Of a stretch of 64,000 bases of DNA, positions 1 through 64,000 are shown piece by piece. The notes beneath the pieces were generated by a model. It did not search any database and was not told the origin of the DNA. It saw only the letters and a list, made by a program, of their open reading frames with translations. The stretch is from an uncultured Alphaproteobacteria bacterium (GTDB lineage Bacteria; Pseudomonadota; Alphaproteobacteria; UBA2966): NCBI GenBank assembly GCA_958295725.1, contig OY282368.1, positions 1,448,001 through 1,512,000 on the forward strand, in the 5' to 3' direction. Numbering within the stretch: the first letter of the stretch is position 1; each line of letters starts with the position of its first letter. Both the position numbers and the translations under genes were made by a program.

Positions 1-933
1 AGGAACACGGATGGGGACGATGTTGAGTCTATGGTACAGATCCTCCCGAAACCGTCCGGCCGCGATCTCGGCCATCAGGTCGCGCGTGGACGCGCTGACC
101 ACTCGTGCGTCCACCTGGATATTGGTGGTCCCCCCGACCCTTTCGAAACATTGTTCCTGGAGGACACGAAGGATCTTCGCCTGCGTTTCCAGCGGCATGT
201 CCGCGACCTCATCGATGAACAGCGTCCCGCCGTGAGCCTGCTCCAGCGTACCGATCTCGCGCCTCCGGGCGGCCCCTCCCGCGCCCTGCTCCACGCCGAA
301 CAGTTCGACCTCGACCCGTTCGGGCGCCATGCTGGCGGCGTTCAGAACGACAAACGGCCCCTTCGATCTTCCCGAGCGTTCATGGAGCAATCGAGCGGCC
401 ACCTCCTTTCCGGAGCCCGACGGTCCGATGATCAACGTGCGTGCGCCCGTGGGCGCCACCTTGTCGATGACGGCTTTCAAGGCATCGATCTCGTGCGACT
501 CGCCTATCAGATCCGTCTCGTGCCATGTCCGAAGACGAAGCTCCCGGTTTTCACGGCGAAGGCGCGCCGTCTCGATGGCCCTCGAGACGACGGTGATCAG
601 GCGGTCGGTCTGGAACGGCTTTTCGATATAGTCGTACGCCCCTCTCTTGATGGCGGAAACCGCCGTCTCGATATTGCCGTGACCGCTGATCATGATGACG
701 GGCAGGCCGCGATGGTCGCCGAGCACCGTGTCGAGCAGATCGAGCCCGTCCATTTCGCTGCTCTGAAGCCAGATATCGAGGATCAGAAGCGTAGGCAGCC
801 GCCGGGTGATTTCCTGAAGGGCCGACCCGCTGTCCGACGCGACACGCGCGTCGTATCCCTCGTCGAGCAGAATTCCAGAAACCAGTTCCCGGATGTCGGC
901 TTCGTCGTCGACGATCAGTATGTCGCTGGTCAT
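1..933 (-). CDS. ntrX: NtrX response regulator, partial (C-terminus outside window)
   Basis: Two-component regulator partnered with NtrY, acting in the cytoplasm. The start at 933 opens with a receiver domain (IVDDEAD, phospho-acceptor Asp in LLILDIW, Lys in YIEKPF). An AAA+ module follows, with Walker A GPSGSGKE and Walker [11 protein letters not shown]. The GAFTGA loop that contacts sigma-54 is replaced by an unrelated [11 protein letters not shown] stretch, as is usual in alphaproteobacterial NtrX. The C-terminal Fis-type DNA-binding domain lies beyond position 1. The gene starts 25 bases after ntrY, so the pair is probably cotranscribed. Identification is firm from domain order and context. 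Confidence 0.93.
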
Positions 934-958
934 GCTTCGGTACCCGCTCGCGTCGAGG

Positions 959-3190
959 TCATGCCGCCCGTTCGCCCGGCGATTGTTTCGCTTCTCGATG
1001 GAATATCAGCCGGGCGCAAGCACCGCCGTCGCGTCCGTTCTCGAGAACGAGTTCCCCCGCATGATCCTCCATCACTTTCTTCGCGATGGCCAAACCGAGG
1101 CCCGTCCCCTTGGTCCGTGTCGTAACGTAGGGCTCGAACAGGCGATCCCGTTGCTCCGCCGGCAAGCCGGGACCGCTGTCGGAAATCTCCACGGTCACCG
1201 ACGAACCGCTTTCCTCGACCGCCACCTCGATCTTGCCGGCCGGACCGGTTTCGTCGGTCGGCCGATCTTCGTTGATCGCATCGGCGGCGTTCTGCAACAG
1301 GTTCGTCAGGACTTGCGCGGTCTGGTGGCGGTCGCACATCAATTCGACCGGCCCTTCCGGCAACGTGCTCTTGAATTCGATGTCGGGGTGTGAAACCTGC
1401 TGCATGAACATCGCCTGCCGTGCGAGGTCGCCGAGGTTCTCCAAACTGAACTTGGGCGACGGCATCCGCGCGAACGCGGAGAACTCGTCGATCATCCGCC
1501 CGATATCCCCGACCTGCCGAACAATAGTGTCGGTGCACTGGTTGAAGACGTGGGGATCGGACGAAATCTCGTTTCGATACTTGCGTTTCAGGCGTTCCGC
1601 CGAAAGCTGGATCGGAGTCAGCGGATTCTTGATCTCGTGGGCGATCCGCCGTGCGATGTCCGCCCATGCGGCCGTCCTCTGCGCGGTCACGAGTTCCGTT
1701 ATGTCGTCGAAGGTGACGACGAAGCCCTCGGGACGGTCGTCCCTGGCTTCCGCCGAGATCCTGCAATGCAAGGTCCGTCTCCTGCCGCGCCGGGCGATCG
1801 AGACATCGCCTTCCGCGATCCTGCTCGGACGGCCGCGGGCGGCCGCGAGGAGATCCGTCATCTCGGGAACCGCATCGACGAGAGGCCGCCCCGCCAGCGA
1901 CTCGACGTCCGTGTCCAGCAGACGGATCGCCGAGCGGTTGGGCAGATCGATCCGGCCATGGGCGTCCAGGCCGATGACGCCGGCGGACACGCCGGAAAGC
2001 ACCGCTTCCGTGAACCGTCGACGGGTTTCCAGTTGCTGGTTGGCGTCGACGAGTTCGGTGCGCTGCGCCTGGAGCTGGGACGTCATCCGGTTGAAAGCCC
2101 GACTCAATGTGCCGATCTCGTCGTCCGGCGGTCCTTCAGGAACACGGACGGACAGATTGCCGCCACGTGCCTGCTCGGCCGCACCGACCAGGCTGGACAC
2201 CGGTCCCATCAGGCGCGCGGCGAACGACAACGCGAACCAGATCGCGGCGAGCAGCATAAGCAATGCCACCATGGCGAAGATCAGGACGAAGTTGATCCGA
2301 ATGCCTGATCTCTCGCCTTCCAGACGCCTGTATTCGTCGACGGCGAGCTCTGCCCGGGCGACGTAACCGAGGACTTTCGGGTCCACGTACCGGCCGACGA
2401 AGAGGAATGCGTTCGGAACGTGATCGAGGCGGACCAGAGCCCTCACGCGATCGTGGTTGGCGTCGTTGACGATCGCGACCTCGCCGCTTTCGGCTCGTTC
2501 GATGGCCTCGTCGGGAGCGAGCTCGAAAGCCATGGAAAACGCGAGTTCGGACTTGGCGAGAACCCGCCCGCCGCGTTCGAAGACGATAGCTTCCGACAGG
2601 CCCCGCAGCGCGGCCTGCGCCGCTACGATCTGTCTGAACCGCGCCGGGTTGCGAATCAGGGAAGGTACTTCCCGGTTCAGATCCGCGGCCATCGCCAACG
2701 CGTCCGCGCGAATGAGCTGACGATGCTCGTTGGTGTACGCCCTGGCGATGACCAGGGAGTCGGAAACCGCCTTTCTGACGGGATCGCTGAACCAGGCCTG
2801 GATGCCGAGATCGAAGAACAGGAACGAGAACACCGCGACGACGATGGCGGGCGCGACCGCGACGAAGCTGAACATGAATACCAGGCGGGTGTGCAACCGC
2901 GAGCCGGCCCCTCCCCGACGCCTCTCCAGCCACAGCCTTACCAGACGGAACGACACGACCGCGCCGAGGAGCAGTCCCAGGACCAGATCCGCGAGGAGCA
3001 GGCCGAAGATCGCCCGAGGATCGGGACCGAACGGCGCGGAGTCGGTGAGCGCGATATAGGTCGCCACGCCGGACGCAACCGCCGTGACGAGCAATACCAG
3101 CGCGAGTTTGCGGGCCAAGCCCACGTCTCGGATCCAAGCTGCTATCCGGGCGAGCGAACTCTCGTTCAGGGTGTATGACTCGGTGAACAT
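959..3190 (-). CDS. ntrY: NtrY membrane sensor histidine kinase
   Basis: Inner-membrane sensor kinase that phosphorylates NtrX. The 743-residue product has N-terminal membrane segments (about residues 28-90), a large periplasmic or sensory region, a further membrane segment near 300-320 and a HAMP linker ([20 protein letters not shown]). A PAS domain, an H-box with the phospho-accepting His in [15 protein letters not shown], and an HATPase domain (N box [10 protein letters not shown] box [12 protein letters not shown]) complete it. Length and order match the family. It lies 94 bases downstream of the NtrC fragment, in the usual alphaproteobacterial order ntrBC-ntrYX, although ntrB is absent here. 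Confidence 0.95.
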
Positions 3191-3284
3191 CGCCCGGCGG
3201 CTGAAGACAATTCGATTTGCCCAGTGCTGACGCGTCGAGGTGCGCGACGGACACTCGAATGTACATGTACGTGATAACTATGCC

Positions 3285-4316
3285 TCATCGGGGACCCCGC
3301 ACAACCGGAATTTGAAGCTCGCAGATTTTTTTACGCAATGTATTCCGGTTGAGACCCAGCAATTTCGCCGTGCGGACCTGGTTTCCGCGGGTAGCGTTCA
3401 GACACATCGCGATCAGCGGCCGTTCGATTTCCTTGATCACGCGGTCGTACAGCCCGTTCGGGGGCAAGCCGTCTTCGTGCGCCGCGAAATATCGGCTCAA
3501 GTGACGTTCCACCGCCTCCCTGAACGAATTGGTCGGCGCATCGGATTCCCGCGACGCGCCGACTCTGGTCTCGTCGAACTCCGCGCGGACGGCTTCGGCG
3601 TCGATCGACCCTTCGGCGCACAGCACCGTCAAACGCCGGACGAGGTTCTCGAGCTCTCGAACGTTGCCCGGCCAGGAATAGGACTTGAGGAGCCACAGCG
3701 CCTCGGCCGAGATCGTCTTCCGCGGCAATCCGTCGTCCGCCGCCATGTCGAGGAAGTGACGGACCAGATCCGGTATGTCTTCAATGCGGTCCCTGAGAGG
3801 CGGCAGGCGCGCGGGAACGATATTCAGTCGATAGAACAGATCCTCGCGAAAGAGCCCCTGGCGGGCGAGCTGACGGAGATTTCGATTGGTCGCGACGACG
3901 ATTCTCGCATCCGCGCCGATCGGACGACATCCCTTCACGGCGGTGAATTCGCCCTGCTGCAACATCCGCAGGAAACGGGTCTGCACTTCCATAGGCATAT
4001 CGCCGATCTCGTCCAGGAACAGGGTCCCCCCTTCCGCCTGCTCGAACTTCCCGACGCTCCGGGATGTCGCGCCCGTGAAGGCCCCTTTTTCGTGGCCGAA
4101 CAATTCGCTTTCGGCAAGTTCCCGCGGTATCGCGGCCATGTCGGTCGACACGAACGGACCATGCCGGCGTTTTCCGCAGTCGTGCAGTGTGCGGGCCACG
4201 AGTTCCTTGCCGGTTCCCGAGGGCCCGGAAACCAGGACGGTGAGATCGGTTTCAACGAGGCGTGCGAGAAGCCGATAGAGCTCCTGCATCGCCGGCGAGC
4301 GCCCGATCAGGGGCAT
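3285..4316 (-). CDS. ntrC: NtrC-type sigma-54 activator lacking its receiver domain
   Basis: Enhancer-binding activator of nitrogen-regulated sigma-54 promoters. The sequence holds the full AAA+ domain (Walker A GPSGTGKE, intact GAFTGA in [11 protein letters not shown], Walker [11 protein letters not shown]) and a C-terminal Fis-type helix-turn-helix ([19 protein letters not shown]). The chosen ATG at 4316 starts at [13 protein letters not shown], just before the AAA+ core. The usual receiver of about 120 residues is absent. The reading frame stays open upstream to 4514, but only as an out-of-frame overlap of dusB. It begins 31 bases after the dusB stop, and ntrB, normally between them, is missing. 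A deletion that fused dusB to the middle of ntrC is the simplest reading. The product may be unregulated, or the gene may be a remnant. Confidence 0.85.
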
Positions 4317-4347
4317 GGCCTCGTCCAGACCGGTCCTGTCGTCGCGG

Positions 4348-5334
4348 TCACGCCGCGGCGCTCCACATGCGGGCGTTGAAGAAGTCGGAGAGCGCGGCCT
4401 TGACCGCGTTCGCCGTGTCGAGCCGGTTGAGACGGTCGCGAAGCGCGGCGGATCCCGCCAGACCCTTCGTGTACCAGGACAGATGCTTGCGCGCGACGCG
4501 CACTCCCGACTCATGCCCGTAGTGGCTCAACATGGCCTCGTAGTGTTGCGATAGCAGCTTGAACTTCGTCTCCAGAGAGGGTTCCGGAGGCTTCGTTCCA
4601 GATTCGAAAAACTCTATTATCTGGCTGATAAACCACGGCTTTCCGTAAGTGCCACGACCCACCATCAGGGCATCGGCGCAGGAGTCCTCGAGGATGCGCC
4701 TGGCGTCGTCGAGCGTCGTCACATCGCCGTTCGCGACCACCGGGATCGAAACCGCCTCCTTCACCTTCCGAATGAATCGCCAGTCCGACCGGCCCCGGTA
4801 CATCTGGCGACGTGTTCGCCCATGGACGGAGATCATTTTGATACCCGCGTTTTCGGCGATTCGGGCGAGCGATGGCGCGTTCCGGTTGTCGTCGTCCCAG
4901 CCCGTGCGCATTTTCAGCGTCACCGGAAGGCCTACGGCATTCACGGTCGCCTCGATGATCCTGGATGCCGCCAATTCGTCGCGCATCAGGGCGGAACCCG
5001 CGTATCCGTTGACGACCTTTTTCGCGGGACAACCCATGTTGATGTCGATGACGCAGGCTCCGCGATCAGCGTTGAGACGGGCGGCCTCCGCCATGGTTAC
5101 CGGCTCGCATCCCGCGAGTTGGACGGCCATGGGGTGCTCCTCGGGCCGATTGGCCGCCATGAGCAGGGTCCGCCGGTTTTCTCGAATCATGGCTTCGCTG
5201 GCGATCATCTCGGAGACCACCATCCCGGCGCCGAGACGTTTGACCAGATTACGGAACGGCAAGTCCGTCACGCCCGACATCGGCGCCAGAATGACGGGCG
5301 CCGAGAGCTCTATATCGCCGACGAACATGCTCAT
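4348..5334 (-). CDS. dusB: tRNA-dihydrouridine synthase B
   Basis: Flavoenzyme reducing uridine to dihydrouridine in tRNA. The 328-residue product starting [10 protein letters not shown] has the FMN-binding TIM-barrel signatures [12 protein letters not shown], the catalytic-Cys motif [19 protein letters not shown], and [10 protein letters not shown] with VANGDV. The frame extends upstream to 5598, but family alignment favours 5334. In alphaproteobacteria this gene (formerly nifR3) heads the ntrB-ntrC operon; here it runs straight into a receiver-less ntrC. The last few residues ([11 protein letters not shown]) could be junction sequence if a deletion clipped the end. Confidence 0.93.
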
Positions 5335-5434
5335 TATCTCATGCGATATGGAGATTGGTCGAATTTCAGGGAAACTATGCCCGCGACCACTGTGGCGCAA
5401 GGCTCGATATCCGTCCCGCCCGAACCGGCGGGTA

Positions 5435-5896
5435 TCAGAGTACCCGATAGATATCGTAGACGGGTCCGCTCCGGCGGCGCACGCCACTGCCGAATGCCAG
5501 GACACGGTTGAGCCAGCCGTACTTTTCGGAGCCGGTTTCGAACCGCGCGGCGATTCGGAAGTAATACTCGGAGGGGTCGACGTCCTCTCCGCGTTCAACC
5601 CTGTCCCACACCTCTTCCGGTCCCGACCTGATTCCCTCGTAGGTCATATGGATGTGGCGCCCGTCGTCGGTGCGAAGCAGGGCCCGGACATCGGGACGGA
5701 AGACGCCATCGAACCGCGTCAATCTCAGGTCGTTGCCACCGGCCATGAGCGTGCCGGAGAGTCGCGGACCTTCGAACCGCCCCTCGACGAAGGTGTCGAC
5801 GCGGCGCAGCCGTCCGTACGGCGTCGTTCCCAGTTCGACCGCGGACGACAACGCGATCTCGATCCTGAACAGCGAATCGAAGCGGGGTTCCGTCAT
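5435..5896 (-). CDS. DUF3237 (UPF0311) family protein
   Basis: Protein of 153 residues with the DUF3237 signature, including LFRIEIALSSAVELGTTPYG near the start, the VEGRFEGPRLSGTLMAGGND strand pair, and the closing RVLAFGSG and VYDIYRVL segments. The family is a small beta-barrel of unknown biochemical role. It is divergent from ispDF, with 148 bases between their starts, and lies 100 bases upstream of dusB on the same strand. No signal peptide is visible, so it is probably cytoplasmic. Function cannot be assigned. Confidence 0.85.
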   Translation of the reverse strand: MTEPRFDSLFRIEIALSSAVELGTTPYGRLRRVDTFVEGRFEGPRLSGTLMAGGNDLRLTRFDGVFRPDVRALLRTDDGRHIHMTYEGIRSGPEEVWDRVERGEDVDPSEYYFRIAARFETGSEKYGWLNRVLAFGSGVRRRSGPVYDIYRVL

Positions 5897-6044
5897 GGGT
5901 GCGTTCCCGATCCCGTCCGCGATTCCCCAACCTCGTCATTCGATTGGGCATTCTCGGACACTCTATCGCGGGCTCTCCCAACGCGCAATCCAGCTCGATA
6001 TGGAATAAAGTCACGTGGATCCGTCCGACCGTTTGGAGCCAGCA

Positions 6045-7289
6045 ATGAGTATCGTTGCCCTCGTCGTCGCCGCTGGACGGAGCACCCGGTTCGAAGAGAC
6101 GACGCCCAAACCGTACGTGGCCTTGGGCGGCCAAGCGGTATTGTCGCATAGCTTGGCGACGATCGGCGGACATCCGGACATCGACGCCGTCCGGGTTGTC
6201 GTTCGCGAGGATCACCTGCCGCTTTACGAACGGGCGCTGGGCCATTGTCCTTCCGATATCCCCGTTCTCGAACCCGTTGTTGGCGGCGATGAGCGACAGG
6301 ATTCCGTTCGGCTCGGTCTGGAAAGCATGCGGCCCCTTTCGCCCCGCCCCCGCCAGGTGGTGATCCACGATGCCGCCAGACCCTTCGTGACCGACGATCT
6401 CATCGGCCGCGTGCTCCGACCGCTGAAGGGAAACGACGCCGCGTGGGCCGGCGCCGCCACCGCTCTGTCCATCGCCGATACGCTCAAACGCGCGGAACCC
6501 GGATCCTCACCCGATGGAATCGCGAAGGTGATCGAAACGCTCGACCGCCGCGGGCTGTGGCGCGCACAGACACCGCAGGCGTTCGTGTTCGACGAGATCG
6601 CGCGGGCGCATGAGGAAGTCGCCGGACGAGGGCTTACCGACGACGCGGCCGTGGCCGAGGCAGTGGGGCTGGACGTCGCGCTGGTGCCCGGCGACGACGG
6701 AAACCTCAAGATCACGACGAGCGACGATCTCGTCCGCGCCGAAATACTGCTCGCGGCGCGGCTGGGCGACATCCGGGTCGGGAACGGTGTCGATGCCCAC
6801 GGGTTCGGTCCCGGCGACGGTGTCGTGCTGTGCGGCGTCGCCATCCCGCACGACAAGGGCCTGCGGGGACATTCGGACGCGGACGCCGCCCTGCATGCTG
6901 TGACCGACGCGCTCCTGGGGTCGATCGGCGCCGGCGACATCGGCGTCCACTTCCCGCCGTCGAGCGACGAGTGGCGCGACGCGAGCTCGGAAATTTTTGC
7001 GTCGTTCGCGGCCGCGAGGGTCCGAGAGGCGAACGGAGCGTTGATGCACGTCGACGTCACGATCGTTTGCGAAGCCCCTCGGATCGATTCGCACCGGGCG
7101 TTGATGCGGGCGAATCTGGCCGCCATCCTCGGCGTCGGCGCTTCCCGCGTGAGTGTCAAGGGCACGACCACGGAAGGGCTCGGGTTCACGGGTCGTGGCG
7201 AAGGCATCGTGGCCTTCGCCACGGCGACGGTAAGATTGCCTTTCGACCGGTCGGTCCTCGATCCGGCCGAGGGACACCCCGACGAGTGA
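6045..7289 (+). CDS. ispDF: bifunctional IspD/IspF isoprenoid enzyme
   Basis: Carries out two steps of the MEP isoprenoid pathway. The N-terminal cytidylyltransferase (about residues 1-230) has ALVVAAGRSTRF, PKPYVALGG and VVIHDAARPFV. The C-terminal MECDP synthase (from about residue 244) has the metal ligands in GVDAHGF and GHSDADAALHAVTDALLG plus GDIGVHFP. The fused form is typical of alphaproteobacteria. ATG 6045 is preferred over the GTG at 6015 because GGAG at 6035-6038 is well spaced and the IspD fold begins at once. The stop overlaps the GTG start of pgpA, so the two are probably translationally coupled. Confidence 0.96.
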   Translation: MSIVALVVAAGRSTRFEETTPKPYVALGGQAVLSHSLATIGGHPDIDAVRVVVREDHLPLYERALGHCPSDIPVLEPVVGGDERQDSVRLGLESMRPLSPRPRQVVIHDAARPFVTDDLIGRVLRPLKGNDAAWAGAATALSIADTLKRAEPGSSPDGIAKVIETLDRRGLWRAQTPQAFVFDEIARAHEEVAGRGLTDDAAVAEAVGLDVALVPGDDGNLKITTSDDLVRAEILLAARLGDIRVGNGVDAHGFGPGDGVVLCGVAIPHDKGLRGHSDADAALHAVTDALLGSIGAGDIGVHFPPSSDEWRDASSEIFASFAAARVREANGALMHVDVTIVCEAPRIDSHRALMRANLAAILGVGASRVSVKGTTTEGLGFTGRGEGIVAFATATVRLPFDRSVLDPAEGHPDE

Positions 7290-7807
7290 CCGGAATTCGC
7301 ACCGAAGGCCGTCTGCCGCCGGGGCTCCGCTCCACGCACCCGGTCGTGCTGGTGGCCACTTGGTTCGGTTCGGGCCTGTTGCCCAGGGCTCCCGGCACTT
7401 GGGGATCGCTGGCGGCGCTACCGTTCGCGGCCCTCATCCATGTCTTCTACGGCGGTGTCGGCCTGGCGGCAGCTGCGGTGCTCGCCTTCCTCGTGGGTTG
7501 GATGGCCTCCAACGCTTTTCTCGAGGCCAGCAGACCCGCGGATGGAACGAAAAACGATCCTAAGGAAATCGTTATCGACGAGGTCGCCGGTCAGTGGCTC
7601 GCGCTGGCGGTCGTTCCTCCGGACGTCCTCCTCTATGCGCTGGGCTTCTTTCTGTTTCGGATCTTCGATGTCATGAAGCCCTGGCCGGCGGGGTTGATCG
7701 ACAAGCGCCTCAAAAGCGGCCTTGGTGTGATGCTCGATGACGTCGCCGCTGCCATCTACGCCGCGGCGTGCCTGTTGCTATATCGTCACTTCGTCGAGGG
7801 AAGCTGA
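7286..7807 (+). CDS. pgpA: phosphatidylglycerophosphatase A
   Basis: Inner-membrane enzyme dephosphorylating phosphatidylglycerophosphate to phosphatidylglycerol. The 173-residue protein has the family's GTWGSLAALP motif near residue 40, the acidic KEIVIDEVAGQWLAL motif, FFLFRIFDVMKPWPAG, and several hydrophobic segments. The GTG start at 7286 overlaps the ispDF stop (GTGA). The stop shares a base with the ATG of the next gene, forming a tight ispDF-pgpA-pncC operon. Confidence 0.93.
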   Translation: MTGIRTEGRLPPGLRSTHPVVLVATWFGSGLLPRAPGTWGSLAALPFAALIHVFYGGVGLAAAAVLAFLVGWMASNAFLEASRPADGTKNDPKEIVIDEVAGQWLALAVVPPDVLLYALGFFLFRIFDVMKPWPAGLIDKRLKSGLGVMLDDVAAAIYAAACLLLYRHFVEGS

Positions 7808-8313
7808 TGTTCGGAGAAGAAGTTCGCGGCAAGACCCGGTCCCTTCTTGAGGCCTGCCGCGCCAGGGGGTTTCGCGTGGCCACGGCCGAGTCGTGTACCG
7901 GCGGACTGATCGCCGCCGCGCTGACCGAGATCGCGGGCTCCTCCGACGTCTTCGAACGCGGTTTCGTCACCTACCGGAACGAAGCGAAGGCCGAGGATCT
8001 CGGGGTTTTGGAAGAAAGTCTCGCAATGCACGGCGCCGTCAGCGAAGCCGTGGCCAGGGAAATGGCGCTGGGTGCGCTGAGGCGGTCCGCGTCCGAGGTC
8101 AGCATCGCCGTGACGGGTGTCGCGGGGCCGGGCGGCGGGTCGCCGGAAAAGCCTGTGGGACTGGTGCATCTGGCGTCCGCCTCCAGAGATGGAAGCGTCG
8201 TTCATCGACGCCACGAGTTCGGCGAGATCGGACGGGAAGCCATTCGCGAGGCGACGGTCCTGGCGGCGCTCGACCTTCTCGCGCGCGCGGTGGCCTCGTC
8301 CAGACACACGTGA
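7807..8313 (+). CDS. pncC: nicotinamide-nucleotide amidase (CinA C-terminal family)
   Basis: Predicted cytoplasmic enzyme that deamidates NMN to nicotinate mononucleotide for pyridine-nucleotide salvage. At 168 residues it is a stand-alone CinA C-terminal domain. Family motifs are ATAESCTGGLIAAALTEIAGSS (in two parts), GFVTYRNEAK, HGAVSEAVAREMA, and AVTGVAGPGGGSPEKPVG. The start overlaps the pgpA stop by one base (TGATG). The N-terminal competence-type domain found in longer CinA proteins is absent, as usual in proteobacteria. Confidence 0.92.
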   Translation: MFGEEVRGKTRSLLEACRARGFRVATAESCTGGLIAAALTEIAGSSDVFERGFVTYRNEAKAEDLGVLEESLAMHGAVSEAVAREMALGALRRSASEVSIAVTGVAGPGGGSPEKPVGLVHLASASRDGSVVHRRHEFGEIGREAIREATVLAALDLLARAVASSRHT

Positions 8314-8372
8314 GACAACCGGCGGGTTCCGCGTTACAGTGCCTGCCGCGGCCCGAACCCGGAGACCCGTTC

Positions 8373-8798
8373 ATGACAACCGAGGAAGCCGAAGACTTCG
8401 CGACCGACCCGCGCGCGGGCGCCATCGCCGAACTCATGCGGCGATACTTCGACGCTGTCCACGACGGCGACGTACCGGCGTTGCGCGATATCTTCCACCC
8501 CGAGAACCGCCTCGCGGGCCTGCGGAACGACGAGGAACGTTTCTCCTCGCTCGAGCAATTCCTCGCCCGTGTCGAGCGCCGGCCCACCCGCGACGCGTTC
8601 GACTACCGGTTGCTGTCGGTCGACCGCTCGGGCCGCGCCGGCGTCGCCAAGATCGCCTACCGCTATCACGGAGTAGATTTCGTCGATTATATGTCCGTCC
8701 TGGAACTGGACGGCCGGTGGCAAATCGTCGCCAAGTCGTTCGATGGATACCATGCACCCGAGGATGGCGAACCGGAGGCCGCCGGGACCCGCGGGTAG
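8373..8798 (+). CDS. NTF2-like (lumazine-binding/SnoaL type) protein
   Basis: Protein of 141 residues with an NTF2-like cone fold signature: an N-terminal helix region (IAELMRRYFDAVHDGDV), DIFHPENRLAG, a central LLSVDRSGRAGVAKIAYRY strand pair, and the ending VLELDGRWQIVAKSFDGY. This matches the putative lumazine-binding family, often found beside dioxygenases and hydrolases in alphaproteobacteria. It precedes a TauD-type dioxygenase by 36 bases. A clear paralog lies at 58473-58874. Substrate is unknown. Confidence 0.75.
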   Translation: MTTEEAEDFATDPRAGAIAELMRRYFDAVHDGDVPALRDIFHPENRLAGLRNDEERFSSLEQFLARVERRPTRDAFDYRLLSVDRSGRAGVAKIAYRYHGVDFVDYMSVLELDGRWQIVAKSFDGYHAPEDGEPEAAGTRG

Positions 8799-8834
8799 GA
8801 ACCGCGGGACTTTCGATATGGAAACGTCACGATC

Positions 8835-9956
8835 ATGAGCGTCGGCGTTCCGGAACGCGGCGACATCGCTCCCGGCCTCGATTCGCCGGCATGGTGGCCC
8901 GACGGCTCTCCGCCCATGCCCGGCCGCGAGGTGACCGGCCCCCAGGCGTGGTACGGCACGGACATGGCGGAGACGGACGAATGGATCCATACGCTTTCCG
9001 CCGCCGAGATCGCCGAGATCGACGCGGCGCTGGAGGCCGTGAAGGACAGGGCCGACGATCTGCTTGACGTCGCCAAGGAGGACTTCCCGCTTCCGACGTT
9101 CGGGCCGGCCATCGAGGACCTGCGCCACAAGATCCTGTTCAGCGGGGGATTCGCGCTCGTCCGGGGTCTCGATATCGAGCGCTATACGAAGCGCGAGGCC
9201 GCTATGATCTTCTGGGGCGTCGGCCGGCATCTCGGAGAGCCGCGCTCGCAGAACGGCAAGGGTGACCTGCTGGGGCACGTGCGTGACGTGGGATACGACG
9301 TCGGCAATCCCGCCCACCGGGGCTATCAGACGACGGTCGAACTCACTCATCACACCGATTCGACGGACATCGCCGGCCTGATGTGCCTGCGGCCCGCCAG
9401 ATCCGGCGGCGAGAGCAGCCTCGTCAGCTCGGCGACCATCCACAACGAGATGTTGCGCCGGCGTCCGGACCTGCTCGAGGAATTGTTCAGACCGTTCTAC
9501 GTCGACCGCCGGGAGGAAGTTCCCGAAGGCAAGCTCCCCTACTACCTCATGCCCGTGTTCAACTGGCACGAGGGCGAGCTCTCTGGATTCTACTCCTGGC
9601 TCCAGGTCGAGATCGCCTCGCGGCATCCCGGCGTACCGGAGCTGACGGACAGGCAACGGGAAGCCGCGGCGATGATCCACGAGCTCGCGTGGGAACCACG
9701 GATCAACCTGATGACGAGCTTCCGGCCCGGCGACATGCAGTTCGTCCACAACCACACGATCTTCCACTCGCGGACGGCCTACCGGGACTGGGACGAGCCG
9801 GACAGGAAACGACACCTGCTACGGCTCTGGCTTTGCCCCCCGGTGGCCCGCGCGCTGCCCGTTCAATTCACCGGACGGTACGGAGAAGTGACGATCGGGG
9901 ACCGGGGCGGCATCAGGGTTCCCGGCACACCGTTGCGGGCGCCGCTGGACCCGTAG
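8835..9956 (+). CDS. TauD/TfdA-family Fe(II)/2-oxoglutarate dioxygenase
   Basis: Predicted non-heme iron, 2-oxoglutarate-dependent oxygenase of 373 residues. The HxD iron motif is His173 and Asp175 in ELTHHTDST. The distal His is in VHNHTIFHSR, and a 2-oxoglutarate-binding Arg is in RHLLRLWLCPP. The long N-terminal extension before the double-stranded beta-helix core, with FGPAIEDLRHKILFSGGFALVRG, resembles the large TauD-like subfamily common in marine and soil alphaproteobacteria. Substrate cannot be inferred. It is convergent with the tRNA-Glu and recJ on the other strand. Confidence 0.85.
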   Translation: MSVGVPERGDIAPGLDSPAWWPDGSPPMPGREVTGPQAWYGTDMAETDEWIHTLSAAEIAEIDAALEAVKDRADDLLDVAKEDFPLPTFGPAIEDLRHKILFSGGFALVRGLDIERYTKREAAMIFWGVGRHLGEPRSQNGKGDLLGHVRDVGYDVGNPAHRGYQTTVELTHHTDSTDIAGLMCLRPARSGGESSLVSSATIHNEMLRRRPDLLEELFRPFYVDRREEVPEGKLPYYLMPVFNWHEGELSGFYSWLQVEIASRHPGVPELTDRQREAAAMIHELAWEPRINLMTSFRPGDMQFVHNHTIFHSRTAYRDWDEPDRKRHLLRLWLCPPVARALPVQFTGRYGEVTIGDRGGIRVPGTPLRAPLDP

Positions 9957-9972
9957 AACTTGTCGGAAGATG

Positions 9973-10050
9973 TGGTGACCCCAACGGGATTCGAACCCGT
10001 GTCTCGACCTTGAAAGGGTCGTGTCCTGGACCTGACTAGACGATGGGGTC
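9973..10050 (-). tRNA. tRNA-Glu (UUC)
   Basis: Read on the minus strand, the 78-base gene has acceptor halves GACCCCA and TGGGGTC, discriminator A and an encoded CCA (9973-9975). The anticodon stem is CGACC/GGTCG around the loop CTTTCAA, giving anticodon TTC (Glu). The T arm is ACGGG-TTCGAATC-CCGT. All arms fold normally. It stands alone between convergent genes. Confidence 0.97.
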
Positions 10051-10088
10051 GCGCCGCCTCCCCCCTCTAGACGCTCGGCCCCACGGAA

Positions 10089-11951
10089 TCAAGACGGCTC
10101 GCGCGTACGCCGGCCATCCGTCCGCACCGGCGTGGCGGCGTCCTCGACGACGAGCTGGGACTCGCGGCGGCCCTGCCATTCATCGGCCCGCAGATGCCCT
10201 GCGACATGGAGGTCCGTTCCCACCGATCCCAGCAGCGCCTCGCCGAGCGCGTCGCCGGCGCGGCGGAAGGCGATGGTCTTGAGTCGCCCACCGCCGGCGC
10301 CGGCCAGGATGCAGCGGACGTGATCGGATCCGACGACGTCCGCCTTGATGACGCGCGCGTCCGTCACGGCGAACCGCGGCTCCTCGTTTCCGGACCCGTA
10401 AGGCCCCGCCTGCTCCAGAAGATCGACCAGTTCGGGCGTCGCGGCGGCGACGGCGAGGGCGCCGTCGAACCCCATCGATGCCGCGCCGGACGCCGTCGAC
10501 CCATGCGCCGCGAGACGATCGGCCAGAAATTCCTCCAGCGCGGGAATCACGTCCGCCTCCACGGTCAGTCCCGCGGCCATCGGATGTCCGCCGCCATTGA
10601 CGAGCAGGCCCGCCTGCCGGGCGGCGATGACGGCCGCCCCGAGATCGATGCCGCGGACCGACCGGCCCGACCCTTTCCCCACGCCGTCGGAGACGGCGAT
10701 GACGAAGGTGGGGCGGCCGTACCGTTCGGTCAGCCGGCTGGCGACGATCCCGATGACGCCCGGGTGCCAACCTTCCCTGGCAACGACGAGCAGCGGCCGT
10801 TCCGGGTCGGCGGCCTCGGCAAGGGCCGCCGCGTCTTCCATCACGAGCGCTTCGACGGTCTTGCGCTCGGCATTGTGACGGTCCAGTTCCGCCGCCATGC
10901 GTTCGGCGGCGACCGGGTCGTCCTCGCTCAGGAGACGCGCGCCGAGGTCGGCCCTGCCGACGCGCCCCCCCGCGTTGATCCGAGGACCGAGAACGAAACC
11001 GGCATGATACGCTCCCAGCCGTTGACGGATGCTGGCGACGTCCGACAGGGCGGCGAGACCCGCGTTGGATCGGGCCGCCATGACCTTGAGCCCTTGCGCC
11101 ACCAGCGCCCGGTTGAGTCCGCGCAGCGGCACGGCATCGCAGACCGTGCCCAGCGCGGCGAGGTCCAGCCATCGCCGGAGATCCGGTTCGTTCCGGCCCC
11201 CTCCCCCTCCGGCGTACCATCCCGCGTCGCGCAAGGCCCGATTGACGGCCACGGCGAGCAGGAACGCCATGCCGACGGCGGCGAGGTGGCCGAACTCGCC
11301 GTTTTCGTCCAGCCGGTTGGGGTTGACGACCGCCATCGCCTGGGGGAGGCCCGCTTCGGGGGCGTGATGATCCACGACCACGACATCGAGACCGGCGGCC
11401 CGGGCTTCCCTCAAAGCCTCGTGGGCCGTGGTCCCGCAGTCGACCGTGATCACGACCTTGACTCCCTGTTCCGCCAGACGCCGCAAGGCGGGAACGTTGG
11501 GACCGTAACCCTCGGCGATGCGGTCCGGGATGTGGATCCGGACATCGGCGCCGACGGCGCGGAAGAACCGGACCAGAAGAGCCGTGGAGGTAGCGCCGTC
11601 CACATCGTAATCACCGAAAATGGCGACGGGTTCTCCCTCCCGCACCGCCCGGACGATCCGCTCGCTCGCCGCGTCCATGTCCCGGAAGTGCGAGGGGTCG
11701 GGGAGCAACCGCTTCAGCGTGGGATTGAGATAGTCCTCGCCCGTTTCCGGCGTCACCCCCCTCCCGGCCAGCACGCGCCCCACGAGATCGGGCACCCGCA
11801 ACGACCGGCAGAGAGCGACGGACGCGCTATCGTCGACGACCCGCGAGCGCCAGAAGCGCCCGGTGAACGAGCGCTCGATGCCGAGAAAGGGGAACGCTCC
11901 TCTCGGGCCGTGGGGAGAAGCATGTCTGGCGTCCGCTTTCACTCCCGGCAC
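10089..11951 (-). CDS. recJ: single-stranded-DNA exonuclease RecJ
   Basis: 5'-3' single-strand exonuclease used in recombination and mismatch repair. The 620-residue product has DHH-family motifs: IFGDYDVDGATS (Asp114 region), ITVDCGTT, VVVDHHAPE, and the later GPRINAGGRVGRA and GHPMAAGLTVE (DHHA1 domain). A C-terminal OB-fold region follows. The GTG start at 11951 directly abuts the glpX stop. The gene ends the hom-glpX-recJ operon, a layout conserved in alphaproteobacteria. Confidence 0.95.
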   Translation of the reverse strand: MPGVKADARHASPHGPRGAFPFLGIERSFTGRFWRSRVVDDSASVALCRSLRVPDLVGRVLAGRGVTPETGEDYLNPTLKRLLPDPSHFRDMDAASERIVRAVREGEPVAIFGDYDVDGATSTALLVRFFRAVGADVRIHIPDRIAEGYGPNVPALRRLAEQGVKVVITVDCGTTAHEALREARAAGLDVVVVDHHAPEAGLPQAMAVVNPNRLDENGEFGHLAAVGMAFLLAVAVNRALRDAGWYAGGGGGRNEPDLRRWLDLAALGTVCDAVPLRGLNRALVAQGLKVMAARSNAGLAALSDVASIRQRLGAYHAGFVLGPRINAGGRVGRADLGARLLSEDDPVAAERMAAELDRHNAERKTVEALVMEDAAALAEAADPERPLLVVAREGWHPGVIGIVASRLTERYGRPTFVIAVSDGVGKGSGRSVRGIDLGAAVIAARQAGLLVNGGGHPMAAGLTVEADVIPALEEFLADRLAAHGSTASGAASMGFDGALAVAAATPELVDLLEQAGPYGSGNEEPRFAVTDARVIKADVVGSDHVRCILAGAGGGRLKTIAFRRAGDALGEALLGSVGTDLHVAGHLRADEWQGRRESQLVVEDAATPVRTDGRRTREPS

Positions 11952-12935
11952 CTAAACGTCGTCGATAAACGGGGATTTGGCGAGGTCGCGGCGCGCCCGC
12001 ACCCAGCGCATGGTGCCGGTCCGCGAACGCATTACCAGGGAATGAGTCGTGGCGAAACCGCCTTCTCGGCGCACGCCGTCGAGCATGTTGCCGCTCGTGA
12101 CACCGGTCGCCGCGAAGACGACGTCGCCCCGCGCCAGATCGTCGAGCGCGTACTTGCGATCGAAATCCTCGATCCCCAGGGCGCGGGCCCGGGCGCGTTC
12201 GTCGTCGGCGCGGAACACCAGCCGGGCCTGCATCTGACCCCCGACGCAGCGCAACGCCGCTGCCGCCAGAACTCCCTGGGGCGCACCGCCGGTCCCGAGG
12301 TAGATGTCGGTCCCGCTCCCCAGCGTCGAGGTGGCAATCACCCCCGCCACGTCGCCGTCCGGGATCAGACGGACGCGCGCTCCGGCCTCGCGGACTCCGG
12401 CGATGATCTCCTCGTGCCGCGGCCGGTTGAGGATACAGGCGACGATGTCGGACACGTCGACGCCCCGGGCGTCGGCGAGCGCGCGGACGGTATCGGCCGG
12501 CGCTTCGTCCAGATCGGCGATCCCGGCGGGCAGGCCGCCGCCGACCGCGAGCTTGTCCATGTAGACGTCGGGCGCACGGAGCAGACCGCCCGGTTGGGAG
12601 AAGGCGACGACGGACATGGCGTTGGCGCCGCCGGTCGCGGCGATGGTGGCGCCTTCGAGGGGATCGACAGCGATGTCGACACTCGGCCCGTCTCCGCTCC
12701 CTACCTTCTCGCCGACGAACAGCATCGGGACATCGTCCCGTTCGCCTTCGCCGATCACCACCGTACCGTCGACGGCCATGCGGTTGAGCGTCTTGCGCAT
12801 CGCCTCCGCGGCAACATGGTCGGCCCGGCGCTCGTCGCCCTTGCCCACCAGCCCGGCGGCGGCGGTCGCCGCGGCCTCGGACGCGCGAAGCGCCTCGACG
12901 GTCAAGTGCCGGTCGAGTGTATCCCGTTCCGTCAT
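11952..12935 (-). CDS. glpX: fructose-1,6-bisphosphatase, class II
   Basis: Gluconeogenic and Calvin-type enzyme hydrolysing fructose-1,6-bisphosphate. The 327-residue protein has the GlpX motifs GKGDERRADHVAAEAMR, VIGEGERDD, the metal and phosphate site DIAVDPLEGAT, and GTGGAPQGVLAAAAL. ATG at 12935 (MTERDTLDRHL) is chosen over an upstream GTG at 12959, because it matches the family start and lies 7 bases after the hom stop. It is cotranscribed between hom and recJ. Confidence 0.94.
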   Translation of the reverse strand: MTERDTLDRHLTVEALRASEAAATAAAGLVGKGDERRADHVAAEAMRKTLNRMAVDGTVVIGEGERDDVPMLFVGEKVGSGDGPSVDIAVDPLEGATIAATGGANAMSVVAFSQPGGLLRAPDVYMDKLAVGGGLPAGIADLDEAPADTVRALADARGVDVSDIVACILNRPRHEEIIAGVREAGARVRLIPDGDVAGVIATSTLGSGTDIYLGTGGAPQGVLAAAALRCVGGQMQARLVFRADDERARARALGIEDFDRKYALDDLARGDVVFAATGVTSGNMLDGVRREGGFATTHSLVMRSRTGTMRWVRARRDLAKSPFIDDV

Positions 12936-12942
12936 CGGCGGG

Positions 12943-14235
12943 TTACAGCGGTTCCACACGAATCATCAGGGGCGTCTCCACCACCGGCTCGAGTTCCGCG
13001 ATCTTCCGGAGGGCCTCGCGCATTCCCGCCTCAACCGTGACATGGGTCGTCAGAATGACCGGGACCACCTCGCCGGGGTCTCGGCCTCGCTGTAACACCG
13101 ACTCGAGCGAAACGTTCTCGTCGCGAAGAATAGCGGCAATGTCCGCCATGACGCCCGGCCTGTCGATCACCATCAGCCGGACGTAGTAGGCGCCCACATG
13201 GTTTTCCATGGGAACCGCCGGCGTCGCATAGAGAGAAGCGGCCGGAACTCCGAACGCCGGCGGACCGTTGGCCCGCGCGAAGTCGACGAGATCCGCGACG
13301 ACGGCGGACGCCGTGGGACCTTCGCCGGCGCCCCGGCCCTCGTAGACCGTGCGGCCCACGAAATCGCCTTCCGCCACGACGGCGTTGAAGACGCCTCGAA
13401 CGTGCGCTATCGGCGTGTCCGTGGAAACCAGGCAGGGGTGCACCCGCTGCTCCACCCCGGCCTCGGTCGTCCGGGCGATGGCCAGAAGTTTGACGCGATA
13501 CCCCAGCTCGCGAGCGTATTCGATATCGATCGCGCCGACGTCGCGGATGCCTTCGACGAACACCGAGTCGAACTCCACCGGACGGCCGAACGCGAGACCG
13601 GTGAGCAGCGCCAGCTTGTGCGCCGCGTCGATGCCGTCTACGTCGAAGCCGGGGTCGGCCTCCGCGTACCCGAGCGCCTGCGCCTCGGCGAGAACCTCGT
13701 CGAACTCGCGCCCCGTCTCCTCCATGGCCGTCAGGATATAGTTGCAGGTGCCATTCAGGATGCCGTAGACGCGGTCGAGGCGGTTCCCGGCCAGCCCTTC
13801 GCGCAACGCCTTCACGATGGGTATCCCGCCGGCGACGGCCGCCTCGTAGGCGAGACCCACGCCGGCCCGCTCGGCCTCCCGCGCGAGGCGCGTCCCGTGG
13901 ACCGCCATCATGGCCTTGTTGGCGGTGACCACGCTCTTGTTGGCGGCGATCGCGGCCTCGACGACGGCGAGCGCCATTCCGTCGGAACCGCCGATGAGCT
14001 CGACGACGACGTCGATCCCGTCGTCCGCGGCGAGCTCCCGCGGATCGTCGAACCACCGCGTCCCGGAGAGGTCGATCCCGCGATCCCGATCGCGCTTCCG
14101 GGCCGAAACCGCGGCGACGGCGAGTATCCGGCCACAGCGCCGCTCCAGCAGCCCGGACTGGCTACGGAGAAGCCTGACAACGCCGACTCCGACATTGCCG
14201 AGCCCGGCGACACCGACCCTCAGGGCATCAGGCAT
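12943..14235 (-). CDS. hom: homoserine dehydrogenase
   Basis: NAD(P)H-dependent reduction of aspartate semialdehyde to homoserine, the branch point to threonine and methionine. The 430-residue protein has the Rossmann motif VGVAGLGNVGVGVV, VVELIGG, SVVTANKAMM, the catalytic-domain segment ILNGTCNYILTAME and AEADPGFDVDGIDAAHK. A C-terminal ACT domain (YYVRLMVIDRPGVMADIA) suggests feedback control by an amino acid, usually threonine. The upstream leader contains a GC-rich inverted repeat (CGCGCC/GGCGCG, about 14236-14270) of unknown significance. Confidence 0.95.
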   Translation of the reverse strand: MPDALRVGVAGLGNVGVGVVRLLRSQSGLLERRCGRILAVAAVSARKRDRDRGIDLSGTRWFDDPRELAADDGIDVVVELIGGSDGMALAVVEAAIAANKSVVTANKAMMAVHGTRLAREAERAGVGLAYEAAVAGGIPIVKALREGLAGNRLDRVYGILNGTCNYILTAMEETGREFDEVLAEAQALGYAEADPGFDVDGIDAAHKLALLTGLAFGRPVEFDSVFVEGIRDVGAIDIEYARELGYRVKLLAIARTTEAGVEQRVHPCLVSTDTPIAHVRGVFNAVVAEGDFVGRTVYEGRGAGEGPTASAVVADLVDFARANGPPAFGVPAASLYATPAVPMENHVGAYYVRLMVIDRPGVMADIAAILRDENVSLESVLQRGRDPGEVVPVILTTHVTVEAGMREALRKIAELEPVVETPLMIRVEPL

Positions 14236-14316
14236 GAGCGCGCCAAGGATGAGCGCCCAAGGCGCGAGCGCATCGAGCTGCCGCCGACGGGTGCATTCGC
14301 GGGCACGGTCCGGCCA

Positions 14317-15483
14317 CTAGAACGAGTGGAATATCTCGGCCCGGCGGTTCCGCGCCTCGCCCTCGGGCATCGATTCGTCGAGCGCCGGCCGGGACTCGCC
14401 GATGGCGGCGATCTGAATGGCGCTCCCGTCGACTCCGAGCCGGATCAACTCGTTGGCAACGACCGTCGCCCGATCGAGGGAAATGCGGAAATTGACCAGC
14501 TTGTGTCGTGACGTCGCCATGCCTCCGGTCCGCCGGGACGCGTGACCGACGACACGCACGGCGCCTCCCCGCACCTTCCAGGTCTCGGCAATGTCGCGAA
14601 CGATCGCCTTCGCCTCGCTGTTCAACCGCGCCGAGCCGTTGGCGAAGTAGACCGTGGCGGAAGCGTCGGGCGCGGGCGTGGCGATCGACGAGCCCGGCGT
14701 GGACGCCGCCGGGGCGACGCCCGACTCCGCGACCAAAGGCCTGTTGTAGGTCTCGCGCACGATGCCGGGAACCGGGGTCTGAGCCGGCGTCAGCGCCGCC
14801 GCCGCCGGGGCGTCGAACGACGTATCCGGGGGCACCGTGGCGGGCGCACTCGCCGACTGGGCCAAAGCCCGGGCGAAGGCCTGGACCAGAGTCCGTTGTT
14901 CGGGCCCCACGGACGCGAGCGTCATGACCCGCGGCGCTACGGCCGTTCCCGTCGTCGGCGCCGCAGGCGGCGCGTCCGTCATGGCCACCCGGTCGGCCGC
15001 GTGCGTCCTCGGCGACCCTTTCCCAGGCTCAAGGACGGGACGCGGGACGGTCCGCGCCCGAGAGACGGCAGGCGGCGGGGACGGAACGGCGGCGGTCGAT
15101 GTTCCAGCCTCGAGCCTCGGACCCAGCTTGGGCAGCCGCGATCTGGCAGACGCCGCCGGGTCGAGCTTGCCGCCCGCGCGCGGAACCCGGTCGGTGTCGC
15201 GGGCGTCGTCGCGGTCGGCGGAGAGGCCTTGGGCCACCTGTCGGCGTTCCGCGACCGAGGACGTCCGAGGCGCCTGTCGCGGGACGCTTCCCAAACTCGG
15301 AAAACCCTTCGACTCGCTGGACGTGGTCTGGCTTCGCGCCTCGCGGACAGTTTCGGGATCTCCCGGACCGGGCATGAGCGAGCACGCGGACAGGCCCAGC
15401 GACGCGGCCAGGACCAGAACCGCCGCCGCACGCGTCATGGGGAGCTCGATGAGGGGCTTCGCGTCCGGTTCCAACCGTTTCAT
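14317..15483 (-). CDS. OmpA-family peptidoglycan-associated lipoprotein
   Basis: Predicted outer-membrane lipoprotein. The product has a signal sequence with lipobox LGLSAC, a long Pro/Ala/Ser/Thr-rich low-complexity linker (about 200 residues), and a C-terminal OmpA-like domain (ATVYFANGSARLNSEAK, VRVVGHASRRTGG, NFRISLDRATVVANELIRLG). The start at 15483 (MKRLEPD) is supported by GGGGAGAG about 9 bases upstream. An internal ATG at 15438 (MTRAAAVLVL) would give a more compact signal peptide and cannot be excluded. The domain typically binds peptidoglycan; the specific role here is unknown. Confidence 0.82.
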   Translation of the reverse strand: MKRLEPDAKPLIELPMTRAAAVLVLAASLGLSACSLMPGPGDPETVREARSQTTSSESKGFPSLGSVPRQAPRTSSVAERRQVAQGLSADRDDARDTDRVPRAGGKLDPAASARSRLPKLGPRLEAGTSTAAVPSPPPAVSRARTVPRPVLEPGKGSPRTHAADRVAMTDAPPAAPTTGTAVAPRVMTLASVGPEQRTLVQAFARALAQSASAPATVPPDTSFDAPAAAALTPAQTPVPGIVRETYNRPLVAESGVAPAASTPGSSIATPAPDASATVYFANGSARLNSEAKAIVRDIAETWKVRGGAVRVVGHASRRTGGMATSRHKLVNFRISLDRATVVANELIRLGVDGSAIQIAAIGESRPALDESMPEGEARNRRAEIFHSF

Positions 15484-15641
15484 TCCTTGTGCTCTCCCCC
15501 GCGCTCCAGGCCCCTTGTATCCCGAGAAGGCGGTGTCCGTCCCCGACACACGCCATTATGCCCCATAATCGACTGTTTCACGCGGGCTTTACGAGTCTTC
15601 CTCGACTTGGCTGTCGAAACGGATTCCGACGCCACGGCGGA

Positions 15642-16211
15642 TCACGTCCCGGCCAACCGCTCGCGATAGGTTCGTCCAAGCCACGCGTAGTGTCGCGCCG
15701 CGTCCTCGATGTATTCGAGCTCTTCGGGCCGCAGCGCGCGCATCGGTTTGGCCGGGGATCCCGCCCACAGCTCGCCGGAGGGCACGCGCTTGCCCGGCGT
15801 CACCAGGGCGCCCGCGGCGACCATCGCGCCGCTCTCGACCACGGCGCCGTCCATCACCGTGGCGCGCATGCCGACATAGCTGCCGTCTTTCAGGGTGCAG
15901 CCGTGGACGATGGCGCCATGCCCGATCGTGCAGCGGGACCCGATGAAAGTGCCGTGGGTCCGCCGGGTCACGTGCACGACGGTCCCGTCCTGGATGTTGG
16001 TGAGCTCGCCGACGCGGATGACGTTGACGTCCCCGCGAAGGGCGCAGCCGTACCAGATGCTGCAACCGCCGCCGATCTCGACGTCGCCGACGACCGTCGC
16101 CCCGTGGGCGATGAAGACGTCCGGAGCCACCATCGGCGACGCGTCGCGGAAGGGCAGCAGCAGACCACCGCCCAAATCGTCGCCCCGACCGTTCGCGCTC
16201 CCGGAAGTCAC
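15642..16211 (-). CDS. gamma-carbonic anhydrase family protein
   Basis: Left-handed beta-helix protein of 189 residues built of hexapeptide repeats. Zinc-site-type histidines occur in VVHVTRRTHGTFIG and CTIGHGAIVHGC, with RGDVNVIRVG typical of the gamma-CA (YrdA/PaaY) family. Hydration of CO2 is the named family activity, but many members have unproven functions. The GTG start at 16211 overlaps the argC stop (GTGA). The reading frame continues far upstream inside argC, which is a shadow. Confidence 0.88.
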   Translation of the reverse strand: MTSGSANGRGDDLGGGLLLPFRDASPMVAPDVFIAHGATVVGDVEIGGGCSIWYGCALRGDVNVIRVGELTNIQDGTVVHVTRRTHGTFIGSRCTIGHGAIVHGCTLKDGSYVGMRATVMDGAVVESGAMVAAGALVTPGKRVPSGELWAGSPAKPMRALRPEELEYIEDAARHYAWLGRTYRERLAGT

Positions 16212-17284
16212 GGGAACAAGGGCCCTTGCATGAGCCCGGAGGTCTCGTCGAAACCGCAGACGACGTTCATGTTCTGCACGGCCTGGCCCGATCCGCCCTT
16301 GACGAGATTGTCGATCGCCGACACCAGAATGGCCTTCCCCGGAACACGGTCGGAGAAAACCCCGACCAGGCAACGGTTCGAGCCGCGCACGTGCCGCGTG
16401 GCCGGTACGATTCCCGCGTCGACGACGCGCACGAAGGGCTCGCCCTCGTAACGCGACCGGAGAACGGCGCGCAGGTCGTCGGCGGTGAGTCCGTCCGTCA
16501 TGGTCACGTATATCGTCGCCAGAATCCCGCGGTTCATGGGCACCAGATGGGGCGTGAAATTGAGCGTCACCGGCTCTCCCGCCGCCCTCGACACTTCCTG
16601 TTCGATCTCCGGCGCGTGGCGGTGGCCACCGATCCCGTAGGGGTGGACGCCCTCGGCGACCTCGGAGAAGAGCGTCGCTTCCTTGAGAGCGCGCCCCGCG
16701 CCCGACACGCCCGACTTGGCGTCGATGACGATGCCCTCCAACCCGATGGCGCCGTTCTCGACCAGCGGCACGAGTGGCAACAGGCTGGCGGTCGGGTAGC
16801 AGCCGGGACACGCGACGAGGCGCGATCCGGCGAGAGCGCCGCGCGCGAATTCCGTCAGTCCGTAGACGGCTTCGGGTTGCAAACTCGGCGCCAGATGCCC
16901 GCGGCCATACCATTCCGCGTAGGTCTCGACGTCCGCCAGGCGGAAATCGGCCGACAGGTCGATAACCTTCGCGTCCCGCGCCGGGCCAGCGGCGCCCAGA
17001 AGTCCCGCGACGACCTCCTGAGTGGTCCCGTGGGGAAGCGCGCAGAACACGAGATCGACGTCGATTCCCGTCCAGTCCACCTCGTCGACGCGCAGGAAAT
17101 CCGGCGCGCCCAGACCGCCGAGATGCGGAAACACGTCGCCGAGCGGCTTGCCGGCATGGCGATCCGCCGTCAACACGGTCAACTCGACGCCCGCATGACG
17201 AGCGAGCAGCCGCACGAGCTCGGCGCCGGTGTAGCCGCTCGCGCCGAGAATGGCGACCCGCGGTCTGTCGGTTCCGCTCCTCAC
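16208..17284 (-). CDS. argC: N-acetyl-gamma-glutamyl-phosphate reductase
   Basis: Third step of arginine biosynthesis, NADPH-dependent reduction of N-acetylglutamyl phosphate. The 358-residue protein has AILGASGYTGAELVRLL, VFCALPHGTTQEV, the catalytic Cys in LVACPGCYPTAS, and HRHAPEIEQEV. The GTG at 17284 is preferred since GAGGAG lies 8 bases upstream; a further in-frame start at 17323 adds 13 unconserved residues. In alphaproteobacteria argC commonly follows rpsI, as here, but a terminator lies between them. Confidence 0.94.
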   Translation of the reverse strand: MRSGTDRPRVAILGASGYTGAELVRLLARHAGVELTVLTADRHAGKPLGDVFPHLGGLGAPDFLRVDEVDWTGIDVDLVFCALPHGTTQEVVAGLLGAAGPARDAKVIDLSADFRLADVETYAEWYGRGHLAPSLQPEAVYGLTEFARGALAGSRLVACPGCYPTASLLPLVPLVENGAIGLEGIVIDAKSGVSGAGRALKEATLFSEVAEGVHPYGIGGHRHAPEIEQEVSRAAGEPVTLNFTPHLVPMNRGILATIYVTMTDGLTADDLRAVLRSRYEGEPFVRVVDAGIVPATRHVRGSNRCLVGVFSDRVPGKAILVSAIDNLVKGGSGQAVQNMNVVCGFDETSGLMQGPLFP

Positions 17285-17360
17285 TTCACGATCTCCTCGA
17301 CCGTCCGCGGACAGTCGCTCCATTGGCGGCCCATGGGCCGTCCGCCGGCAATCGCCGGCC

Positions 17361-17386
17361 GAGAAAGGGCGCCCACCAAGGCGCCC
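17361..17386 (-). terminator. Rho-independent terminator after rplM-rpsI
   Basis: On the minus strand a perfect 7-bp stem GGGCGCC/GGCGCCC (17367-17373 and 17380-17386) with a 6-base loop is followed by TTTCTC. It lies 31 bases past the rpsI stop and separates the ribosomal protein operon from argC. The T tract is short, so termination may be partial. Confidence 0.65.
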
Positions 17387-17416
17387 CCCGGTTGCTGGCG
17401 GTCCTCGGCCGGGCGC

Positions 17417-17944
17417 TTAACGTTTCGAGAACTGGAAGCTGCGTCGCGCCTTGCGCTTGCCGTACTTCTTGCGCTCGACGACGCGGGAATCGCGCGTGAG
17501 AAACCCGCCCGTCTTGAGAACGCCGCGCAGCGCGGGCTCGAAATTCGTCAGGGCGCGGCTCAACCCGTGGCGCACCGCGCCCGCCTGGCCGGAGAGTCCG
17601 CCGCCCTTGACGGTACACCAGACGTCGTACTGCTCCAGGCGCCCGGCCGCGACGAGCGGCTGGTTGATGATCATCCGCAGCACCGGCCGCGCGAAATAAC
17701 GCCCCCCCTCGCGGCCGTTGACGGTCAACATGCCCCTGCCCGGCTTGATCCATACCCGAGCCACGGCGTCCTTGCGCCTGCCCGTCGCGTAGGCGCGCCC
17801 CCGCGCGTCGACCCGGGGTTCCCGAAGGGGGACGTCCGGAGCTCGCGCGGCGGAAGATCCCTCGCCGCCCTGGCCGTCCGCCGCGCCCGCGACGGCATCG
17901 CCGAGTTCTCCGAGATCCGTGATCGTCCGTTGCTCGTCCGACAT
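17417..17944 (-). CDS. rpsI: 30S ribosomal protein S9
   Basis: Small-subunit ribosomal protein whose C-terminal tail reaches the P-site tRNA. The 175-residue product has the family motifs [51 protein letters not shown], and the basic tail [16 protein letters not shown]. It carries an N-terminal extension of about 45 residues rich in Ala/Gly/Asp, longer than the E. coli form but common in Rhodospirillales. It starts 2 bases after rplM ends. Confidence 0.96.
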
Positions 17945-17946
17945 CG

Positions 17947-18411
17947 TCAGAGCGTCCTCTTGTTCTTGGGATTGAGCGCCGCGACGTCCAGAACCTCCGG
18001 CTTCTGCGCCTCGTGCGGGTGCCCGGCGCCGGCGTAAACCTTGAGGTTGCCCATCTGGACGCGGCCGAGCTTGTTCCGGGGCACCATGCGCTGGACGGCC
18101 TTGACGACGACCCGCTCCGGGTGCTTGCCGTCGAGCCAGTCCGAGGCTTGGCGGCCGCGGATACCGCCGGGATACCCCGTGTGCCAGTAATAGATCTTGT
18201 CCGTGCGCTTGCGCCCCGTCAGCCGCACCTTGTCGGCGTTGACGACAATCACATTGTCCCCGCAGTCGATATGGGGCGTATAGGTCGGCTTGTGCTTGCC
18301 GCGAAGGCGTGTCGCGACGACCGAGGCGAGGCGGCCGAGAACGACACCGTCGGCATCCACGACGATCCACTTCTTGTCCACGTCCGACGGTCTGGCGGAA
18401 TAGGTCTTCAT
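17947..18411 (-). CDS. rplM: 50S ribosomal protein L13
   Basis: Large-subunit assembly protein of 154 residues. Conserved segments include [44 protein letters not shown] and [12 protein letters not shown]. First gene of the rplM-rpsI operon, ended by the hairpin at 17361-17386. Confidence 0.97.
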
Positions 18412-18511
18412 CTTGCCGGTCTTCGAGTCGCGCCGACGCCCGCGCGGCGGAGGCGGAGTATGCCACGCCCGCGGACCGAGTCAACGGGTCGGAGGGCGGT
18501 ATTCAGCCGCC

Positions 18512-18961
18512 TCACGGCGCGACGGCCTCTCGACCGTCCGCGCCCGGCGGAATCGAGTACGTCGCCGTCACGTGCGCCACGGGCTCGGGATCGCCCTCGC
18601 TGTAGAGGGACACCTCCCCCACCGCCAGGCGCTTGCCCAGCTTCAGTATCCTTCCCTCGGCGACGACGTCCGCGACCGAGGGCCGCCGCAGGAAATTGCA
18701 GGTCAGGTTCGTCGTGACGGCGAGTTCCACCGGACCGATCATTCCCAGAACGACGGCATACATGGTCGCGTCGGCGAGACCCATCAGCGCCGGTCCCGCC
18801 ACCGTGCCACCGGGCCGCAGATGCCGCGCGCCGACCGGCAGGCGCATGCGGGCGGCACCGTAGCCGATGTCCTCGACCTGGAATCCCATCAGCTCCGCGA
18901 ACGGGAGCTTCTCGATCGAGAGCGCGTTGAATTCCTCGATGGTGATCTTCGAGTCTGGCAA
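18512..18961 (-). CDS. PaaI-type hotdog-fold thioesterase
   Basis: Protein of 149 residues with a single hotdog domain. PFAELMGFQVEDIGYGAARM, RHLRPGGTVAGPALMGLAD (the catalytic helix region) and the strands LTCNFLRRPSVADVVAEG and VTATYSIPPG match the PaaI/4HBT acyl-CoA thioesterase family. The substrate is unknown. The gene is upstream of rplM on the same strand with a gap of 100 bases, which may or may not indicate cotranscription. Confidence 0.8.
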   Translation of the reverse strand: MPDSKITIEEFNALSIEKLPFAELMGFQVEDIGYGAARMRLPVGARHLRPGGTVAGPALMGLADATMYAVVLGMIGPVELAVTTNLTCNFLRRPSVADVVAEGRILKLGKRLAVGEVSLYSEGDPEPVAHVTATYSIPPGADGREAVAP

Positions 18962-19095
18962 GGGCGGGACCTCTATCCCCGACCGCCCGGCCGCCGACTC
19001 CCGCCGTGGACGGCCTTGAGGATCGCCTCCCCTTACAGGTCCATGGCGCGCCGATCAAGGCCGGTCGTCGCGGAGGCCCCGGATTCCACGCGAGG

Positions 19096-19125
19096 TTGGC
19101 CACGCCCGCACCGCCAAGCTATGAT
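19096..19125 (+). promoter_or_regulatory. possible sigma-70 promoter
   Basis: TTGGCC at 19096-19101 and TATGAT at 19120-19125 are separated by 18 bases and lie 43 bases before the start of the CoA-binding protein gene. Pattern match only. Confidence 0.35.
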
Positions 19126-19168
19126 CGCCTGAAATCCCGATTCCTTCGACGCGACGTCCGAGACCCAG

Positions 19169-19690
19169 ATGGACCACGACAACTATCCGGACTCGTTCCT
19201 GCGACAGATACTGGGCGACGCCAGGACGATCGCCATGGTGGGTTCGAGCGACAACTGGGTACGGCCCAGCTATTTCGCGATGAAGTATCTCCAGTCCAAG
19301 GGCTACCGGGTGATTCCCGTCAACCCGAAGGCGGAGGGCAAGGAGATCCTCGGCGAGAAGGTCTACGCCAGCCTCAAGGACGTACCCCACCGGATCGACA
19401 TGGTGGACATATTCCGGAACTCGGAAGCCGCGGGCCCGATCACCGACGAGGCCGTCGAGGTCGGAGCCCCGGTCGTGTGGATGCAGCTCGGTGTCCGTAA
19501 TGACGAAGCTGCGGCGCGGGCCGAGGCCGCGGGTCTCAAGGTGGTCATGGACCGGTGCCCCAAGATCGAGTACGGCCGGCTCAACGCCGAACTGGGCTGG
19601 AGCGGCGTCAATTCGCGCGTCATCACCGCGAAGCGCGCGAGAAGGGCCGGCGGGCCGGTCCGCCGCGGCAGCTTGTCCAGCCGGCGCTGA
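19169..19690 (+). CDS. CoA-binding (YccU-type) domain protein
   Basis: Protein of 173 residues with a Rossmann-like CoA-binding domain as in YccU. RTIAMVGSSDNWVRPSY, KGYRVIPVNPKAEGKEILG and VGAPVVWMQLGVRNDEAA are conserved, with Cys in MDRCPKIEYGRL near the end of the core. The final 30 residues are basic and low-complexity. It is followed 50 bases later by O-acetylhomoserine sulfhydrylase, a common alphaproteobacterial pairing that suggests a link to methionine metabolism, though no biochemical role is established. Confidence 0.85.
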   Translation: MDHDNYPDSFLRQILGDARTIAMVGSSDNWVRPSYFAMKYLQSKGYRVIPVNPKAEGKEILGEKVYASLKDVPHRIDMVDIFRNSEAAGPITDEAVEVGAPVVWMQLGVRNDEAAARAEAAGLKVVMDRCPKIEYGRLNAELGWSGVNSRVITAKRARRAGGPVRRGSLSSRR

Positions 19691-19739
19691 ACCCCGCTTC
19701 CAGCCCGAATACCGCCATCAACTCCGAGGCCGGATTCCC

Positions 19740-21074
19740 ATGAACGCCCCTCCCCCCGAAAACTCCGAAGAGAAACCGGCGGACGACGGCGACCGGGCGC
19801 CGGAGTACGGGTTCGAAACCCTGGCGATCCATGCCGGCGCGGCCCCCGACCCGACGACCGGCGCGCGGACGACCCCGATCTACGCCACGGCCTCTTACGT
19901 CTTCGACGACGTCGATCACGCCGCGTCGCTTTACAACCTTCAGACCTTCGGCTTCATCTATTCGCGCCTGACGAACCCGACGGTTTCGGTGCTGGAAGAG
20001 CGGTTGGCCGCCCTGGAGAACGGACGCGGCGCGGTGGCCTGCGGCTCCGGTCACGCCGCCCAGCTGCTGGCATTCTCGACGCTGCTGCGGGCGGGCGACG
20101 AATTCGTCGCCGCGCGCAACCTCTACGGCGGTTCCATCACCCAGTTCAGCTACGTGTTCAAGAACTTCGGCTGGACCTGCCACTTCGTCGACCCGACGGA
20201 CCCGGAGAACTTCCGCGAGGCGCTGACCTCCAAGTGCAAGGCCATCTTCTGCGAGAACCTCGCCAACCCGGGCGGAATCGTCGTCGATATCGAGAAGGTG
20301 GCCGACATCGCCCACGAGGCCGGCATCCCCCTGATCGTCGACAACACCATCGCGACGCCGTACCTCTGCAACCCGTTCGACTGGGGTGCCGACCTGATCA
20401 CCCATTCGCTGACCAAGTACCTTTGCGGGCACGGCAATTCCCTGGGCGGGGCGGTCATCGAGTCGGGCAAGTTCGACTGGTCCCGGAACGACAAGTTCCC
20501 GGCCCTGAGCCAGCCCACCGAGTCCTATCACGGGATGACCTTCCACGAGACCTTCGGGGACTTCGGCTTCACCATGCACGCCCGCGCCGTGGGCCTCCGC
20601 GACCTCGGGCCGACGCTCTCGCCCTTCAACGCCTTCCTCATCATCACGGGCATCGAGACGCTGGGGCTGCGCATGGAGCGTCACGTCCAGAACGCCCAGG
20701 CCGTGGCCGAATTCCTCGAGACCCACCCGAAGGTCGCGTGGGTCTCCTACGCCGGCCTCAAGTCGAGCGCGTTCCATGACCTCGCCCGGAAATACATGCC
20801 CAAGGGTCCGGGGGGGCTGTTCACCATCGGCCTCGAGGGTGGCTACGAGGCCGGCGTGAGGATGGTCGAGGCCTGCGAGCTCTGCTCGCACCTCGCCAAC
20901 GTGGGCGACACGCGCACCCTGATCCTGCATCCGGCGTCGACGACGCACCGCCAGCTCACCGAGGAGCAGCAGCGCGCATCGGGGTCGGGTCCGGAGGTGG
21001 TCCGGCTTTCCATCGGCCTGGAAACGGCCGCCGACATCATCCGCGATCTGGACCGCGCCCTGGCGGCGACGTAG
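19740..21074 (+). CDS. O-acetylhomoserine aminocarboxypropyltransferase (sulfhydrylase)
   Basis: PLP enzyme making homocysteine from O-acetylhomoserine and sulfide, in the direct sulfhydrylation route to methionine. The 444-residue protein has the Cys/Met-metabolism PLP family motifs GFETLAIHAGAAPDPTTGAR, YSRLTNPTVSVLEERLAALE, PLIVDNTIATPYLCNP, and the PLP lysine in ITHSLTKYLCGHG. Its length exceeds cystathionine synthases and fits the MetY type. Sits between the CoA-binding protein and a convergent tusA gene; with hom in the same window it completes a route from aspartate semialdehyde towards homocysteine, apart from the acetylation step. Confidence 0.93.
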   Translation: MNAPPPENSEEKPADDGDRAPEYGFETLAIHAGAAPDPTTGARTTPIYATASYVFDDVDHAASLYNLQTFGFIYSRLTNPTVSVLEERLAALENGRGAVACGSGHAAQLLAFSTLLRAGDEFVAARNLYGGSITQFSYVFKNFGWTCHFVDPTDPENFREALTSKCKAIFCENLANPGGIVVDIEKVADIAHEAGIPLIVDNTIATPYLCNPFDWGADLITHSLTKYLCGHGNSLGGAVIESGKFDWSRNDKFPALSQPTESYHGMTFHETFGDFGFTMHARAVGLRDLGPTLSPFNAFLIITGIETLGLRMERHVQNAQAVAEFLETHPKVAWVSYAGLKSSAFHDLARKYMPKGPGGLFTIGLEGGYEAGVRMVEACELCSHLANVGDTRTLILHPASTTHRQLTEEQQRASGSGPEVVRLSIGLETAADIIRDLDRALAAT

Positions 21075-21109
21075 ATTACCGGTCGCCTCCATCGGTCGGC
21101 CCGCCGCGT

Positions 21110-21340
21110 TCAGAACTCGGCGGCCTTGCGGATGACGTAGGTATAGACGCCGCCTTCCTCTTCCGCCGTCACGAGCTCCTGGTCCGTCGTCTCGCAGAAC
21201 ATCCGGATGTCTATGTAGGATGTGGGGTCCGTCGCCCGCACGGTGAGCGTCTCGCCGATGGCGACGGTCTTCAACGCCAGCCGCGTCCTGATCAACGGCA
21301 TGGGACAGTTGAGCCCCCTGGCGTCCAGCGTTGCCCCCAT
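21110..21340 (-). CDS. TusA-family sulfurtransferase
   Basis: Small sulfur-carrier protein of 76 residues. The active Cys is in LDARGLNCPMPLIRTRLAL, the family CPxP motif, followed by the beta-alpha-beta fold ending YTYVIRKAAEF. ATG at 21340 (MGATLDARG) is used; the frame runs upstream to 21391 without family similarity. Convergent with the O-acetylhomoserine sulfhydrylase gene. Likely a cytoplasmic sulfur relay, either for tRNA thiolation or other sulfur transfer. Confidence 0.88.
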   Translation of the reverse strand: MGATLDARGLNCPMPLIRTRLALKTVAIGETLTVRATDPTSYIDIRMFCETTDQELVTAEEEGGVYTYVIRKAAEF

Positions 21341-21360
21341 CTCCCGTCCCCTCGGAACGC

Positions 21361-21576
21361 CTACGGGCTCTCGACGTGGCGAACCATGCACTCACGCATC
21401 GTCCGGTCGGGCAGTGGATGACGGGCGACATGCCGGATCAAGGTGCCGCGACGGAAGGGACGGTTGACGATCGCGGCGCGGCCGCGCTCGGCGGCGAGGG
21501 GCAGCAGCCGACGTTCGGCCCGGCGGTCGAGGACGTTGTACGTGAACTGGACGAACTCAAGGGGCCGGGTCGTCAT
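21361..21576 (-). pseudogene. aldo/keto reductase remnant
   Basis: A 71-codon frame carries the C-terminal third of a TIM-barrel aldo/keto reductase: LEFVQFTYNVLDRRAERRLL, then LAAERGRAAIVNRPFRRGTLI. The segment RHPLPDRTMRECMVRHVES looks like two separated parts of the family joined at a shared LPD: the normal intervening helices and the cofactor-binding part are missing. The N-terminal barrel is also gone. Read as a decayed gene with one internal and one N-terminal deletion. Family recall, not a search, is the basis. Confidence 0.7.
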
Positions 21577-21891
21577 GACTTTCCCTAATTTCCCGTGTCG
21601 GCGGCCGCAGGACGTCGTGACTCCGGGATAGCGAACCCCCGCTGGCTTCCCAGTCGGCAAGTGGAATCGGCCGGTTTTCATAGCACATCGACCGGCCGCT
21701 TCCATCGAGGTCGTCGGGCTTGTGGTCCGAAACGATCTTCTCCCCCTATTGGATCCCGACCCGTCGCGAGACGAAGGCCCGGAGCGGAACAGGCGGCGCC
21801 GGCCGGTACCGCGGGCGACGAAGGGAATCGACCGGTTTTCGTGATATACCCTCGTCCGTTTCCAGCGCCGCGCATGGGGAACGATATCGAT
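21577..21891. other. 315-base non-coding gap with an inverted repeat
   Basis: No convincing gene. It holds an imperfect inverted repeat: CGGCCGGT (21668-21675) and ACCGGCCG (21691-21698), flanked by GGAA and TTCC across one mismatch, with a 15-base loop. A related half-site (ATCGACCGGTTTTC) occurs at about 21827-21840. It could be an operator or a transcript hairpin for the downstream VOC gene. Confidence 0.45.
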
Positions 21892-22317
21892 ATGGAACAG
21901 CGTGTCAGCCTCATCTCCCTCGCCGTGACCGATCTCGGCCGGAGCATCGCCTTCTACGAGAAGCTCGGCTGGACCCGCTCCTTCGAGGCCGCCGAGGGCA
22001 TCGCCTTCTTCCAGATCGGCGGACTCGCGTTCTCGCTGTATCCCCGCGACGACATGGCCCGGGACATCGGGATCCCGGCGGAAGGCTCCGGCTTCGCCGG
22101 TTTCGCACTCGCCCACAACACGCGGTCGCAGGACGAGGTCGACACGGTCCTCCGAGAAGCCGCAACCGCGGGCGGGCGAGTCGTAAGGGCGGCCGCGGAC
22201 CAGTTCTGGGGCGGTTATTCCGGGTGTTTCGCGGACCCGGACGGCCACCTCTGGGAGATAGCCTGGAACCCCCACTTCCCGATCGCCGAGGACGGCGGCA
22301 TCACCCTGCCCGCGTGA
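21892..22317 (+). CDS. VOC (glyoxalase/bleomycin-resistance) family protein
   Basis: Protein of 141 residues with the vicinal-oxygen-chelate fold: VSLISLAVTDLGRSIAFYEK at the start, GLAFSLYPRDD, and the C-terminal metal-ligand strand YSGCFADPDGHLWEIAWNPH. His and Glu in GHLWEIA are typical metal ligands. Substrate unknown. An ATG at 21874 adds six residues and is an alternative start. Confidence 0.82.
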   Translation: MEQRVSLISLAVTDLGRSIAFYEKLGWTRSFEAAEGIAFFQIGGLAFSLYPRDDMARDIGIPAEGSGFAGFALAHNTRSQDEVDTVLREAATAGGRVVRAAADQFWGGYSGCFADPDGHLWEIAWNPHFPIAEDGGITLPA

Positions 22318-22421
22318 GGGGAACGCGACGGGCGTCCGCCTGTCGAGGCGGACTCGACTCGCGCCGCCCTTCCCGCTTCAATAGCGTCGGAACGCAATCA
22401 ATCCGCCGGGGAGGCATAGAG

Positions 22422-23318
22422 GTGAAAATCGGACTCCATTTCCCGCAAGCCGAGATCGGCTCTGATTTCAATGTCATACGCGAATTCGTCCAGACAGCCG
22501 AGGAACTCGGCTTCAACCACGTCAACGTCCCCGACCACGTCATCCAGACCAGGACGCCGCGTGGGCCGATGCCGCTGGCCACCAACTACACGACCGAGTT
22601 CCCGCATCACGAGACGATGACCACGCTCGCCTTCATCGCCGGCGTGACGAACACGCTCGGGGTCAGCTCGGCCGTCGTCATCATGCCCCAGCGGCCGGCG
22701 GTGCTGACCGCCAAGCAGGCCGCCCAGATCGACGTGTTGAGCGGCGGGCGCATGCGCCTCGCCGTCGGCATCGGCTGGAACGCGCCCGAATACGAGGCTC
22801 TCGACATGAACTTCCGCGACCGCGCGGCGCGGATCGAGGAACAGATCGAGGTGTGCCGCAAGCTGTGGACCGAGGAGCACGTCACCTACGAGGGCAAGCA
22901 CCACACCATCGCCGACGCGGGCCTCGCGCCCATGCCGATCCAACGGCCCATCCCCGTCTGGATCGGAGCGATCGCCGAGCCCGCCGTGAGACGCGCCGGC
23001 CGGATCGCGGACGGCTGGCTGGTCATCGCCATGGACCAGCCCGGCGACGAGACCAGGGCCAAGTTCGACGCCTTCCGCGAAGCCGCGCGGGCGGCGGGAC
23101 GCGATCCCGACGCGCTCGGCATCGAAGCGACGGTCTGGGCCGGCGAGGACGAGGATCCCGAGGAGTGGGTCAGGACCGCGAAGGCCTGGATCGACCTGGG
23201 GGCGACCCAACTCCTGTTCCGGCCGCGCGGCCAGTTGCCCGCGATCCAGAAGGCCGTCCGGGCGTTCGCGCCGATCATGAAGGACATCCGAGGGGCGCGG
23301 GCCACGCGACGTCCATGA
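22422..23318 (+). CDS. LLM-class (luciferase-like) flavin/F420-dependent oxidoreductase
   Basis: Predicted monooxygenase or reductase of 298 residues with the luciferase-like TIM barrel. VKIGLHFPQAEIGSDF begins the first strand, then FVQTAEELGFNHVNVPDHV, QIDVLSGGRMRLAVGIGWN (cofactor phosphate site), and PIPVWIGAIAEPAVRRAGRI. The GTG start at 22422 has GGGGAGG 7 bases upstream. The TIGR03619-type subfamily is named F420-dependent, but whether F420 or FMN is used cannot be told here. Overlaps the next gene by 4 bases. Confidence 0.86.
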   Translation: MKIGLHFPQAEIGSDFNVIREFVQTAEELGFNHVNVPDHVIQTRTPRGPMPLATNYTTEFPHHETMTTLAFIAGVTNTLGVSSAVVIMPQRPAVLTAKQAAQIDVLSGGRMRLAVGIGWNAPEYEALDMNFRDRAARIEEQIEVCRKLWTEEHVTYEGKHHTIADAGLAPMPIQRPIPVWIGAIAEPAVRRAGRIADGWLVIAMDQPGDETRAKFDAFREAARAAGRDPDALGIEATVWAGEDEDPEEWVRTAKAWIDLGATQLLFRPRGQLPAIQKAVRAFAPIMKDIRGARATRRP

Positions 23319-23752
23319 CCACGTTCACCATCGGTCATACCAGGACGCCGGCGCGGGAGTTCTTCGGGAAGCTCTCGAACGCCGGAGTGCGGAGGGTGAT
23401 CGACGTGCGGTTGAAGAACACGTCGGCGCTGACCGGATATGCCCGCAAGGACGATCTGGCGTACCTGCTGGAATCCTTCGCGGGCATCCATTACGCGCAC
23501 ACGCCGGAACTCTCGCCCGACGAAGGACTCTTCGACGACTACAAGAAGAACGGATTGCCCTGGACCGAGTACGAGCCCCGCTTTCTCGCCCTCATGGAAG
23601 CGCGCGAGATCGAGAGGAAGGTCGACCCGGCGCTTCTCGAGAACGCCTGCCTCCTCTGCGCCGAGAAGACGCCGCACCAGTGCCACCGGCGTCTCGTTCT
23701 CGAATACCTGCAGGACAAGTGGGGGGTGGAACTGGACATCGTCCACCTCTGA
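23315..23752 (+). CDS. DUF488 family protein
   Basis: Protein of 145 residues with DUF488 features: FTIGHTRTPAREFFGKL at the start, RVIDVRLKN, and a conserved NACLLCAEKTPHQCHRRLV motif containing Cys and His residues. The family has no established activity. The start overlaps the LLM oxidoreductase stop (ATGA), suggesting coupled translation. Convergent with the aminotransferase gene that follows. Confidence 0.88.
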   Translation: MTTFTIGHTRTPAREFFGKLSNAGVRRVIDVRLKNTSALTGYARKDDLAYLLESFAGIHYAHTPELSPDEGLFDDYKKNGLPWTEYEPRFLALMEAREIERKVDPALLENACLLCAEKTPHQCHRRLVLEYLQDKWGVELDIVHL

Positions 23753-23772
23753 TCCCGGCGAGAGCCGCGTCG

Positions 23773-25104
23773 TCAGCCGCGACCGACGAGGCCATCCGAC
23801 ATCAACCGCTCGATCGCGCCCTCGATCGCCTTCAAGGTGATCTCGACGTCCTCGTCCGTGTGCGCCGACGAGGTGATGCCGCCCAGGTGGGACATGTTGT
23901 TGACGCCGCGCTCGAGCAGGGCCTGCTGATAGGCGAGCACCGTCGACGACGAAATCCCTCGGATCTCCTCGGGCGTCAGTCCCTCCACGGAATCCCGCGA
24001 CGGCGTGTTGCCGAAATGTATATGGAAGGTGGATGCCTCGCCGTAGGCCGCGCCCGGAACCTGGCGCTCCTCGAGGATGACGCGGATACCCTCGCGTATC
24101 TTCTCGGCGATGGCATTGGCGTGTTTGTGCGGTTCGCCCGTCTTGACGATCCCGAGCGTGGCGACGGCCGGCGCGGCGACGAGGGGGGCGCCGTTGAACG
24201 TGCCCTTGTGAACCACCTTGCGGTCGGCATGGGTGGTCGTGCGCGGATTGAGCACCTCCATGATGTCGGCCTTGCCGCCGAGGGCGCCTCCCGGGTTCCC
24301 TCCGGTGACGATCTTGGCCATGCAGGTCATGTCGGGAACGATGCCGGTAAGGCCCTGAACGCCGCCCGGGCTCCACCGGAACCCGGTGATCACCTCGTCG
24401 AAGATGAGGATGACGTTGTACCGATCCGTCAGCTCCCGAAGGTCCCCGAGGAAATTCGCCGGCAGGGGAACCGATCCCCAGTTGGCGCCCGAGGCCTCGA
24501 CCATGACGGCGGCGATGTCGTCATCGGACCGCAACGTCTCCTCGACCTTGGCGGGGTCGGTGGGCAACACGACGATCGACTCCGCCGCCCCCGGCGCCAC
24601 ACCGGCTCCCGGCGCTTCGTCGTAAGGCGCCTCCGACCCGGTGACGGTGATGTCGCTCCATCCGTTGTAGTGGTTCTGGAACCGGACGATCTTGCTCTTG
24701 CCCGTATAGGCGCGGGCGACACGCGCGGCCAGCAAGGTGGACTCCGATCCCGACGCCACGAAGCGGACACGTTCCGCCGACGGAATCAAGTCCTGGATCA
24801 TGCCCGCCCATTCGACCTCCAGCGCGTGGCAACTGGCCGTGTAGGTGCCATGGGGCGCCTGCTCCTGGATGGCCTTGACGACGTCGGGATGGGCGTGACC
24901 GAGGAGCAGCGAGGCGCTTCCCATCGAGTAATCGACATACTCGTTGCCGTCCACGTCCCACATGCGGGAACCCTCGGCGTGGCCGATGTAGACGGGAGCG
25001 CCGTTCTTGCGCCGGTTGGGGTGCGAGATCCCGCCCGGCATGGTTTCTTGAGCCCGCGTCCAGAGATCCTGCCACGAACTGGTGGTATCGGCCGTCGAAG
25101 GCAT
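23773..25104 (-). CDS. class-III aminotransferase, glutamate-1-semialdehyde aminomutase-like
   Basis: PLP-dependent enzyme of 443 residues. It resembles glutamate-1-semialdehyde 2,1-aminomutase: MWDVDGNEYVDYSMGSASLL, VRFVASGSESTLLAARVARA, LIFDEVITGFRWSPGG and PLP lysine Lys264 in CMAKIVTGG. The proline-containing GGGLPVGAFGG segment of true HemL is altered to TGGNPGGALGG. Together with NHYNGWSD this places it in the broad HemL-like group used for varied omega-amino substrates. A role in heme synthesis is therefore uncertain. Start at 25104; the frame extends upstream as a shadow. Confidence 0.82.
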   Translation of the reverse strand: MPSTADTTSSWQDLWTRAQETMPGGISHPNRRKNGAPVYIGHAEGSRMWDVDGNEYVDYSMGSASLLLGHAHPDVVKAIQEQAPHGTYTASCHALEVEWAGMIQDLIPSAERVRFVASGSESTLLAARVARAYTGKSKIVRFQNHYNGWSDITVTGSEAPYDEAPGAGVAPGAAESIVVLPTDPAKVEETLRSDDDIAAVMVEASGANWGSVPLPANFLGDLRELTDRYNVILIFDEVITGFRWSPGGVQGLTGIVPDMTCMAKIVTGGNPGGALGGKADIMEVLNPRTTTHADRKVVHKGTFNGAPLVAAPAVATLGIVKTGEPHKHANAIAEKIREGIRVILEERQVPGAAYGEASTFHIHFGNTPSRDSVEGLTPEEIRGISSSTVLAYQQALLERGVNNMSHLGGITSSAHTDEDVEITLKAIEGAIERLMSDGLVGRG

Positions 25105-25208
25105 GTCGCTCTCCTCCCTTGGTGGACGGCCCGGAAACCGTCGAGCCGACGAACGCGCATAATGGCACGGGAAGCGCGCACGGGCCAAGGCGGCGCGGCC
25201 AAGCCGCG

Positions 25209-25535
25209 TCATCCCGGCGCGGCGTCCGTCTCCGCGGCGAGCCAACTCATGTACTCGGCGTTCCCACCCAGGATCGGCCACGAAACGATGCAGGGGACAT
25301 CGTAGGAATGTATTTCCTTGACCCGGCTCGCGAGAGCGTCCATCAGCTCGGTGCGGGACTTCAGGATCACGACGGCCTCGGGGTCGTCCCGCACCTCGCC
25401 CTCCCACCGATACAGCGACCGCGCGCCGTCGATCACGTTGGCGCAGGCGGCGAGACGGTCCTCGATCAACGCCGTGCCGATTCTCACGGCTTCGTCCCTG
25501 TCGGACGCGGTGATGTAGACGGAACAGAAGGTCAT
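25209..25535 (-). CDS. cutA: CutA1 family divalent-cation tolerance protein
   Basis: Small trimeric protein of 108 residues. The family signatures are VYITASDRDEAVRIGTALIE, RLAACANVIDGARSLYRWEG and VILKSRTELMDAL, ending with the strand VPCIVSWPILGGNAEYMSWL. Linked to copper tolerance in E. coli, though its molecular role is unclear. The start overlaps the ctaA stop by 4 bases, placing it at the end of a TauD-ctaA-cutA set. Confidence 0.93.
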   Translation of the reverse strand: MTFCSVYITASDRDEAVRIGTALIEDRLAACANVIDGARSLYRWEGEVRDDPEAVVILKSRTELMDALASRVKEIHSYDVPCIVSWPILGGNAEYMSWLAAETDAAPG

Positions 25536-26644
25536 GGCTCGATCCCCGGTCCGCGGCCCGTGTCGCGCCGAAGCGCGAACGCCACCGCGATCATCGCGCC
25601 GAACAATATCATGGCGCCCGTCTGATGCGCGGCCGCCAGGGGCGCCGGGACGACGAACACCACGGTCGCGACGCCGAGGACGATCTGGAGCGAAACCACG
25701 GCCGCCGCCGCGCTCAGCGCTGTTCGAGCGAACCCGCCACGCGCGCGGGAGCGCTCTCGCCACCACAGGACGAGAATGGCGGAGGCTGTCGCAACGGCGA
25801 GCCATCGATGATCGAACTGCGCGGTGATCGCGTTCTCGACGAGGTTCGCGTACCAGGGCGTCATGGCCAGTATCCCTTCGGGAATCCACATGCCGTTCAT
25901 GGTCGGAAAGGTGTTGTAGGCGAACCCCGCGTCGAGACCCGCGACCAGGGCTCCGGACAGAATCGTCACGAAGACCGCCGCCAGGCAGGCTACGGCACCG
26001 CGATGGTACCGTCGCGCGGGACCGTCGCCGAACAGCGCCGTCAGCGCCGCCCACAGCAGCAGGCCGAAGATGACCACCGCAAGACCCAGGTGGACCGTGA
26101 GCCGGTAATGGCTGACATCGGGCCGGTCCACCAGGCCGCTCCGGACCATCCACCAGCCGACGACTCCCTGCGCCGCGCCGAGACAGAAGATCGCCGCCAA
26201 CCGACAGGCGGTCCTGCGATCGATTCGGCGGGCGCGGAGGAACCACAGGAACGGCAGGAGAAAGACGACCCCGACAATCCGGCCCAGCAATCGATGAAGG
26301 TACTCGAGCCAGAAGATCGACTTGAACCCGCCGAGCGACATCCCCCGATTGAGTTTCTGGTATTCGGGGAACCGCTTGTAGCTCTCGAACGCGGCACTCC
26401 ACGCCGCTTCGTCGAGAGGCGGCAACCACCCCGTCACCGGCCGCCAGTCGACCATCGACAGACCCGAATGGGTGAGGCGGGTCAGCCCCCCCACGACGAC
26501 GGTCAGAAGAACCAGGCCGGCGCAAACGAAGAGCCAGACCGCCACCGGCCAGCCGCCGGCCGCGCGGGCCCGGGGATCCGTCGTCGCGGCGGTCGTTGTT
26601 CCCCGGGCGCGCACGGCTTCGGACGACGGCGCACAGCGGGTCAC
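25532..26644 (-). CDS. ctaA: heme A synthase
   Basis: Inner-membrane enzyme converting heme O to heme A for aa3-type cytochrome oxidase. The 370-residue protein has eight predicted membrane helices and the heme-ligand and family motifs VVGGLTRLTHSGLSMVDWRP, FWLEYLHRLLGR, VSHYRLTVHLGLA, FDHRWLAV and AAHQTGA. The GTG start at 26644 overlaps the TauD-type gene's stop. Length fits the alphaproteobacterial CtaA class 2. Confidence 0.94.
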   Translation of the reverse strand: MTRCAPSSEAVRARGTTTAATTDPRARAAGGWPVAVWLFVCAGLVLLTVVVGGLTRLTHSGLSMVDWRPVTGWLPPLDEAAWSAAFESYKRFPEYQKLNRGMSLGGFKSIFWLEYLHRLLGRIVGVVFLLPFLWFLRARRIDRRTACRLAAIFCLGAAQGVVGWWMVRSGLVDRPDVSHYRLTVHLGLAVVIFGLLLWAALTALFGDGPARRYHRGAVACLAAVFVTILSGALVAGLDAGFAYNTFPTMNGMWIPEGILAMTPWYANLVENAITAQFDHRWLAVATASAILVLWWRERSRARGGFARTALSAAAAVVSLQIVLGVATVVFVVPAPLAAAHQTGAMILFGAMIAVAFALRRDTGRGPGIEP

Positions 26645-27516
26645 GCCCGCTCGTAGTAGGGACGGTCCCCTTCGATCTGCGTGCGGTGCATGACGCGGCG
26701 TTCGCCGTCGTCGAAGGCGTCCCGCCGATGGAGGACCGCGCGGTTGTCCCACATCAGGAGGTCGCCCACCCGCCATCGATGGCGCCAGGTGAAAGCACTC
26801 TGGGTGGCGTGGGCCCAGACGGCGTCCAGCAGCGCCTCGCTCTCCTCCACGACAAGTCCTGGAATGTACGCATTCCGCCGGCGCCCCAGAAACAGGGCCG
26901 GACGCCCGGTCTCCGGGTGCGTGCGAAACAGCGGATGCCGGGCGCCGGGCGTCCGGGTCACATCGGTCACTTCCTCATAGCCCTGGCGCGGGAATCCGGC
27001 GCTATTCAGGCTGCCGTCGTGCAGGCAGACGCGACCCTCGAGCGTCGATCGCAATTCGTCCGGCAGCGTCTCGTAGGCGAGATACATATTGGCGAAACCG
27101 GTATCGCCGCCAGATCGGGGAACCTCCAGGGCGTACAGGATCGCCCCCATGATCGGCTCTTCGATATAGGACATGTCCGTGTGCCAGATCGCCTCGGCGT
27201 TCCCGAGGCTGCCGATGGGAAGACCGTCCCTGATCACGTTCGAGATGATCGCCACTTCGGGATAACCGTCGGGCGACCGGGAACGCCCCCGCATCCGCGC
27301 CTCGCCGAGCGGCGCGAGACGGAGCCTCCCGAAGTATTCGCTGAATCGCACGAGGTCGGCATCCGAGATGTCCTGATCGCGGATCGACAACACCAAGTGG
27401 TCTCGCCAGGCCCGCTTGACGATGTCTATCGACTCGACATCGAGATCCAGACGCAGGTCCAGCCCCCGGATCTCGGCGCCGAGGGCCGCACCCGTCGGGA
27501 CGATCTCGATAGCCAT
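26641..27516 (-). CDS. TauD/TfdA-family dioxygenase
   Basis: Fe(II)/2-oxoglutarate oxygenase of 291 residues. His112 and Asp114 form the HxD in AIWHTDMSYIE; the distal His is in MWDNRAVLHRRDAF and the 2-oxoglutarate Arg in RVMHRTQIEGDRPYY. It aligns over the full TauD length, with EIRGLDLRLDL at the N-terminus, and belongs to the group containing taurine and aryloxyalkanoate dioxygenases. Substrate unknown. ATG 27516 has GAAGGGA just upstream. Overlaps ctaA by 4 bases, an odd neighbour for a catabolic oxygenase. Confidence 0.88.
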   Translation of the reverse strand: MAIEIVPTGAALGAEIRGLDLRLDLDVESIDIVKRAWRDHLVLSIRDQDISDADLVRFSEYFGRLRLAPLGEARMRGRSRSPDGYPEVAIISNVIRDGLPIGSLGNAEAIWHTDMSYIEEPIMGAILYALEVPRSGGDTGFANMYLAYETLPDELRSTLEGRVCLHDGSLNSAGFPRQGYEEVTDVTRTPGARHPLFRTHPETGRPALFLGRRRNAYIPGLVVEESEALLDAVWAHATQSAFTWRHRWRVGDLLMWDNRAVLHRRDAFDDGERRVMHRTQIEGDRPYYERA

Positions 27517-27618
27517 CACTTCCCTTCGGGTAACCCGCCGCTCCCGGCGGCTCTGAAGGCGACCATGACCGTAAGCAGGCTTCCGGCCACGGTAAGACCG
27601 GATACTGGCCGGCTCAAT

Positions 27619-27651
27619 GGGCCGTGTCTCATACGTATCTGAACCAAGTCA
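27619..27651 (-). repeat. solo IS481-type terminal repeat
   Basis: Read on the minus strand, this begins TGACTTGGTTCAGA and ends TGAGACACGGCCC. It is a close relative of the right terminal inverted repeat of the intact IS at 59351-60489 (TGACCTAGTTCAGA, TGAGACACGGCCC). No transposase lies beside it, so it is a scar left by deletion or excision. Confidence 0.7.
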
Positions 27652-27690
27652 GCAGTTTTCACCAACGGGAGCGGCCGACGTTCGCACAGC

Positions 27691-28134
27691 CTACAACAGC
27701 TTGATCGCGGCGACGATCACGCCGCCGACCGCGACCATGGCAAGCAGGATGCGGTTCATGGCGCGTTCGAGCCGGGTCTCGACGCCGGCGATGGCGACCT
27801 TTACGTCGGCGAGGTCGCCCTTGACGTTGGCGAGGTCGTCCTTGACGTTGGCGAGGTCGCCCTTGACGTTGGCGAGGTCGCCCTTGACGTTGGCGAGGTC
27901 GCCCTTGACGTTGGCGAGGTCGCCCTTGACGTTGGCGAGGTCGCTCTTGACGTTGGCGAGGTCGCTCTTGAGCTCGCGCATGTCGGACCGGATGTCGCGC
28001 ACGTCCGCCTTGGTCGCGACGCCTTCGTTGAACGCCGCATGCAAGGCCTCGGCATGGGCTTCGGCCAAGGTTCCGTCGAGGCCGGCCGCCTTGAGCCTGC
28101 GCGTGTAGGCGAGGGTGTCGAACGCCGGTTCCAT
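27691..28134 (-). CDS. heptad-repeat coiled-coil protein with C-terminal membrane anchor
   Basis: Protein of 147 residues. An N-terminal helical region with a DUF1640-like start (FDTLAYTRRLKAAGLDG, then AEALHAAFNEGVATKADV) leads into eight consecutive heptads of the form DLANVKG, with Leu and Val at core positions. A C-terminal hydrophobic helix (ILLAMVAVGGVIVAAIKLL) closes it. It should form a long parallel coiled coil anchored in the membrane, as in DUF1640/CCDC90-type proteins. Function is unknown. The repeat heptads are nearly identical at the DNA level, so length variation among strains is likely. Confidence 0.75.
   Translation of the reverse strand: MEPAFDTLAYTRRLKAAGLDGTLAEAHAEALHAAFNEGVATKADVRDIRSDMRELKSDLANVKSDLANVKGDLANVKGDLANVKGDLANVKGDLANVKDDLANVKGDLADVKVAIAGVETRLERAMNRILLAMVAVGGVIVAAIKLL
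27800..27967. repeat. eight tandem 21-bp units inside the coiled-coil gene
   Basis: Eight in-frame copies of a 21-base unit (consensus beginning TTGACGTTGGCGAGG on the plus strand). The 27800 copy is the most diverged, and the four central copies are identical. Each unit codes one heptad. Confidence 0.93.
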
Positions 28135-28223
28135 GACGCCACGATGGCACGAATCGCGCGGCGGTACAATCGTTCACCGACGGACGCGGCCTTCGCCGCT
28201 CCGTTCATACCCCTCCATTCACA

Positions 28224-28313
28224 CTCCTCCCCCCTCGTTCGAGAGGAAGGAGGACACGCGAGACGGACCGTCCCGAAACGATCTCCTCCCCTATCAGGGA
28301 GAGGTCGGGAGGG
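28224..28313. repeat. two REP-like CTCC/GGAG hairpins in the pcm-coiled-coil gap
   Basis: The 228-base gap 28135-28362 has no gene. It holds two inverted repeats: CTCCTCC...GGAAGGAGG (28224-28253) and CTCCTCCCC...GGGAGAGG...GGGAGG (28283-28313). Both resemble the hairpin core of the 116-bp array at 40.4-41.6 kb. Confidence 0.5.
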
Positions 28314-28362
28314 AGTATGGGGGTACGCGGCGGCGGCCCATGTTCCAGCGAGCCTCCTCGAC

Positions 28363-29001
28363 TCAGGCCCCCTCGGCGATTCCCTCGACGAGAGGCACGA
28401 ACCGGACGGGGAGGAGCCGGTCGCAGGAATACCCCTCCTCGCTCCGGCGGACGCGGACCACGTCCTGGTTCGCGCCGCTCCGGCCGACGGGGACGATCAT
28501 GACACCGCCGACCGCCAGTTGTTCCTTCAGCGCCCGCGGCGCCTCGGGCGCGGCGGCGGTCACGAGGATGCGCTCGAACGGCGACTGTTCGGGCCACCCC
28601 AGATAGCCGTCGCCGACCCTGGTGACGATGTTGCCGATGCCGAGTTTCCGGAACCGCCCCTCCGCCTGGCGCAACAGCGAACGGTAGCGCTCGACGGTGT
28701 AGACTCGCCGGCAGAGCCCCGAGAGGACCGCCGCCTGGTATCCCGACCCCGTCCCGATCTCAAGCACGCGCATCCGTGGACCGAGCGCGAGAGCCTGCGT
28801 CATGAACGCGACGACGTAAGGTTGGCTGATGGTCTGGCCATGCTCGATCGGAAGCGCCGTGTTCTCGTAGGCCTGATCGCCGAAATTGGAGAGCACGAAT
28901 TCCTCGCGGGGAACGCGTTCCAGGGCCGACAGCACGCCGGTGTCGATGATCCCTGCCCGCCGCAGTTCCATTATCAGGCGGATTCTTCGCGGGTCGTCCA
29001 T
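28363..29001 (-). CDS. pcm: protein-L-isoaspartate O-methyltransferase
   Basis: Repairs isoaspartyl damage in proteins using SAM. The 212-residue protein has VPREEFVLSNFGDQAYENTA, the family-diagnostic GQTISQPYVVAFMTQAL and SAM motif I VLEIGTGSGYQAAVLS, and ILVTAAAPEAPRALKEQLAVGG in two motifs. Start at 29001 overlaps the end of surE by 28 bases. The surE-pcm pair is conserved across proteobacteria. Confidence 0.94.
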   Translation of the reverse strand: MDDPRRIRLIMELRRAGIIDTGVLSALERVPREEFVLSNFGDQAYENTALPIEHGQTISQPYVVAFMTQALALGPRMRVLEIGTGSGYQAAVLSGLCRRVYTVERYRSLLRQAEGRFRKLGIGNIVTRVGDGYLGWPEQSPFERILVTAAAPEAPRALKEQLAVGGVMIVPVGRSGANQDVVRVRRSEEGYSCDRLLPVRFVPLVEGIAEGA

Positions 29002-29792
29002 GGCTTCAACGCTTTTTCGAGGGCCTGGCGCGTGCGCCGGTGGGTGAGATCGATTTGCAGGGGCGTCACCGAGATGCCGCCGCGCGCGACGACCGCCAGA
29101 TCGGACCGGGGATGGGGTTCTCCCTTGTGCCGACGGAACCCGATCCAGTAATACGGCACGTTCCGGGCGTCGATGCGCTCGTCGATGAAGATGTTCGCGG
29201 CGTCGCGCTGTCCCTGCCGCGTCACCGCGAGCTCCGTCACGCCCGCCGACACGACGTCGGGAAAGTTCACGTTGATGAACACGCCCGCGGGCCACCCTTC
29301 CCGCAGCAACCGGCACAGCAGTTCGGGCGCGTGATGCTCGGCCGTGCTCCACTTGACGGGATGCGGGCTCGTGTATCCCTGGCTCAACGCGACGGACGGG
29401 ATACCGAGGAGGGTCCCCTCCATGGCTGCTGCCACGGTCCCGGAATAGGTCACGTCCTCCCCCAGGTTGGCGCCCCGGTTGACCCCCGAGATCAGCAGAT
29501 CGGGCGGCTTCCGGTCCTTGAGTAACCGGTCGAGAGCCATGATGACGCAATCCGTCGGGGTGCCGCGCACGGCGTACCGCCGGCACGACAGCCCACGCAC
29601 GCGCAACGGCTCGTGAAGCGTGAGCGAGTGGGACGCGCCGCTCTGCTCGAATTCGGGCGCGACGACCCAGACGTCGGGCGAGAGCGTCCGGGCGATCCGT
29701 TCCGCCGCCTTGAGGCCGGGCGCGTCGATCCCGTCGTCGTTCGACACGAGGATGCGGAGCGTCCGGCGCCGGTCCCGCTCAGCCTCCGGCAC
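28974..29792 (-). CDS. surE: 5'/3'-nucleotidase SurE
   Basis: Metal-dependent nucleoside monophosphatase linked to survival under stress. The 272-residue product has the metal-site motif [41 protein letters not shown], and [25 protein letters not shown] in two motifs. A GTG at 29792 is the only reasonable start, because later ones would remove the first strand. It overlaps serS by 14 bases. Confidence 0.94.
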
Positions 29793-31059
29793 GGATGACC
29801 TCGAGACTCCCCATGTAGGGGCGCAGGACCTCGGGAACGACGACGGCGCCGTCCGCCCGCTGATAGTTCTCGACCACCGCGATCAGGGCGCGTCCGACGG
29901 CGAGACCCGACCCGTTGAGCGTATGCGCGAAGCGCGTTCCCCTGGGCTGGCCCCCGGGGCGGAACCGCGCGTCCATGCGCCGCGCCTGGAAGTCCCCGCA
30001 ATTGGAGCAGCTCGAGATCTCCCGGTAGGCGTCCTGGCCGGGCAACCAGACCTCGATATCGTAGGTCTTGCGCGCCGAGAACCCCAGGTCTCCGCAACCG
30101 AGCGCGACGACGCGATAGGCGAGCCCCAGCCGTTTCAATATCGCTTCCGCGCACCCGGTCATGTACTCGAGCTCTTCGTCCGAGCGGTCGGGATGGGCGA
30201 TGGCGACCAGCTCGACCTTGGTGAACTCGTGCTGACGGATCATGCCGCGCGTGTCCTTGCCCGCCGCGCCGGCCTCGGAGCGATAGCACGGCGTGCAGGC
30301 GACGCGGCGAATGGGCAGATCGTCCTCGGCGAGGATGCGCCCGCCCGCGAGATTGGTCAGCGGAACCTCGGCGGTCGGGATCAGCCAGTACCCGTCCTCG
30401 GTGCGGAACAGATCGCCGGCGAACTTGGGCAGCTGGCCCGTGCCGTAGGCCGCGGCATCGCGCACCAGGCTCGGGGGTTTGGTCTCGCGGTAGCCGAACT
30501 CCTCCGTCTGGACGTCGAGCATGAAGTTGGCGAGGGCCCGTTCGAGACGCGCCAGACCGCCCTCGAGGACGACGAAGCGCGCGCCCGAGATACGCGCCGC
30601 GGCCTCGAAATCCATCATGCCGAGCGCCGCGCCCAAGTCGACGTGGTCCTGTGCGTCGAAATCGAACCGGGGCGGTTCGCCGACCCGCCGCACCTCCACG
30701 TTCGCCGTCTCGTCGAAACCGTCGGGCGCGTCGTCCGCCGGCAGGTTGGGCAACGGCGACAGCAGCTCTTCGATCCCGGCGTCGAGGCGGCGCTCTTCCG
30801 CCTCGCTGTCGCGGATCAGGTCCTTGAGCCCGCCGACCTCCGCCACCAGTGCGCTCGCCTCCTCGCCCCGTCTCCTGGCCGCGCCGATCTGCTCGGACAG
30901 CCCGTTGCGCCGGTTCTTGGCCTCCTGGACCTTCGTCCGCGTCGCGCGTCGGCGCGCGTCGGCCTCGAGCACCTTCTTCGCGATGGGGTCGAGGCCACGC
31001 CGCGCGAGTCCAGCGTCGAACGCTTCCGCGTTTTCGCGAATCCACCTGATGTCGTGCAT
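29779..31059 (-). CDS. serS: seryl-tRNA synthetase
   Basis: Class II synthetase of 426 residues charging tRNA-Ser. The N-terminal coiled-coil arm spans about residues 28-100, followed by the catalytic core with motif 2 [28 protein letters not shown], and motif 3 [20 protein letters not shown]. Start [10 protein letters not shown] matches the family. A 104-base gap separates it from tatC. Confidence 0.96.
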
Positions 31060-31163
31060 GGAACGAGCGTGTCGGCCTGCCACCGGTTCGGCGCGCTCCT
31101 TATACGTCCGCCGTCGGCGCGGCGTCCAGAGCCTGTCCTGGTTCGGGCCGAGGCGGAACCGCT

Positions 31164-31967
31164 TCAGACGGCCTCCCTGGCGGCCTCCTCCTCGCGCTTC
31201 TTCTCGACCATGCGCGCGCACAGGATCGAGACCTCGTAGAGCACGATGATGGGCACGGCGAGGCCGATCTGGCTGAGCGGGTCCGGCGGCGTGAGGATGG
31301 CGGCGGTGACGAAGGCGAGGACGACCGCGTAGCGCCGCTTGGCCTTGAGGCCGTCCGACGTGGCGAGGCCGACGCGCGCGAGCAGCGTGATCAACACCGG
31401 CAGCTCGAAGCTGATCCCGAAGGCGAAGACGAGCCGCATCACGAGGCTCAGGTATTCGCCGACCTTGGGCAGGAGCTCGATGGGAAGCGCTCCCTCCGCG
31501 CCGAATTGCTGGAAGCTGGCGAAGAACTGCCATGCCACGGGCATGATGATGTAGTAGACCATCGCGGCGCCCATGAGGAAGAGGACGGGAGTCGCCACCA
31601 GAAACGGCAGGAAGGCCATCTTCTCGTTCCTGTAGAGGCCCGGCGCGACGAACATCCAGACCTGACCGGCCACCAGCGGAAACGAGAAGAACAGGGCGGC
31701 GAAGAAGGCCACCTTGATGTTGGTGAAGAACTTTTCGTGCAGGGCCGTATAGATGAGGCGGCGCTCCTCCTCCCCCTCCCACAGGGCGGCCAGCGGCTCG
31801 ACAAGGAAATCGAAGATCGGGTTCGCGAAGTAGAAGCAGACCAGAAACGCGGCCAGCAGCGCGATCAGGGAGTGGAAGAGACGCCGGCGCAGCTCGATCA
31901 GATGATCGATCAGCGGCATCCGCCCCCCCTCCTCGCTCCGCTCCTCCTCGGCGTCCGCCTTGGCCAT
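31164..31967 (-). CDS. tatC: Sec-independent translocase protein TatC
   Basis: Six-helix inner-membrane receptor for twin-arginine signal peptides. The 267-residue protein has [20 protein letters not shown], the conserved [19 protein letters not shown] and [18 protein letters not shown] segments. ATG 31967 shares one base with the tatB stop; a GTG at 31970 is a less likely alternative. A charged tail of about 20 residues follows the last helix. Part of a complete tatABC operon. Confidence 0.96.
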
Positions 31968-32419
31968 CACGTCCCCGACCGCCCTTCGGCCACGCCCTCA
32001 ACCGGCGGTTCGGTGTCTCGCGTCGCGCTCGCGTCCGCGGCGTCGGCGACCGCCCCGCCTTCCGGCGGCTTCTCCCGCCGGTCGTCCGCCAGGATCGAAT
32101 TCCCGGCGTCGCCGGAGGCCGGGGGAGACGGCTCGTCGAGGTCGAAGGCGCCGTCCATGTCGCCGGAGGGGTCGACCGCGGCCTCGAACTCCTCCGCGAT
32201 GTCGACCTTGCTCGCCCGCTCGACCTCCTCCTTGATGTCCTCGAGGTCGGCTTCGCGCACCATGTCGTCGAGGGTCCCCCGGAACTCGTCGGCCAGACCG
32301 CGCGCCTTGCGGATCAGGCCGGTCACCATGCGCACCACGCGCGGGAGTTCCCTGGGTCCGACGACGACGATCGTGACCACGGCGATCAGAAAGAGCTCCG
32401 GCCAGCCGATATCCAACAT
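31967..32419 (-). CDS. tatB: Sec-independent translocase protein TatB
   Basis: Membrane-anchored partner of TatC. The 150-residue protein starts with [20 protein letters not shown] and the hinge [10 protein letters not shown], then an amphipathic helix ([19 protein letters not shown]) and a long acidic, probably disordered tail. The Glu in WPEL distinguishes TatB from TatA. Confidence 0.94.
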
Positions 32420-32449
32420 CGCAGCGCACGGGGGCCGCGCCTCGCGGGT

Positions 32450-32686
32450 CTAGCCGCTGGCGGCCTTGTCCCGTTCGACCTCCGACCGGGCCGTTGCGGA
32501 AGCGTCCGCGTCGATGACCTTGGCGTCGTCGCCGTCGGCGACGGCTTCCTCCTTCATGCCCTTCTTGAAGCTCTTGATCCCCTTGGCGATATCTCCCATG
32601 AGCGCCGGGATCTTGCCCCTGCCTCCGAAGAGGATGAGCACGACCGCGAGGACGATCAGCCAGTGCCAGATACTGAATGTTCCCAT
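32450..32686 (-). CDS. tatA: Sec-independent translocase protein TatA
   Basis: Pore-forming subunit of the Tat pathway, 78 residues. It has a single membrane helix ([16 protein letters not shown]), the hinge and amphipathic helix [20 protein letters not shown], and an acidic tail. First gene of tatABC, placed between scpB and tatB. Confidence 0.95.
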
Positions 32687-32718
32687 TGTCTCGTCCGCCT
32701 TGCCGGTGGTGGAGTGCT

Positions 32719-32746
32719 CTTATACTAGCCGGACGACGTTGGAAAC
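32719..32746 (-). promoter_or_regulatory. possible promoter for tatABC
   Basis: On the minus strand, GTTTCC (32741-32746) and TATAAG (32719-32724) are 16 bases apart, about 33 bases upstream of the tatA start. Weak pattern match. Confidence 0.3.
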
Positions 32747-32787
32747 ACGAATGTTCGCGGGGGAGCCAAGGTCGACCGGCAGGCGCC

Positions 32788-33429
32788 CTACTCGACCGGT
32801 CGCGGGAATTCCGATATCTCGGCTCCGCCCGGCGGCCCGTCGCCGTCCTCGCTCTCGCGCGCCGCCCGGGCGCGCGCCTCCTCGATCATCGCCGACGGAG
32901 GACGCGGCTGAAGCAGGCCCGACGCCCCGAGCTCGTCCAGTCCCGGCAACTCGTCGATGGCGTCGAAGCCGAAATGCGCCAGGAACTCGTCCGTGGTCCC
33001 GTAGGTCACCGGCCTGCCGGGGGTACGCCGACGTCCCTTGGGCCTGATCCAGCCGATCTCCAGCAGCAGATCCAGCGTGCCGCGGCTCGCCCCCACGCCC
33101 CGAACCTCCTCGATCTCGGCGCGCGTCACCGGCTGGTGATAGGCGATGATGGCCAGCGTCTCGACGGCGGCGCGGCTGAGGCGCCGGGTCTCCCGGGTCT
33201 CCTCCCGGAGCAGGAACTTGAGATCGGGCGCGGTGCGCAGGGCCCACTTGCCGGCCACCCGCACGAGATGGACGCCCCGCCCGCTGTACGCCTCCCGCAG
33301 CGCGTCGAGCGCGGCGGGAACATCGACGTCCTCGGGCAGGCGCGCGGCGAGGCTCGATTCGTCCAGGGGCTCGGCCGCCGCGAACAGGAGGGCTTCCACC
33401 ATGCGGAGATGCCGCGGGTCGACGCTCAT
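32788..33429 (-). CDS. scpB: segregation and condensation protein B
   Basis: Winged-helix subunit of the SMC-ScpAB chromosome condensation complex. The 213-residue protein has MVEALLFAAAEPLDESSLAA, ETLAIIAYHQPVTRAEIEEVRGV and the second wing GRPVTYGTTDEFLAHFGF. The start overlaps the scpA stop (ATGA), so the pair is translationally coupled. A C-terminal extension of about 40 residues is low-complexity. Confidence 0.94.
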   Translation of the reverse strand: MSVDPRHLRMVEALLFAAAEPLDESSLAARLPEDVDVPAALDALREAYSGRGVHLVRVAGKWALRTAPDLKFLLREETRETRRLSRAAVETLAIIAYHQPVTRAEIEEVRGVGASRGTLDLLLEIGWIRPKGRRRTPGRPVTYGTTDEFLAHFGFDAIDELPGLDELGASGLLQPRPPSAMIEEARARAARESEDGDGPPGGAEISEFPRPVE

Positions 33430-34274
33430 CCCGCCCCCGGTCCTCGAGCCTCGTCCGTCGCCGCCGCGCGCGACTCCCGTCGCTTGCGCCGCATGTAGAT
33501 CGGACCGAAGGTCCGGGCCTGACGCAACTCCACCCGCCCCTCCTTGGCCATCTCGAGACCGGCGCCGAGCATGGCGGAAACGGCGGAACGGTAGAACACG
33601 GCGCCCTTGACCTCGGGCGGCAGAAACGTCTCCAGGCGCTCCCACCCCGGAAGATCGCCGAGAACCCGGCGCAGGCGCTCGTGCGCCCGTTCCATCGAAT
33701 AGAGTTCGCGCGCCGCGATGCCGAGCGGCTCGCTCACGCGCCGCGCCCGATGATCCGCGTAGGCGCGGAGCAATTCGAACACCGAAGCCTCGTAGACCGT
33801 GTCCCGGACGACCCGGACTCCCTCCGGCTGTCCGCGCGGGAAGACATCGCGGCCCAGCCGGTCGCGGCCCATGAGCCGCGCGGCGGCCTCGCGCATGGCC
33901 TCGAGGCGCCGCAGCTGGAACGACAGATGGGCGGCGAGCTCGGGCCCGGTGGAGACGTCCTCGTCCTCGACATCGGGAAGCAACAGGCGCGATTTGAGAT
34001 AGGCCAGCCACGCCGCCATCACCAGGTAATCGGCGGCGACCTCGATGCCGGGACGCCGCGCCCGGGCGATGAACGCGAGGTACTGCTCGGCGAGTTGCAG
34101 GATCGATATCCGGGCGAGATCGACCTTCTGGGACCGCGCGAGGACCAGCAGAAGATCCAGCGGCCCTTCGTAGCCGTCGAGATCGACGACCAGCGCCGCG
34201 TCGCCGGGCTCCTCCCGAACCGGGTCCGGGTCGGACCAAACATCGTCTCCGCGGTCGGCGTTCAAGGTATCCAT
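33426..34274 (-). CDS. scpA: segregation and condensation protein A
   Basis: Kleisin subunit bridging SMC heads. The 282-residue protein has the N-terminal motif LDGYEGPLDLLLVLARSQKVDL, AADYLVMAAWLAYLKSRLLLP, and a C-terminal winged helix around GAVFYRSAVSAMLGAGLEMAKEG, in two motifs. It overlaps the upstream M50 protease gene by 13 bases. Confidence 0.94.
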   Translation of the reverse strand: MDTLNADRGDDVWSDPDPVREEPGDAALVVDLDGYEGPLDLLLVLARSQKVDLARISILQLAEQYLAFIARARRPGIEVAADYLVMAAWLAYLKSRLLLPDVEDEDVSTGPELAAHLSFQLRRLEAMREAAARLMGRDRLGRDVFPRGQPEGVRVVRDTVYEASVFELLRAYADHRARRVSEPLGIAARELYSMERAHERLRRVLGDLPGWERLETFLPPEVKGAVFYRSAVSAMLGAGLEMAKEGRVELRQARTFGPIYMRRKRRESRAAATDEARGPGAG

Positions 34275-34957
34275 GCGCGCCCCGTCAACTCGACGATCAG
34301 ACTATACAGCAACTCGACGGGCGGCCAAATCACGGCGTCGAACAGGCTGACCCGCATACCGAGCTGGCCGCTCAACGGAGGCAGGACGAGGAGCAGCAGG
34401 AGCAGGACCGGCATACCGTAGCGCTCCAGTCTGGCGAGCGGCAGGGCCAGGACGCGCGGCAGCAGGCCGACCGCGACCCGGCCGCCGTCGAGCGGCGGCA
34501 GGGGCAGCATGTTGAAGACGGCGAGAACGAGATTGAGGAGCAGCGACCGGAGCAGGGTCTCCTCCAGCCACGCGCCCACCTCGCGCGGAAACGGCTCGAT
34601 GACGTGGAGCGACAGGGCCGATACGAACGCCAGCGCGAGATTCGCCGCCGGTCCCGCCACGGCGACCAGGATCATGTCCCGCCGCGGGTGGTCGAACCGG
34701 CTGAAATCGACGGGCACGGGCCTGGCGTAGCCGAACATGATCCGCCCGCCGGACAGGAGCAGCAGGAGCGCCGGCAGCACGACCGTGCCGAAGGGGTCGA
34801 CGTGACGGAACGGATTGAACGACACGCGACCCATGCGCCAGGCCGTGTCGTCCCCGAGTTTCCAGGCGACGTAGCCGTGGGCGGCCTCGTGGAAAGTGAC
34901 GGCGATCAGGACGGGGACGACCCAGACCGACGCCTCGTAGGCGAAATTCGCGATCAC
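34262..34957 (-). CDS. site-2 protease family (M50) membrane peptidase
   Basis: Intramembrane metalloprotease-like protein of 231 residues. Zinc motif HEAAH occurs at about residues 23-27, and the third ligand is Asp in FNMLPLPPLDGGRV. Five to six hydrophobic segments are visible. It belongs to the short rhomboid-like M50 group without PDZ domain; its substrate is unknown. Start overlaps the nagZ stop (ATGA), and its 3' end overlaps scpA. Confidence 0.9.
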   Translation of the reverse strand: MIANFAYEASVWVVPVLIAVTFHEAAHGYVAWKLGDDTAWRMGRVSFNPFRHVDPFGTVVLPALLLLLSGGRIMFGYARPVPVDFSRFDHPRRDMILVAVAGPAANLALAFVSALSLHVIEPFPREVGAWLEETLLRSLLLNLVLAVFNMLPLPPLDGGRVAVGLLPRVLALPLARLERYGMPVLLLLLLVLPPLSGQLGMRVSLFDAVIWPPVELLYSLIVELTGRAWIP

Positions 34958-36006
34958 GGCCGCCAGCCCCTCCCGGCCCCGGCCCGGTTCAGGGCCTCGT
35001 CGATGCGCGCGACGGCGGCCGCCATGTCGAAGGGTCCGGGCTCGCGCAGTCGCCCCAGGGCCGCGTCGAGCCGCCGCCGTCCGGCCGCGTCGAGCGGACC
35101 GGCCCCCTCGGCCACCGCCGCCATCTCGTCGGCGTCCCCGTTACAGTGCAGAGCGACGTCGCAGCCGGCCATCCGGGCGGCCCGGGCGCGGTCTCCCGCG
35201 CCGCCTCCCCCCGGAACGCCCGTCAGCGCCTTCATGGAGAGATCGTCGGTCATCAGCAGGCCGTCGAAGCCGATGTCGTCGCGGACGAGCCCGACCGCGC
35301 CGGGAGAGGTCGTGGCCGGGCGGTCCTCGTCGACGGCGGTGAACACGACGTGCGCGGTCATGGCGAGCGGCGCGTCCGAAAGCGCCCGGAAGGGCGCGAA
35401 ATCGCGGCGGTCGAGCTCCTCCCGGCCCGCGGCGACGACGGGAAGCGCCTCGTGGCTGTCGACCCCGGCGCGGCCGTGTCCCGGGACATGCTTGACGACC
35501 GGCAGCACGCCGCCCGCCGCGAGCCCGTCGCATGTCGCCCGGCCGAGCGCCGCGACGAGGCCCGGGTCGGCGGCGAAGGCCCGGTCCCCGATCACGTCGT
35601 CGGCGCCGGGCGCCGGCACGTCCAGGACGGGGATGCAGTCGACGTTGATCCCCAGCGGCCGCAGGTCGGCGGCGATGAGGCGCGCGTTGAGGCGGACGAG
35701 CTCGGCGGCGAGGTCGCCATCTTCGGCCGCGAGGCGGCCGAACTCGGCCGCGGCCGGCGGCGCGCGCCAGTGAGGCGGACCCAGCCGGCACACGCGCCCC
35801 CCCTCCTGGTCGATCAAAACCAGACAATCGTCCGTTCCCACGGCGTCGCGCCACGAGTCGGTCAGACGGCGCACCTGCTCGGGCGAGCGGCAGTTGCGCG
35901 AGAACAGGATCAAGCCGACCGGCCGCGTCTCGCGAAACAGGATCCGCTCGGCCTCGGCGAGTTCCTCGCCGGCGCACCCGAGTATGGCGGCGAGACGCTC
36001 GGTCAC
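34954..36006 (-). CDS. nagZ: beta-N-acetylhexosaminidase NagZ
   Basis: Cytoplasmic GH3 enzyme that removes GlcNAc from anhydro-muropeptides in cell-wall recycling. The 350-residue protein has LVLIDQEGGRVCRLG, VKHVPGHGRAGVDSHEALPV (catalytic His) and the nucleophile Asp in GLLMTDDLSMKAL. The GTG start at 36006 overlaps the SPOR gene stop (GTGA). Lies in the conserved argS-SPOR-nagZ-scpAB block. Confidence 0.95.
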   Translation of the reverse strand: MTERLAAILGCAGEELAEAERILFRETRPVGLILFSRNCRSPEQVRRLTDSWRDAVGTDDCLVLIDQEGGRVCRLGPPHWRAPPAAAEFGRLAAEDGDLAAELVRLNARLIAADLRPLGINVDCIPVLDVPAPGADDVIGDRAFAADPGLVAALGRATCDGLAAGGVLPVVKHVPGHGRAGVDSHEALPVVAAGREELDRRDFAPFRALSDAPLAMTAHVVFTAVDEDRPATTSPGAVGLVRDDIGFDGLLMTDDLSMKALTGVPGGGGAGDRARAARMAGCDVALHCNGDADEMAAVAEGAGPLDAAGRRRLDAALGRLREPGPFDMAAAVARIDEALNRAGAGRGWRP

Positions 36007-36929
36007 CTGGCGGCGGGACGAACGACCAGACAGCCGAGCTTTCGTTGCTTGAGCCTGGCGCACGCGGCCTGGGCGGCCTTGACGCTCTCGAACGGACCCG
36101 CCTGTAGCCGGTGGAAGATCCCCCGGTCGCCGAGGTCGGCGCGCGCCACGAGGGGATCGAGATCTCCGAGGAGCAGTTCCTCCCTCGCGCTCAGCCGTTT
36201 CCAGGCGCGTTCCGCTTCCGCGGCGCTTCTGTAGGAACCGAGCTGAATGCGAAGGCGCGACCGGTTCGCGGGGCCGGAAGCCACGGCCTGGGACGCCACG
36301 GCCTGTCGCGGCGGCGGCGCGACGGATGCTTGCGGCGCGGGTTTCCTTTTCGTTTCCTCGGGCGGGACCGGCGGCGGCGGGACCGGCGGCGGCGGGACCG
36401 GCGCGGCCGTCGTCCCGACCGTCGTCCCGGCCGCGTCCCCTTCGGCGACGGATCCACCGGCGATAGAGCCGCCGGCGACGGATCCGCCGGTGACGGACGA
36501 CGCGATCAGTATCTCCCTGTCCACGGGCCGTTCGGGTTCCGGCCGCAGGCGGGCCTCGTCCTCCACGGCCGCCTCGTCGCCCGCCATGCGTTCGTAGATC
36601 CGCTTGTCCTGGTGCGGAACCTCGAGCCCGCCCGGATCGTCGGGCCGAATCTTGACCGGACCGTCGTCCGCCCTGACCAGCGGGAACCCCGTTTCCATAC
36701 CCTTGCGCACGCCCTGCTCGTAGGCGAACCAGAGCGCGCCGGCGAAGGCGGAAAGCGTGACCCAGGCGATCAGGGCAGGGATTCCCCAACGGCGGCCGAC
36801 GGTATTCCCGGACGCGAGAGGCGCCTGCTCCGGCGGCGGCCCGGTCGGGTCCAGACGCGGACGGGCGTCGGCGCCGGACGGCGGCCCGAGGCGCGGATTC
36901 GGCGGATGCGGGGTGGAATCGGAGGCCAT
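36003..36929 (-). CDS. SPOR-domain protein
   Basis: Predicted inner-membrane protein of 308 residues that binds denuded peptidoglycan at division sites. One membrane helix (IPALIAWVTLSAFAGALWFA) lies at about residues 50-69, followed by a long Pro/Gly/Ala-rich linker and a C-terminal SPOR domain (LRIQLGSYRSAAEAERAWKR and FHRLQAGPFESVKAAQAACA). The linker has short repeats (GGSVAGGSIAGGSVAEG). Next to argS and nagZ in many alphaproteobacteria. Confidence 0.9.
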   Translation of the reverse strand: MASDSTPHPPNPRLGPPSGADARPRLDPTGPPPEQAPLASGNTVGRRWGIPALIAWVTLSAFAGALWFAYEQGVRKGMETGFPLVRADDGPVKIRPDDPGGLEVPHQDKRIYERMAGDEAAVEDEARLRPEPERPVDREILIASSVTGGSVAGGSIAGGSVAEGDAAGTTVGTTAAPVPPPPVPPPPVPPEETKRKPAPQASVAPPPRQAVASQAVASGPANRSRLRIQLGSYRSAAEAERAWKRLSAREELLLGDLDPLVARADLGDRGIFHRLQAGPFESVKAAQAACARLKQRKLGCLVVRPAAR

Positions 36930-38690
36930 CTAGCGCATCTCCTCCACGGGTTCCACGCCCATCACCTCGAGCCCGCTGGCGATTACCGTCGCCACGCCCT
37001 TCACCAGCGCCGCCCGCGCGAGGGTGAGTTCCCGGTCTTCATCGACGATGAAGCGCAGGTCCGGCTCCTCCTTGCCCCGGTTCCAGAAGCGATGGAACGC
37101 CGACGCGAGATCGTGAACGAAGAACGCGACGCGATGAGGTTCATGGGCCTCCGCCGCAGTCTCGACCAGGCGGGGCCAGCCGCCGAGCGCCTTGATCAAA
37201 GCAAGCTCGTCGCCGTGGGTCAAGCGATCGAGATTGGCGCGCCGCAAGGCCCCGCCGTCGACCTCGCCCCCCAGGCTCCCGGCCGCGTTGCGCAGGACCG
37301 AGCAGGCCCGGGCGTGGGCGTATTGCACGTAGAACACCGGGTTGTCGCGGGACTGTTCGGTCACGGCCTCGAAGTCGAAATCGAGCGGCGCGTCGTTCCT
37401 GCGCGTCAGCATGATGAAGCGCGCCACGTCCTTTCCCACCTCGTCGACGACGTCGCCGACGGTCACGAAACTTCCGGCCCGCTTCGACATGTGGACCGGC
37501 TCACCGCCGCGGCTGAGCTTCACCAGCTGATACAGCTTGACGTCCAGTTCGGCCCCGTTTCCCGACAGGGCCGCCACGGCCGCCTTCATGCGCTTCACGT
37601 GGCCCGCGTGGTCCGCCCCCCAGACGTCGATCATGGCGTCGAAACCACGCGCCATCTTGTCGCGGTGATAGGCGACGTCGCCCGCGAAGTAGGTCCAGCC
37701 GCCGTCCGATTTCCTGAGAGGCCGGTCGACGTCGTCGCCGAACGCCGTGGACCTGAACAGCGTCTGCTCGCGCGGCTCCCAGTCCTCCGGCCGCTTTCCC
37801 CTCGGCGCGTCGAGGACCCCTTCGTAGATCAGGCCGCGATCGGCCAGCAGGCGCTCCGCCTCGTCCGCCCCGCCCGCTTCCACGAGCTTCCGTTCCGACG
37901 AGAACACGTCGATTTCCGCGCCGACGGCGTCGAGGTCGGCCCGGATCAGCTCCATCATCGCGTCCGTGGCGGTCTCGCGGACGACCGGCAGCCAGCTGTC
38001 CTCGTCCTCGTTCAGCCAGCGGTCTCCGTGCTCGGCCGCCAGCCGTTCGCCCACGGGAACCAGGTAGTCGCCCGGATAGAGCCCCTCGGGTATCTCCCCG
38101 ACGTCCTCACCGAGCGCCTCCCGGTAGCGGAGGTACGCCGACCGGGCCAGGACGTCGACCTGGGTTCCGGCGTCGTTGACGTAGTACTCGCGGGTCACGT
38201 CGAACCCCGTCTTCCGCAGGAGGCGGGCGAGCGCGTCCCCGAACACCGCGCCGCGCGCGTTGCCGACGTGCAACGGCCCCGTCGGGTTCGCCGACACGTA
38301 CTCCACGTTGACCGCCCGGCCCTGTCCGAGATCGGAATCGCCGTAAGCCGTCCCCGATTCCAGCACGTCGCGGAGGCGGCCGCGCAGGAAGGCGGCGCTC
38401 AACCGCATGTTGATGAACCCGGGGCCGGCGACGTCGACCTCGGCGATGGGAGCCGGAACGTGGAGCCTCTTCAGAAAAAGGGCGATCTCCTCCGCGATCT
38501 CGCGGGGCTTCCTGCCCACCTTCCCCGCCAGCACGAGGGCGGCGTTGGTGGCCACGTCGCCATGGGACGGATCCCGCGGCGGCTCCACGTTTATCGACTC
38601 GAGATCGAGTCCGTCCGGCACGGCGCCGGACGAGACCAGCTCCTCGACCGAGTCGAGAATTATCTCCCTCAACTGTTTGAAATAATTCAT
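36930..38690 (-). CDS. argS: arginyl-tRNA synthetase
   Basis: Class I synthetase of 586 residues. The HIGH motif is HVGN (141-144) in [16 protein letters not shown]; the KMSKS-like motif is HMSKRAG. The N-terminal Add1 domain and C-terminal DALR anticodon domain ([18 protein letters not shown]) are present. Its stop abuts the SPOR start, and its own start follows the dgt stop by one base. Confidence 0.96.
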
Positions 38691-38691
38691 T

Positions 38692-39900
38692 TCACTCGGA
38701 CAAGGACAGGCGACGATACTCCGAAAGCGCGTAACGGTCCGTCATGCCGGCGATGAAATCGCAGACGAGACGGGGAAGCTCGCCGGGTCCGGACCTGCGC
38801 GCGCTTTCCCGCCAGTCCCCCGGCAACGACTCCGGTTCCTCGAGGTAATGGCGGAATATCCCGGCGACCACCCGCCGCCCGCGGTCCGACGTCTCGCCGA
38901 CCTTGGGGTGCCGGTACATGTTGGCGAACAGGAACGCCTTCAGGTCGCGGTCTCTCCGGGCGACGTCGGCGCTCATCCCGATCATCGCCCGGTCGCTCTG
39001 CCGGACCGCGTCGGCGCTCCGCGGCACGGCCTGGGCGAGGCGGGACCGCGATTCCGCGACCACGTCCCCGATCATCAGCGATATCAGGCGCCGGATGGTC
39101 TCGTGGACGGCGCGCGACCGCTCGAGCCCCGGGTACAGGTCCCGGACCTCGGCGAGCACCGGCCCGACGAGGGGAACGTTCCGCAGATCGGCGAAATCGA
39201 ACAGGTTCGCGCGGAGGCCGTCGTCCACGTCGTGGTTGTTGTAGGCGATGTCGTCGGCGATCGCGGCGACCTGGGCCTCGGCGCCGGCGAACGTGGAGAG
39301 TTCGAGGTCGTGCGCCGCGACGTATTCCGCCAGCGTCTCGTGGAGCGGACCGCCGCCGGACCCGGTCGCGCGCGGGCCGATCAACGGGCCGTTGTGCTTG
39401 ACCACGCCTTCCAGGGTCTCCCACGTCAGGTTGAGACCGTCGAACGCGGCGTAGCGCCGCTCCAGCCCGGTCACGACCCGCAGCGTCTGGACGTTGTGGT
39501 CGAAACCGCCGTAGGGGACCATGACCCTGTCGAGCGCCTCCTCCCCCGCGTGTCCGAAGGGTGGGTGACCGAGATCGTGCGCCAGCGCCAGCGTTTCCGC
39601 GAGGTCCTCGTTCAAGCCCAGCGTGCGGGCGATGGTTCGCGCGATCTGCGCGACCTCCAGCGAATGTGTCAGGCGCGTGCGGTAGTGATCGCCCTCGTGA
39701 TAGACGAACACCTGGGTCTTGTGCTTGAGCCTTCGGAACGCCGTCGAATGGAGGATGCGGTCGCGGTCGCGCTGAAACGGCGTCCGGGTCGGGCTCTCCG
39801 GTTCGGCGTGAAGACGCCCCCGGCTCGCCGCCGGGTCGCAAGCGTAGACCGCCGCCGACGGCGCACCGATACGCGAAACGCCCGACGCGGCAAAGTTCAT
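38692..39900 (-). CDS. dgt: deoxyguanosinetriphosphate triphosphohydrolase-like protein
   Basis: HD-domain dNTP hydrolase of 402 residues. [40 protein letters not shown] (metal His), [16 protein letters not shown] (HD) and [16 protein letters not shown] are family motifs. ATG at 39900 is chosen. In related genomes dgt and erpA start beside each other in opposite directions; here 3.4 kb of accessory DNA separates them. Confidence 0.94.
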
Positions 39901-39911
39901 GGCTCGGGACA

Positions 39912-40322
39912 CTACTCCGGCCCCCGGCCGTCCGCAATGCCGCGCGCAGCGCCGGATTCCGGCGGCCGGTAGTTGTCGCGGTAGCGCGCCGGGCGGTGGG
40001 CCTTGAGCAGGAACATGGCGAGGGCGTCGGAGTAGTGGCGCGTCGCGCCCACCCGTTCTCCCTTGTAGTAGACCAGCCTCCCCACCCCCTCGAAGGCGCG
40101 GCGGTGGAATCCGGCTTCCAGGAGGTCGATGCCGTCGTCGAGGATGTCGTCCCACTCGCGGGCGAAGTCGGGGTCCGTATCGCGCCAATGGTATGCGGTG
40201 CGTCTGGGGATGCCGGCGTCGTGGCAGGCGCGGGCGACATTGACGGTATCGGCGAGGGCGTGGAGGAAGGCGGTTTTGCGGCCTGGGCGTTTGTCGACGG
40301 CGGCGGCGGTGTTTCCGTGCAT
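39912..40322 (-). CDS. terminase-small-subunit-like DNA-binding protein
   Basis: Protein of 136 residues. A helix-turn-helix-like part (TVNVARACHDAGIPRRTAYHW) is followed by DPDFAREWDDILDDGIDLLE and the typical RAFEGVGRLVYYKGERVG and YSDALAMFLLKAHRPARYRD. This layout is seen in phage and prophage terminase small subunits and their orphan relatives. No large terminase or other phage gene is nearby, so it is an orphan. ATG 40322 has AGGAG 9 bases upstream. It sits between dgt and the 116-bp array and probably arrived with the island. Its start region is preceded by an imperfect palindrome. Confidence 0.75.
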   Translation of the reverse strand: MHGNTAAAVDKRPGRKTAFLHALADTVNVARACHDAGIPRRTAYHWRDTDPDFAREWDDILDDGIDLLEAGFHRRAFEGVGRLVYYKGERVGATRHYSDALAMFLLKAHRPARYRDNYRPPESGAARGIADGRGPE

Positions 40323-40332
40323 GTCGGGGTCT

Positions 40333-40366
40333 CCTGTTTCCCGTGTTGGAACAATGTGGGAACAGG
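40333..40366. promoter_or_regulatory. imperfect palindrome upstream of the terminase-like gene
   Basis: CCTGTTTCCC (40333-40342) and GGGAACAGG (40358-40366) form an inverted repeat, with a second TGGAACA half-site between. It lies 11 bases upstream of the start at 40322, a good position for an operator. Confidence 0.4.
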
Positions 40367-40440
40367 GGTGTGTCGTGTCAAGAGGAGAATTCCATAACAG
40401 AGAAAAAATATCCACCGTGCGGTCAAGGGCAGGAAAGCGG

Positions 40441-41575
40441 TTCGCACAATCCGCACACCGTCGGGGTACGCACTCTCGGGACGCGATTCCCCTTTCCGGC
40501 CTCCCCTCTCGACAGGGAGGAAGGAACGCGAAGGCCCGGCGCGACACCGGATCGGAATTGCACAATCCGCACACCGTCGGGGTACGCACTCTCGGGACGC
40601 GATTCCCCTCCCGGCCTCCCCTCTCGACAGGGAGGAAGGAACGCGAACGGCCCGGCGCGACACCGGATCGGAATTGCACAATCCGCACACCGTCGGACGC
40701 GCACTCTCGGGACGCGATCCCCCCTCCCGGCCTCCCCTCTCGACAGGGAGGAAGGAACGCGAACGGCCCGGCGCGACGCCGGATCGGGATTGCACAATCC
40801 GCACACCGTCGGGGTACACACTCTCGGGACGCGATCACCCCCTCCCGGCCTCCCCTCTCGACAGGGAGGAAGGAACGCGAAGGCCCGGCGCGACGCCGGA
40901 TCGGAATTGCACAATCCGCACACCGTCGGGCCGCGCACTCTCGGGACGCGATTCCCCTCCCGGCCTCCCCTTTCGACAGGGAGGAAGGAACGCGAACGGC
41001 CCGGCGCGACGCCGGATCGGAATTGCACAATCCGCACACCGTCGGGCCGCGTATTCTCGGGACGCGATTCCCCTCCCGGCCTCCCCTCTCGACAGAGAGG
41101 AAGGAACGCGAACGGCCCGGCGCGACGCCGGATCGGGATTGCACAATCCGCACACCGTCGGACGCGCACTCTCGGGATGCGATCCCCCCTCCCGGCCTCC
41201 CCTCTCGACAGGGAGGAAGGAACGCGAACGGCCCGGCGCGACACCGGATCGGGATTGCACAATCCGCACACCGTCGGGCCGCGCACTCTCGGGACGCGAT
41301 CTCCCCGCCCGGCCTCCCCTCTCGACAGGGAGGAAGGAACGCGAACGGCCCGGCGCGGCGGCGGATCGGAATTGCACAATCCGCACACCGTCGGACGCGC
41401 ACTCTCGGGACGCGATTCCCCTCCCGGCCTCCCCTCTCGACAGGGAGGAAGGAACGCGAACGGCCCGGCGCGACACCGGATCGGAATTGCACAATCCGCA
41501 CACCGTCGGGGCACACACTCTCGGGACGCGGCCCCCCTCCCGGCCTCCCCCCCTGTCAAGGGAGGGGGGGCGAAG
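40441..41575. repeat. array of ten 116-bp tandem repeats
   Basis: The 20-base motif starting CACAATCCGCACACC occurs at 40445, 40561, 40677, 40793, 40910, 41026, 41142, 41258, 41375 and 41490, with a period of 116 (115-117). Each unit continues with a short variable stretch, CTCTCGGGACGCGAT, then a hairpin CCTCCCCTCTCGACAGGGAGG (written as CCTCCC, loop, GGGAGG), GAAGGAACGCGAA and GGCCCGGCGCGAC. The last unit ends in a diverged, longer C/G hairpin (41545-41575). There is no gene: the period is not a multiple of three, so long open frames across it are shadows. Confidence 0.95.
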
Positions 41576-41645
41576 GCAAATGGCCAGGAGGAGGAATGCG
41601 GATGGCCCTTGCGAGGGGGCATGGACGGAGCCGACGGCCTTCGGT

Positions 41646-41820
41646 GAATTGGCCGATCGCTCCAGGTCCCTTACATGGGTCGAACGGACGACGCGAAAAC
41701 GGTCCCCGGCAACCCGGCGGCGAACGACGGGCGATCGCGAACCGACCCTCATGACAGTTGCGCGCGGACGCGGCCCGGCGTATCCTTTTCCTCATGGGAC
41801 GGGAGAACCGGCCCGGCGGC
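41646..41820 (+). pseudogene. decayed duplicate of the erpA promoter and 5' end
   Basis: This stretch aligns without large gaps to 43233-43407, the leader and first codons of the true erpA. Shared segments include GATCGCTCCA, CGAACGGACGACGCGAAA and GAGAACCGGCCC. The ATG of erpA (43314) is ACG here, and small indels shift the frame after the second Met. It lies directly upstream of the AT-rich gene and may supply its promoter. Confidence 0.85.
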
Positions 41821-41866
41821 GCGGCGCGGCCCGGGAGGCTCCGCGACATCTCCCGAGGAGGAACCG

Positions 41867-42782
41867 ATGTTCAGGACGTTCATGAAAGCCGTTCTCGTCT
41901 CCGTCCTTCTGGCTTCAAGCTCTCAAGGCTTTGCCTACTCACGGGGGCTTCTCGGTTGCGCTGGTTTTGAGGAAATGGAAAAATTCTATAAAATGGAGCC
42001 GGACAATATCAATGCTCAGGATCAATGCTCAGGCGGGCTATGCCACCTGTCTCTTGGCGAAAGGGGAAAACGACTTCGAGGCCCTGAGGCGCCTGCATTA
42101 TCTAGCAGACCATCATGAAAAGGTTTCCGCCGCTTTTGAAATCGCCAGATATATTGAAACCGGAGGAGAGTTTGAACACGAAATAGATGTAGACAATATA
42201 AACAAGGCCATCGAGGCTTACTATAAAGTCCTGTTTCTGATCAACCTGGACCCCCGCTACCCCAACAATGGCCACTGGGTTTATGAAATCGCAAAACAGA
42301 TGGAGCTACAGTCCAGTTATGCCTTGCCTTTTTTATACAACAACAAATTTATAAATGGCTTTGCTGGCATACATTTTGATCGGCTCTTGCAATCTCCAAG
42401 CTATGAGGGCGACAGAAATAAAAACACCTACCCGGAATACAGCCCCTACACCTTGGACAGCCTGGATAAAATGATCGAGCATGGAAGAGAATGCCAACAT
42501 CTGCCCCTCAAAAATCATTTCGAGATCAATCATTACAAAAGCATTACAGAGGGTTGCCGGCTCTATGCGGATACGGCCGAGGCTCTCAAGCCTTTAGAGC
42601 AAAAAAGACTCGGCATCCTTAACCAGGAATCCTGCCAGGACCTGAACGAAAACAACTGCCCAGAGTATTATCAGATTACAAATGAAATTCTGGATCTTCG
42701 TGACCAAAATGCAATTGATCAAGATGAGGCTTTTCGCTTCTTGTGGGAATACCAAAAGCAACAAGCTCAAAACAACGACTAG
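41867..42782 (+). pseudogene. AT-rich secreted helical-repeat protein, broken by a 13-bp duplication
   Basis: ATG 41867 follows a strong GAGGAGG. The first frame encodes a signal peptide (MKAVLVSVLLASSSQGFAYS) and reads to about 42020. A perfect 13-bp tandem duplication (42008-42020 and 42021-42033) then shifts the frame. Removing one copy joins DNINAQ to AGYATCLLAKGEND and restores a 300-residue protein to 42782. The rest is helical, with TPR/Sel1-like character (FEIARYIETGGEFEHE, NKAIEAYYKVLFLINLDP) and several Cys. The base composition is far more AT-rich than all neighbours, a sign of recent acquisition. No family is recognised. Contingency or simple decay are both possible. Confidence 0.8.
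42008..42033 (+). repeat. 13-bp perfect tandem duplication
   Basis: ATCAATGCTCAGG occurs twice in direct succession at 42008-42020 and 42021-42033. It adds 13 bases and shifts the reading frame of the host gene. Confidence 0.95.
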
Positions 42783-43005
42783 CCCCCCTCCTCCGATCGC
42801 TATCGACCGCGCCCGCGCCTCCCAGGCCCGGCAAGCGGGGGCGCAGGACGAGCGGAGCGGATCGGGCCGCGGATTTCCCGAAGGGATCGGGCGCCGCGCA
42901 TCGGTGCATCCCGGCACTTCCGTCATCAGAGCCATGACGGCTTGTCGGGCATGAGGGCCGTCGAGAGGCCACGGAGCGCCGGGAGGAGTTCCTTGCCCGC
43001 ATGAG
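42783..43005. other. gap between the AT-rich gene and the transposase remnant
   Basis: The composition returns to GC-rich. No gene is recognised. Part may be further decayed transposase or the junction of the imported segment. Confidence 0.4.
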
Positions 43006-43232
43006 ATGGGTCGATCCCGCGGGAGCGGCGCGACGGCGGCGTATCGGCGCTACGGGTCCCATGCCGCACGGGACCTGCCCGGCGACGACCTCGACCGCAC
43101 CGACCGCCGGACCGGCGCCTTCGCCGGCGAGTCCGACGCCTTCCGACCGCGCCGGGCCCTCGGCGGACACACCCTTGCCGAACGCACGGCCGAGGAAACC
43201 CTCCCGTCCCATATGTCCCGAACCGGGACAGC
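43006..43232 (+). pseudogene. IS481-type transposase 3' remnant
   Basis: The frame from 43006 shows ARDLPGDDLDRTDRRTGAFA, then FRPRRALGGHTLAE and EETLPSHMS. It aligns with the end of the intact transposase at 59360-60391 (WDLPDDNLDDINRWIDAFA, FRPHQALGGHTPAQ, KETPVSHMS). The bases after it (CATATGTCCCGAACCGGGACA) match the left terminal repeat of the intact element. The element's 5' part and catalytic residues are lost. The native erpA leader begins at the element's end. Confidence 0.8.
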
Positions 43233-43313
43233 GAATTGACCGATCGCTCCAAGTCCCTTACATATATCGAACGGACGACGCGAAAGCGGTCCCCGACAAC
43301 CCGGTGGCGAACG

Positions 43314-43658
43314 ATGAGCGATCGCGAACTGACCCCCATGACGTTGAGCGCAAACGCGGCCCAGCGTATCCGTTTCCTCATGGAACAGGAGAACCGGCCC
43401 GACGCGGCCGTCCGGGTCGCCGTGACGGGCGGCGGTTGCGCCGGCTTCCAGTACGGCTTCGACTTCGACTCGGCGGCGGCCGAGGACGACTTCGTGTTCG
43501 AGCGCGACGGGGCCCGCATCGTCGTGGACCCCCTGTCGTTGAGCTTCCTCCAGGGCTCGGAAGTCGACTACGTCGAAGAGCTGATCGGCGCGTCGTTCCA
43601 GATCGCGATCCCCAGCGCCACCTCCTCTTGCGGTTGCGGAACGTCGTTCGCGATGTGA
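43314..43658 (+). CDS. erpA: iron-sulfur cluster insertion protein ErpA
   Basis: A-type Fe-S carrier of 114 residues. Three conserved Cys are present: one in VTGGGCAGFQYGF and two in SSCGCGTSF. VVDPLSLSFLQGSEVDY is also typical. ATG 43314 (MSDRELTPM) is chosen with a GGTGG upstream; 43338 is an alternative. Normally adjacent to and divergent from dgt. A damaged copy of its 5' end lies 1.6 kb upstream. Confidence 0.94.
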   Translation: MSDRELTPMTLSANAAQRIRFLMEQENRPDAAVRVAVTGGGCAGFQYGFDFDSAAAEDDFVFERDGARIVVDPLSLSFLQGSEVDYVEELIGASFQIAIPSATSSCGCGTSFAM

Positions 43659-43731
43659 GGCGCGGCCGCGTCATGCGGGAAACGGCCCCGGGCCTCCGGA
43701 CCATTTTCGAGTAACGTCAAAGACCGCGCGC

Positions 43732-44502
43732 ATGAGGATCGCGACCTGGAACGTCAACTCGGTGAAGGCGCGACTGCCCCACCTCCGGGGCTATCTGCGC
43801 GAGGAGGCGCCCGACATCGTCCTGTTGCAGGAAACCAAGGTCGTCGACGAGGCGTTCCCCGCCCTGGAGATCGAGGAGCTGGGCTACAACGTCGCCGTCC
43901 ACGGCCAGAAGACCTACAACGGGGTCGCCATCCTCGCCAAACGGCCGATCGAAGACGTGGTCCGGGGCCTCGACGGCGACGCCGCGGACGGGCAGGCGCG
44001 CTACATGGAGGGGACGGTGGGAACGGTGCGCGTGGCCTCGATCTACCTCCCCAACGGGAACCCCGTCGGAACCGACAAGTTCGCCTACAAGCTGTCGTGG
44101 ATGGCCCGCCTCCGGGACCGCGTGAAGGAGCTGCTGGAGGAAGAGGAAACCTGCGTCCTCGGGGGCGACTACAACGCGTGTCCCGCCGACATCGACGTAT
44201 ACGACCCTCCCGCGTTCGCCGACGACGCGCTCTGCCGGCCGGAAACGAGGAACCTGTTCCGGTCCCTGGTCTTCCTGGGCCTGACCGACGCCGTGCGCGC
44301 GTTCCATCCCGAACCGGGGGTCTATTCCTACTGGGACTACCAGCGGGGCGCCTGGCCCAAGGACCACGGACTGCGCATCGACCACCTGTTGCTGACTCCG
44401 CCGGCGGCCGACCGCCTCCGGGCCGCCGACGTCGACCGCCGTCCGCGCGGCAGGGAGAAGGCCTCGGACCACACGCCGGTGTGGTGCGAGATCGAGGAGT
44501 GA
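43732..44502 (+). CDS. xthA: exodeoxyribonuclease III
   Basis: AP endonuclease and 3'-5' exonuclease for base excision repair, 256 residues. MRIATWNVNSVKARLPHL, VLLQETKVVDEAFP, YLPNGNPVGTDKF, CVLGGDYNACPADIDVY and LRIDHLLLTP with ASDHTPVWCEI are the metal and catalytic motifs. Follows erpA by 73 bases, as in many alphaproteobacteria, and precedes the fusion gene by 5 bases. Confidence 0.95.
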   Translation: MRIATWNVNSVKARLPHLRGYLREEAPDIVLLQETKVVDEAFPALEIEELGYNVAVHGQKTYNGVAILAKRPIEDVVRGLDGDAADGQARYMEGTVGTVRVASIYLPNGNPVGTDKFAYKLSWMARLRDRVKELLEEEETCVLGGDYNACPADIDVYDPPAFADDALCRPETRNLFRSLVFLGLTDAVRAFHPEPGVYSYWDYQRGAWPKDHGLRIDHLLLTPPAADRLRAADVDRRPRGREKASDHTPVWCEIEE

Positions 44503-44507
44503 GGGAT

Positions 44508-47177
44508 ATGGCCCAGGCGGAGGCGGCCCCGCTCCGGCGCACCGTCCTGCATGGCTGGCACGTCGAGGCCGGCGCCCGGATGGTCGCGTTCGGCGGCTGG
44601 GACATGCCGGTCCAGTACCCCACCGGGACGGTGCGGGAGCACCTCTCGACCCGCCGGGCGGCGGGGCTGTTCGACGTCTCGCACATGGGCCGGTTCCGGA
44701 TCGGCGGCGCCGGCGCCGAGGCCTTTCTCGCCCATGCCCTGACCAACGACGCGCGGGCGCTCGACCCCGGCCAGGCGCAGTACACGTTCATCGCCAACGA
44801 AACCGGCGGCGCGGTGGACGACGCCTATCTCTACCGGCTGGCGAGGGACGACTTCCTGCTCGTCGTGAACGCGGGAAACCGGGACAGGGACCGCGAGTGG
44901 CTGGAGAGCCTCAAATCCGGGGACGCCGCGTTCGCCGACGAGAGCGAAGCCCTCGGCACGATCGCGCTCCAGGGGCCCGAGTCCCCGCACGTCCTGGAGC
45001 GGATCGTCGACAAGAGCGAGCTCCCGGAGAACAAGCGCAACCGGCTCCGCGCGGCCCGGATCGACGGCCACGAGACGATCATCGCGCGCACGGGCTACAC
45101 CGGCGAGGCCATCGGCTTCGAGCTCTTTCCCGAACGGGATTTCACGGTCGAGCTGTGGCGACGGCTGGTCGACGCGGGCGCCGTTCCCGCCGGGCTGGGC
45201 GCCCGCGATTCGCTGCGCCTGGAAGCCGGCCTGCCGCTCCACGGACACGAACTCGGCCCGGACGCGGAGGGACGCGACATCCCGATATTCGCGAACGGCC
45301 TCGCCCGCTTCGGCGTCCGGCCCGCGGGCAGCCGGGAGTACGTCGGACGGGCCGCGCTCGAACGGCAGCGGGCCGAACACGTCCGCATCGTGCGCCGCGA
45401 GATCGACACGCCGGTGGAGAAGCGCGTGCTCACCCATCTCGTGCAGCCGATCGCCGTGTTCGGAGACCGCAGGCCGTTGCGCCCCGGCTTCGAGGCGTAT
45501 TCCGACGGCGCGCGCGCCGGGTACGTGACCTCGGGGACGAGCGTTCCCTTCAGCGGTTTCCGAGGCCGGGGGATCGCGGCGGCGCCCTCGGACTCCCACG
45601 AACTGCGGCCCATCGGCCTCGGCCTGCTGCGCTCCGACATCCTCTACGCGGCCGACCGCCCGGTAACCCTGGAGATCGAGGACCCCCGCGGCAACCGCGC
45701 GACGGCCGAACTGGCGGAGCGCAACCTGTGGCCGGTGGCTCCCTACAGCCGTCCCTACACCGGTTTCCGGCGCGTTCCCGAACCGCCGCGGACGGACCTC
45801 ACCGGCCTGACCGAACGCGCCCGGGACCTGAAGCGGGAGTCGGACGCGAACGACCGATGGCGGCGGACGGAATGCGTCAACCTGATCCCGTCGGAGCAAC
45901 CGGCCTCGCGCTTCGTCGACTCGCTCACGACCGCCGATCCGGCAGGCCGCTACAACGAGCACAACCGGGTCAAGGCGCTCGGTCCCGACGCGCCCGACGT
46001 GCGCTACTACAAGGGCACGTCGTTCATCATGGAGAAGGAAGAGGAACTCCGCGCGGCGCTCAGGACGTTCTTCGGCTGCCGCGACGTGGAGCCGCGCGCC
46101 ATCAGCGGCCAGATGGCCAACGACATCGTGTACGACGCGCTCAAACAATATCGCAACCGTTCGCGCGGCGACGACCCGAGGCCCATCGGCCGGGTCCTCG
46201 CGCACGACCTCAACAAGGGCGGCCACCTCAGCGCCCAGGTGGCGGGCGCCCTCAAGAACTACGTCGACCTCGACCCGCGCACCCACCGGCCCGCGGTCGA
46301 GCACTTTCCGTCCCAGAAGGAGAACCCCCACCGCATCGACGTCGGCGCGACCAGGGAACTGATCGCCCGGACCCGGCCGGAGCTCATCGTCTTCGGGCGC
46401 AGCGTCATCGTCCACAGAGAGCCGATCCGCGAGATCGCGGAATTCGTGCATGCGGAATTCGGAGCCGACAACCCCACCCGGCCGGTCATCCTCTACGACG
46501 CGGCCCACGTGCTCGGCCTGCTCGGCCCGTATTTCCAGGATCCGTTCGCGGAAGGGGCCGATCTCGTCACCGGCTCCACCCACAAGACGTTCTTCGGACC
46601 GCAGCGCGGGATCGTGCTGGGCAACATGCCGCCCGGGTCGGCGTTCGAACCGTTGTGGGGCCATATCGCCTCGCGGACCTTCCCCGGCCACGTCAGCAAC
46701 CACCACCTCGGCACGATGCTGGGCCTCCTCGGCGCCACCTACGAAATGCTCGCCTTCAAGGACGACTACCCGAGGCAGGTCATCGCCAACGCCAAGGCCT
46801 TCGCGCGCGGGCTGGCGGAGAACGGCATGGCGCTGGAGGGCGACCCCGACCACGACCATACGGAGACCCATCAGGTGCTGATACGCGCCGCGCGCGGCCG
46901 CGGGGAGTTCATCGCCAGCCTGTTCGAGGCCAACAACATCATCACCAACCCGCAAGCCTACTGGGACGACGCGAGCTTCGCCGCCGCCAGCGGCGTGCGC
47001 ACCGGCACGCAGGAAATGACGCGCCACGGCATGAAGGAGCCGGACTTCGCCGAGTTGGCGGCGCTCGTCGCCGACATCGCCCGCGACGGCGAGACCCGGC
47101 CCGATGGCCACTGGAAGGAGACGGTGAAGGCGTTCCGCGCCCGCTTCCGCGAGATGGCGTACTGCCTGGAGCGTTAA
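44508..47177 (+). CDS. GcvT-type aminomethyltransferase fused to serine hydroxymethyltransferase-like domain
   Basis: An 889-residue protein. Residues about 1-417 match the glycine-cleavage T protein: GGWDMPVQYPTGTVREHL, GLFDVSHMGRFRIGG, DFLLVVNAGNRDRDREW, ARTGYTGEAIGFELF and GARDSLRLEAGLPLHGHEL (folate and substrate sites). Residues about 433-889 match a divergent serine hydroxymethyltransferase: ECVNLIPSEQPASRF, RYYKGTSFIMEKEEEL, and PLP lysine Lys693 in TGSTHKTFFGPQRGIV. There is no stop or start between the halves. Both act on tetrahydrofolate one-carbon units, so the fusion may pass methylene-THF from an aminomethyl donor to a glycine acceptor. The true substrates are unknown. It starts 5 bases after xthA and ends overlapping the convergent exporter gene by 4 bases. 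Confidence 0.88.
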   Translation: MAQAEAAPLRRTVLHGWHVEAGARMVAFGGWDMPVQYPTGTVREHLSTRRAAGLFDVSHMGRFRIGGAGAEAFLAHALTNDARALDPGQAQYTFIANETGGAVDDAYLYRLARDDFLLVVNAGNRDRDREWLESLKSGDAAFADESEALGTIALQGPESPHVLERIVDKSELPENKRNRLRAARIDGHETIIARTGYTGEAIGFELFPERDFTVELWRRLVDAGAVPAGLGARDSLRLEAGLPLHGHELGPDAEGRDIPIFANGLARFGVRPAGSREYVGRAALERQRAEHVRIVRREIDTPVEKRVLTHLVQPIAVFGDRRPLRPGFEAYSDGARAGYVTSGTSVPFSGFRGRGIAAAPSDSHELRPIGLGLLRSDILYAADRPVTLEIEDPRGNRATAELAERNLWPVAPYSRPYTGFRRVPEPPRTDLTGLTERARDLKRESDANDRWRRTECVNLIPSEQPASRFVDSLTTADPAGRYNEHNRVKALGPDAPDVRYYKGTSFIMEKEEELRAALRTFFGCRDVEPRAISGQMANDIVYDALKQYRNRSRGDDPRPIGRVLAHDLNKGGHLSAQVAGALKNYVDLDPRTHRPAVEHFPSQKENPHRIDVGATRELIARTRPELIVFGRSVIVHREPIREIAEFVHAEFGADNPTRPVILYDAAHVLGLLGPYFQDPFAEGADLVTGSTHKTFFGPQRGIVLGNMPPGSAFEPLWGHIASRTFPGHVSNHHLGTMLGLLGATYEMLAFKDDYPRQVIANAKAFARGLAENGMALEGDPDHDHTETHQVLIRAARGRGEFIASLFEANNIITNPQAYWDDASFAAASGVRTGTQEMTRHGMKEPDFAELAALVADIARDGETRPDGHWKETVKAFRARFREMAYCLER

Positions 47178-48718
47178 GCCTCGCCGCGCGCCGGCATCCG
47201 GATCAGGGCCAGGATCGGCAGGCACAGGAGGCCGGCCACCGCCAGCCACAGGAAATCGTCGTTGTAGGCCACGGCCGCGGCCTGCCGGGTCGCCTCCAGG
47301 TTGAGCGCCGCGGCGCCGACCGGCTCGGCCAGACTCCAGAAGTCGGGGAGCGGCAGGTGGCGCAGCGTCTCGTTGAACGGCGACGCGTATTCGCGGAGCA
47401 CGCTCCGGTTGGCCTGCGTTTCCCGGACCACGTAGGCGACGACCAGCGAGACGCCGACGCTGCTGCCGAAATTCCGGCCGAGGGAGAACAGCCCCGTGCC
47501 CACGTCCCGGTACTGCCGCGGCAACGTCGAGAACGTCACCACGCTGAGCGGCACGAAATAGAACCCGACGCCGAACCCGTGCGCGAACACGGCGGCGTAG
47601 AACAGCCAGCGGTCGAATTCGGGCGTGAGCAGCGACATCTGCCAGTTGGCCCAGACGAGGGCGGCGACGCCGACGGCCATCAGGAACACCGGATGGACGC
47701 GGCCGACCAGCCGGCCGCCGGACACCGAGCCCACCGCGTTGCCGGCGGCTTGCGGCACCATGACGAGGCCGGTCAGGAACACCGGATAACCCGCCAGCGA
47801 TTGCAGGTAGGGCGAGATCAACGCCAGGAACGCCAGCCAGTGGATGCCCAGCATGAACATCAACAACAGGCCGACCATGAAATTCCGGTCGGCGAAGACG
47901 GTTCGGGGAATGAAGGGGCGGGAGGAGTAGACGCTGTGGACGACGAAGAGGTACAGGGCGGCGGCGGCGAGCACGGAGGCCAGCACGATTTGCGGCGCCG
48001 AGAACCAGTCCATCCGCTCGCCGCGGCTCAACACGATCTGCAACGACACCAGGCCCACCGACAGGATCAGGAATCCGGCCAGACCGAAGGGCTGGACGCC
48101 GGGGCGCCGGGTCCGGGTCGGGGCGAAGGCATAGATGATGGCGAAGGCGACGACGCCGAACGGCACGTTGATGTAGAAGGCCCAGCGCCAACTGTGGAAT
48201 TCCGCCAGATAGCCCCCCAGCGCGGGCCCCAGGACGATGCCCACCATGATGCCGAGCGACCACCAGCCCATGGCCTTGCCCCGCTCCTCGGGCGGGAACG
48301 CGTCGAACACGAAGGACTGGGAGATGGGGACCAGGGGCGACGCGAACACGCCCTGCACGAACCGGCACACGACGAGCTCCTGGAGGCTTTCCGCCCGGCC
48401 CGTGAACACCGAGGCGACGCAGAAGCCGACGGTGGTGATCAGGAACAGGCGCCGACGGCCCAGGTGGGCGGTCAGCGTTCCCGTAAGCGGCATGAAGATG
48501 GCGACCGCGATCAGATAGGCGGCCAGCACCCACGCGATCTCGTCCTGGGTCGCCGAGAGCGATCCCTGGATGCGGGGCATGGCCACCGTGGCCATGGTGG
48601 TGTCGACCACCTGAAGGTTCGCGCCCAGCACGACTCCGGCGAAGATCAGCAGCCGGTAACGCATGGGCGCGTCCCGGGCGGCCTCCGGGGCCGCGTGCGA
48701 GGATTCCCGGGCTGTCAT
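47174..48718 (-). CDS. DHA2-family (EmrB/QacA) MFS exporter
   Basis: Inner-membrane proton antiporter of 514 residues with about 14 hydrophobic segments. Motif A-like LTGTLTAHLGRRRLFLIT, the DHA2 start VVLGANLQVVDTTMATVAMP, and GIVLGPALGGYLAEFHSWRWAFYIN (motif C, in two parts) are present. Likely exports toxic or amphipathic compounds. No EmrA-type membrane-fusion partner lies beside it. Confidence 0.9.
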   Translation of the reverse strand: MTARESSHAAPEAARDAPMRYRLLIFAGVVLGANLQVVDTTMATVAMPRIQGSLSATQDEIAWVLAAYLIAVAIFMPLTGTLTAHLGRRRLFLITTVGFCVASVFTGRAESLQELVVCRFVQGVFASPLVPISQSFVFDAFPPEERGKAMGWWSLGIMVGIVLGPALGGYLAEFHSWRWAFYINVPFGVVAFAIIYAFAPTRTRRPGVQPFGLAGFLILSVGLVSLQIVLSRGERMDWFSAPQIVLASVLAAAALYLFVVHSVYSSRPFIPRTVFADRNFMVGLLLMFMLGIHWLAFLALISPYLQSLAGYPVFLTGLVMVPQAAGNAVGSVSGGRLVGRVHPVFLMAVGVAALVWANWQMSLLTPEFDRWLFYAAVFAHGFGVGFYFVPLSVVTFSTLPRQYRDVGTGLFSLGRNFGSSVGVSLVVAYVVRETQANRSVLREYASPFNETLRHLPLPDFWSLAEPVGAAALNLEATRQAAAVAYNDDFLWLAVAGLLCLPILALIRMPARGEA

Positions 48719-48884
48719 CGCGCGTTCGTCCGCTCCGCCCCGAAGGCGGAGCGATTATCCGTCTCCCTTCCCCGGGCGTCCGCGTCCCGCGCCCGGAGGC
48801 GCGCCGGTCGCAGGCCATCGGAACCCGGACCGCATGCCGGCCTCCCCGGCCGGGGGCCGGGCGAACGGCCCGCCAAGGGCCGCC

Positions 48885-50609
48885 TCAGATGTCGGCGTAC
48901 TGGCGAACCTCCGCGTGGCCGCCGCGATGGGTCACGGCGCCCCTCTCCGCCGAGCCGACCGTCTGGGCGTACTTCCACAGCGCGCCCGACTGGAAGTCGC
49001 TGGCCCTGGCGGCCCACGACTCCCGGCGTCCGGCCAGTTCGTCGTCCGGGAGCTCGACGTCGAGCGTCCCCTTCTCCGCGTCGATGCGGATGATGTCGCC
49101 GTCCCGGAGCAGGCCGATCGGCCCGCCCACCGCCGCCTCGGGGCCGATGTGACCGACGCAGAAGCCGCGCGTCGCGCCGGAGAACCGCCCGTCGGTGATG
49201 AGCGCGAGCTTCTCGCCCATACCCTGGCCGTAGATCGCGGCCGTCGTCGCCAGCATCTCGCGCATTCCGGGACCGCCGCGCGGCCCTTCATGGCGAATGA
49301 CGATGACGTCGCCTTCCCGGTACGCCTTCCTCCGCACCGCCTCGAAGGCGTCCTCCTCGCGGTCGAACACCCGCGCGGGGCCGGTGAACCGGAGACGCGC
49401 GAGGCCGGCGATCTTCACGATTCCGCCCTCCGGCGCGAGATTGCCCCTGAGGCCGACCACGCCGCCGGTCGGGCTGAGAGGGTTGGAGACCGGACGGATC
49501 ACGTCCTGGTCCTCGCGGAACGAGAACGCCTCGAGATTCTCGGCGATGGTCCGGCCCGTCACCGTCAGGCAGTCGCCATGCAGGAAACCGCCGTCCATCA
49601 GGGTCTTCATCAACACGGGCACGCCGCCCGCCTCGTACATGTCCTTGGCGATGTACCTGCCGCCCGGCTTGAGGTCGGCGATGTAGGGCGTCCGCCGGAA
49701 GATCCCGCAAACGTCGTGCAGGTCGAAGTCGATCCCCGCCTCGTTGGCGATGGCGGGCAGGTGGAGACCGGCGTTGGTCGACCCGCCCGAAGCGGCGACC
49801 ACCGTCGCCGCGTTCTCCAGCGCCTCCCGAGTCACGATGTCGCGCGGACGGACGCCGTGCGCCAGGAGGCTCATCACCGCCTCGCCCGACGCCTCGGCCA
49901 GCGCGTCGCGGGATTCGTAGGGGGCCGGGGCCCCGGCCGACAGCGGCAGGGCGAGACCGATGGCTTCCGAGACGCAGGCCATCGTGTTGGCGGTGAACTG
50001 CCCGCCGCACGAACCGGCGGACGGGCACGCCACGCATTCGAGCTCGCGCAGCGTCTCGTCGTCCATGGCGCCGGCGCTGTGCATGCCGACGGCCTCGAAC
50101 ACGTCGACCACGGTCACGTCCCGGTTCCGGAAGCGCCCCGGCAGGATCGAGCCGCCGTACATGAACACCGAGGGCACGTTGAGGCGCACCATCGCCATCA
50201 TCAGGCCCGGCAGCGACTTGTCGCACCCCGCCAGCCCCACGAGGGCGTCGTAGGCGTGCCCGCGCACGGTGATCTCGGTCGAATCGGCGATGACCTCGCG
50301 GCTCACCAGGGAAGATTTCATTCCCTCGTGGCCCATCGCGATGCCGTCCGTCACCGTGATGGTGGTGAACTCCCGAGGGGTGCCGCCGTTCGCGGCGACG
50401 CCCCTCTTCGCCGCCTGGGCCTGGCGGGACAGGGCGATGTTGCACGGGGCGGCCTCGTTCCACGTCGTCACCACGCCGACCAGAGGCCGGTAGATCTCCT
50501 CCTCGCTGAGACCCATCGCGTAGAGATAGGAGCGATGCGGCGCCCGCTCCGGCCCGACCGTCGAATGACGGCTCGGCAGTTTCGATTTGTCGAAGGTCTT
50601 GACGTCCAT
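48885..50609 (-). CDS. ilvD: dihydroxy-acid dehydratase
   Basis: Fe-S enzyme of branched-chain amino acid synthesis, 574 residues. VTTWNEAAPCNIAL, GLAGCDKSLPGLMMAMVRLN, CPSAGSCGGQFTANTMA (cluster Cys residues), and ITDGRFSGATRGFCVGHIGPEA are family signatures. The start at 50609 matches family length. An approximately 165-base spacer with no clear terminator separates its 3' end from the exporter gene start. Confidence 0.95.
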   Translation of the reverse strand: MDVKTFDKSKLPSRHSTVGPERAPHRSYLYAMGLSEEEIYRPLVGVVTTWNEAAPCNIALSRQAQAAKRGVAANGGTPREFTTITVTDGIAMGHEGMKSSLVSREVIADSTEITVRGHAYDALVGLAGCDKSLPGLMMAMVRLNVPSVFMYGGSILPGRFRNRDVTVVDVFEAVGMHSAGAMDDETLRELECVACPSAGSCGGQFTANTMACVSEAIGLALPLSAGAPAPYESRDALAEASGEAVMSLLAHGVRPRDIVTREALENAATVVAASGGSTNAGLHLPAIANEAGIDFDLHDVCGIFRRTPYIADLKPGGRYIAKDMYEAGGVPVLMKTLMDGGFLHGDCLTVTGRTIAENLEAFSFREDQDVIRPVSNPLSPTGGVVGLRGNLAPEGGIVKIAGLARLRFTGPARVFDREEDAFEAVRRKAYREGDVIVIRHEGPRGGPGMREMLATTAAIYGQGMGEKLALITDGRFSGATRGFCVGHIGPEAAVGGPIGLLRDGDIIRIDAEKGTLDVELPDDELAGRRESWAARASDFQSGALWKYAQTVGSAERGAVTHRGGHAEVRQYADI

Positions 50610-50985
50610 CCCGCGATCTCCCCGGTCGTTCCCGTCCCGTGAACGGGACGCCCAAACGTTTCACGGGCGCGGCCGAAAATCAATCGGGGTTCATATACGG
50701 AAGCAACTACGGATACGGAAGCAACTACGGAAGAAACCGCCGCTCGTGCGGCCCCGAGGCAAACTACGCTTCGTTGGTTTTTCCGTGTAGGGAAACGGCA
50801 TAGTCGGATTGGCTAACCCAATGCGCCAACTTGCGGCGCCACCACGAAATAGATGGCCATTGCGCGGGGTCGTCGCCCTTGGATCGCAGTAGCTCGAAAT
50901 GACACATCACATCGAGCAAACGCAGCACCGGCGGCTCGCGAGCGCATGTCCCACGGCCCCCTGCCAGAGAGGAGACGTGTAAAAG
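50610..50985. other. 376-base intergenic region with an 18-bp tandem repeat and a possible gene remnant
   Basis: A perfect 18-bp tandem repeat (ATACGGAAGCAACTACGG) occupies 50695-50712 and 50713-50730. On the minus strand, a frame from about 50984 to 50764 is open and protein-like (LRLLDVMCHFELLRSKG, then WWRRKLAHWVSQSDYAVSLH), but has no upstream start of its own. It may be the 3' end of a lost gene. No family is recognised. Confidence 0.35.
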
Positions 50986-51375
50986 CTACCCGTCCATCTC
51001 CACCGTGGGTTCGATCTCGAGGACCATGTCGGGCGACGCGAGCCGGGAGACCTCGATCAGAGTCGCCGAGGGACGGCTGGCGTAGAGCTCCCGGATCGCG
51101 TCCCGCGCCTCCTGGAAGGCGTCAAGATCGGTCGTGTAGATCGTCAGGCGGACGATGCCGTCGATGCCGGCGCCGGCGGCGTCGCAGACGTCCTCGATGT
51201 TGCGGACGATTCGTTCGGCCTGCCGGCGCATGTCGCCGGGGCCGTCGACGGAGCCGTCGGGCAACCGCGCCGTGATACCCGAGACGTGCAGCAATTTCCG
51301 CTCCGAGACGTTGCCCGGCGCGTGCGGGACGTCTTGCTCCCACGGCTTGCCCGTGAATACGGTGTTCCGGCCCAT
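50986..51375 (-). CDS. RidA-family protein
   Basis: Small trimeric protein of 129 residues of the RidA/YjgF group. KLLHVSGITARLPDGSV, RRQAERIVRNIEDVCDAAGA, IVRLTIYTTDLDAFQEAR and SRPSATLIEVSRLASPDMVLEIE (in two parts) match. The Arg that binds imino acids in true RidA is within RPSATLIEV; the group includes deaminases and others of unknown role. Divergent from the next gene. Confidence 0.87.
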   Translation of the reverse strand: MGRNTVFTGKPWEQDVPHAPGNVSERKLLHVSGITARLPDGSVDGPGDMRRQAERIVRNIEDVCDAAGAGIDGIVRLTIYTTDLDAFQEARDAIRELYASRPSATLIEVSRLASPDMVLEIEPTVEMDG

Positions 51376-51406
51376 GTCGTTCCTCCCTTCGCGTTACCTC
51401 GCACGG

Positions 51407-51964
51407 ATGTCCGGATCTGGTTACACCCCCGGTCCGGCCAAGGCAATCCGGCGCCGACGGGGGCTCGCGAAGGTCGTCACGGGCGGCCAGTCGGGCGTCG
51501 ACCGCGCCGTGCTGGACGTCGCGCTCGAACTGGGCCTGCCCGGCGGCGGATGGTGTCCTCGCGGGCGATGGGCGGAAGACGGCCCCATCGACGCCCGCTA
51601 TCCGCTGCGCGAAACGCCGCTCCGCCGTGCCGTCCAACGCACCCTCTGGAACATGCGCGACTCCGACGGGACGCTCGTCCTGGCGCGGAACCGGCCGCGC
51701 GGCGGGAGCGCCGTCCCGCCCCGGCAAGGCAGCATGAGCCGCCCGCGCATCGTGCTGAACCCCGAGGACGAGCGGGCGCCGGGCCGCGCGGCCCGCTTCG
51801 TCGCGGCGAACGGGATCGCGGTGCTGAATATCGGCGGCCCCAGGGAGAGCGAGGATCCCGGCATCTATCTCGCCGCCAGGGCTTTTCTCCGACGGCTTTT
51901 CTCCCCATGCTGGACGATGGCGAAAGCCGGCACGGAACACGGACCGAGAGGAAATCGACCATGA
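51407..51964 (+). CDS. putative molybdenum-carrier-like protein
   Basis: Protein of 185 residues with KVVTGGQSGVDRAVLDVALE, LPGGGWCPRGRWAEDGPID, YPLRETP and TLWNMRDSDGTLVLA. These match the putative molybdenum carrier family (PF12694), a Rossmann-like nucleotide-binding relative of DprA and YpsA folds. The central part is altered relative to the family norm (short strand NRPRGGSAVPPRQG). Its function is unproven. The start at 51407 overlaps nothing; its stop overlaps the next ATG (ATGA). Confidence 0.8.
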   Translation: MSGSGYTPGPAKAIRRRRGLAKVVTGGQSGVDRAVLDVALELGLPGGGWCPRGRWAEDGPIDARYPLRETPLRRAVQRTLWNMRDSDGTLVLARNRPRGGSAVPPRQGSMSRPRIVLNPEDERAPGRAARFVAANGIAVLNIGGPRESEDPGIYLAARAFLRRLFSPCWTMAKAGTEHGPRGNRP

Positions 51965-52668
51965 CGTTCACCATCATCGGGCGCTGCCGGCGGACGGGCC
52001 GGCTGGGAGTCGGGATCGCGACCTATTCGCTCGCCGTCGGGTCCTACTGTCCGCGCGTCAAGCACGACGTGGCGGCGCTCTCCAACCAGGCGTTCGTCAA
52101 TCCGCCGCTGGGGCCCATCGCCATGGACCTCCTGGAGGACGGCACGGCGCCGGAAGACGTCCTCGACGACCTCGAGACCCTCGATCCCCTGCTCCGCTTC
52201 CGCCAGATCGGCATCGTCGGCCGCTTCGGCGCGGCGGCGTGCTGGTCGGGAGGCGACTGCCGGCCCTACGCCGGACACGAGATCGGGGACGGATACGTCG
52301 CCATGGGCAACGCACTGGCGGGACACCGCGTCGTCGAGGCCATCGGCGCGGCCTTCCGGGAGAACGAGGACGAAGACCTCGACGAGCGCCTGATGCGGGC
52401 GATCGAGGCGGGACGCGACGCCGGCGGCCAGGCGACCGCCGACGGCGAGCGCATGGCCGAACGCTCGGCGGCGCTCCACGTCGCGCAACCCGACATGGCG
52501 GAGACCATCGACCTCCGGGTCGACGTTCACGACACGGCCGTGGAGGAACTGCGGCGGGCGTTCGACGCCTACAAGCCCTACGTGGCCCACTACCTGTGGC
52601 GCTCGCTGGACCCGGCGACGCTGCCGCCGCAGGACGCATGGGCGGCGGAACGGGGGCTCCCCGTTTGA
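51961..52668 (+). CDS. DUF1028 family protein
   Basis: Protein of 235 residues of the DUF1028 family (Ntn-hydrolase-like fold). MTFTIIGRCRRTGRLGVGIA, then SYCPRVKHDVAALSNQAFVN, RQIGIVGRFGAAACWSG and YVAMGNALAG are conserved, and FRENEDEDLDERLMRAIEAG follows. Family activity is not established. Cotranscribed with the molybdenum-carrier-like gene by a 4-base overlap. Confidence 0.9.
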   Translation: MTFTIIGRCRRTGRLGVGIATYSLAVGSYCPRVKHDVAALSNQAFVNPPLGPIAMDLLEDGTAPEDVLDDLETLDPLLRFRQIGIVGRFGAAACWSGGDCRPYAGHEIGDGYVAMGNALAGHRVVEAIGAAFRENEDEDLDERLMRAIEAGRDAGGQATADGERMAERSAALHVAQPDMAETIDLRVDVHDTAVEELRRAFDAYKPYVAHYLWRSLDPATLPPQDAWAAERGLPV

Positions 52669-52696
52669 GGACGCGGCCCGGGATCCCCGCCCGCCG

Positions 52697-53698
<1,002 letters not shown>

Positions 53699-53788
53699 GC
53701 GGGCATTGTCCCCCGACCTCCCGACCCGTGGAAAACCCCCGAGCCTCCCCGCGCGTCCGGGGACAGGCGGGTGAACCGGCGCGGCGGT

Positions 53789-55024
53789 TCAATCCTTGCG
53801 CCAGACGGTGGCCAGCCAGGGCTGCTCGCGGCGCGGCCGGCCCGGCGGCCGGTAATAGTGATCGAGCTCGGCGAAGTTCGCGGCCGTCAGGTAACCGCGC
53901 CACGTTTCGAGATCGTGGAAGCAGTTGTACCGGTTCCCGTGCAGGCCCTCTTCATCGTTCCCCCGCGGATTGGAGCAGAAGAGAACGCCCCCGGTCTTCA
54001 GGGCGGCGTGGAGTTCGCCCAGGACGCGCGGCAGTTCCCGGCTCGGCACGTGAAACAGGGAAGCGTTCGCGAATACGCCGTCGAATCTCCCGGGAGGCAG
54101 GTCCAGCGCCAGGAAGTCCTGGTGCAGAACCTCGCAACCCGAGTGGGCGCGGGCCATTTCCACGAATTCCGGCGCTCCGTCGAGGCCGACCGCCTCGTGT
54201 CCCCGCGAGCGGAACCAGACCAGATCGCGGCCCGGACCGCAGCCGAGGTCGAGAATGGAATACGGCGGCTCCGCCTCGATGGCGCCCAGGAGGGCCGCGT
54301 AGTTCTGGCTCACGTCGTGGCCGCGGGTCCCTTCCCGGAACCGGCGGGACACGCGCCCGTAGTCCTCGACCGTCAGCCGCGCGTCGACGCGGGCGAGCAG
54401 CCGCTCCAACCGCCGGTCCCGCGCGCCCGACGCCTCCAGGCTCGACAGGGTATCGGCGAGATAGTCGCGGCACGAGCCCCGACTCCCGCGCGCTCGGGCG
54501 ATGTGGAAGGCGACCGCCTCGGGCGCGAGGCCGGCCGCGTGCTGGACGTGGCCCCGGCGCGCCACGAACGTCAGGGCGTTGACCGTCCGGCGGCGCAACC
54601 GCGCGACGGTCCAGCGCGGCTCGTAGCATCCGGTGTGCATCTCGCGCCGCCAGACCGGATCCAACGCCGCCCTGGCCTCGTGACGGGCGATGCGGAAGGC
54701 GATTCCCCGACACGACCCTCCCGGTTCCAGGCCGAGGGACAGTCCCGGCATCTCCGGCGATCCCCTGGCCAACACCGTCCAGACGCAGAACTCGCGGCGG
54801 TAGCCGCGGAGCAGCGCCGCTTCGCGTTCCCGGAACCGAAGGACGGCGCGGTCCCACATGAGCGATCCGTAAGCGAAGAGCCAGGGGTCGCCGGGCGGCA
54901 TACCCTCGACGATTTCGTCCAGCGACGCGTCCCGAACCTCGTCCGAAAGCGGCTCGAACGGCCCGTCGAACCGGACGCATGGCCGCACGGCCCCCGCCGA
55001 CCTCCCGGACACGATCTCAGGCAT
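53789..55024 (-). CDS. ChaC-type gamma-glutamylcyclotransferase fused to SAM methyltransferase
   Basis: A 411-residue protein with two complete domains. Residues about 35-220 match ChaC: WLFAYGSLMWDRAVLRFRE, LLRGYRREFCVWTVLARG, and catalytic Glu in VWRREMHTGCYEPRW. Residues about 230-411 match a class I methyltransferase: RVSRRFREGTRGHDVSQNYA, motif I ILDLGCGPGRDLVWF, LDGAPEFVEMA, and DGVFANASLFHVP. ChaC enzymes cleave glutathione to 5-oxoproline and Cys-Gly. The methyl acceptor is unknown. ATG 55024 overlaps the lpxB stop by 8 bases. Both stops and starts in the linker are absent on inspection, so it reads as one protein. Confidence 0.87.
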   Translation of the reverse strand: MPEIVSGRSAGAVRPCVRFDGPFEPLSDEVRDASLDEIVEGMPPGDPWLFAYGSLMWDRAVLRFREREAALLRGYRREFCVWTVLARGSPEMPGLSLGLEPGGSCRGIAFRIARHEARAALDPVWRREMHTGCYEPRWTVARLRRRTVNALTFVARRGHVQHAAGLAPEAVAFHIARARGSRGSCRDYLADTLSSLEASGARDRRLERLLARVDARLTVEDYGRVSRRFREGTRGHDVSQNYAALLGAIEAEPPYSILDLGCGPGRDLVWFRSRGHEAVGLDGAPEFVEMARAHSGCEVLHQDFLALDLPPGRFDGVFANASLFHVPSRELPRVLGELHAALKTGGVLFCSNPRGNDEEGLHGNRYNCFHDLETWRGYLTAANFAELDHYYRPPGRPRREQPWLATVWRKD

Positions 55025-56192
55025 CCGGCGAACGAGTCCCGGCAACCGCGTCGAGCACCGCCGCCGCCGCGCGCTCGCTGGGCGCCGGCGTTCCGGCGCC
55101 GAGTGCCGCGACGGCCTCGGCGAGCCCCGCCCGCTGCCGCGAACGCGTGGCCTCGTCGTCGAGGAGACGGCCAAGCTCCCCGGCCAACCGGTCGGGGCGG
55201 CAGTCCTCCTGCAGGAATTCGGGCACGACCTCCCGGCCCGCGAGAAGATTGACCAGCGCCGCGTTGTCCACCGACATCAGGCGCCGCGCGAGAAGGGCCG
55301 TGACCGCGCCGACCCTGTAGGCGACCGCCATCGGGACGCCTGCGAGCGCCAGCTCGAGCGTGGACGTTCCGGACTTGGCGAGCGCGGCGTCGCTGGCCGC
55401 GAACGCATCCGCCTTCTCCCCGGCGTCGTCCACCAGAACCGCGCGGCAAGACCAGCGCCGCGCCGCGTCGGCGACGGCCGCGGCCGTCGCGGCGACGGTC
55501 GGCACCACCACCACGAGACCCGGGTGGGAGTCCCGCAGCCGCTCCATGGCCCGTCCGAACGTCGGCAACAACCTTCGCACCTCGGTCGTCCGGCTGCCGG
55601 GCATGACCGCGACGACGGGACCCCGGCCGTCGATTCCGTGGCGCCGGCGAAAGGCCGGGCCGTCGCCTCCGTCGAGTCCGGACTCGACCACGGGGTGTCC
55701 GACGAAGGCGCACGCGACGCCGAAGCGGGAGAAGAACTCGGGCTCGAACGGCAGGAGGGCGAGCACACGGTCCACCTGCGACGCGAGCCTGCCGCCCCGT
55801 TCGGGATTCCAGGCCCAGATCTGGGGCGCCACGTACTGGACCGTGGGCACGCCGAGACGGCGAACCCGCTCCGCCACGCGGAGAGAGAAGCCCGGCGAGT
55901 CGATGGTCACGACGACCGACGGCCGAAGACGGGCGACGGCGGCGACGGTCTCCCGCAACCGGCGGACCAGGCGCGGCAGATGGGGAACGACTTCCGCTAG
56001 TCCCACGAGCGCGAGGTCGTCCATCGGAAACAGGCTGTCGAGCCCCCGCGCGCTCATGGCGGGGCCGCCGATCCCGGAGAAGCGGACACCGCCGCCGGTT
56101 CGCCGCTCGACGGCCGCCATCAGCCGGGCGCCGAGATTGTCTCCCGACACCTCCCCGGCGAGGACGAAGACGTGTGGCGGAGGGTTCGCCAA
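55017..56192 (-). CDS. lpxB: lipid-A-disaccharide synthase
   Basis: GT19 inner-membrane-associated enzyme joining lipid X and UDP-diacylglucosamine. About 391 residues: HVFVLAGEVSGDNLGARLMA, VRFSGIGGPAM, VVTIDSPGFSLRVAERV, YVAPQIWAWNPERGGRL, and VVAVMPGSRTTEV with AKSGTSTLELAL. No ATG or GTG is available near the N-terminus; TTG at 56192 just before the first strand is used, but the start is uncertain. Upstream is a truncated gene fragment. Confidence 0.88.
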   Translation of the reverse strand: MANPPPHVFVLAGEVSGDNLGARLMAAVERRTGGGVRFSGIGGPAMSARGLDSLFPMDDLALVGLAEVVPHLPRLVRRLRETVAAVARLRPSVVVTIDSPGFSLRVAERVRRLGVPTVQYVAPQIWAWNPERGGRLASQVDRVLALLPFEPEFFSRFGVACAFVGHPVVESGLDGGDGPAFRRRHGIDGRGPVVAVMPGSRTTEVRRLLPTFGRAMERLRDSHPGLVVVVPTVAATAAAVADAARRWSCRAVLVDDAGEKADAFAASDAALAKSGTSTLELALAGVPMAVAYRVGAVTALLARRLMSVDNAALVNLLAGREVVPEFLQEDCRPDRLAGELGRLLDDEATRSRQRAGLAEAVAALGAGTPAPSERAAAAVLDAVAGTRSPDA

Positions 56193-56200
56193 ATCCCCGG

Positions 56201-56320
56201 TCAGCCGCCGGTCTCGACCACGACGTCGCCCCCGCCGATGTCGTCGAGGGTCAGTCGCTCGAAACGCCGGGTAACGGAGGACCCGTCCGTATACGTGCGC
56301 AACGCCCTGAAGGAATCCAC
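56201..56320 (-). pseudogene. truncated N-terminus of an acrylyl-CoA reductase-like gene
   Basis: The 39-codon frame from GTG 56320 reads VDSFRALRTYTDGSSVTRRF, then ERLTLDDIGGGDVVVE and stops. This is the opening of an AcuI/YhdH-type zinc-free quinone oxidoreductase (pattern FKALR..EDG.V..RFE..TLDDL..GDVVI). The remaining roughly 290 residues are missing. Its stop is 8 bases before the lpxB TTG. It looks like a deletion that fused the gene's start to lpxB. Confidence 0.65.
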
Positions 56321-56346
56321 GGCGGATGCCGGCCTCGGCGGCGGCG

Positions 56347-57591
56347 CTATTCGGCCGCCGCGGCGGCCGGGGAGTCGCCCTCGCAGTGGACGATCCCCTC
56401 CGCCTCGAGCCGGGAGAGTTCGGCGTCGTCGAGACCGCACAACTCCCGGAGCACCGCCCGCGTATCCTGGCCCGGCTTGCGGCCCGCCCATCGCACGCCG
56501 CCCGGCGTCGCCGAAAGTCTGGGCGCCACGCCGGCCAGCGTGACATCGCCGAGCTCGGAACTCGGCGCGTCGACCAGCATGTCGCGGGCCGCGAAATGCG
56601 GGTCCTCGTAGACCTCGGCCATCGTATAGATGCGCGCCGACGGCACCCCCGCTTCGTTGAGACGGTCCTCCAGCTCCCTGGAATCGATATCGGCGGCCCA
56701 GGCGCCGACGATCTCGTCGAGCGCGTCCACGTGCCGCCAACGGGCGGGATGGGTGGCGAACCGCTCGTCCTCCGCGAGCTCGGGCCGGCCCATGACCTCG
56801 GCCATCCTCCGGAAGATCCGGTCGTTGCCCGCCGTGACCTGGACGTACAACCCGTCCCTGGCCCGGTAGAGGCTGTTGGGCGCGTTGCCCGGAAGGCGCG
56901 GGCCGGCGCGCATCCCCGCCTCCCCCGTCTTCCCGTACTGCGGCACGAACGGCTCGGTGACGCTGAACGCGCTTTCGTACAACGCGGCGTCGACGCATTG
57001 CCCCTCGCCCGTCTTCTCGCGATGCGTCAACGCGGCCAGGGCCCCGTAGGCGGCGAACAGGCCGCCGATGTAGTCGGTAAGCGGGACGGCCACCCGCGAC
57101 GGGGGCCTGTCGGGATCGCCGGTGATGTGGCGCAGGCCGCTGACCGCCTCGGCGACGATGCCGTACCCGGCCCGCCCGCTGTAGGGGCCGGTCTGGCCGA
57201 ACCCGCTGACGCGGACCATGATGATCCCGGGATTGACAGCGCGGAGATCCTCGTAGCCGAGCCCCCAGCGTTCCAGCGTCCCCGGACGGAAGTTCTCGAT
57301 CATGAAATCGCATTTCGGGATCATGCGCCTGACGAGGTCCTGGCCGGCCGCCTCTCTCAGGTTCACCGAAACGTTGCGCTTGTTGCGCATGATGCTGGCG
57401 CTGTAGAGCGATTTCCCCTCGAAGCGCCGGCCGTAATCGCGAATCGGATCGCCCTCGACCTGTTCCACCTTGAGCACCTCGGCGCCGAAGTCGGCGAGCA
57501 GCCGTCCGACGAAGGGGCCCGCCACCATGCTTCCCAGCTCCAATACGCGGTAGCCGACGAGAGGGCCTTGGGCGGTTTCTTCGGGCATCAT
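56347..57591 (-). CDS. CaiB/BaiF-family CoA transferase
   Basis: Class III CoA transferase of 414 residues. LVGYRVLELGSMVAGPFVGR, ADFGAEVLKVEQVEGDPIRD, the catalytic-Asp region in GTLERWGLGYEDLR, and VSGFGQTGPYSGRAGYG match. Transfers CoA between organic acids; the substrates are unknown. Start at the double ATG 57591. A fragment of an acrylyl-CoA-reductase-like gene lies right downstream, suggesting a former acyl-CoA pathway. Confidence 0.9.
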   Translation of the reverse strand: MMPEETAQGPLVGYRVLELGSMVAGPFVGRLLADFGAEVLKVEQVEGDPIRDYGRRFEGKSLYSASIMRNKRNVSVNLREAAGQDLVRRMIPKCDFMIENFRPGTLERWGLGYEDLRAVNPGIIMVRVSGFGQTGPYSGRAGYGIVAEAVSGLRHITGDPDRPPSRVAVPLTDYIGGLFAAYGALAALTHREKTGEGQCVDAALYESAFSVTEPFVPQYGKTGEAGMRAGPRLPGNAPNSLYRARDGLYVQVTAGNDRIFRRMAEVMGRPELAEDERFATHPARWRHVDALDEIVGAWAADIDSRELEDRLNEAGVPSARIYTMAEVYEDPHFAARDMLVDAPSSELGDVTLAGVAPRLSATPGGVRWAGRKPGQDTRAVLRELCGLDDAELSRLEAEGIVHCEGDSPAAAAAE

Positions 57592-57677
57592 CGCTGGATC
57601 CGATGGCTTGGAAGGTGGACGCTTCCATCCCCGGTGGAGCGCGCGGCGTTTGCGCCCCCGGATTATAGCCGAATCGG

Positions 57678-58433
57678 TCAATCCTCCATGAGGAAGCGCG
57701 ACACGATCCGGTTGAATATCCCGGGCGCCTCCGCGTGCGCGGCATGGGCGCTGTTCGGCAGGATGCAGAGTTGGGCGTTCGGGATCTTCTCCCACATCTC
57801 GATGGAGTGGCGCGGGTGGGTCGTCCGGTCCATGTCGCCGCAGACGATCAGCGTCCTGGCCCGCACCTCGCCCAGACGATCACGGACGTCGAAGCTCGCC
57901 ATCGCGCGCACAAGTCGCTTCGCGCCTTCCCGGCTGGAATTCTCCCCGCAACGCCTCATGAACTCGTAGAGCGGATGCCGGGCGCCGGCGTTGGTCCACG
58001 TCGCGGCGATGCGGGCGGCGGTGGCCACGATACCGTCCGCGTCGATGCGGCGGAGCGACTCCTCGTAGGACTCGTAGCGCTCCGGGAGATCAGCCGCGCA
58101 GCCGCCGTAGAGGATCAGCTTGTCGACGCGTTCGGGAAAGTCCATGGCGAGATGGAGCGCGGTCTCCGAGCCGAGGGAATGACCCAGGATCGAGAACCTG
58201 TCGACATCGAGCCCGGCGAGGGTGTCCGCCAGCATCCTGGCGAGTTCCCCGACGTCGTCGGGGGCCGGAACGTCGGCGCTGCCTCCCAGACCGGGAAGAT
58301 CGGTGGCGATCACGTCGAAGTTCGGAGCGAGCTCCGCGACGAGAGGCGCGAAGATCTCCCCGCTGCCGACGAAACCGTGTTGCAGGACGACGGTCTCGCC
58401 CGAGCCGAATCGCCGGTAGTGCAGCATCGACAT
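57678..58433 (-). CDS. alpha/beta-hydrolase
   Basis: Hydrolase of 251 residues. Oxyanion-region LQHGFVGSGEIF, nucleophile Ser in ILGHSLGSETALHLAM, and the C-terminal acid and His regions CGDMDRTTHP and LPNSAHAAHAEAPG form the expected catalytic set. Resembles 3-oxoadipate enol-lactonase-type esterases. Substrate unknown. Lies between the CaiB gene and an NTF2-like gene on the same strand, likely one operon. Confidence 0.87.
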   Translation of the reverse strand: MSMLHYRRFGSGETVVLQHGFVGSGEIFAPLVAELAPNFDVIATDLPGLGGSADVPAPDDVGELARMLADTLAGLDVDRFSILGHSLGSETALHLAMDFPERVDKLILYGGCAADLPERYESYEESLRRIDADGIVATAARIAATWTNAGARHPLYEFMRRCGENSSREGAKRLVRAMASFDVRDRLGEVRARTLIVCGDMDRTTHPRHSIEMWEKIPNAQLCILPNSAHAAHAEAPGIFNRIVSRFLMED

Positions 58434-58472
58434 GCCCCTCCCCCGTCGGGGACGCCCGCTCCCCGAACCGGT

Positions 58473-58874
58473 CTATTCCGCGGCTTCCCGCCGGGCGGCG
58501 TCGGGTCTCGGTTCGCCTGTATAGACCTTGGAAACGATCCGCCAGCGCCCATCCAGCCTCAGCAGGTTCAGGAAGTCGGTATAGAGCCGGTCGCCGAGCG
58601 CGATCTGCACCTTGGCGATGGCGGCCTCGGGGCCCGACTGGTCGATCGACAGTACCCTGTCGAACCGCTCGAAACCGCGGGACGCCGACGACGGCCGGCT
58701 CCGAACGCCTTCGTAGACCTGTTCCATGTCGCGGTCGGTGAGCGGCCCCTCCGTCGCGGCGTAAAGATGGGCGCCCGGATGGAATATCTTCTTCAACGTA
58801 TCGACATCGCCTTCGTGGAAGCCGGTGAAGTAATCCTCCAGAGCTTCGGCGATTTCCGCGTAGGCTGAACTCAT
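58473..58874 (-). CDS. NTF2-like (lumazine-binding/SnoaL type) protein
   Basis: Protein of 133 residues. ALEDYFTGFHEGDVDTLKKI, FHPGAHLYAATEGPL, RPSSASRGFERFDRVLSIDQ and LLRLDGRWRIVSKVYTGEP match the putative lumazine-binding NTF2-like family. It shares spaced identities with the protein at 8373-8798. Upstream of the hydrolase and CaiB genes on the same strand, so probably part of the same pathway. Confidence 0.82.
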   Translation of the reverse strand: MSSAYAEIAEALEDYFTGFHEGDVDTLKKIFHPGAHLYAATEGPLTDRDMEQVYEGVRSRPSSASRGFERFDRVLSIDQSGPEAAIAKVQIALGDRLYTDFLNLLRLDGRWRIVSKVYTGEPRPDAARREAAE

Positions 58875-59058
58875 CCTTCGTCCTCCCCGTGGTGGACCGG
58901 TCCGTTTCCCGGCGGAGTGTAAGGGAAGCGCCGCGATAGTTGAAGCGCGACCGGGCGTTCCGGCTCCATCGGCGGAATCCGAGCCGCGGGGCGGCGATTC
59001 GGGCGCGAAGAGACCGGCGCGGGTCGCGCGCGACGGCCGCCGCCGCGTTCCACGCCGT
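58875..59058. other. gap with no recognisable feature
   Basis: 184 bases between the NTF2-like gene and the small DUF433-like gene. Nothing convincing is visible. Confidence 0.5.
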
Positions 59059-59250
59059 TCAGAGGTCGTAGGCCAAGCGGAGCGCGGTCACATCCTCCCG
59101 CATGACGCGATACGTGCGCGCGATGTCGGCATCGCTCTCGCCACCCATCACATGGGACTCCATGACGATCTCGTTGATCGGCCAGCGATAGCCGTCTTCG
59201 TCAACATCGCCGCGCGCCGTCGGCGCACCGGTCTTCTCCGATTGGGCCAC
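59059..59250 (-). CDS. small DUF433-like protein, possibly antitoxin-type
   Basis: Protein of 63 residues. INEIVMESHVMGGESDADIA and YRVMREDVTALRLAYDL resemble the helix-turn-helix-like C-terminal part of DUF433 antitoxins, but the match is short. GTG 59250 has GGAAG 7 bases upstream and is preferred over ATG 59274, which lacks a ribosome-binding site. A perfect inverted repeat lies about 60 bases upstream. No toxin gene is adjacent; the IS element sits directly upstream. Family assignment is tentative. Confidence 0.5.
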   Translation of the reverse strand: MAQSEKTGAPTARGDVDEDGYRWPINEIVMESHVMGGESDADIARTYRVMREDVTALRLAYDL

Positions 59251-59310
59251 GAGACCACTTCCCCGTAACGTCAAGTGTTCGGTTCCCCGAATACCGCCGA
59301 TGTCTTGCAG

Positions 59311-59330
59311 GAACGGTAAATAAACCGTTC
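59311..59330. promoter_or_regulatory. perfect 7-bp inverted repeat upstream of the small DUF433-like gene
   Basis: GAACGGT (59311-59317) and ACCGTTC (59324-59330) flank AAATAA. Position and symmetry suit an operator for autoregulation. Confidence 0.45.
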
Positions 59331-59350
59331 GTGAGACTGTAACAAGGACT

Positions 59351-59379
59351 TGTCCTGGTTCAGGACATATGAGACACGG
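59351..59379 (+). repeat. IS left terminal inverted repeat
   Basis: Starts TGTCCTGG and ends GAGACACGG. The transposase stop codon (59360-59362) lies inside it. Confidence 0.9.
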
Positions 59380-60391
59380 GGGTCTCTTTGGCTGTCAGTG
59401 AGTGAAGGTACTGGGCGGGGGTGTGTCCGCCAAGGGCCTGGTGCGGTCTGAAGGTGTTGAATTCGTCGGCGAAGGCGTCGATCCATCGGTTGATGTCGTC
59501 GAGGTTGTCGTCGGGCAGGTCCCATGAGGCGTAGAACTCGTATCGCCAGGCGCCGTTGTTGCGCTCGACGTGTCCGTTGAGCTTGGGCGATCGGGGTGGG
59601 AGTTCGAACAGATCGATGCGGCGGCGCTGGCATTCGGTTTCGAAGTCGGCCTTGAACTCGGAGCCTCCATCGACCTGGATGGCTTCGATGGGGAAGGGCA
59701 TGTCGGCCTGGAGCTTGTCGAGGAAGCGCTTGGCGTTGTGTGCGGTTGCGCGTCTCCAGGCCTGTGCGCAGGTCCATTTGGTGACGGGGTCATGGGCGGT
59801 GAACTGCTTGATGGCGGGCCGGGCTGTGTGTGGCGAGACGGTGAGGGTGTCGAGTTGGACGATCTCTCCGGGTGTAGTGGGCTTGCGGCCCCTGGGCAGG
59901 CGTCTGGCGTGAGGCCTGAGGCGCCGGGCGGCGCGCGGTCCGTTGCGGCGCAAGGTCGGGACCGGGGTGACGGCGCCGCGCTCCATGAGGGTCTTGAGGA
60001 TGCGGCCCGTGGTGCTCTCGCTTGCCGCGTGCCCGTGGCGCCGCAGCAGGACGGCGATCTTGGCCTTGCCCCACATGGGGTAGTCGGCGCGTGTCTCCTG
60101 GACGGCCGCGACCAGCGCCGCCGACCAGGTGGGCCGGCGCGGGGTGTGCGGGCGTCGCGAGCACGGCTTGAGGCGGTTGCGGTCCGCCAGCCTCTGCCAC
60201 CGGTAGAGGGTCGATCTCGGAACGCCGACGGCGTTGGCGGCCGCTCGTGCGGTCAGGCCGTCGGCCCTGGCTTGGCGCCAGCGCTCAAGGGCGTCGCGCC
60301 TGTGCGCTTCGTCGCTCCGCTCCTTGCCGCACAGGCGCGACGCCAGGGCGGCTCCTCGTGTAATCTGCCGGGGCAGGCCGAAGGTCTGCAT
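59360..60391 (-). CDS. IS481-family transposase
   Basis: Integrase-type transposase of 343 residues. An N-terminal helix-turn-helix (ARAAANAVGVPRSTLYRWQR) and basic linker precede the DDE core: first Asp in IVQLDTLTVSP, second in IQVDGGSEFKAD and Glu in LNGHVERNNGAWR, then FRPHQALGGHTPAQYL. The frame is intact. A decayed relative is at 43006-43232. Confidence 0.93.
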   Translation of the reverse strand: MQTFGLPRQITRGAALASRLCGKERSDEAHRRDALERWRQARADGLTARAAANAVGVPRSTLYRWQRLADRNRLKPCSRRPHTPRRPTWSAALVAAVQETRADYPMWGKAKIAVLLRRHGHAASESTTGRILKTLMERGAVTPVPTLRRNGPRAARRLRPHARRLPRGRKPTTPGEIVQLDTLTVSPHTARPAIKQFTAHDPVTKWTCAQAWRRATAHNAKRFLDKLQADMPFPIEAIQVDGGSEFKADFETECQRRRIDLFELPPRSPKLNGHVERNNGAWRYEFYASWDLPDDNLDDINRWIDAFADEFNTFRPHQALGGHTPAQYLHSLTAKETPVSHMS

Positions 60392-60459
60392 GGGGGTTCT
60401 CCTTCACGCTGCTTGTTCAACACCAACAGCGTCGGAGACCCCCGCCCTTACATCAAGGG

Positions 60460-60489
60460 CCGTGTCTCACATCTGTCTGAACTAGGTCA
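60460..60489 (-). repeat. IS right terminal inverted repeat
   Basis: On the minus strand starts TGACCTAG and ends GAGACACGG; closely matches the solo end at 27619-27651. Confidence 0.9.
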
Positions 60490-60602
60490 GGACTTTTTAT
60501 TTCGGACATCGCAAAAGATCGCGCCGAGCGCCGCGAATCGGGACTCGCCGGTCGACTCCGACACGCTCCTCGACCTCTCGCGCGGTTCCGTCGCGGCGCC
60601 GG
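60490..60602. other. short gap after the IS element
   Basis: It carries the right copy of the GGACT target duplication at its start. No other feature is visible. Confidence 0.6.
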
Positions 60603-61478
60603 TCAGAGATGCGAGTCGAACCAGGCGACCGCCTCGGCGCACGTCCGGTCGAACGGCTTGCCGGAGTACACCTCGAAATGTCCGCAGTCCGGAATCGTCA
60701 CGAGCTTCCTGGGATCACCGGCGAGCTCGTAAAGCGACCGGCTCTCCTCCGGCGGCGTCACGCCGTCCTCCTCCGTCGCGACCAGCAACAGCGGGCGCGG
60801 CGCGATCTTGTCGACGACCCACTCGGGATGGAACGCCATGGTTTCGTCGATGAATTCGAGGGGCATCGGCGCCGGCTCGACGGCGCTGTCCGCGCGGGCG
60901 GCGGCCCAGAGCGCCTTCTCGCGCGCGCTCATGTGGAGGATCGTCGGCGGCGGAACCGTCCCGGATTCTCCCGTCCGGGCGCGGACGGTCCGATCCTCGG
61001 CAGCGCGCTCGCGCAGCGCGGCGACTTCCTTCCCGGACCGCACGCCCTCCATCCAGCGCCGTCCATGGCCGATCGTCACGACGGCGGCGACGCAGCGAAT
61101 ACGCGGGTCCGTCGCCGCGAGCCAGATCGCCGTGGCGCCCCCGTAGCTCCAGCCGAGCACGCCGATTCGCCCGGCATCGACCTCGTCGCGCTCCCCGAGC
61201 ACGGTCGCCGCCGCGAACGAGTCCCACACGCGTCCGTAAGGATCCAGGCGGTTCGGAGGACCGTCGCTACCGCCCCATCCCTTGTAGTCGAACGCGATGC
61301 AGACGTATCCCGCGGCGACCAGCCGCGCCGCGAAGTCCGGCGCGTAGACTTCCTTCACGCCGGTGTATCCCCCACACAGGACAATGCCGGGACGCGGGCC
61401 GTCCCGCCGGCCGTCAGGTCCATAGATGTCGCCGACGAGTTTCGTCCCCTCGCCGTAGAACGCGATCGATTCCTTCAT
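60603..61478 (-). CDS. alpha/beta-hydrolase (dienelactone hydrolase/peptidase S15-like)
   Basis: Hydrolase of 291 residues. Segments GIVLCGGYTGVKEVYAPDFA, FDYKGWGGSDG, nucleophile Ser in GVLGWSYGGATAIWLA, and the acid and His regions VATEEDGVTPPEES and IPDCGHFEVYSG are consistent with the fold. Substrate unknown. ATG 61478 has GGGGAC a few bases upstream. A gap of 189 bases without features separates it from the transporter gene upstream. Confidence 0.85.
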   Translation of the reverse strand: MKESIAFYGEGTKLVGDIYGPDGRRDGPRPGIVLCGGYTGVKEVYAPDFAARLVAAGYVCIAFDYKGWGGSDGPPNRLDPYGRVWDSFAAATVLGERDEVDAGRIGVLGWSYGGATAIWLAATDPRIRCVAAVVTIGHGRRWMEGVRSGKEVAALRERAAEDRTVRARTGESGTVPPPTILHMSAREKALWAAARADSAVEPAPMPLEFIDETMAFHPEWVVDKIAPRPLLLVATEEDGVTPPEESRSLYELAGDPRKLVTIPDCGHFEVYSGKPFDRTCAEAVAWFDSHL

Positions 61479-61667
61479 GGCCGTCCCCTTTCCTATCGCC
61501 CGGTCCCACGAATGAAAGCGAAGGTTCCGGGATGAAGCAAGAATTTCCCGGTGGCTCCGCGGCCGACCACGACGATATCGAATCCGTTCCCGCCGCTCGC
61601 CATCGCGCCATTCGAACGGGGAATCGACGTACCCCCGGCCCACAGCGGTCGGGGAACGGGCGCCGGG

Positions 61668-62525
61668 TCAACCGGATCGGACCGGCGGCGCCAGCACGGT
61701 CACGCCGAGACCGGATACGACCAGGATCCCCCCCAGCAGGAGCCGCCACGTGATGACGTCACCCAGCAGGACCACCCCACCCAGCACGGCGAAGATGGGC
61801 GTCAACAGCATGAGCGGCGCGACCGTGCCGACGGGATAACGCTGGACGAGGTAATAGCGTCCCGCCTGCGCCAGAACGGCCCCGAACAGACCGGCGAGCA
61901 CCATCGCCAGCACCGCCGGCCACGTCGGGTCGAGAAGCGCCTCGATCTGCCCCTCCTCCGTCGCCACGGTGAGGAGGAACATCGGGGCGACGCCGTACAG
62001 GCAGACCCAGAATTGCAGCGACAGCACCGAGATCCCGGCGGTGCGCCGCGCCTGCACAACGCACAGACCGCCGGCGAACGCCGCCGCGACGGCCAGAAAG
62101 AACGCATCGAGGTGACGGAACACGGCGGGCTCGAAGCCGATCACGACGACGCCGGAGAACGACACCGCCATGCCGGCCCAGCGCCGCCCGCCCACCGTTT
62201 CCCGGTAGACCACGGCCGCGATGACGATGGCGAAGGCGACATAGAGCTGGTGCACCAAAGCCATGGACGAGGCGTCTCCCGATTTGGACAGCGCCGAGAA
62301 CATGAGGATGTATTGCGCCGTCATGCTGACGGCGATGCCGATCACCGGCCGACGGCGTCCCTCGGGCACCCGCCACCAAGCGACGAGGCATGCCCCGACC
62401 AGCGCGTAGCGAACCGCCCCGAAGAGCACCGGCGGGAAATGGGTGACGCCGATCTTCACGATGGCGTAGGTGATGCCCGCCGAGAACGCCACCAGGACAG
62501 CGAGCAGAAAGTGGTGGAGCTTCAT
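61668..62525 (-). CDS. EamA-family (DMT) transporter
   Basis: Inner-membrane transporter of 285 residues with ten hydrophobic segments arranged as two EamA repeats (FSAGITYAIVKIGVTHFPPV; LMLLTPIFAVLGGVVLLGD). Family members export metabolites or amino acids. Lies 84 bases from the valS stop, on the same strand. Substrate cannot be inferred. Confidence 0.88.
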   Translation of the reverse strand: MKLHHFLLAVLVAFSAGITYAIVKIGVTHFPPVLFGAVRYALVGACLVAWWRVPEGRRRPVIGIAVSMTAQYILMFSALSKSGDASSMALVHQLYVAFAIVIAAVVYRETVGGRRWAGMAVSFSGVVVIGFEPAVFRHLDAFFLAVAAAFAGGLCVVQARRTAGISVLSLQFWVCLYGVAPMFLLTVATEEGQIEALLDPTWPAVLAMVLAGLFGAVLAQAGRYYLVQRYPVGTVAPLMLLTPIFAVLGGVVLLGDVITWRLLLGGILVVSGLGVTVLAPPVRSG

Positions 62526-62609
62526 CGGCGGTCCGCGCCCCGTCTCGCTCCGCGAAGCGAGAAGGACTCCCGAATCACGGGCGCTTCATGGGACCGGTCG
62601 GAATCCCGC

Positions 62610-64000
62610 CTACAGACGCGCCAGCGCGGCGACGAGTCGCGATTCCGCGGACTCCGCGTCGCGCTTGCGCTCGTGCTGTTCCTCGACCACGTACTCGGGC
62701 GCCTTCGCCAGGAATCCCTCATTGCCGAGCTTCCGCTCGAGTTTGGCGATTTCCCCACGCGCCCTGTCGAGCTCTCGGGACAGGCGTTCCTTCTCCCGGG
62801 CGACGTCGACGACATCCGCGAGCGGCAGCACGACGGTGGCATCGTCCAGAACGATCTGCACCGCGCCGGCCGGAACCTCCCGGTCGCCCTCGAGGATCTC
62901 CTCGAGACCCGCGAGACGGACGATCGCTTCCTCGTTGTCTCGAAGGCGCCGACGAGTCTCCTCCCCCGCCCCGTTCAGCCACAGCCCGGTTCGCGCCTTT
63001 GCCGGCACGTTCATCTCCGCGCGTACGGCGCGCACCTCGCCGACCAAGCGGATAATCCAGTCCATCTCGGCGTCCGCCGACGGATCGACGAGGTCTTCCG
63101 AAAACTCCGGCCAAGCGGACTCGATGAGCATGGACTCGCGTCCGCCTCCGCGTTCGCCCGTGCGCCGCCACAGCTCCTCGGTAACGAAGGGCATGAACGG
63201 ATGCAGCACCTTCAGGATTTGGTCGAGCGCCCACCCCGCCGCGGCGCGCGTCTCCGCCTTGGCGCTCTCGGTCCCGTTCCACAGTTCGGACTTGGCGAGC
63301 TCCAGATACCAGTCGCAGAAGGTCCCCCACGTTCCATGATAGGCGGCGTTCGCCGCTTCGTTGAAACGGTACGCCTCGATCTCCCCGCCGACCCCGCGAC
63401 AGAGGCGAGCGACCGCGCCGACGATCCATCTGTTGACGGGCGACCGGCAGGTCGCGGAATCGAACCCGTCCACCGCGCGGCATTCATTCATCTCGCAGAA
63501 GCGCGCCGCGTTCCAGAGCTTGGTGGCGAAGTTGCGGTAGCCCTCGATACGGCTTTGCGAGAGCTTGACGTCCCGGCCCTGCGCCGCCATGGCCGCCAGG
63601 GTGAAACGCAGGGCATCGGCGCCCATGGTGTCCGCGACTTCCAGGGGATCCATGATGTTCCCCTTGCTCTTCGACATCTTCCGGCCTTTCTCGTCGCGCA
63701 CGAGCGCGTGGATATAGACCGTGTGGAAGGGAACCTCGCCCATGAAGTGGAGACCCATCATCATCATCCGGGCGACCCAGAAGAAGATGATGTCGAAACC
63801 CGTGACCAGGACGTCGGTCGGGTAGTGGCGATCGAGCTCGGACGTCTCGTCGGGCCAGCCCAGCGTCGAGAAGGGCCACAACGCGGACGAGAACCACGTG
63901 TCGAGCACGTCCTCGTCGCGCGTCAACTCCACCGGACCGCCGTAATGGGCCTCGGCGGCGGATCGGGCTTCCGCTTCCGTACGCTCGACGAAGACCTCGC
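62610..64000 (-). CDS. valS: valyl-tRNA synthetase, partial (N-terminus outside window)
   Basis: Class I synthetase. The visible C-terminal 463 residues include the catalytic core end DVLDTWFSSALWPFSTLGWP, DIIFFWVARMMMMGLHF, the KMSKS motif in KGRKMSKSKGNIMDP, the anticodon-binding helical domain, and a C-terminal coiled coil (LADVVDVAREKERLSRELDR, then KLERKLGNEGFLAKAPEYVV). HIGH and editing domains are beyond position 64000. Confidence 0.95.
   Translation of the reverse strand, partial: EVFVERTEAEARSAAEAHYGGPVELTRDEDVLDTWFSSALWPFSTLGWPDETSELDRHYPTDVLVTGFDIIFFWVARMMMMGLHFMGEVPFHTVYIHALVRDEKGRKMSKSKGNIMDPLEVADTMGADALRFTLAAMAAQGRDVKLSQSRIEGYRNFATKLWNAARFCEMNECRAVDGFDSATCRSPVNRWIVGAVARLCRGVGGEIEAYRFNEAANAAYHGTWGTFCDWYLELAKSELWNGTESAKAETRAAAGWALDQILKVLHPFMPFVTEELWRRTGERGGGRESMLIESAWPEFSEDLVDPSADAEMDWIIRLVGEVRAVRAEMNVPAKARTGLWLNGAGEETRRRLRDNEEAIVRLAGLEEILEGDREVPAGAVQIVLDDATVVLPLADVVDVAREKERLSRELDRARGEIAKLERKLGNEGFLAKAPEYVVEEQHERKRDAESAESRLVAALARL

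Follow-up and report, generated by a model that had tools for sequence, protein, structure and literature searches.

In SaPIs, an SOS-inducible operon containing terS, the gene for a terminase small subunit (TerS), leads to packaging by the phage large subunit from satellite or pseudo-pac sites (PMC12597102, PMC6092414), and at lambda cosB the TerS sites are themselves repeated, as R1-R3 (PMC6092414). For most phages, TerS has bound pac weakly or in a way that is difficult to measure, as a review stresses (PMC9611059), and the binding sites of small terminase subunits are poorly defined. A literature search on solitary terminase small subunits accompanied by arrays returned nothing that matched.

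Here we analysed a window, by which we mean the whole 64,000-nucleotide stretch of DNA from an uncultured alphaproteobacterium, in which a tandem array lies beside a gene for a TerS-like protein. This array and its relatives elsewhere in the genome look like protein-binding sites belonging to a small mobile element that had not been described before; this element consists of a solitary terS behind an SOS-type box together with tandem candidate recognition sites and is present in many dispersed copies in one species. We give about an even chance to the reading that the array is a pac- or cosB-like binding array for an orphan TerS, in a dispersed element of 1.1-1.5 kb that also has gene-less derivatives. 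The element contains a TerS family member and is not a PICI, not a REP and not a CRISPR; the known system that comes closest is the SOS-inducible terS module found in SaPI/PICI satellites, and the element is not itself one of these satellites. As in SaPI/PICI satellites, which have their own terS in operon I and a pac site, terS lies outside any complete prophage, the promoter is probably SOS-responsive, candidate sites adjoin the gene, and the large subunit would come from elsewhere (PMC6092414, PMC12597102). Unlike those satellites, the element spans no more than 1.1-1.5 kb and shows no sign of an integrase, of genes for replication or interference, or of att sites (the 1.1-1.5 kb shared by the most complete copies hold only terS, with no integrase, replication module or regulator, and no att-like terminal direct repeats fit at these copies), it is present in many copies per chromosome, and its sites form tandem arrays. 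With lambda cosB and phage pac it shares the presence of several short asymmetric candidate TerS sites near the gene, but it has up to ten cores at 116-bp spacing (29 in another array) and neither an identified cleavage site nor surrounding phage structural genes.

Structure of the array in the window

TRF reported a repeat at positions 40444-41550 of the window (period 116, 9.5 copies, 93% matches, score 1866), and the features of the array are as follows.

40445-41575, plus strand: tandem array in which nine full units (115-117 bp) and an incomplete tenth all start with the core
40445-40464, plus strand: first copy of the 20-bp core
41490-41509, plus strand: tenth copy of the core; the AT-rich right end that follows the last core at most other loci is missing here

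The core, CACAATCCGCACACCGTCGG, is identical in 10/10 copies, which start at 40445, 40561, 40677, 40793, 40910, 41026, 41142, 41258, 41375 and 41490, and 100 shuffles put the chance expectation for ten exact copies of a 20-mer at none. The description given in the first-pass annotation, of ten tandem copies of about 116 bp spaced 115-117 bp apart and sharing an invariant 20-bp motif, was thereby confirmed. All variable columns of the units lie outside the core, which at 20 columns is the longest invariant run, and the partial tenth unit passes into a different, G-rich hairpin at ~41550-41575. We also concur that the array has no likeness to a CRISPR or a coding repeat: a CRISPR array was rejected since the nine full units are 89-98% identical in pairwise comparison over their whole length, spacers included, and a coding repeat was rejected since the period is no multiple of three and the reading frames across the array are open on both strands because of the high G+C.

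The CCTCCC...GGGAGG hairpin, which had been described as built into each unit, is present in the full units, but it is mutated in unit 6 and its stability is no greater than in shuffled sequence (fold z-scores of 0.20, -0.51, -0.45 and -0.68). The ability of each 116-bp unit to form this hairpin is what would speak for a repeated small RNA, as had been suggested, or for a structured transcript. Given these z-scores, the mutated unit 6, the lack of any Rfam match for the array and the fact that the core, and not the hairpin, is the most conserved part, we find a small RNA barely credible and have dropped it.

Distribution of the core in the chromosome

A genome-wide search for further copies had been proposed in the first-pass annotation, and it revealed that the array is not unique: the genome from which the window comes (3.67 Mb in three contigs) contains 158 copies of GCACRATCCGCACACC (112 + 46), and the core copies group into about 25 chromosomal loci. 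The core was absent from all 190 other genomes searched, two of them from the same genus and four from the same family; the array matched none of 72,556 plasmids, and no IMG/VR contig contained the core. The core heads four types of array, with periods of about 46, 49, 116 and 125 bp. Units of ~46 bp reach up to 29 cores (from C1:2812489), an array of 49-bp units lies at C1:1827463, arrays of 115-116-bp units occupy six loci, the window included, and arrays of 125-bp units lie at C1:1415127-1416001 and C1:769323-769448. Apart from the core, the array types have largely unrelated units, the 125-bp and 116-bp units sharing about 70-78%, and the constancy of the core amid otherwise unrelated unit sequence argues that it is recognised by something. 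The counter-reading named in the annotation, an ordinary dispersed REP repeat of which the array is only an expansion, holds as far as dispersal at many loci is concerned; the array is nevertheless more than a REP expansion, and REP/BIME was rejected since the core is neither self-complementary nor palindromic and the hairpin in the units lacks strict conservation and is of chance-level stability.

Dispersal at many loci would also be expected of a neutral repeat whose tandem copies multiplied through slippage and unequal crossing-over, which gene conversion dispersed and which now has no function. The degenerate state of the window copy fits such a history, as does the mosaic order in which unit variants recur between copies and loci, which is what conversion would give. 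A neutral repeat does not readily explain why the core is kept across unrelated spacers, why terS is under purifying selection (see below) or why the promoter and its box are the same in all copies, and we rank it as the second rival and consider it quite unlikely.

Several further observations concern the loci themselves. About a fifth of the chromosome, C1 about 2.814-3.524 Mb, has no core copy listed, the about 25 loci lying elsewhere. Contig C2 (L074, L075) is, where compared, a 97-99% copy of a part of the chromosome (L054, L055 on C1) and starts 3 bases ahead of a core sequence; it probably represents a variant strain, with the assembly interrupted at the repeat. L074 additionally contains an insertion of about 2 kb. 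Two paralogous lipoprotein-like genes (L068:6373-9036 and L069:11795-14272; 825-887 aa, MTITRLMTMLACGAMLALGACTDTKRV...) start directly behind a core, and the stretch ahead of them is found again at C1:2609 kb. Their products have no Pfam match, and their C-terminus may resemble TbpB-like surface lipoproteins.

The TerS-like gene and its promoter

At the six 116-bp loci a common stretch, 0.8-1.0 kb long at the five that are more complete, lies upstream of the array and includes a divergent gene that starts ~120 bp from the first core. In the window this stretch contains the following features.

39912-40322, minus strand: terS-like gene, 136 aa, C-terminal acidic region lost (234-287 aa at the five other loci)
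40376-40381, minus strand: probable -35 box (TTGACA) of a promoter facing away from the array, with the same layout in other promoter copies
40353-40358, minus strand: probable -10 box, CACATT, with a 17-bp distance to the -35 box; several other loci have TATATT instead
40349-40363, minus strand: LexA-type (SOS) box, GAACN7GAAC, GAACAATGTGGGAAC on the plus strand, overlapping the -10 box

The genome encodes the TerS-like protein exactly six times, once at each of the six 116-bp loci. In the intact product, an N-terminal domain of about 119 residues precedes a strongly acidic tail that varies in length; at L053, L059, L060, L064 and L070 the tail includes a variable Glu-rich repeat tract, in four copies followed by a basic tail (RRNNRRGRRRRRGG). 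Residues 15-118 of an intact copy match phrog_4044 (terminase small subunit) at E 9.9e-39, and an intact copy matches PF20901 Sf6_terminase with 30.3 bits (E 4.7e-7), over the curated cut-off of 27, whereas the window copy reaches 19 bits, under the cut-off. For the window copy, AlphaFold (pLDDT 81.5) predicts a helix-turn-helix (HTH) together with a long helix and a beta hairpin, and the best 12 Foldseek matches of this model, all with E-values above 0.1, are all phage proteins (SPP1-like TerS, Sf6 TerS, phBC6A51). The neighbour of the array is a member of the phage-type TerS family, and what is unusual is its setting. A search for the Terminase_6N large subunit, the one TerL family covered, found none anywhere in the genome, so packaging would need an outside partner or a TerL of another family; the absence of a nearby Terminase_6N partner is evidence against a functional pair of phage terminase subunits here and leaves the family membership of the protein untouched. 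A pooled pN/pS of 0.14 over the DNA-binding domain indicates purifying selection on the five intact terS copies, and the low value could in part reflect gene conversion between copies.

A GAACN7GAAC-type box lies at the same offset upstream of 6/6 terS genes, where it overlaps a strong predicted promoter, and LexA-type boxes are also found beside several gene-less or relic array loci. The alphaproteobacterial LexA consensus is GTTCN7GTTC / GAACN7GAAC (PMC3091678), and the recA promoter of the same genome has a similar box, GAACAAAATGGGTAC, which overlaps TTGCCA-17-TACATT, the same promoter position as at terS. SOS control of the terS copies is well supported by these motifs. Boxes of the GAACN7GAAC type (exact or with one change) are also present at C1:1679988 (L182) and 2054239 (L190), 25-35 bp upstream of an RNase HII-like gene and of an unidentified gene, which may be SOS genes of the species.

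Anatomy of the dispersed element

At the most complete loci the element consists of the divergent terS-like gene, the SOS-type promoter, the array, an AT-rich segment and an inverted core, with 1 to 4 full core-headed units of 115-116 bp plus a terminal core, for a total of 1.1-1.5 kb. The AT-rich segment, which follows the last core in most arrays, is of similar sequence (consensus around ACCACAATATGTTGTGGT...ATATCAACATATGGTATATCGAGGGC) and carries quasi-palindromes. In the 125-bp arrays (L055, L062, L075) the order is array, AT-rich segment, SOS-type promoter and decayed terS start, the reverse of that at the 116-bp loci. Most array loci, those of the 46-, 49- and 125-bp types, are without an intact terS. 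A common gene driven by the SOS-type promoter of the 46-bp arrays was rejected, since no shared reading frame was found downstream of it.

Direct repeats next to an AT-rich, quasi-palindromic segment and a gene for a DNA-binding protein are reminiscent of an iteron-type replication origin or a centromere-like site, at which the HTH protein would act as initiator or adaptor. The protein, however, belongs to TerS families and has no Rep or ParB family match, the window copy has no AT-rich segment, and many origins on one chromosome would be harmful, which makes an origin or centromere very improbable.

The arrangement of the loci bears more directly on what we regard as the main rival explanation, namely that a transposable element has the core as its recognition end, that arrays are by-products of transposition, that gene-less copies are MITE-like and moved by a transposase in trans, and that TerS is a passenger or an accessory DNA-binding factor. 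The about 25 loci have varied flanks at unrelated intergenic sites, mostly among housekeeping genes (an association with one kind of neighbour gene was rejected on these grounds), the core is absent from the two genomes of the same genus, an inverted core lies at the right end, ~170 bp past the last core, at five loci, copies with promoter and array minus terS are present at seven or more loci, and the HTH has a weak similarity to the transposase profile phrog_157 (E 7.3e-5). All of this would suit a transposon end. However, no inverted core is seen at the left end of the element, no transposase was recognised within the elements, and no clear target-site duplication was found at four complete elements (GGTCCCG is present on both sides at 3/4 loci, yet it is the same at all of them); moreover, a passenger terS would not be expected to be under purifying selection. 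We judge this explanation possible but on the unlikely side. In the same vein, the element resembles MITEs and REP/BIME in being short, dispersed, intergenic and species-specific and in having several gene-less derivatives, and differs from them in that its core is not palindromic, matched terminal inverted repeats at both ends are lacking, no target duplication is seen and the partner gene is terS and not a transposase.

The window copy

The gene order around the element in the window is argS-dgt-[element]-erpA-xthA.

36930-38687: argS, beyond dgt
38692-39897, minus strand: dgt dGTPase (HD and HD_assoc domains), on the left side of the insertion
41643-41830, plus strand: decayed second copy of the promoter and 5' end of erpA, on the right side of the insertion
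43314-43658, plus strand: erpA-like gene (Fe-S_biosyn)
43732-44502: xthA-like gene, after erpA

The erpA promoter and 5' end are thus present twice, as the decayed duplicate and intact at ~43237-43420, and the position of the duplicate just behind the array bounds the insertion by about 39.9 kb and 41.64 kb. Between the two lies a low-G+C, probably frameshifted gene (41867-42782) with a 13-bp tandem duplication at 42008. The terS of the window differs from each intact copy by 12-15 amino-acid-changing differences (dN/dS 0.39-0.63) and has lost its C-terminal part. Since it has drifted, is shortened and falls below the Pfam cut-off, we regard the window copy as a decaying one with the longest 116-bp array.

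Proposed role of the array

The reading of the arrays as TerS binding sites is favoured because all six 116-bp arrays coincide with all six terS copies and because the core is identical across four array periods and invariant in 10/10 copies in the window; it is supported by the TerS family match, the fold, the LexA-type box and purifying selection, and it is weakened because most array loci are without an intact terS, no Terminase_6N was found and IMG/VR contigs contain no core. The suggestion in the first-pass annotation of a protein-binding array or packaging site used with the adjacent terminase-like protein accordingly survives in part: the phrog_4044 match, the 6/6 co-occurrence and core conservation speak for it, while the missing Terminase_6N and the truncated, drifting TerS of the window do not, and packaging with the neighbouring TerS could apparently not be complete in this genome as read.

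We infer binding of TerS to the core, SOS induction and the marking of DNA for packaging, and these would combine as follows. DNA damage would release LexA, and the orphan TerS-like protein would be made and form a ring via its long helix and beta hairpin; its helix-turn-helix would grip the repeated cores, much as lambda gpNu1 does on the R sites of cosB. The places so bound might then be marked for a large subunit from an infecting phage, a gene transfer agent or another strain; alternatively, the TerS-like protein may regulate its own promoter. A bolder version, which we consider unlikely, is that the element is a packaging-site transposon that carries only an SOS-inducible terS and tandem recognition sites and seeds pac-like arrays, such that damage together with a helper phage or gene transfer agent would cause many chromosomal stretches to be packaged and transferred with the element.

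A solitary TerS beside up to ten invariant 20-bp sites would be an unusually favourable system for testing sequence-specific recognition by TerS. Should the element also direct packaging, it would be, to our knowledge, the smallest satellite-like element known, and it would offer a way for a host chromosome to gain many SOS-controlled packaging start sites.

TerS relatives in other genomes

Outside its own genome, relatives of the TerS-like protein are found in phages and prophage-like stretches. No tandem array was found near 82 such relatives, so the array is not a trait of the TerS family, and a GTTCN7GTTC word lies upstream of only 2/82. The copies described here share sequence family and predicted fold with the Sf6-like terminase small subunits of phrog_4044 and PF20901; in contrast to these relatives, which lie in phage or prophage-like contexts with no arrays and almost no LexA boxes, they are solitary and duplicated, and the intact ones have long acidic tails. 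One same-genus genome (G001) has a single orphan TerS relative of 66% identity at a different housekeeping site, beside which no phage genes were recognised. A core-like sequence, GAATTCGCACAATTCGTAC, lies ~220 bp upstream of this gene and is followed by an AT-rich stretch; although the match is weak (35/2000 shuffles were equally good), it hints that the core and terS belong together.
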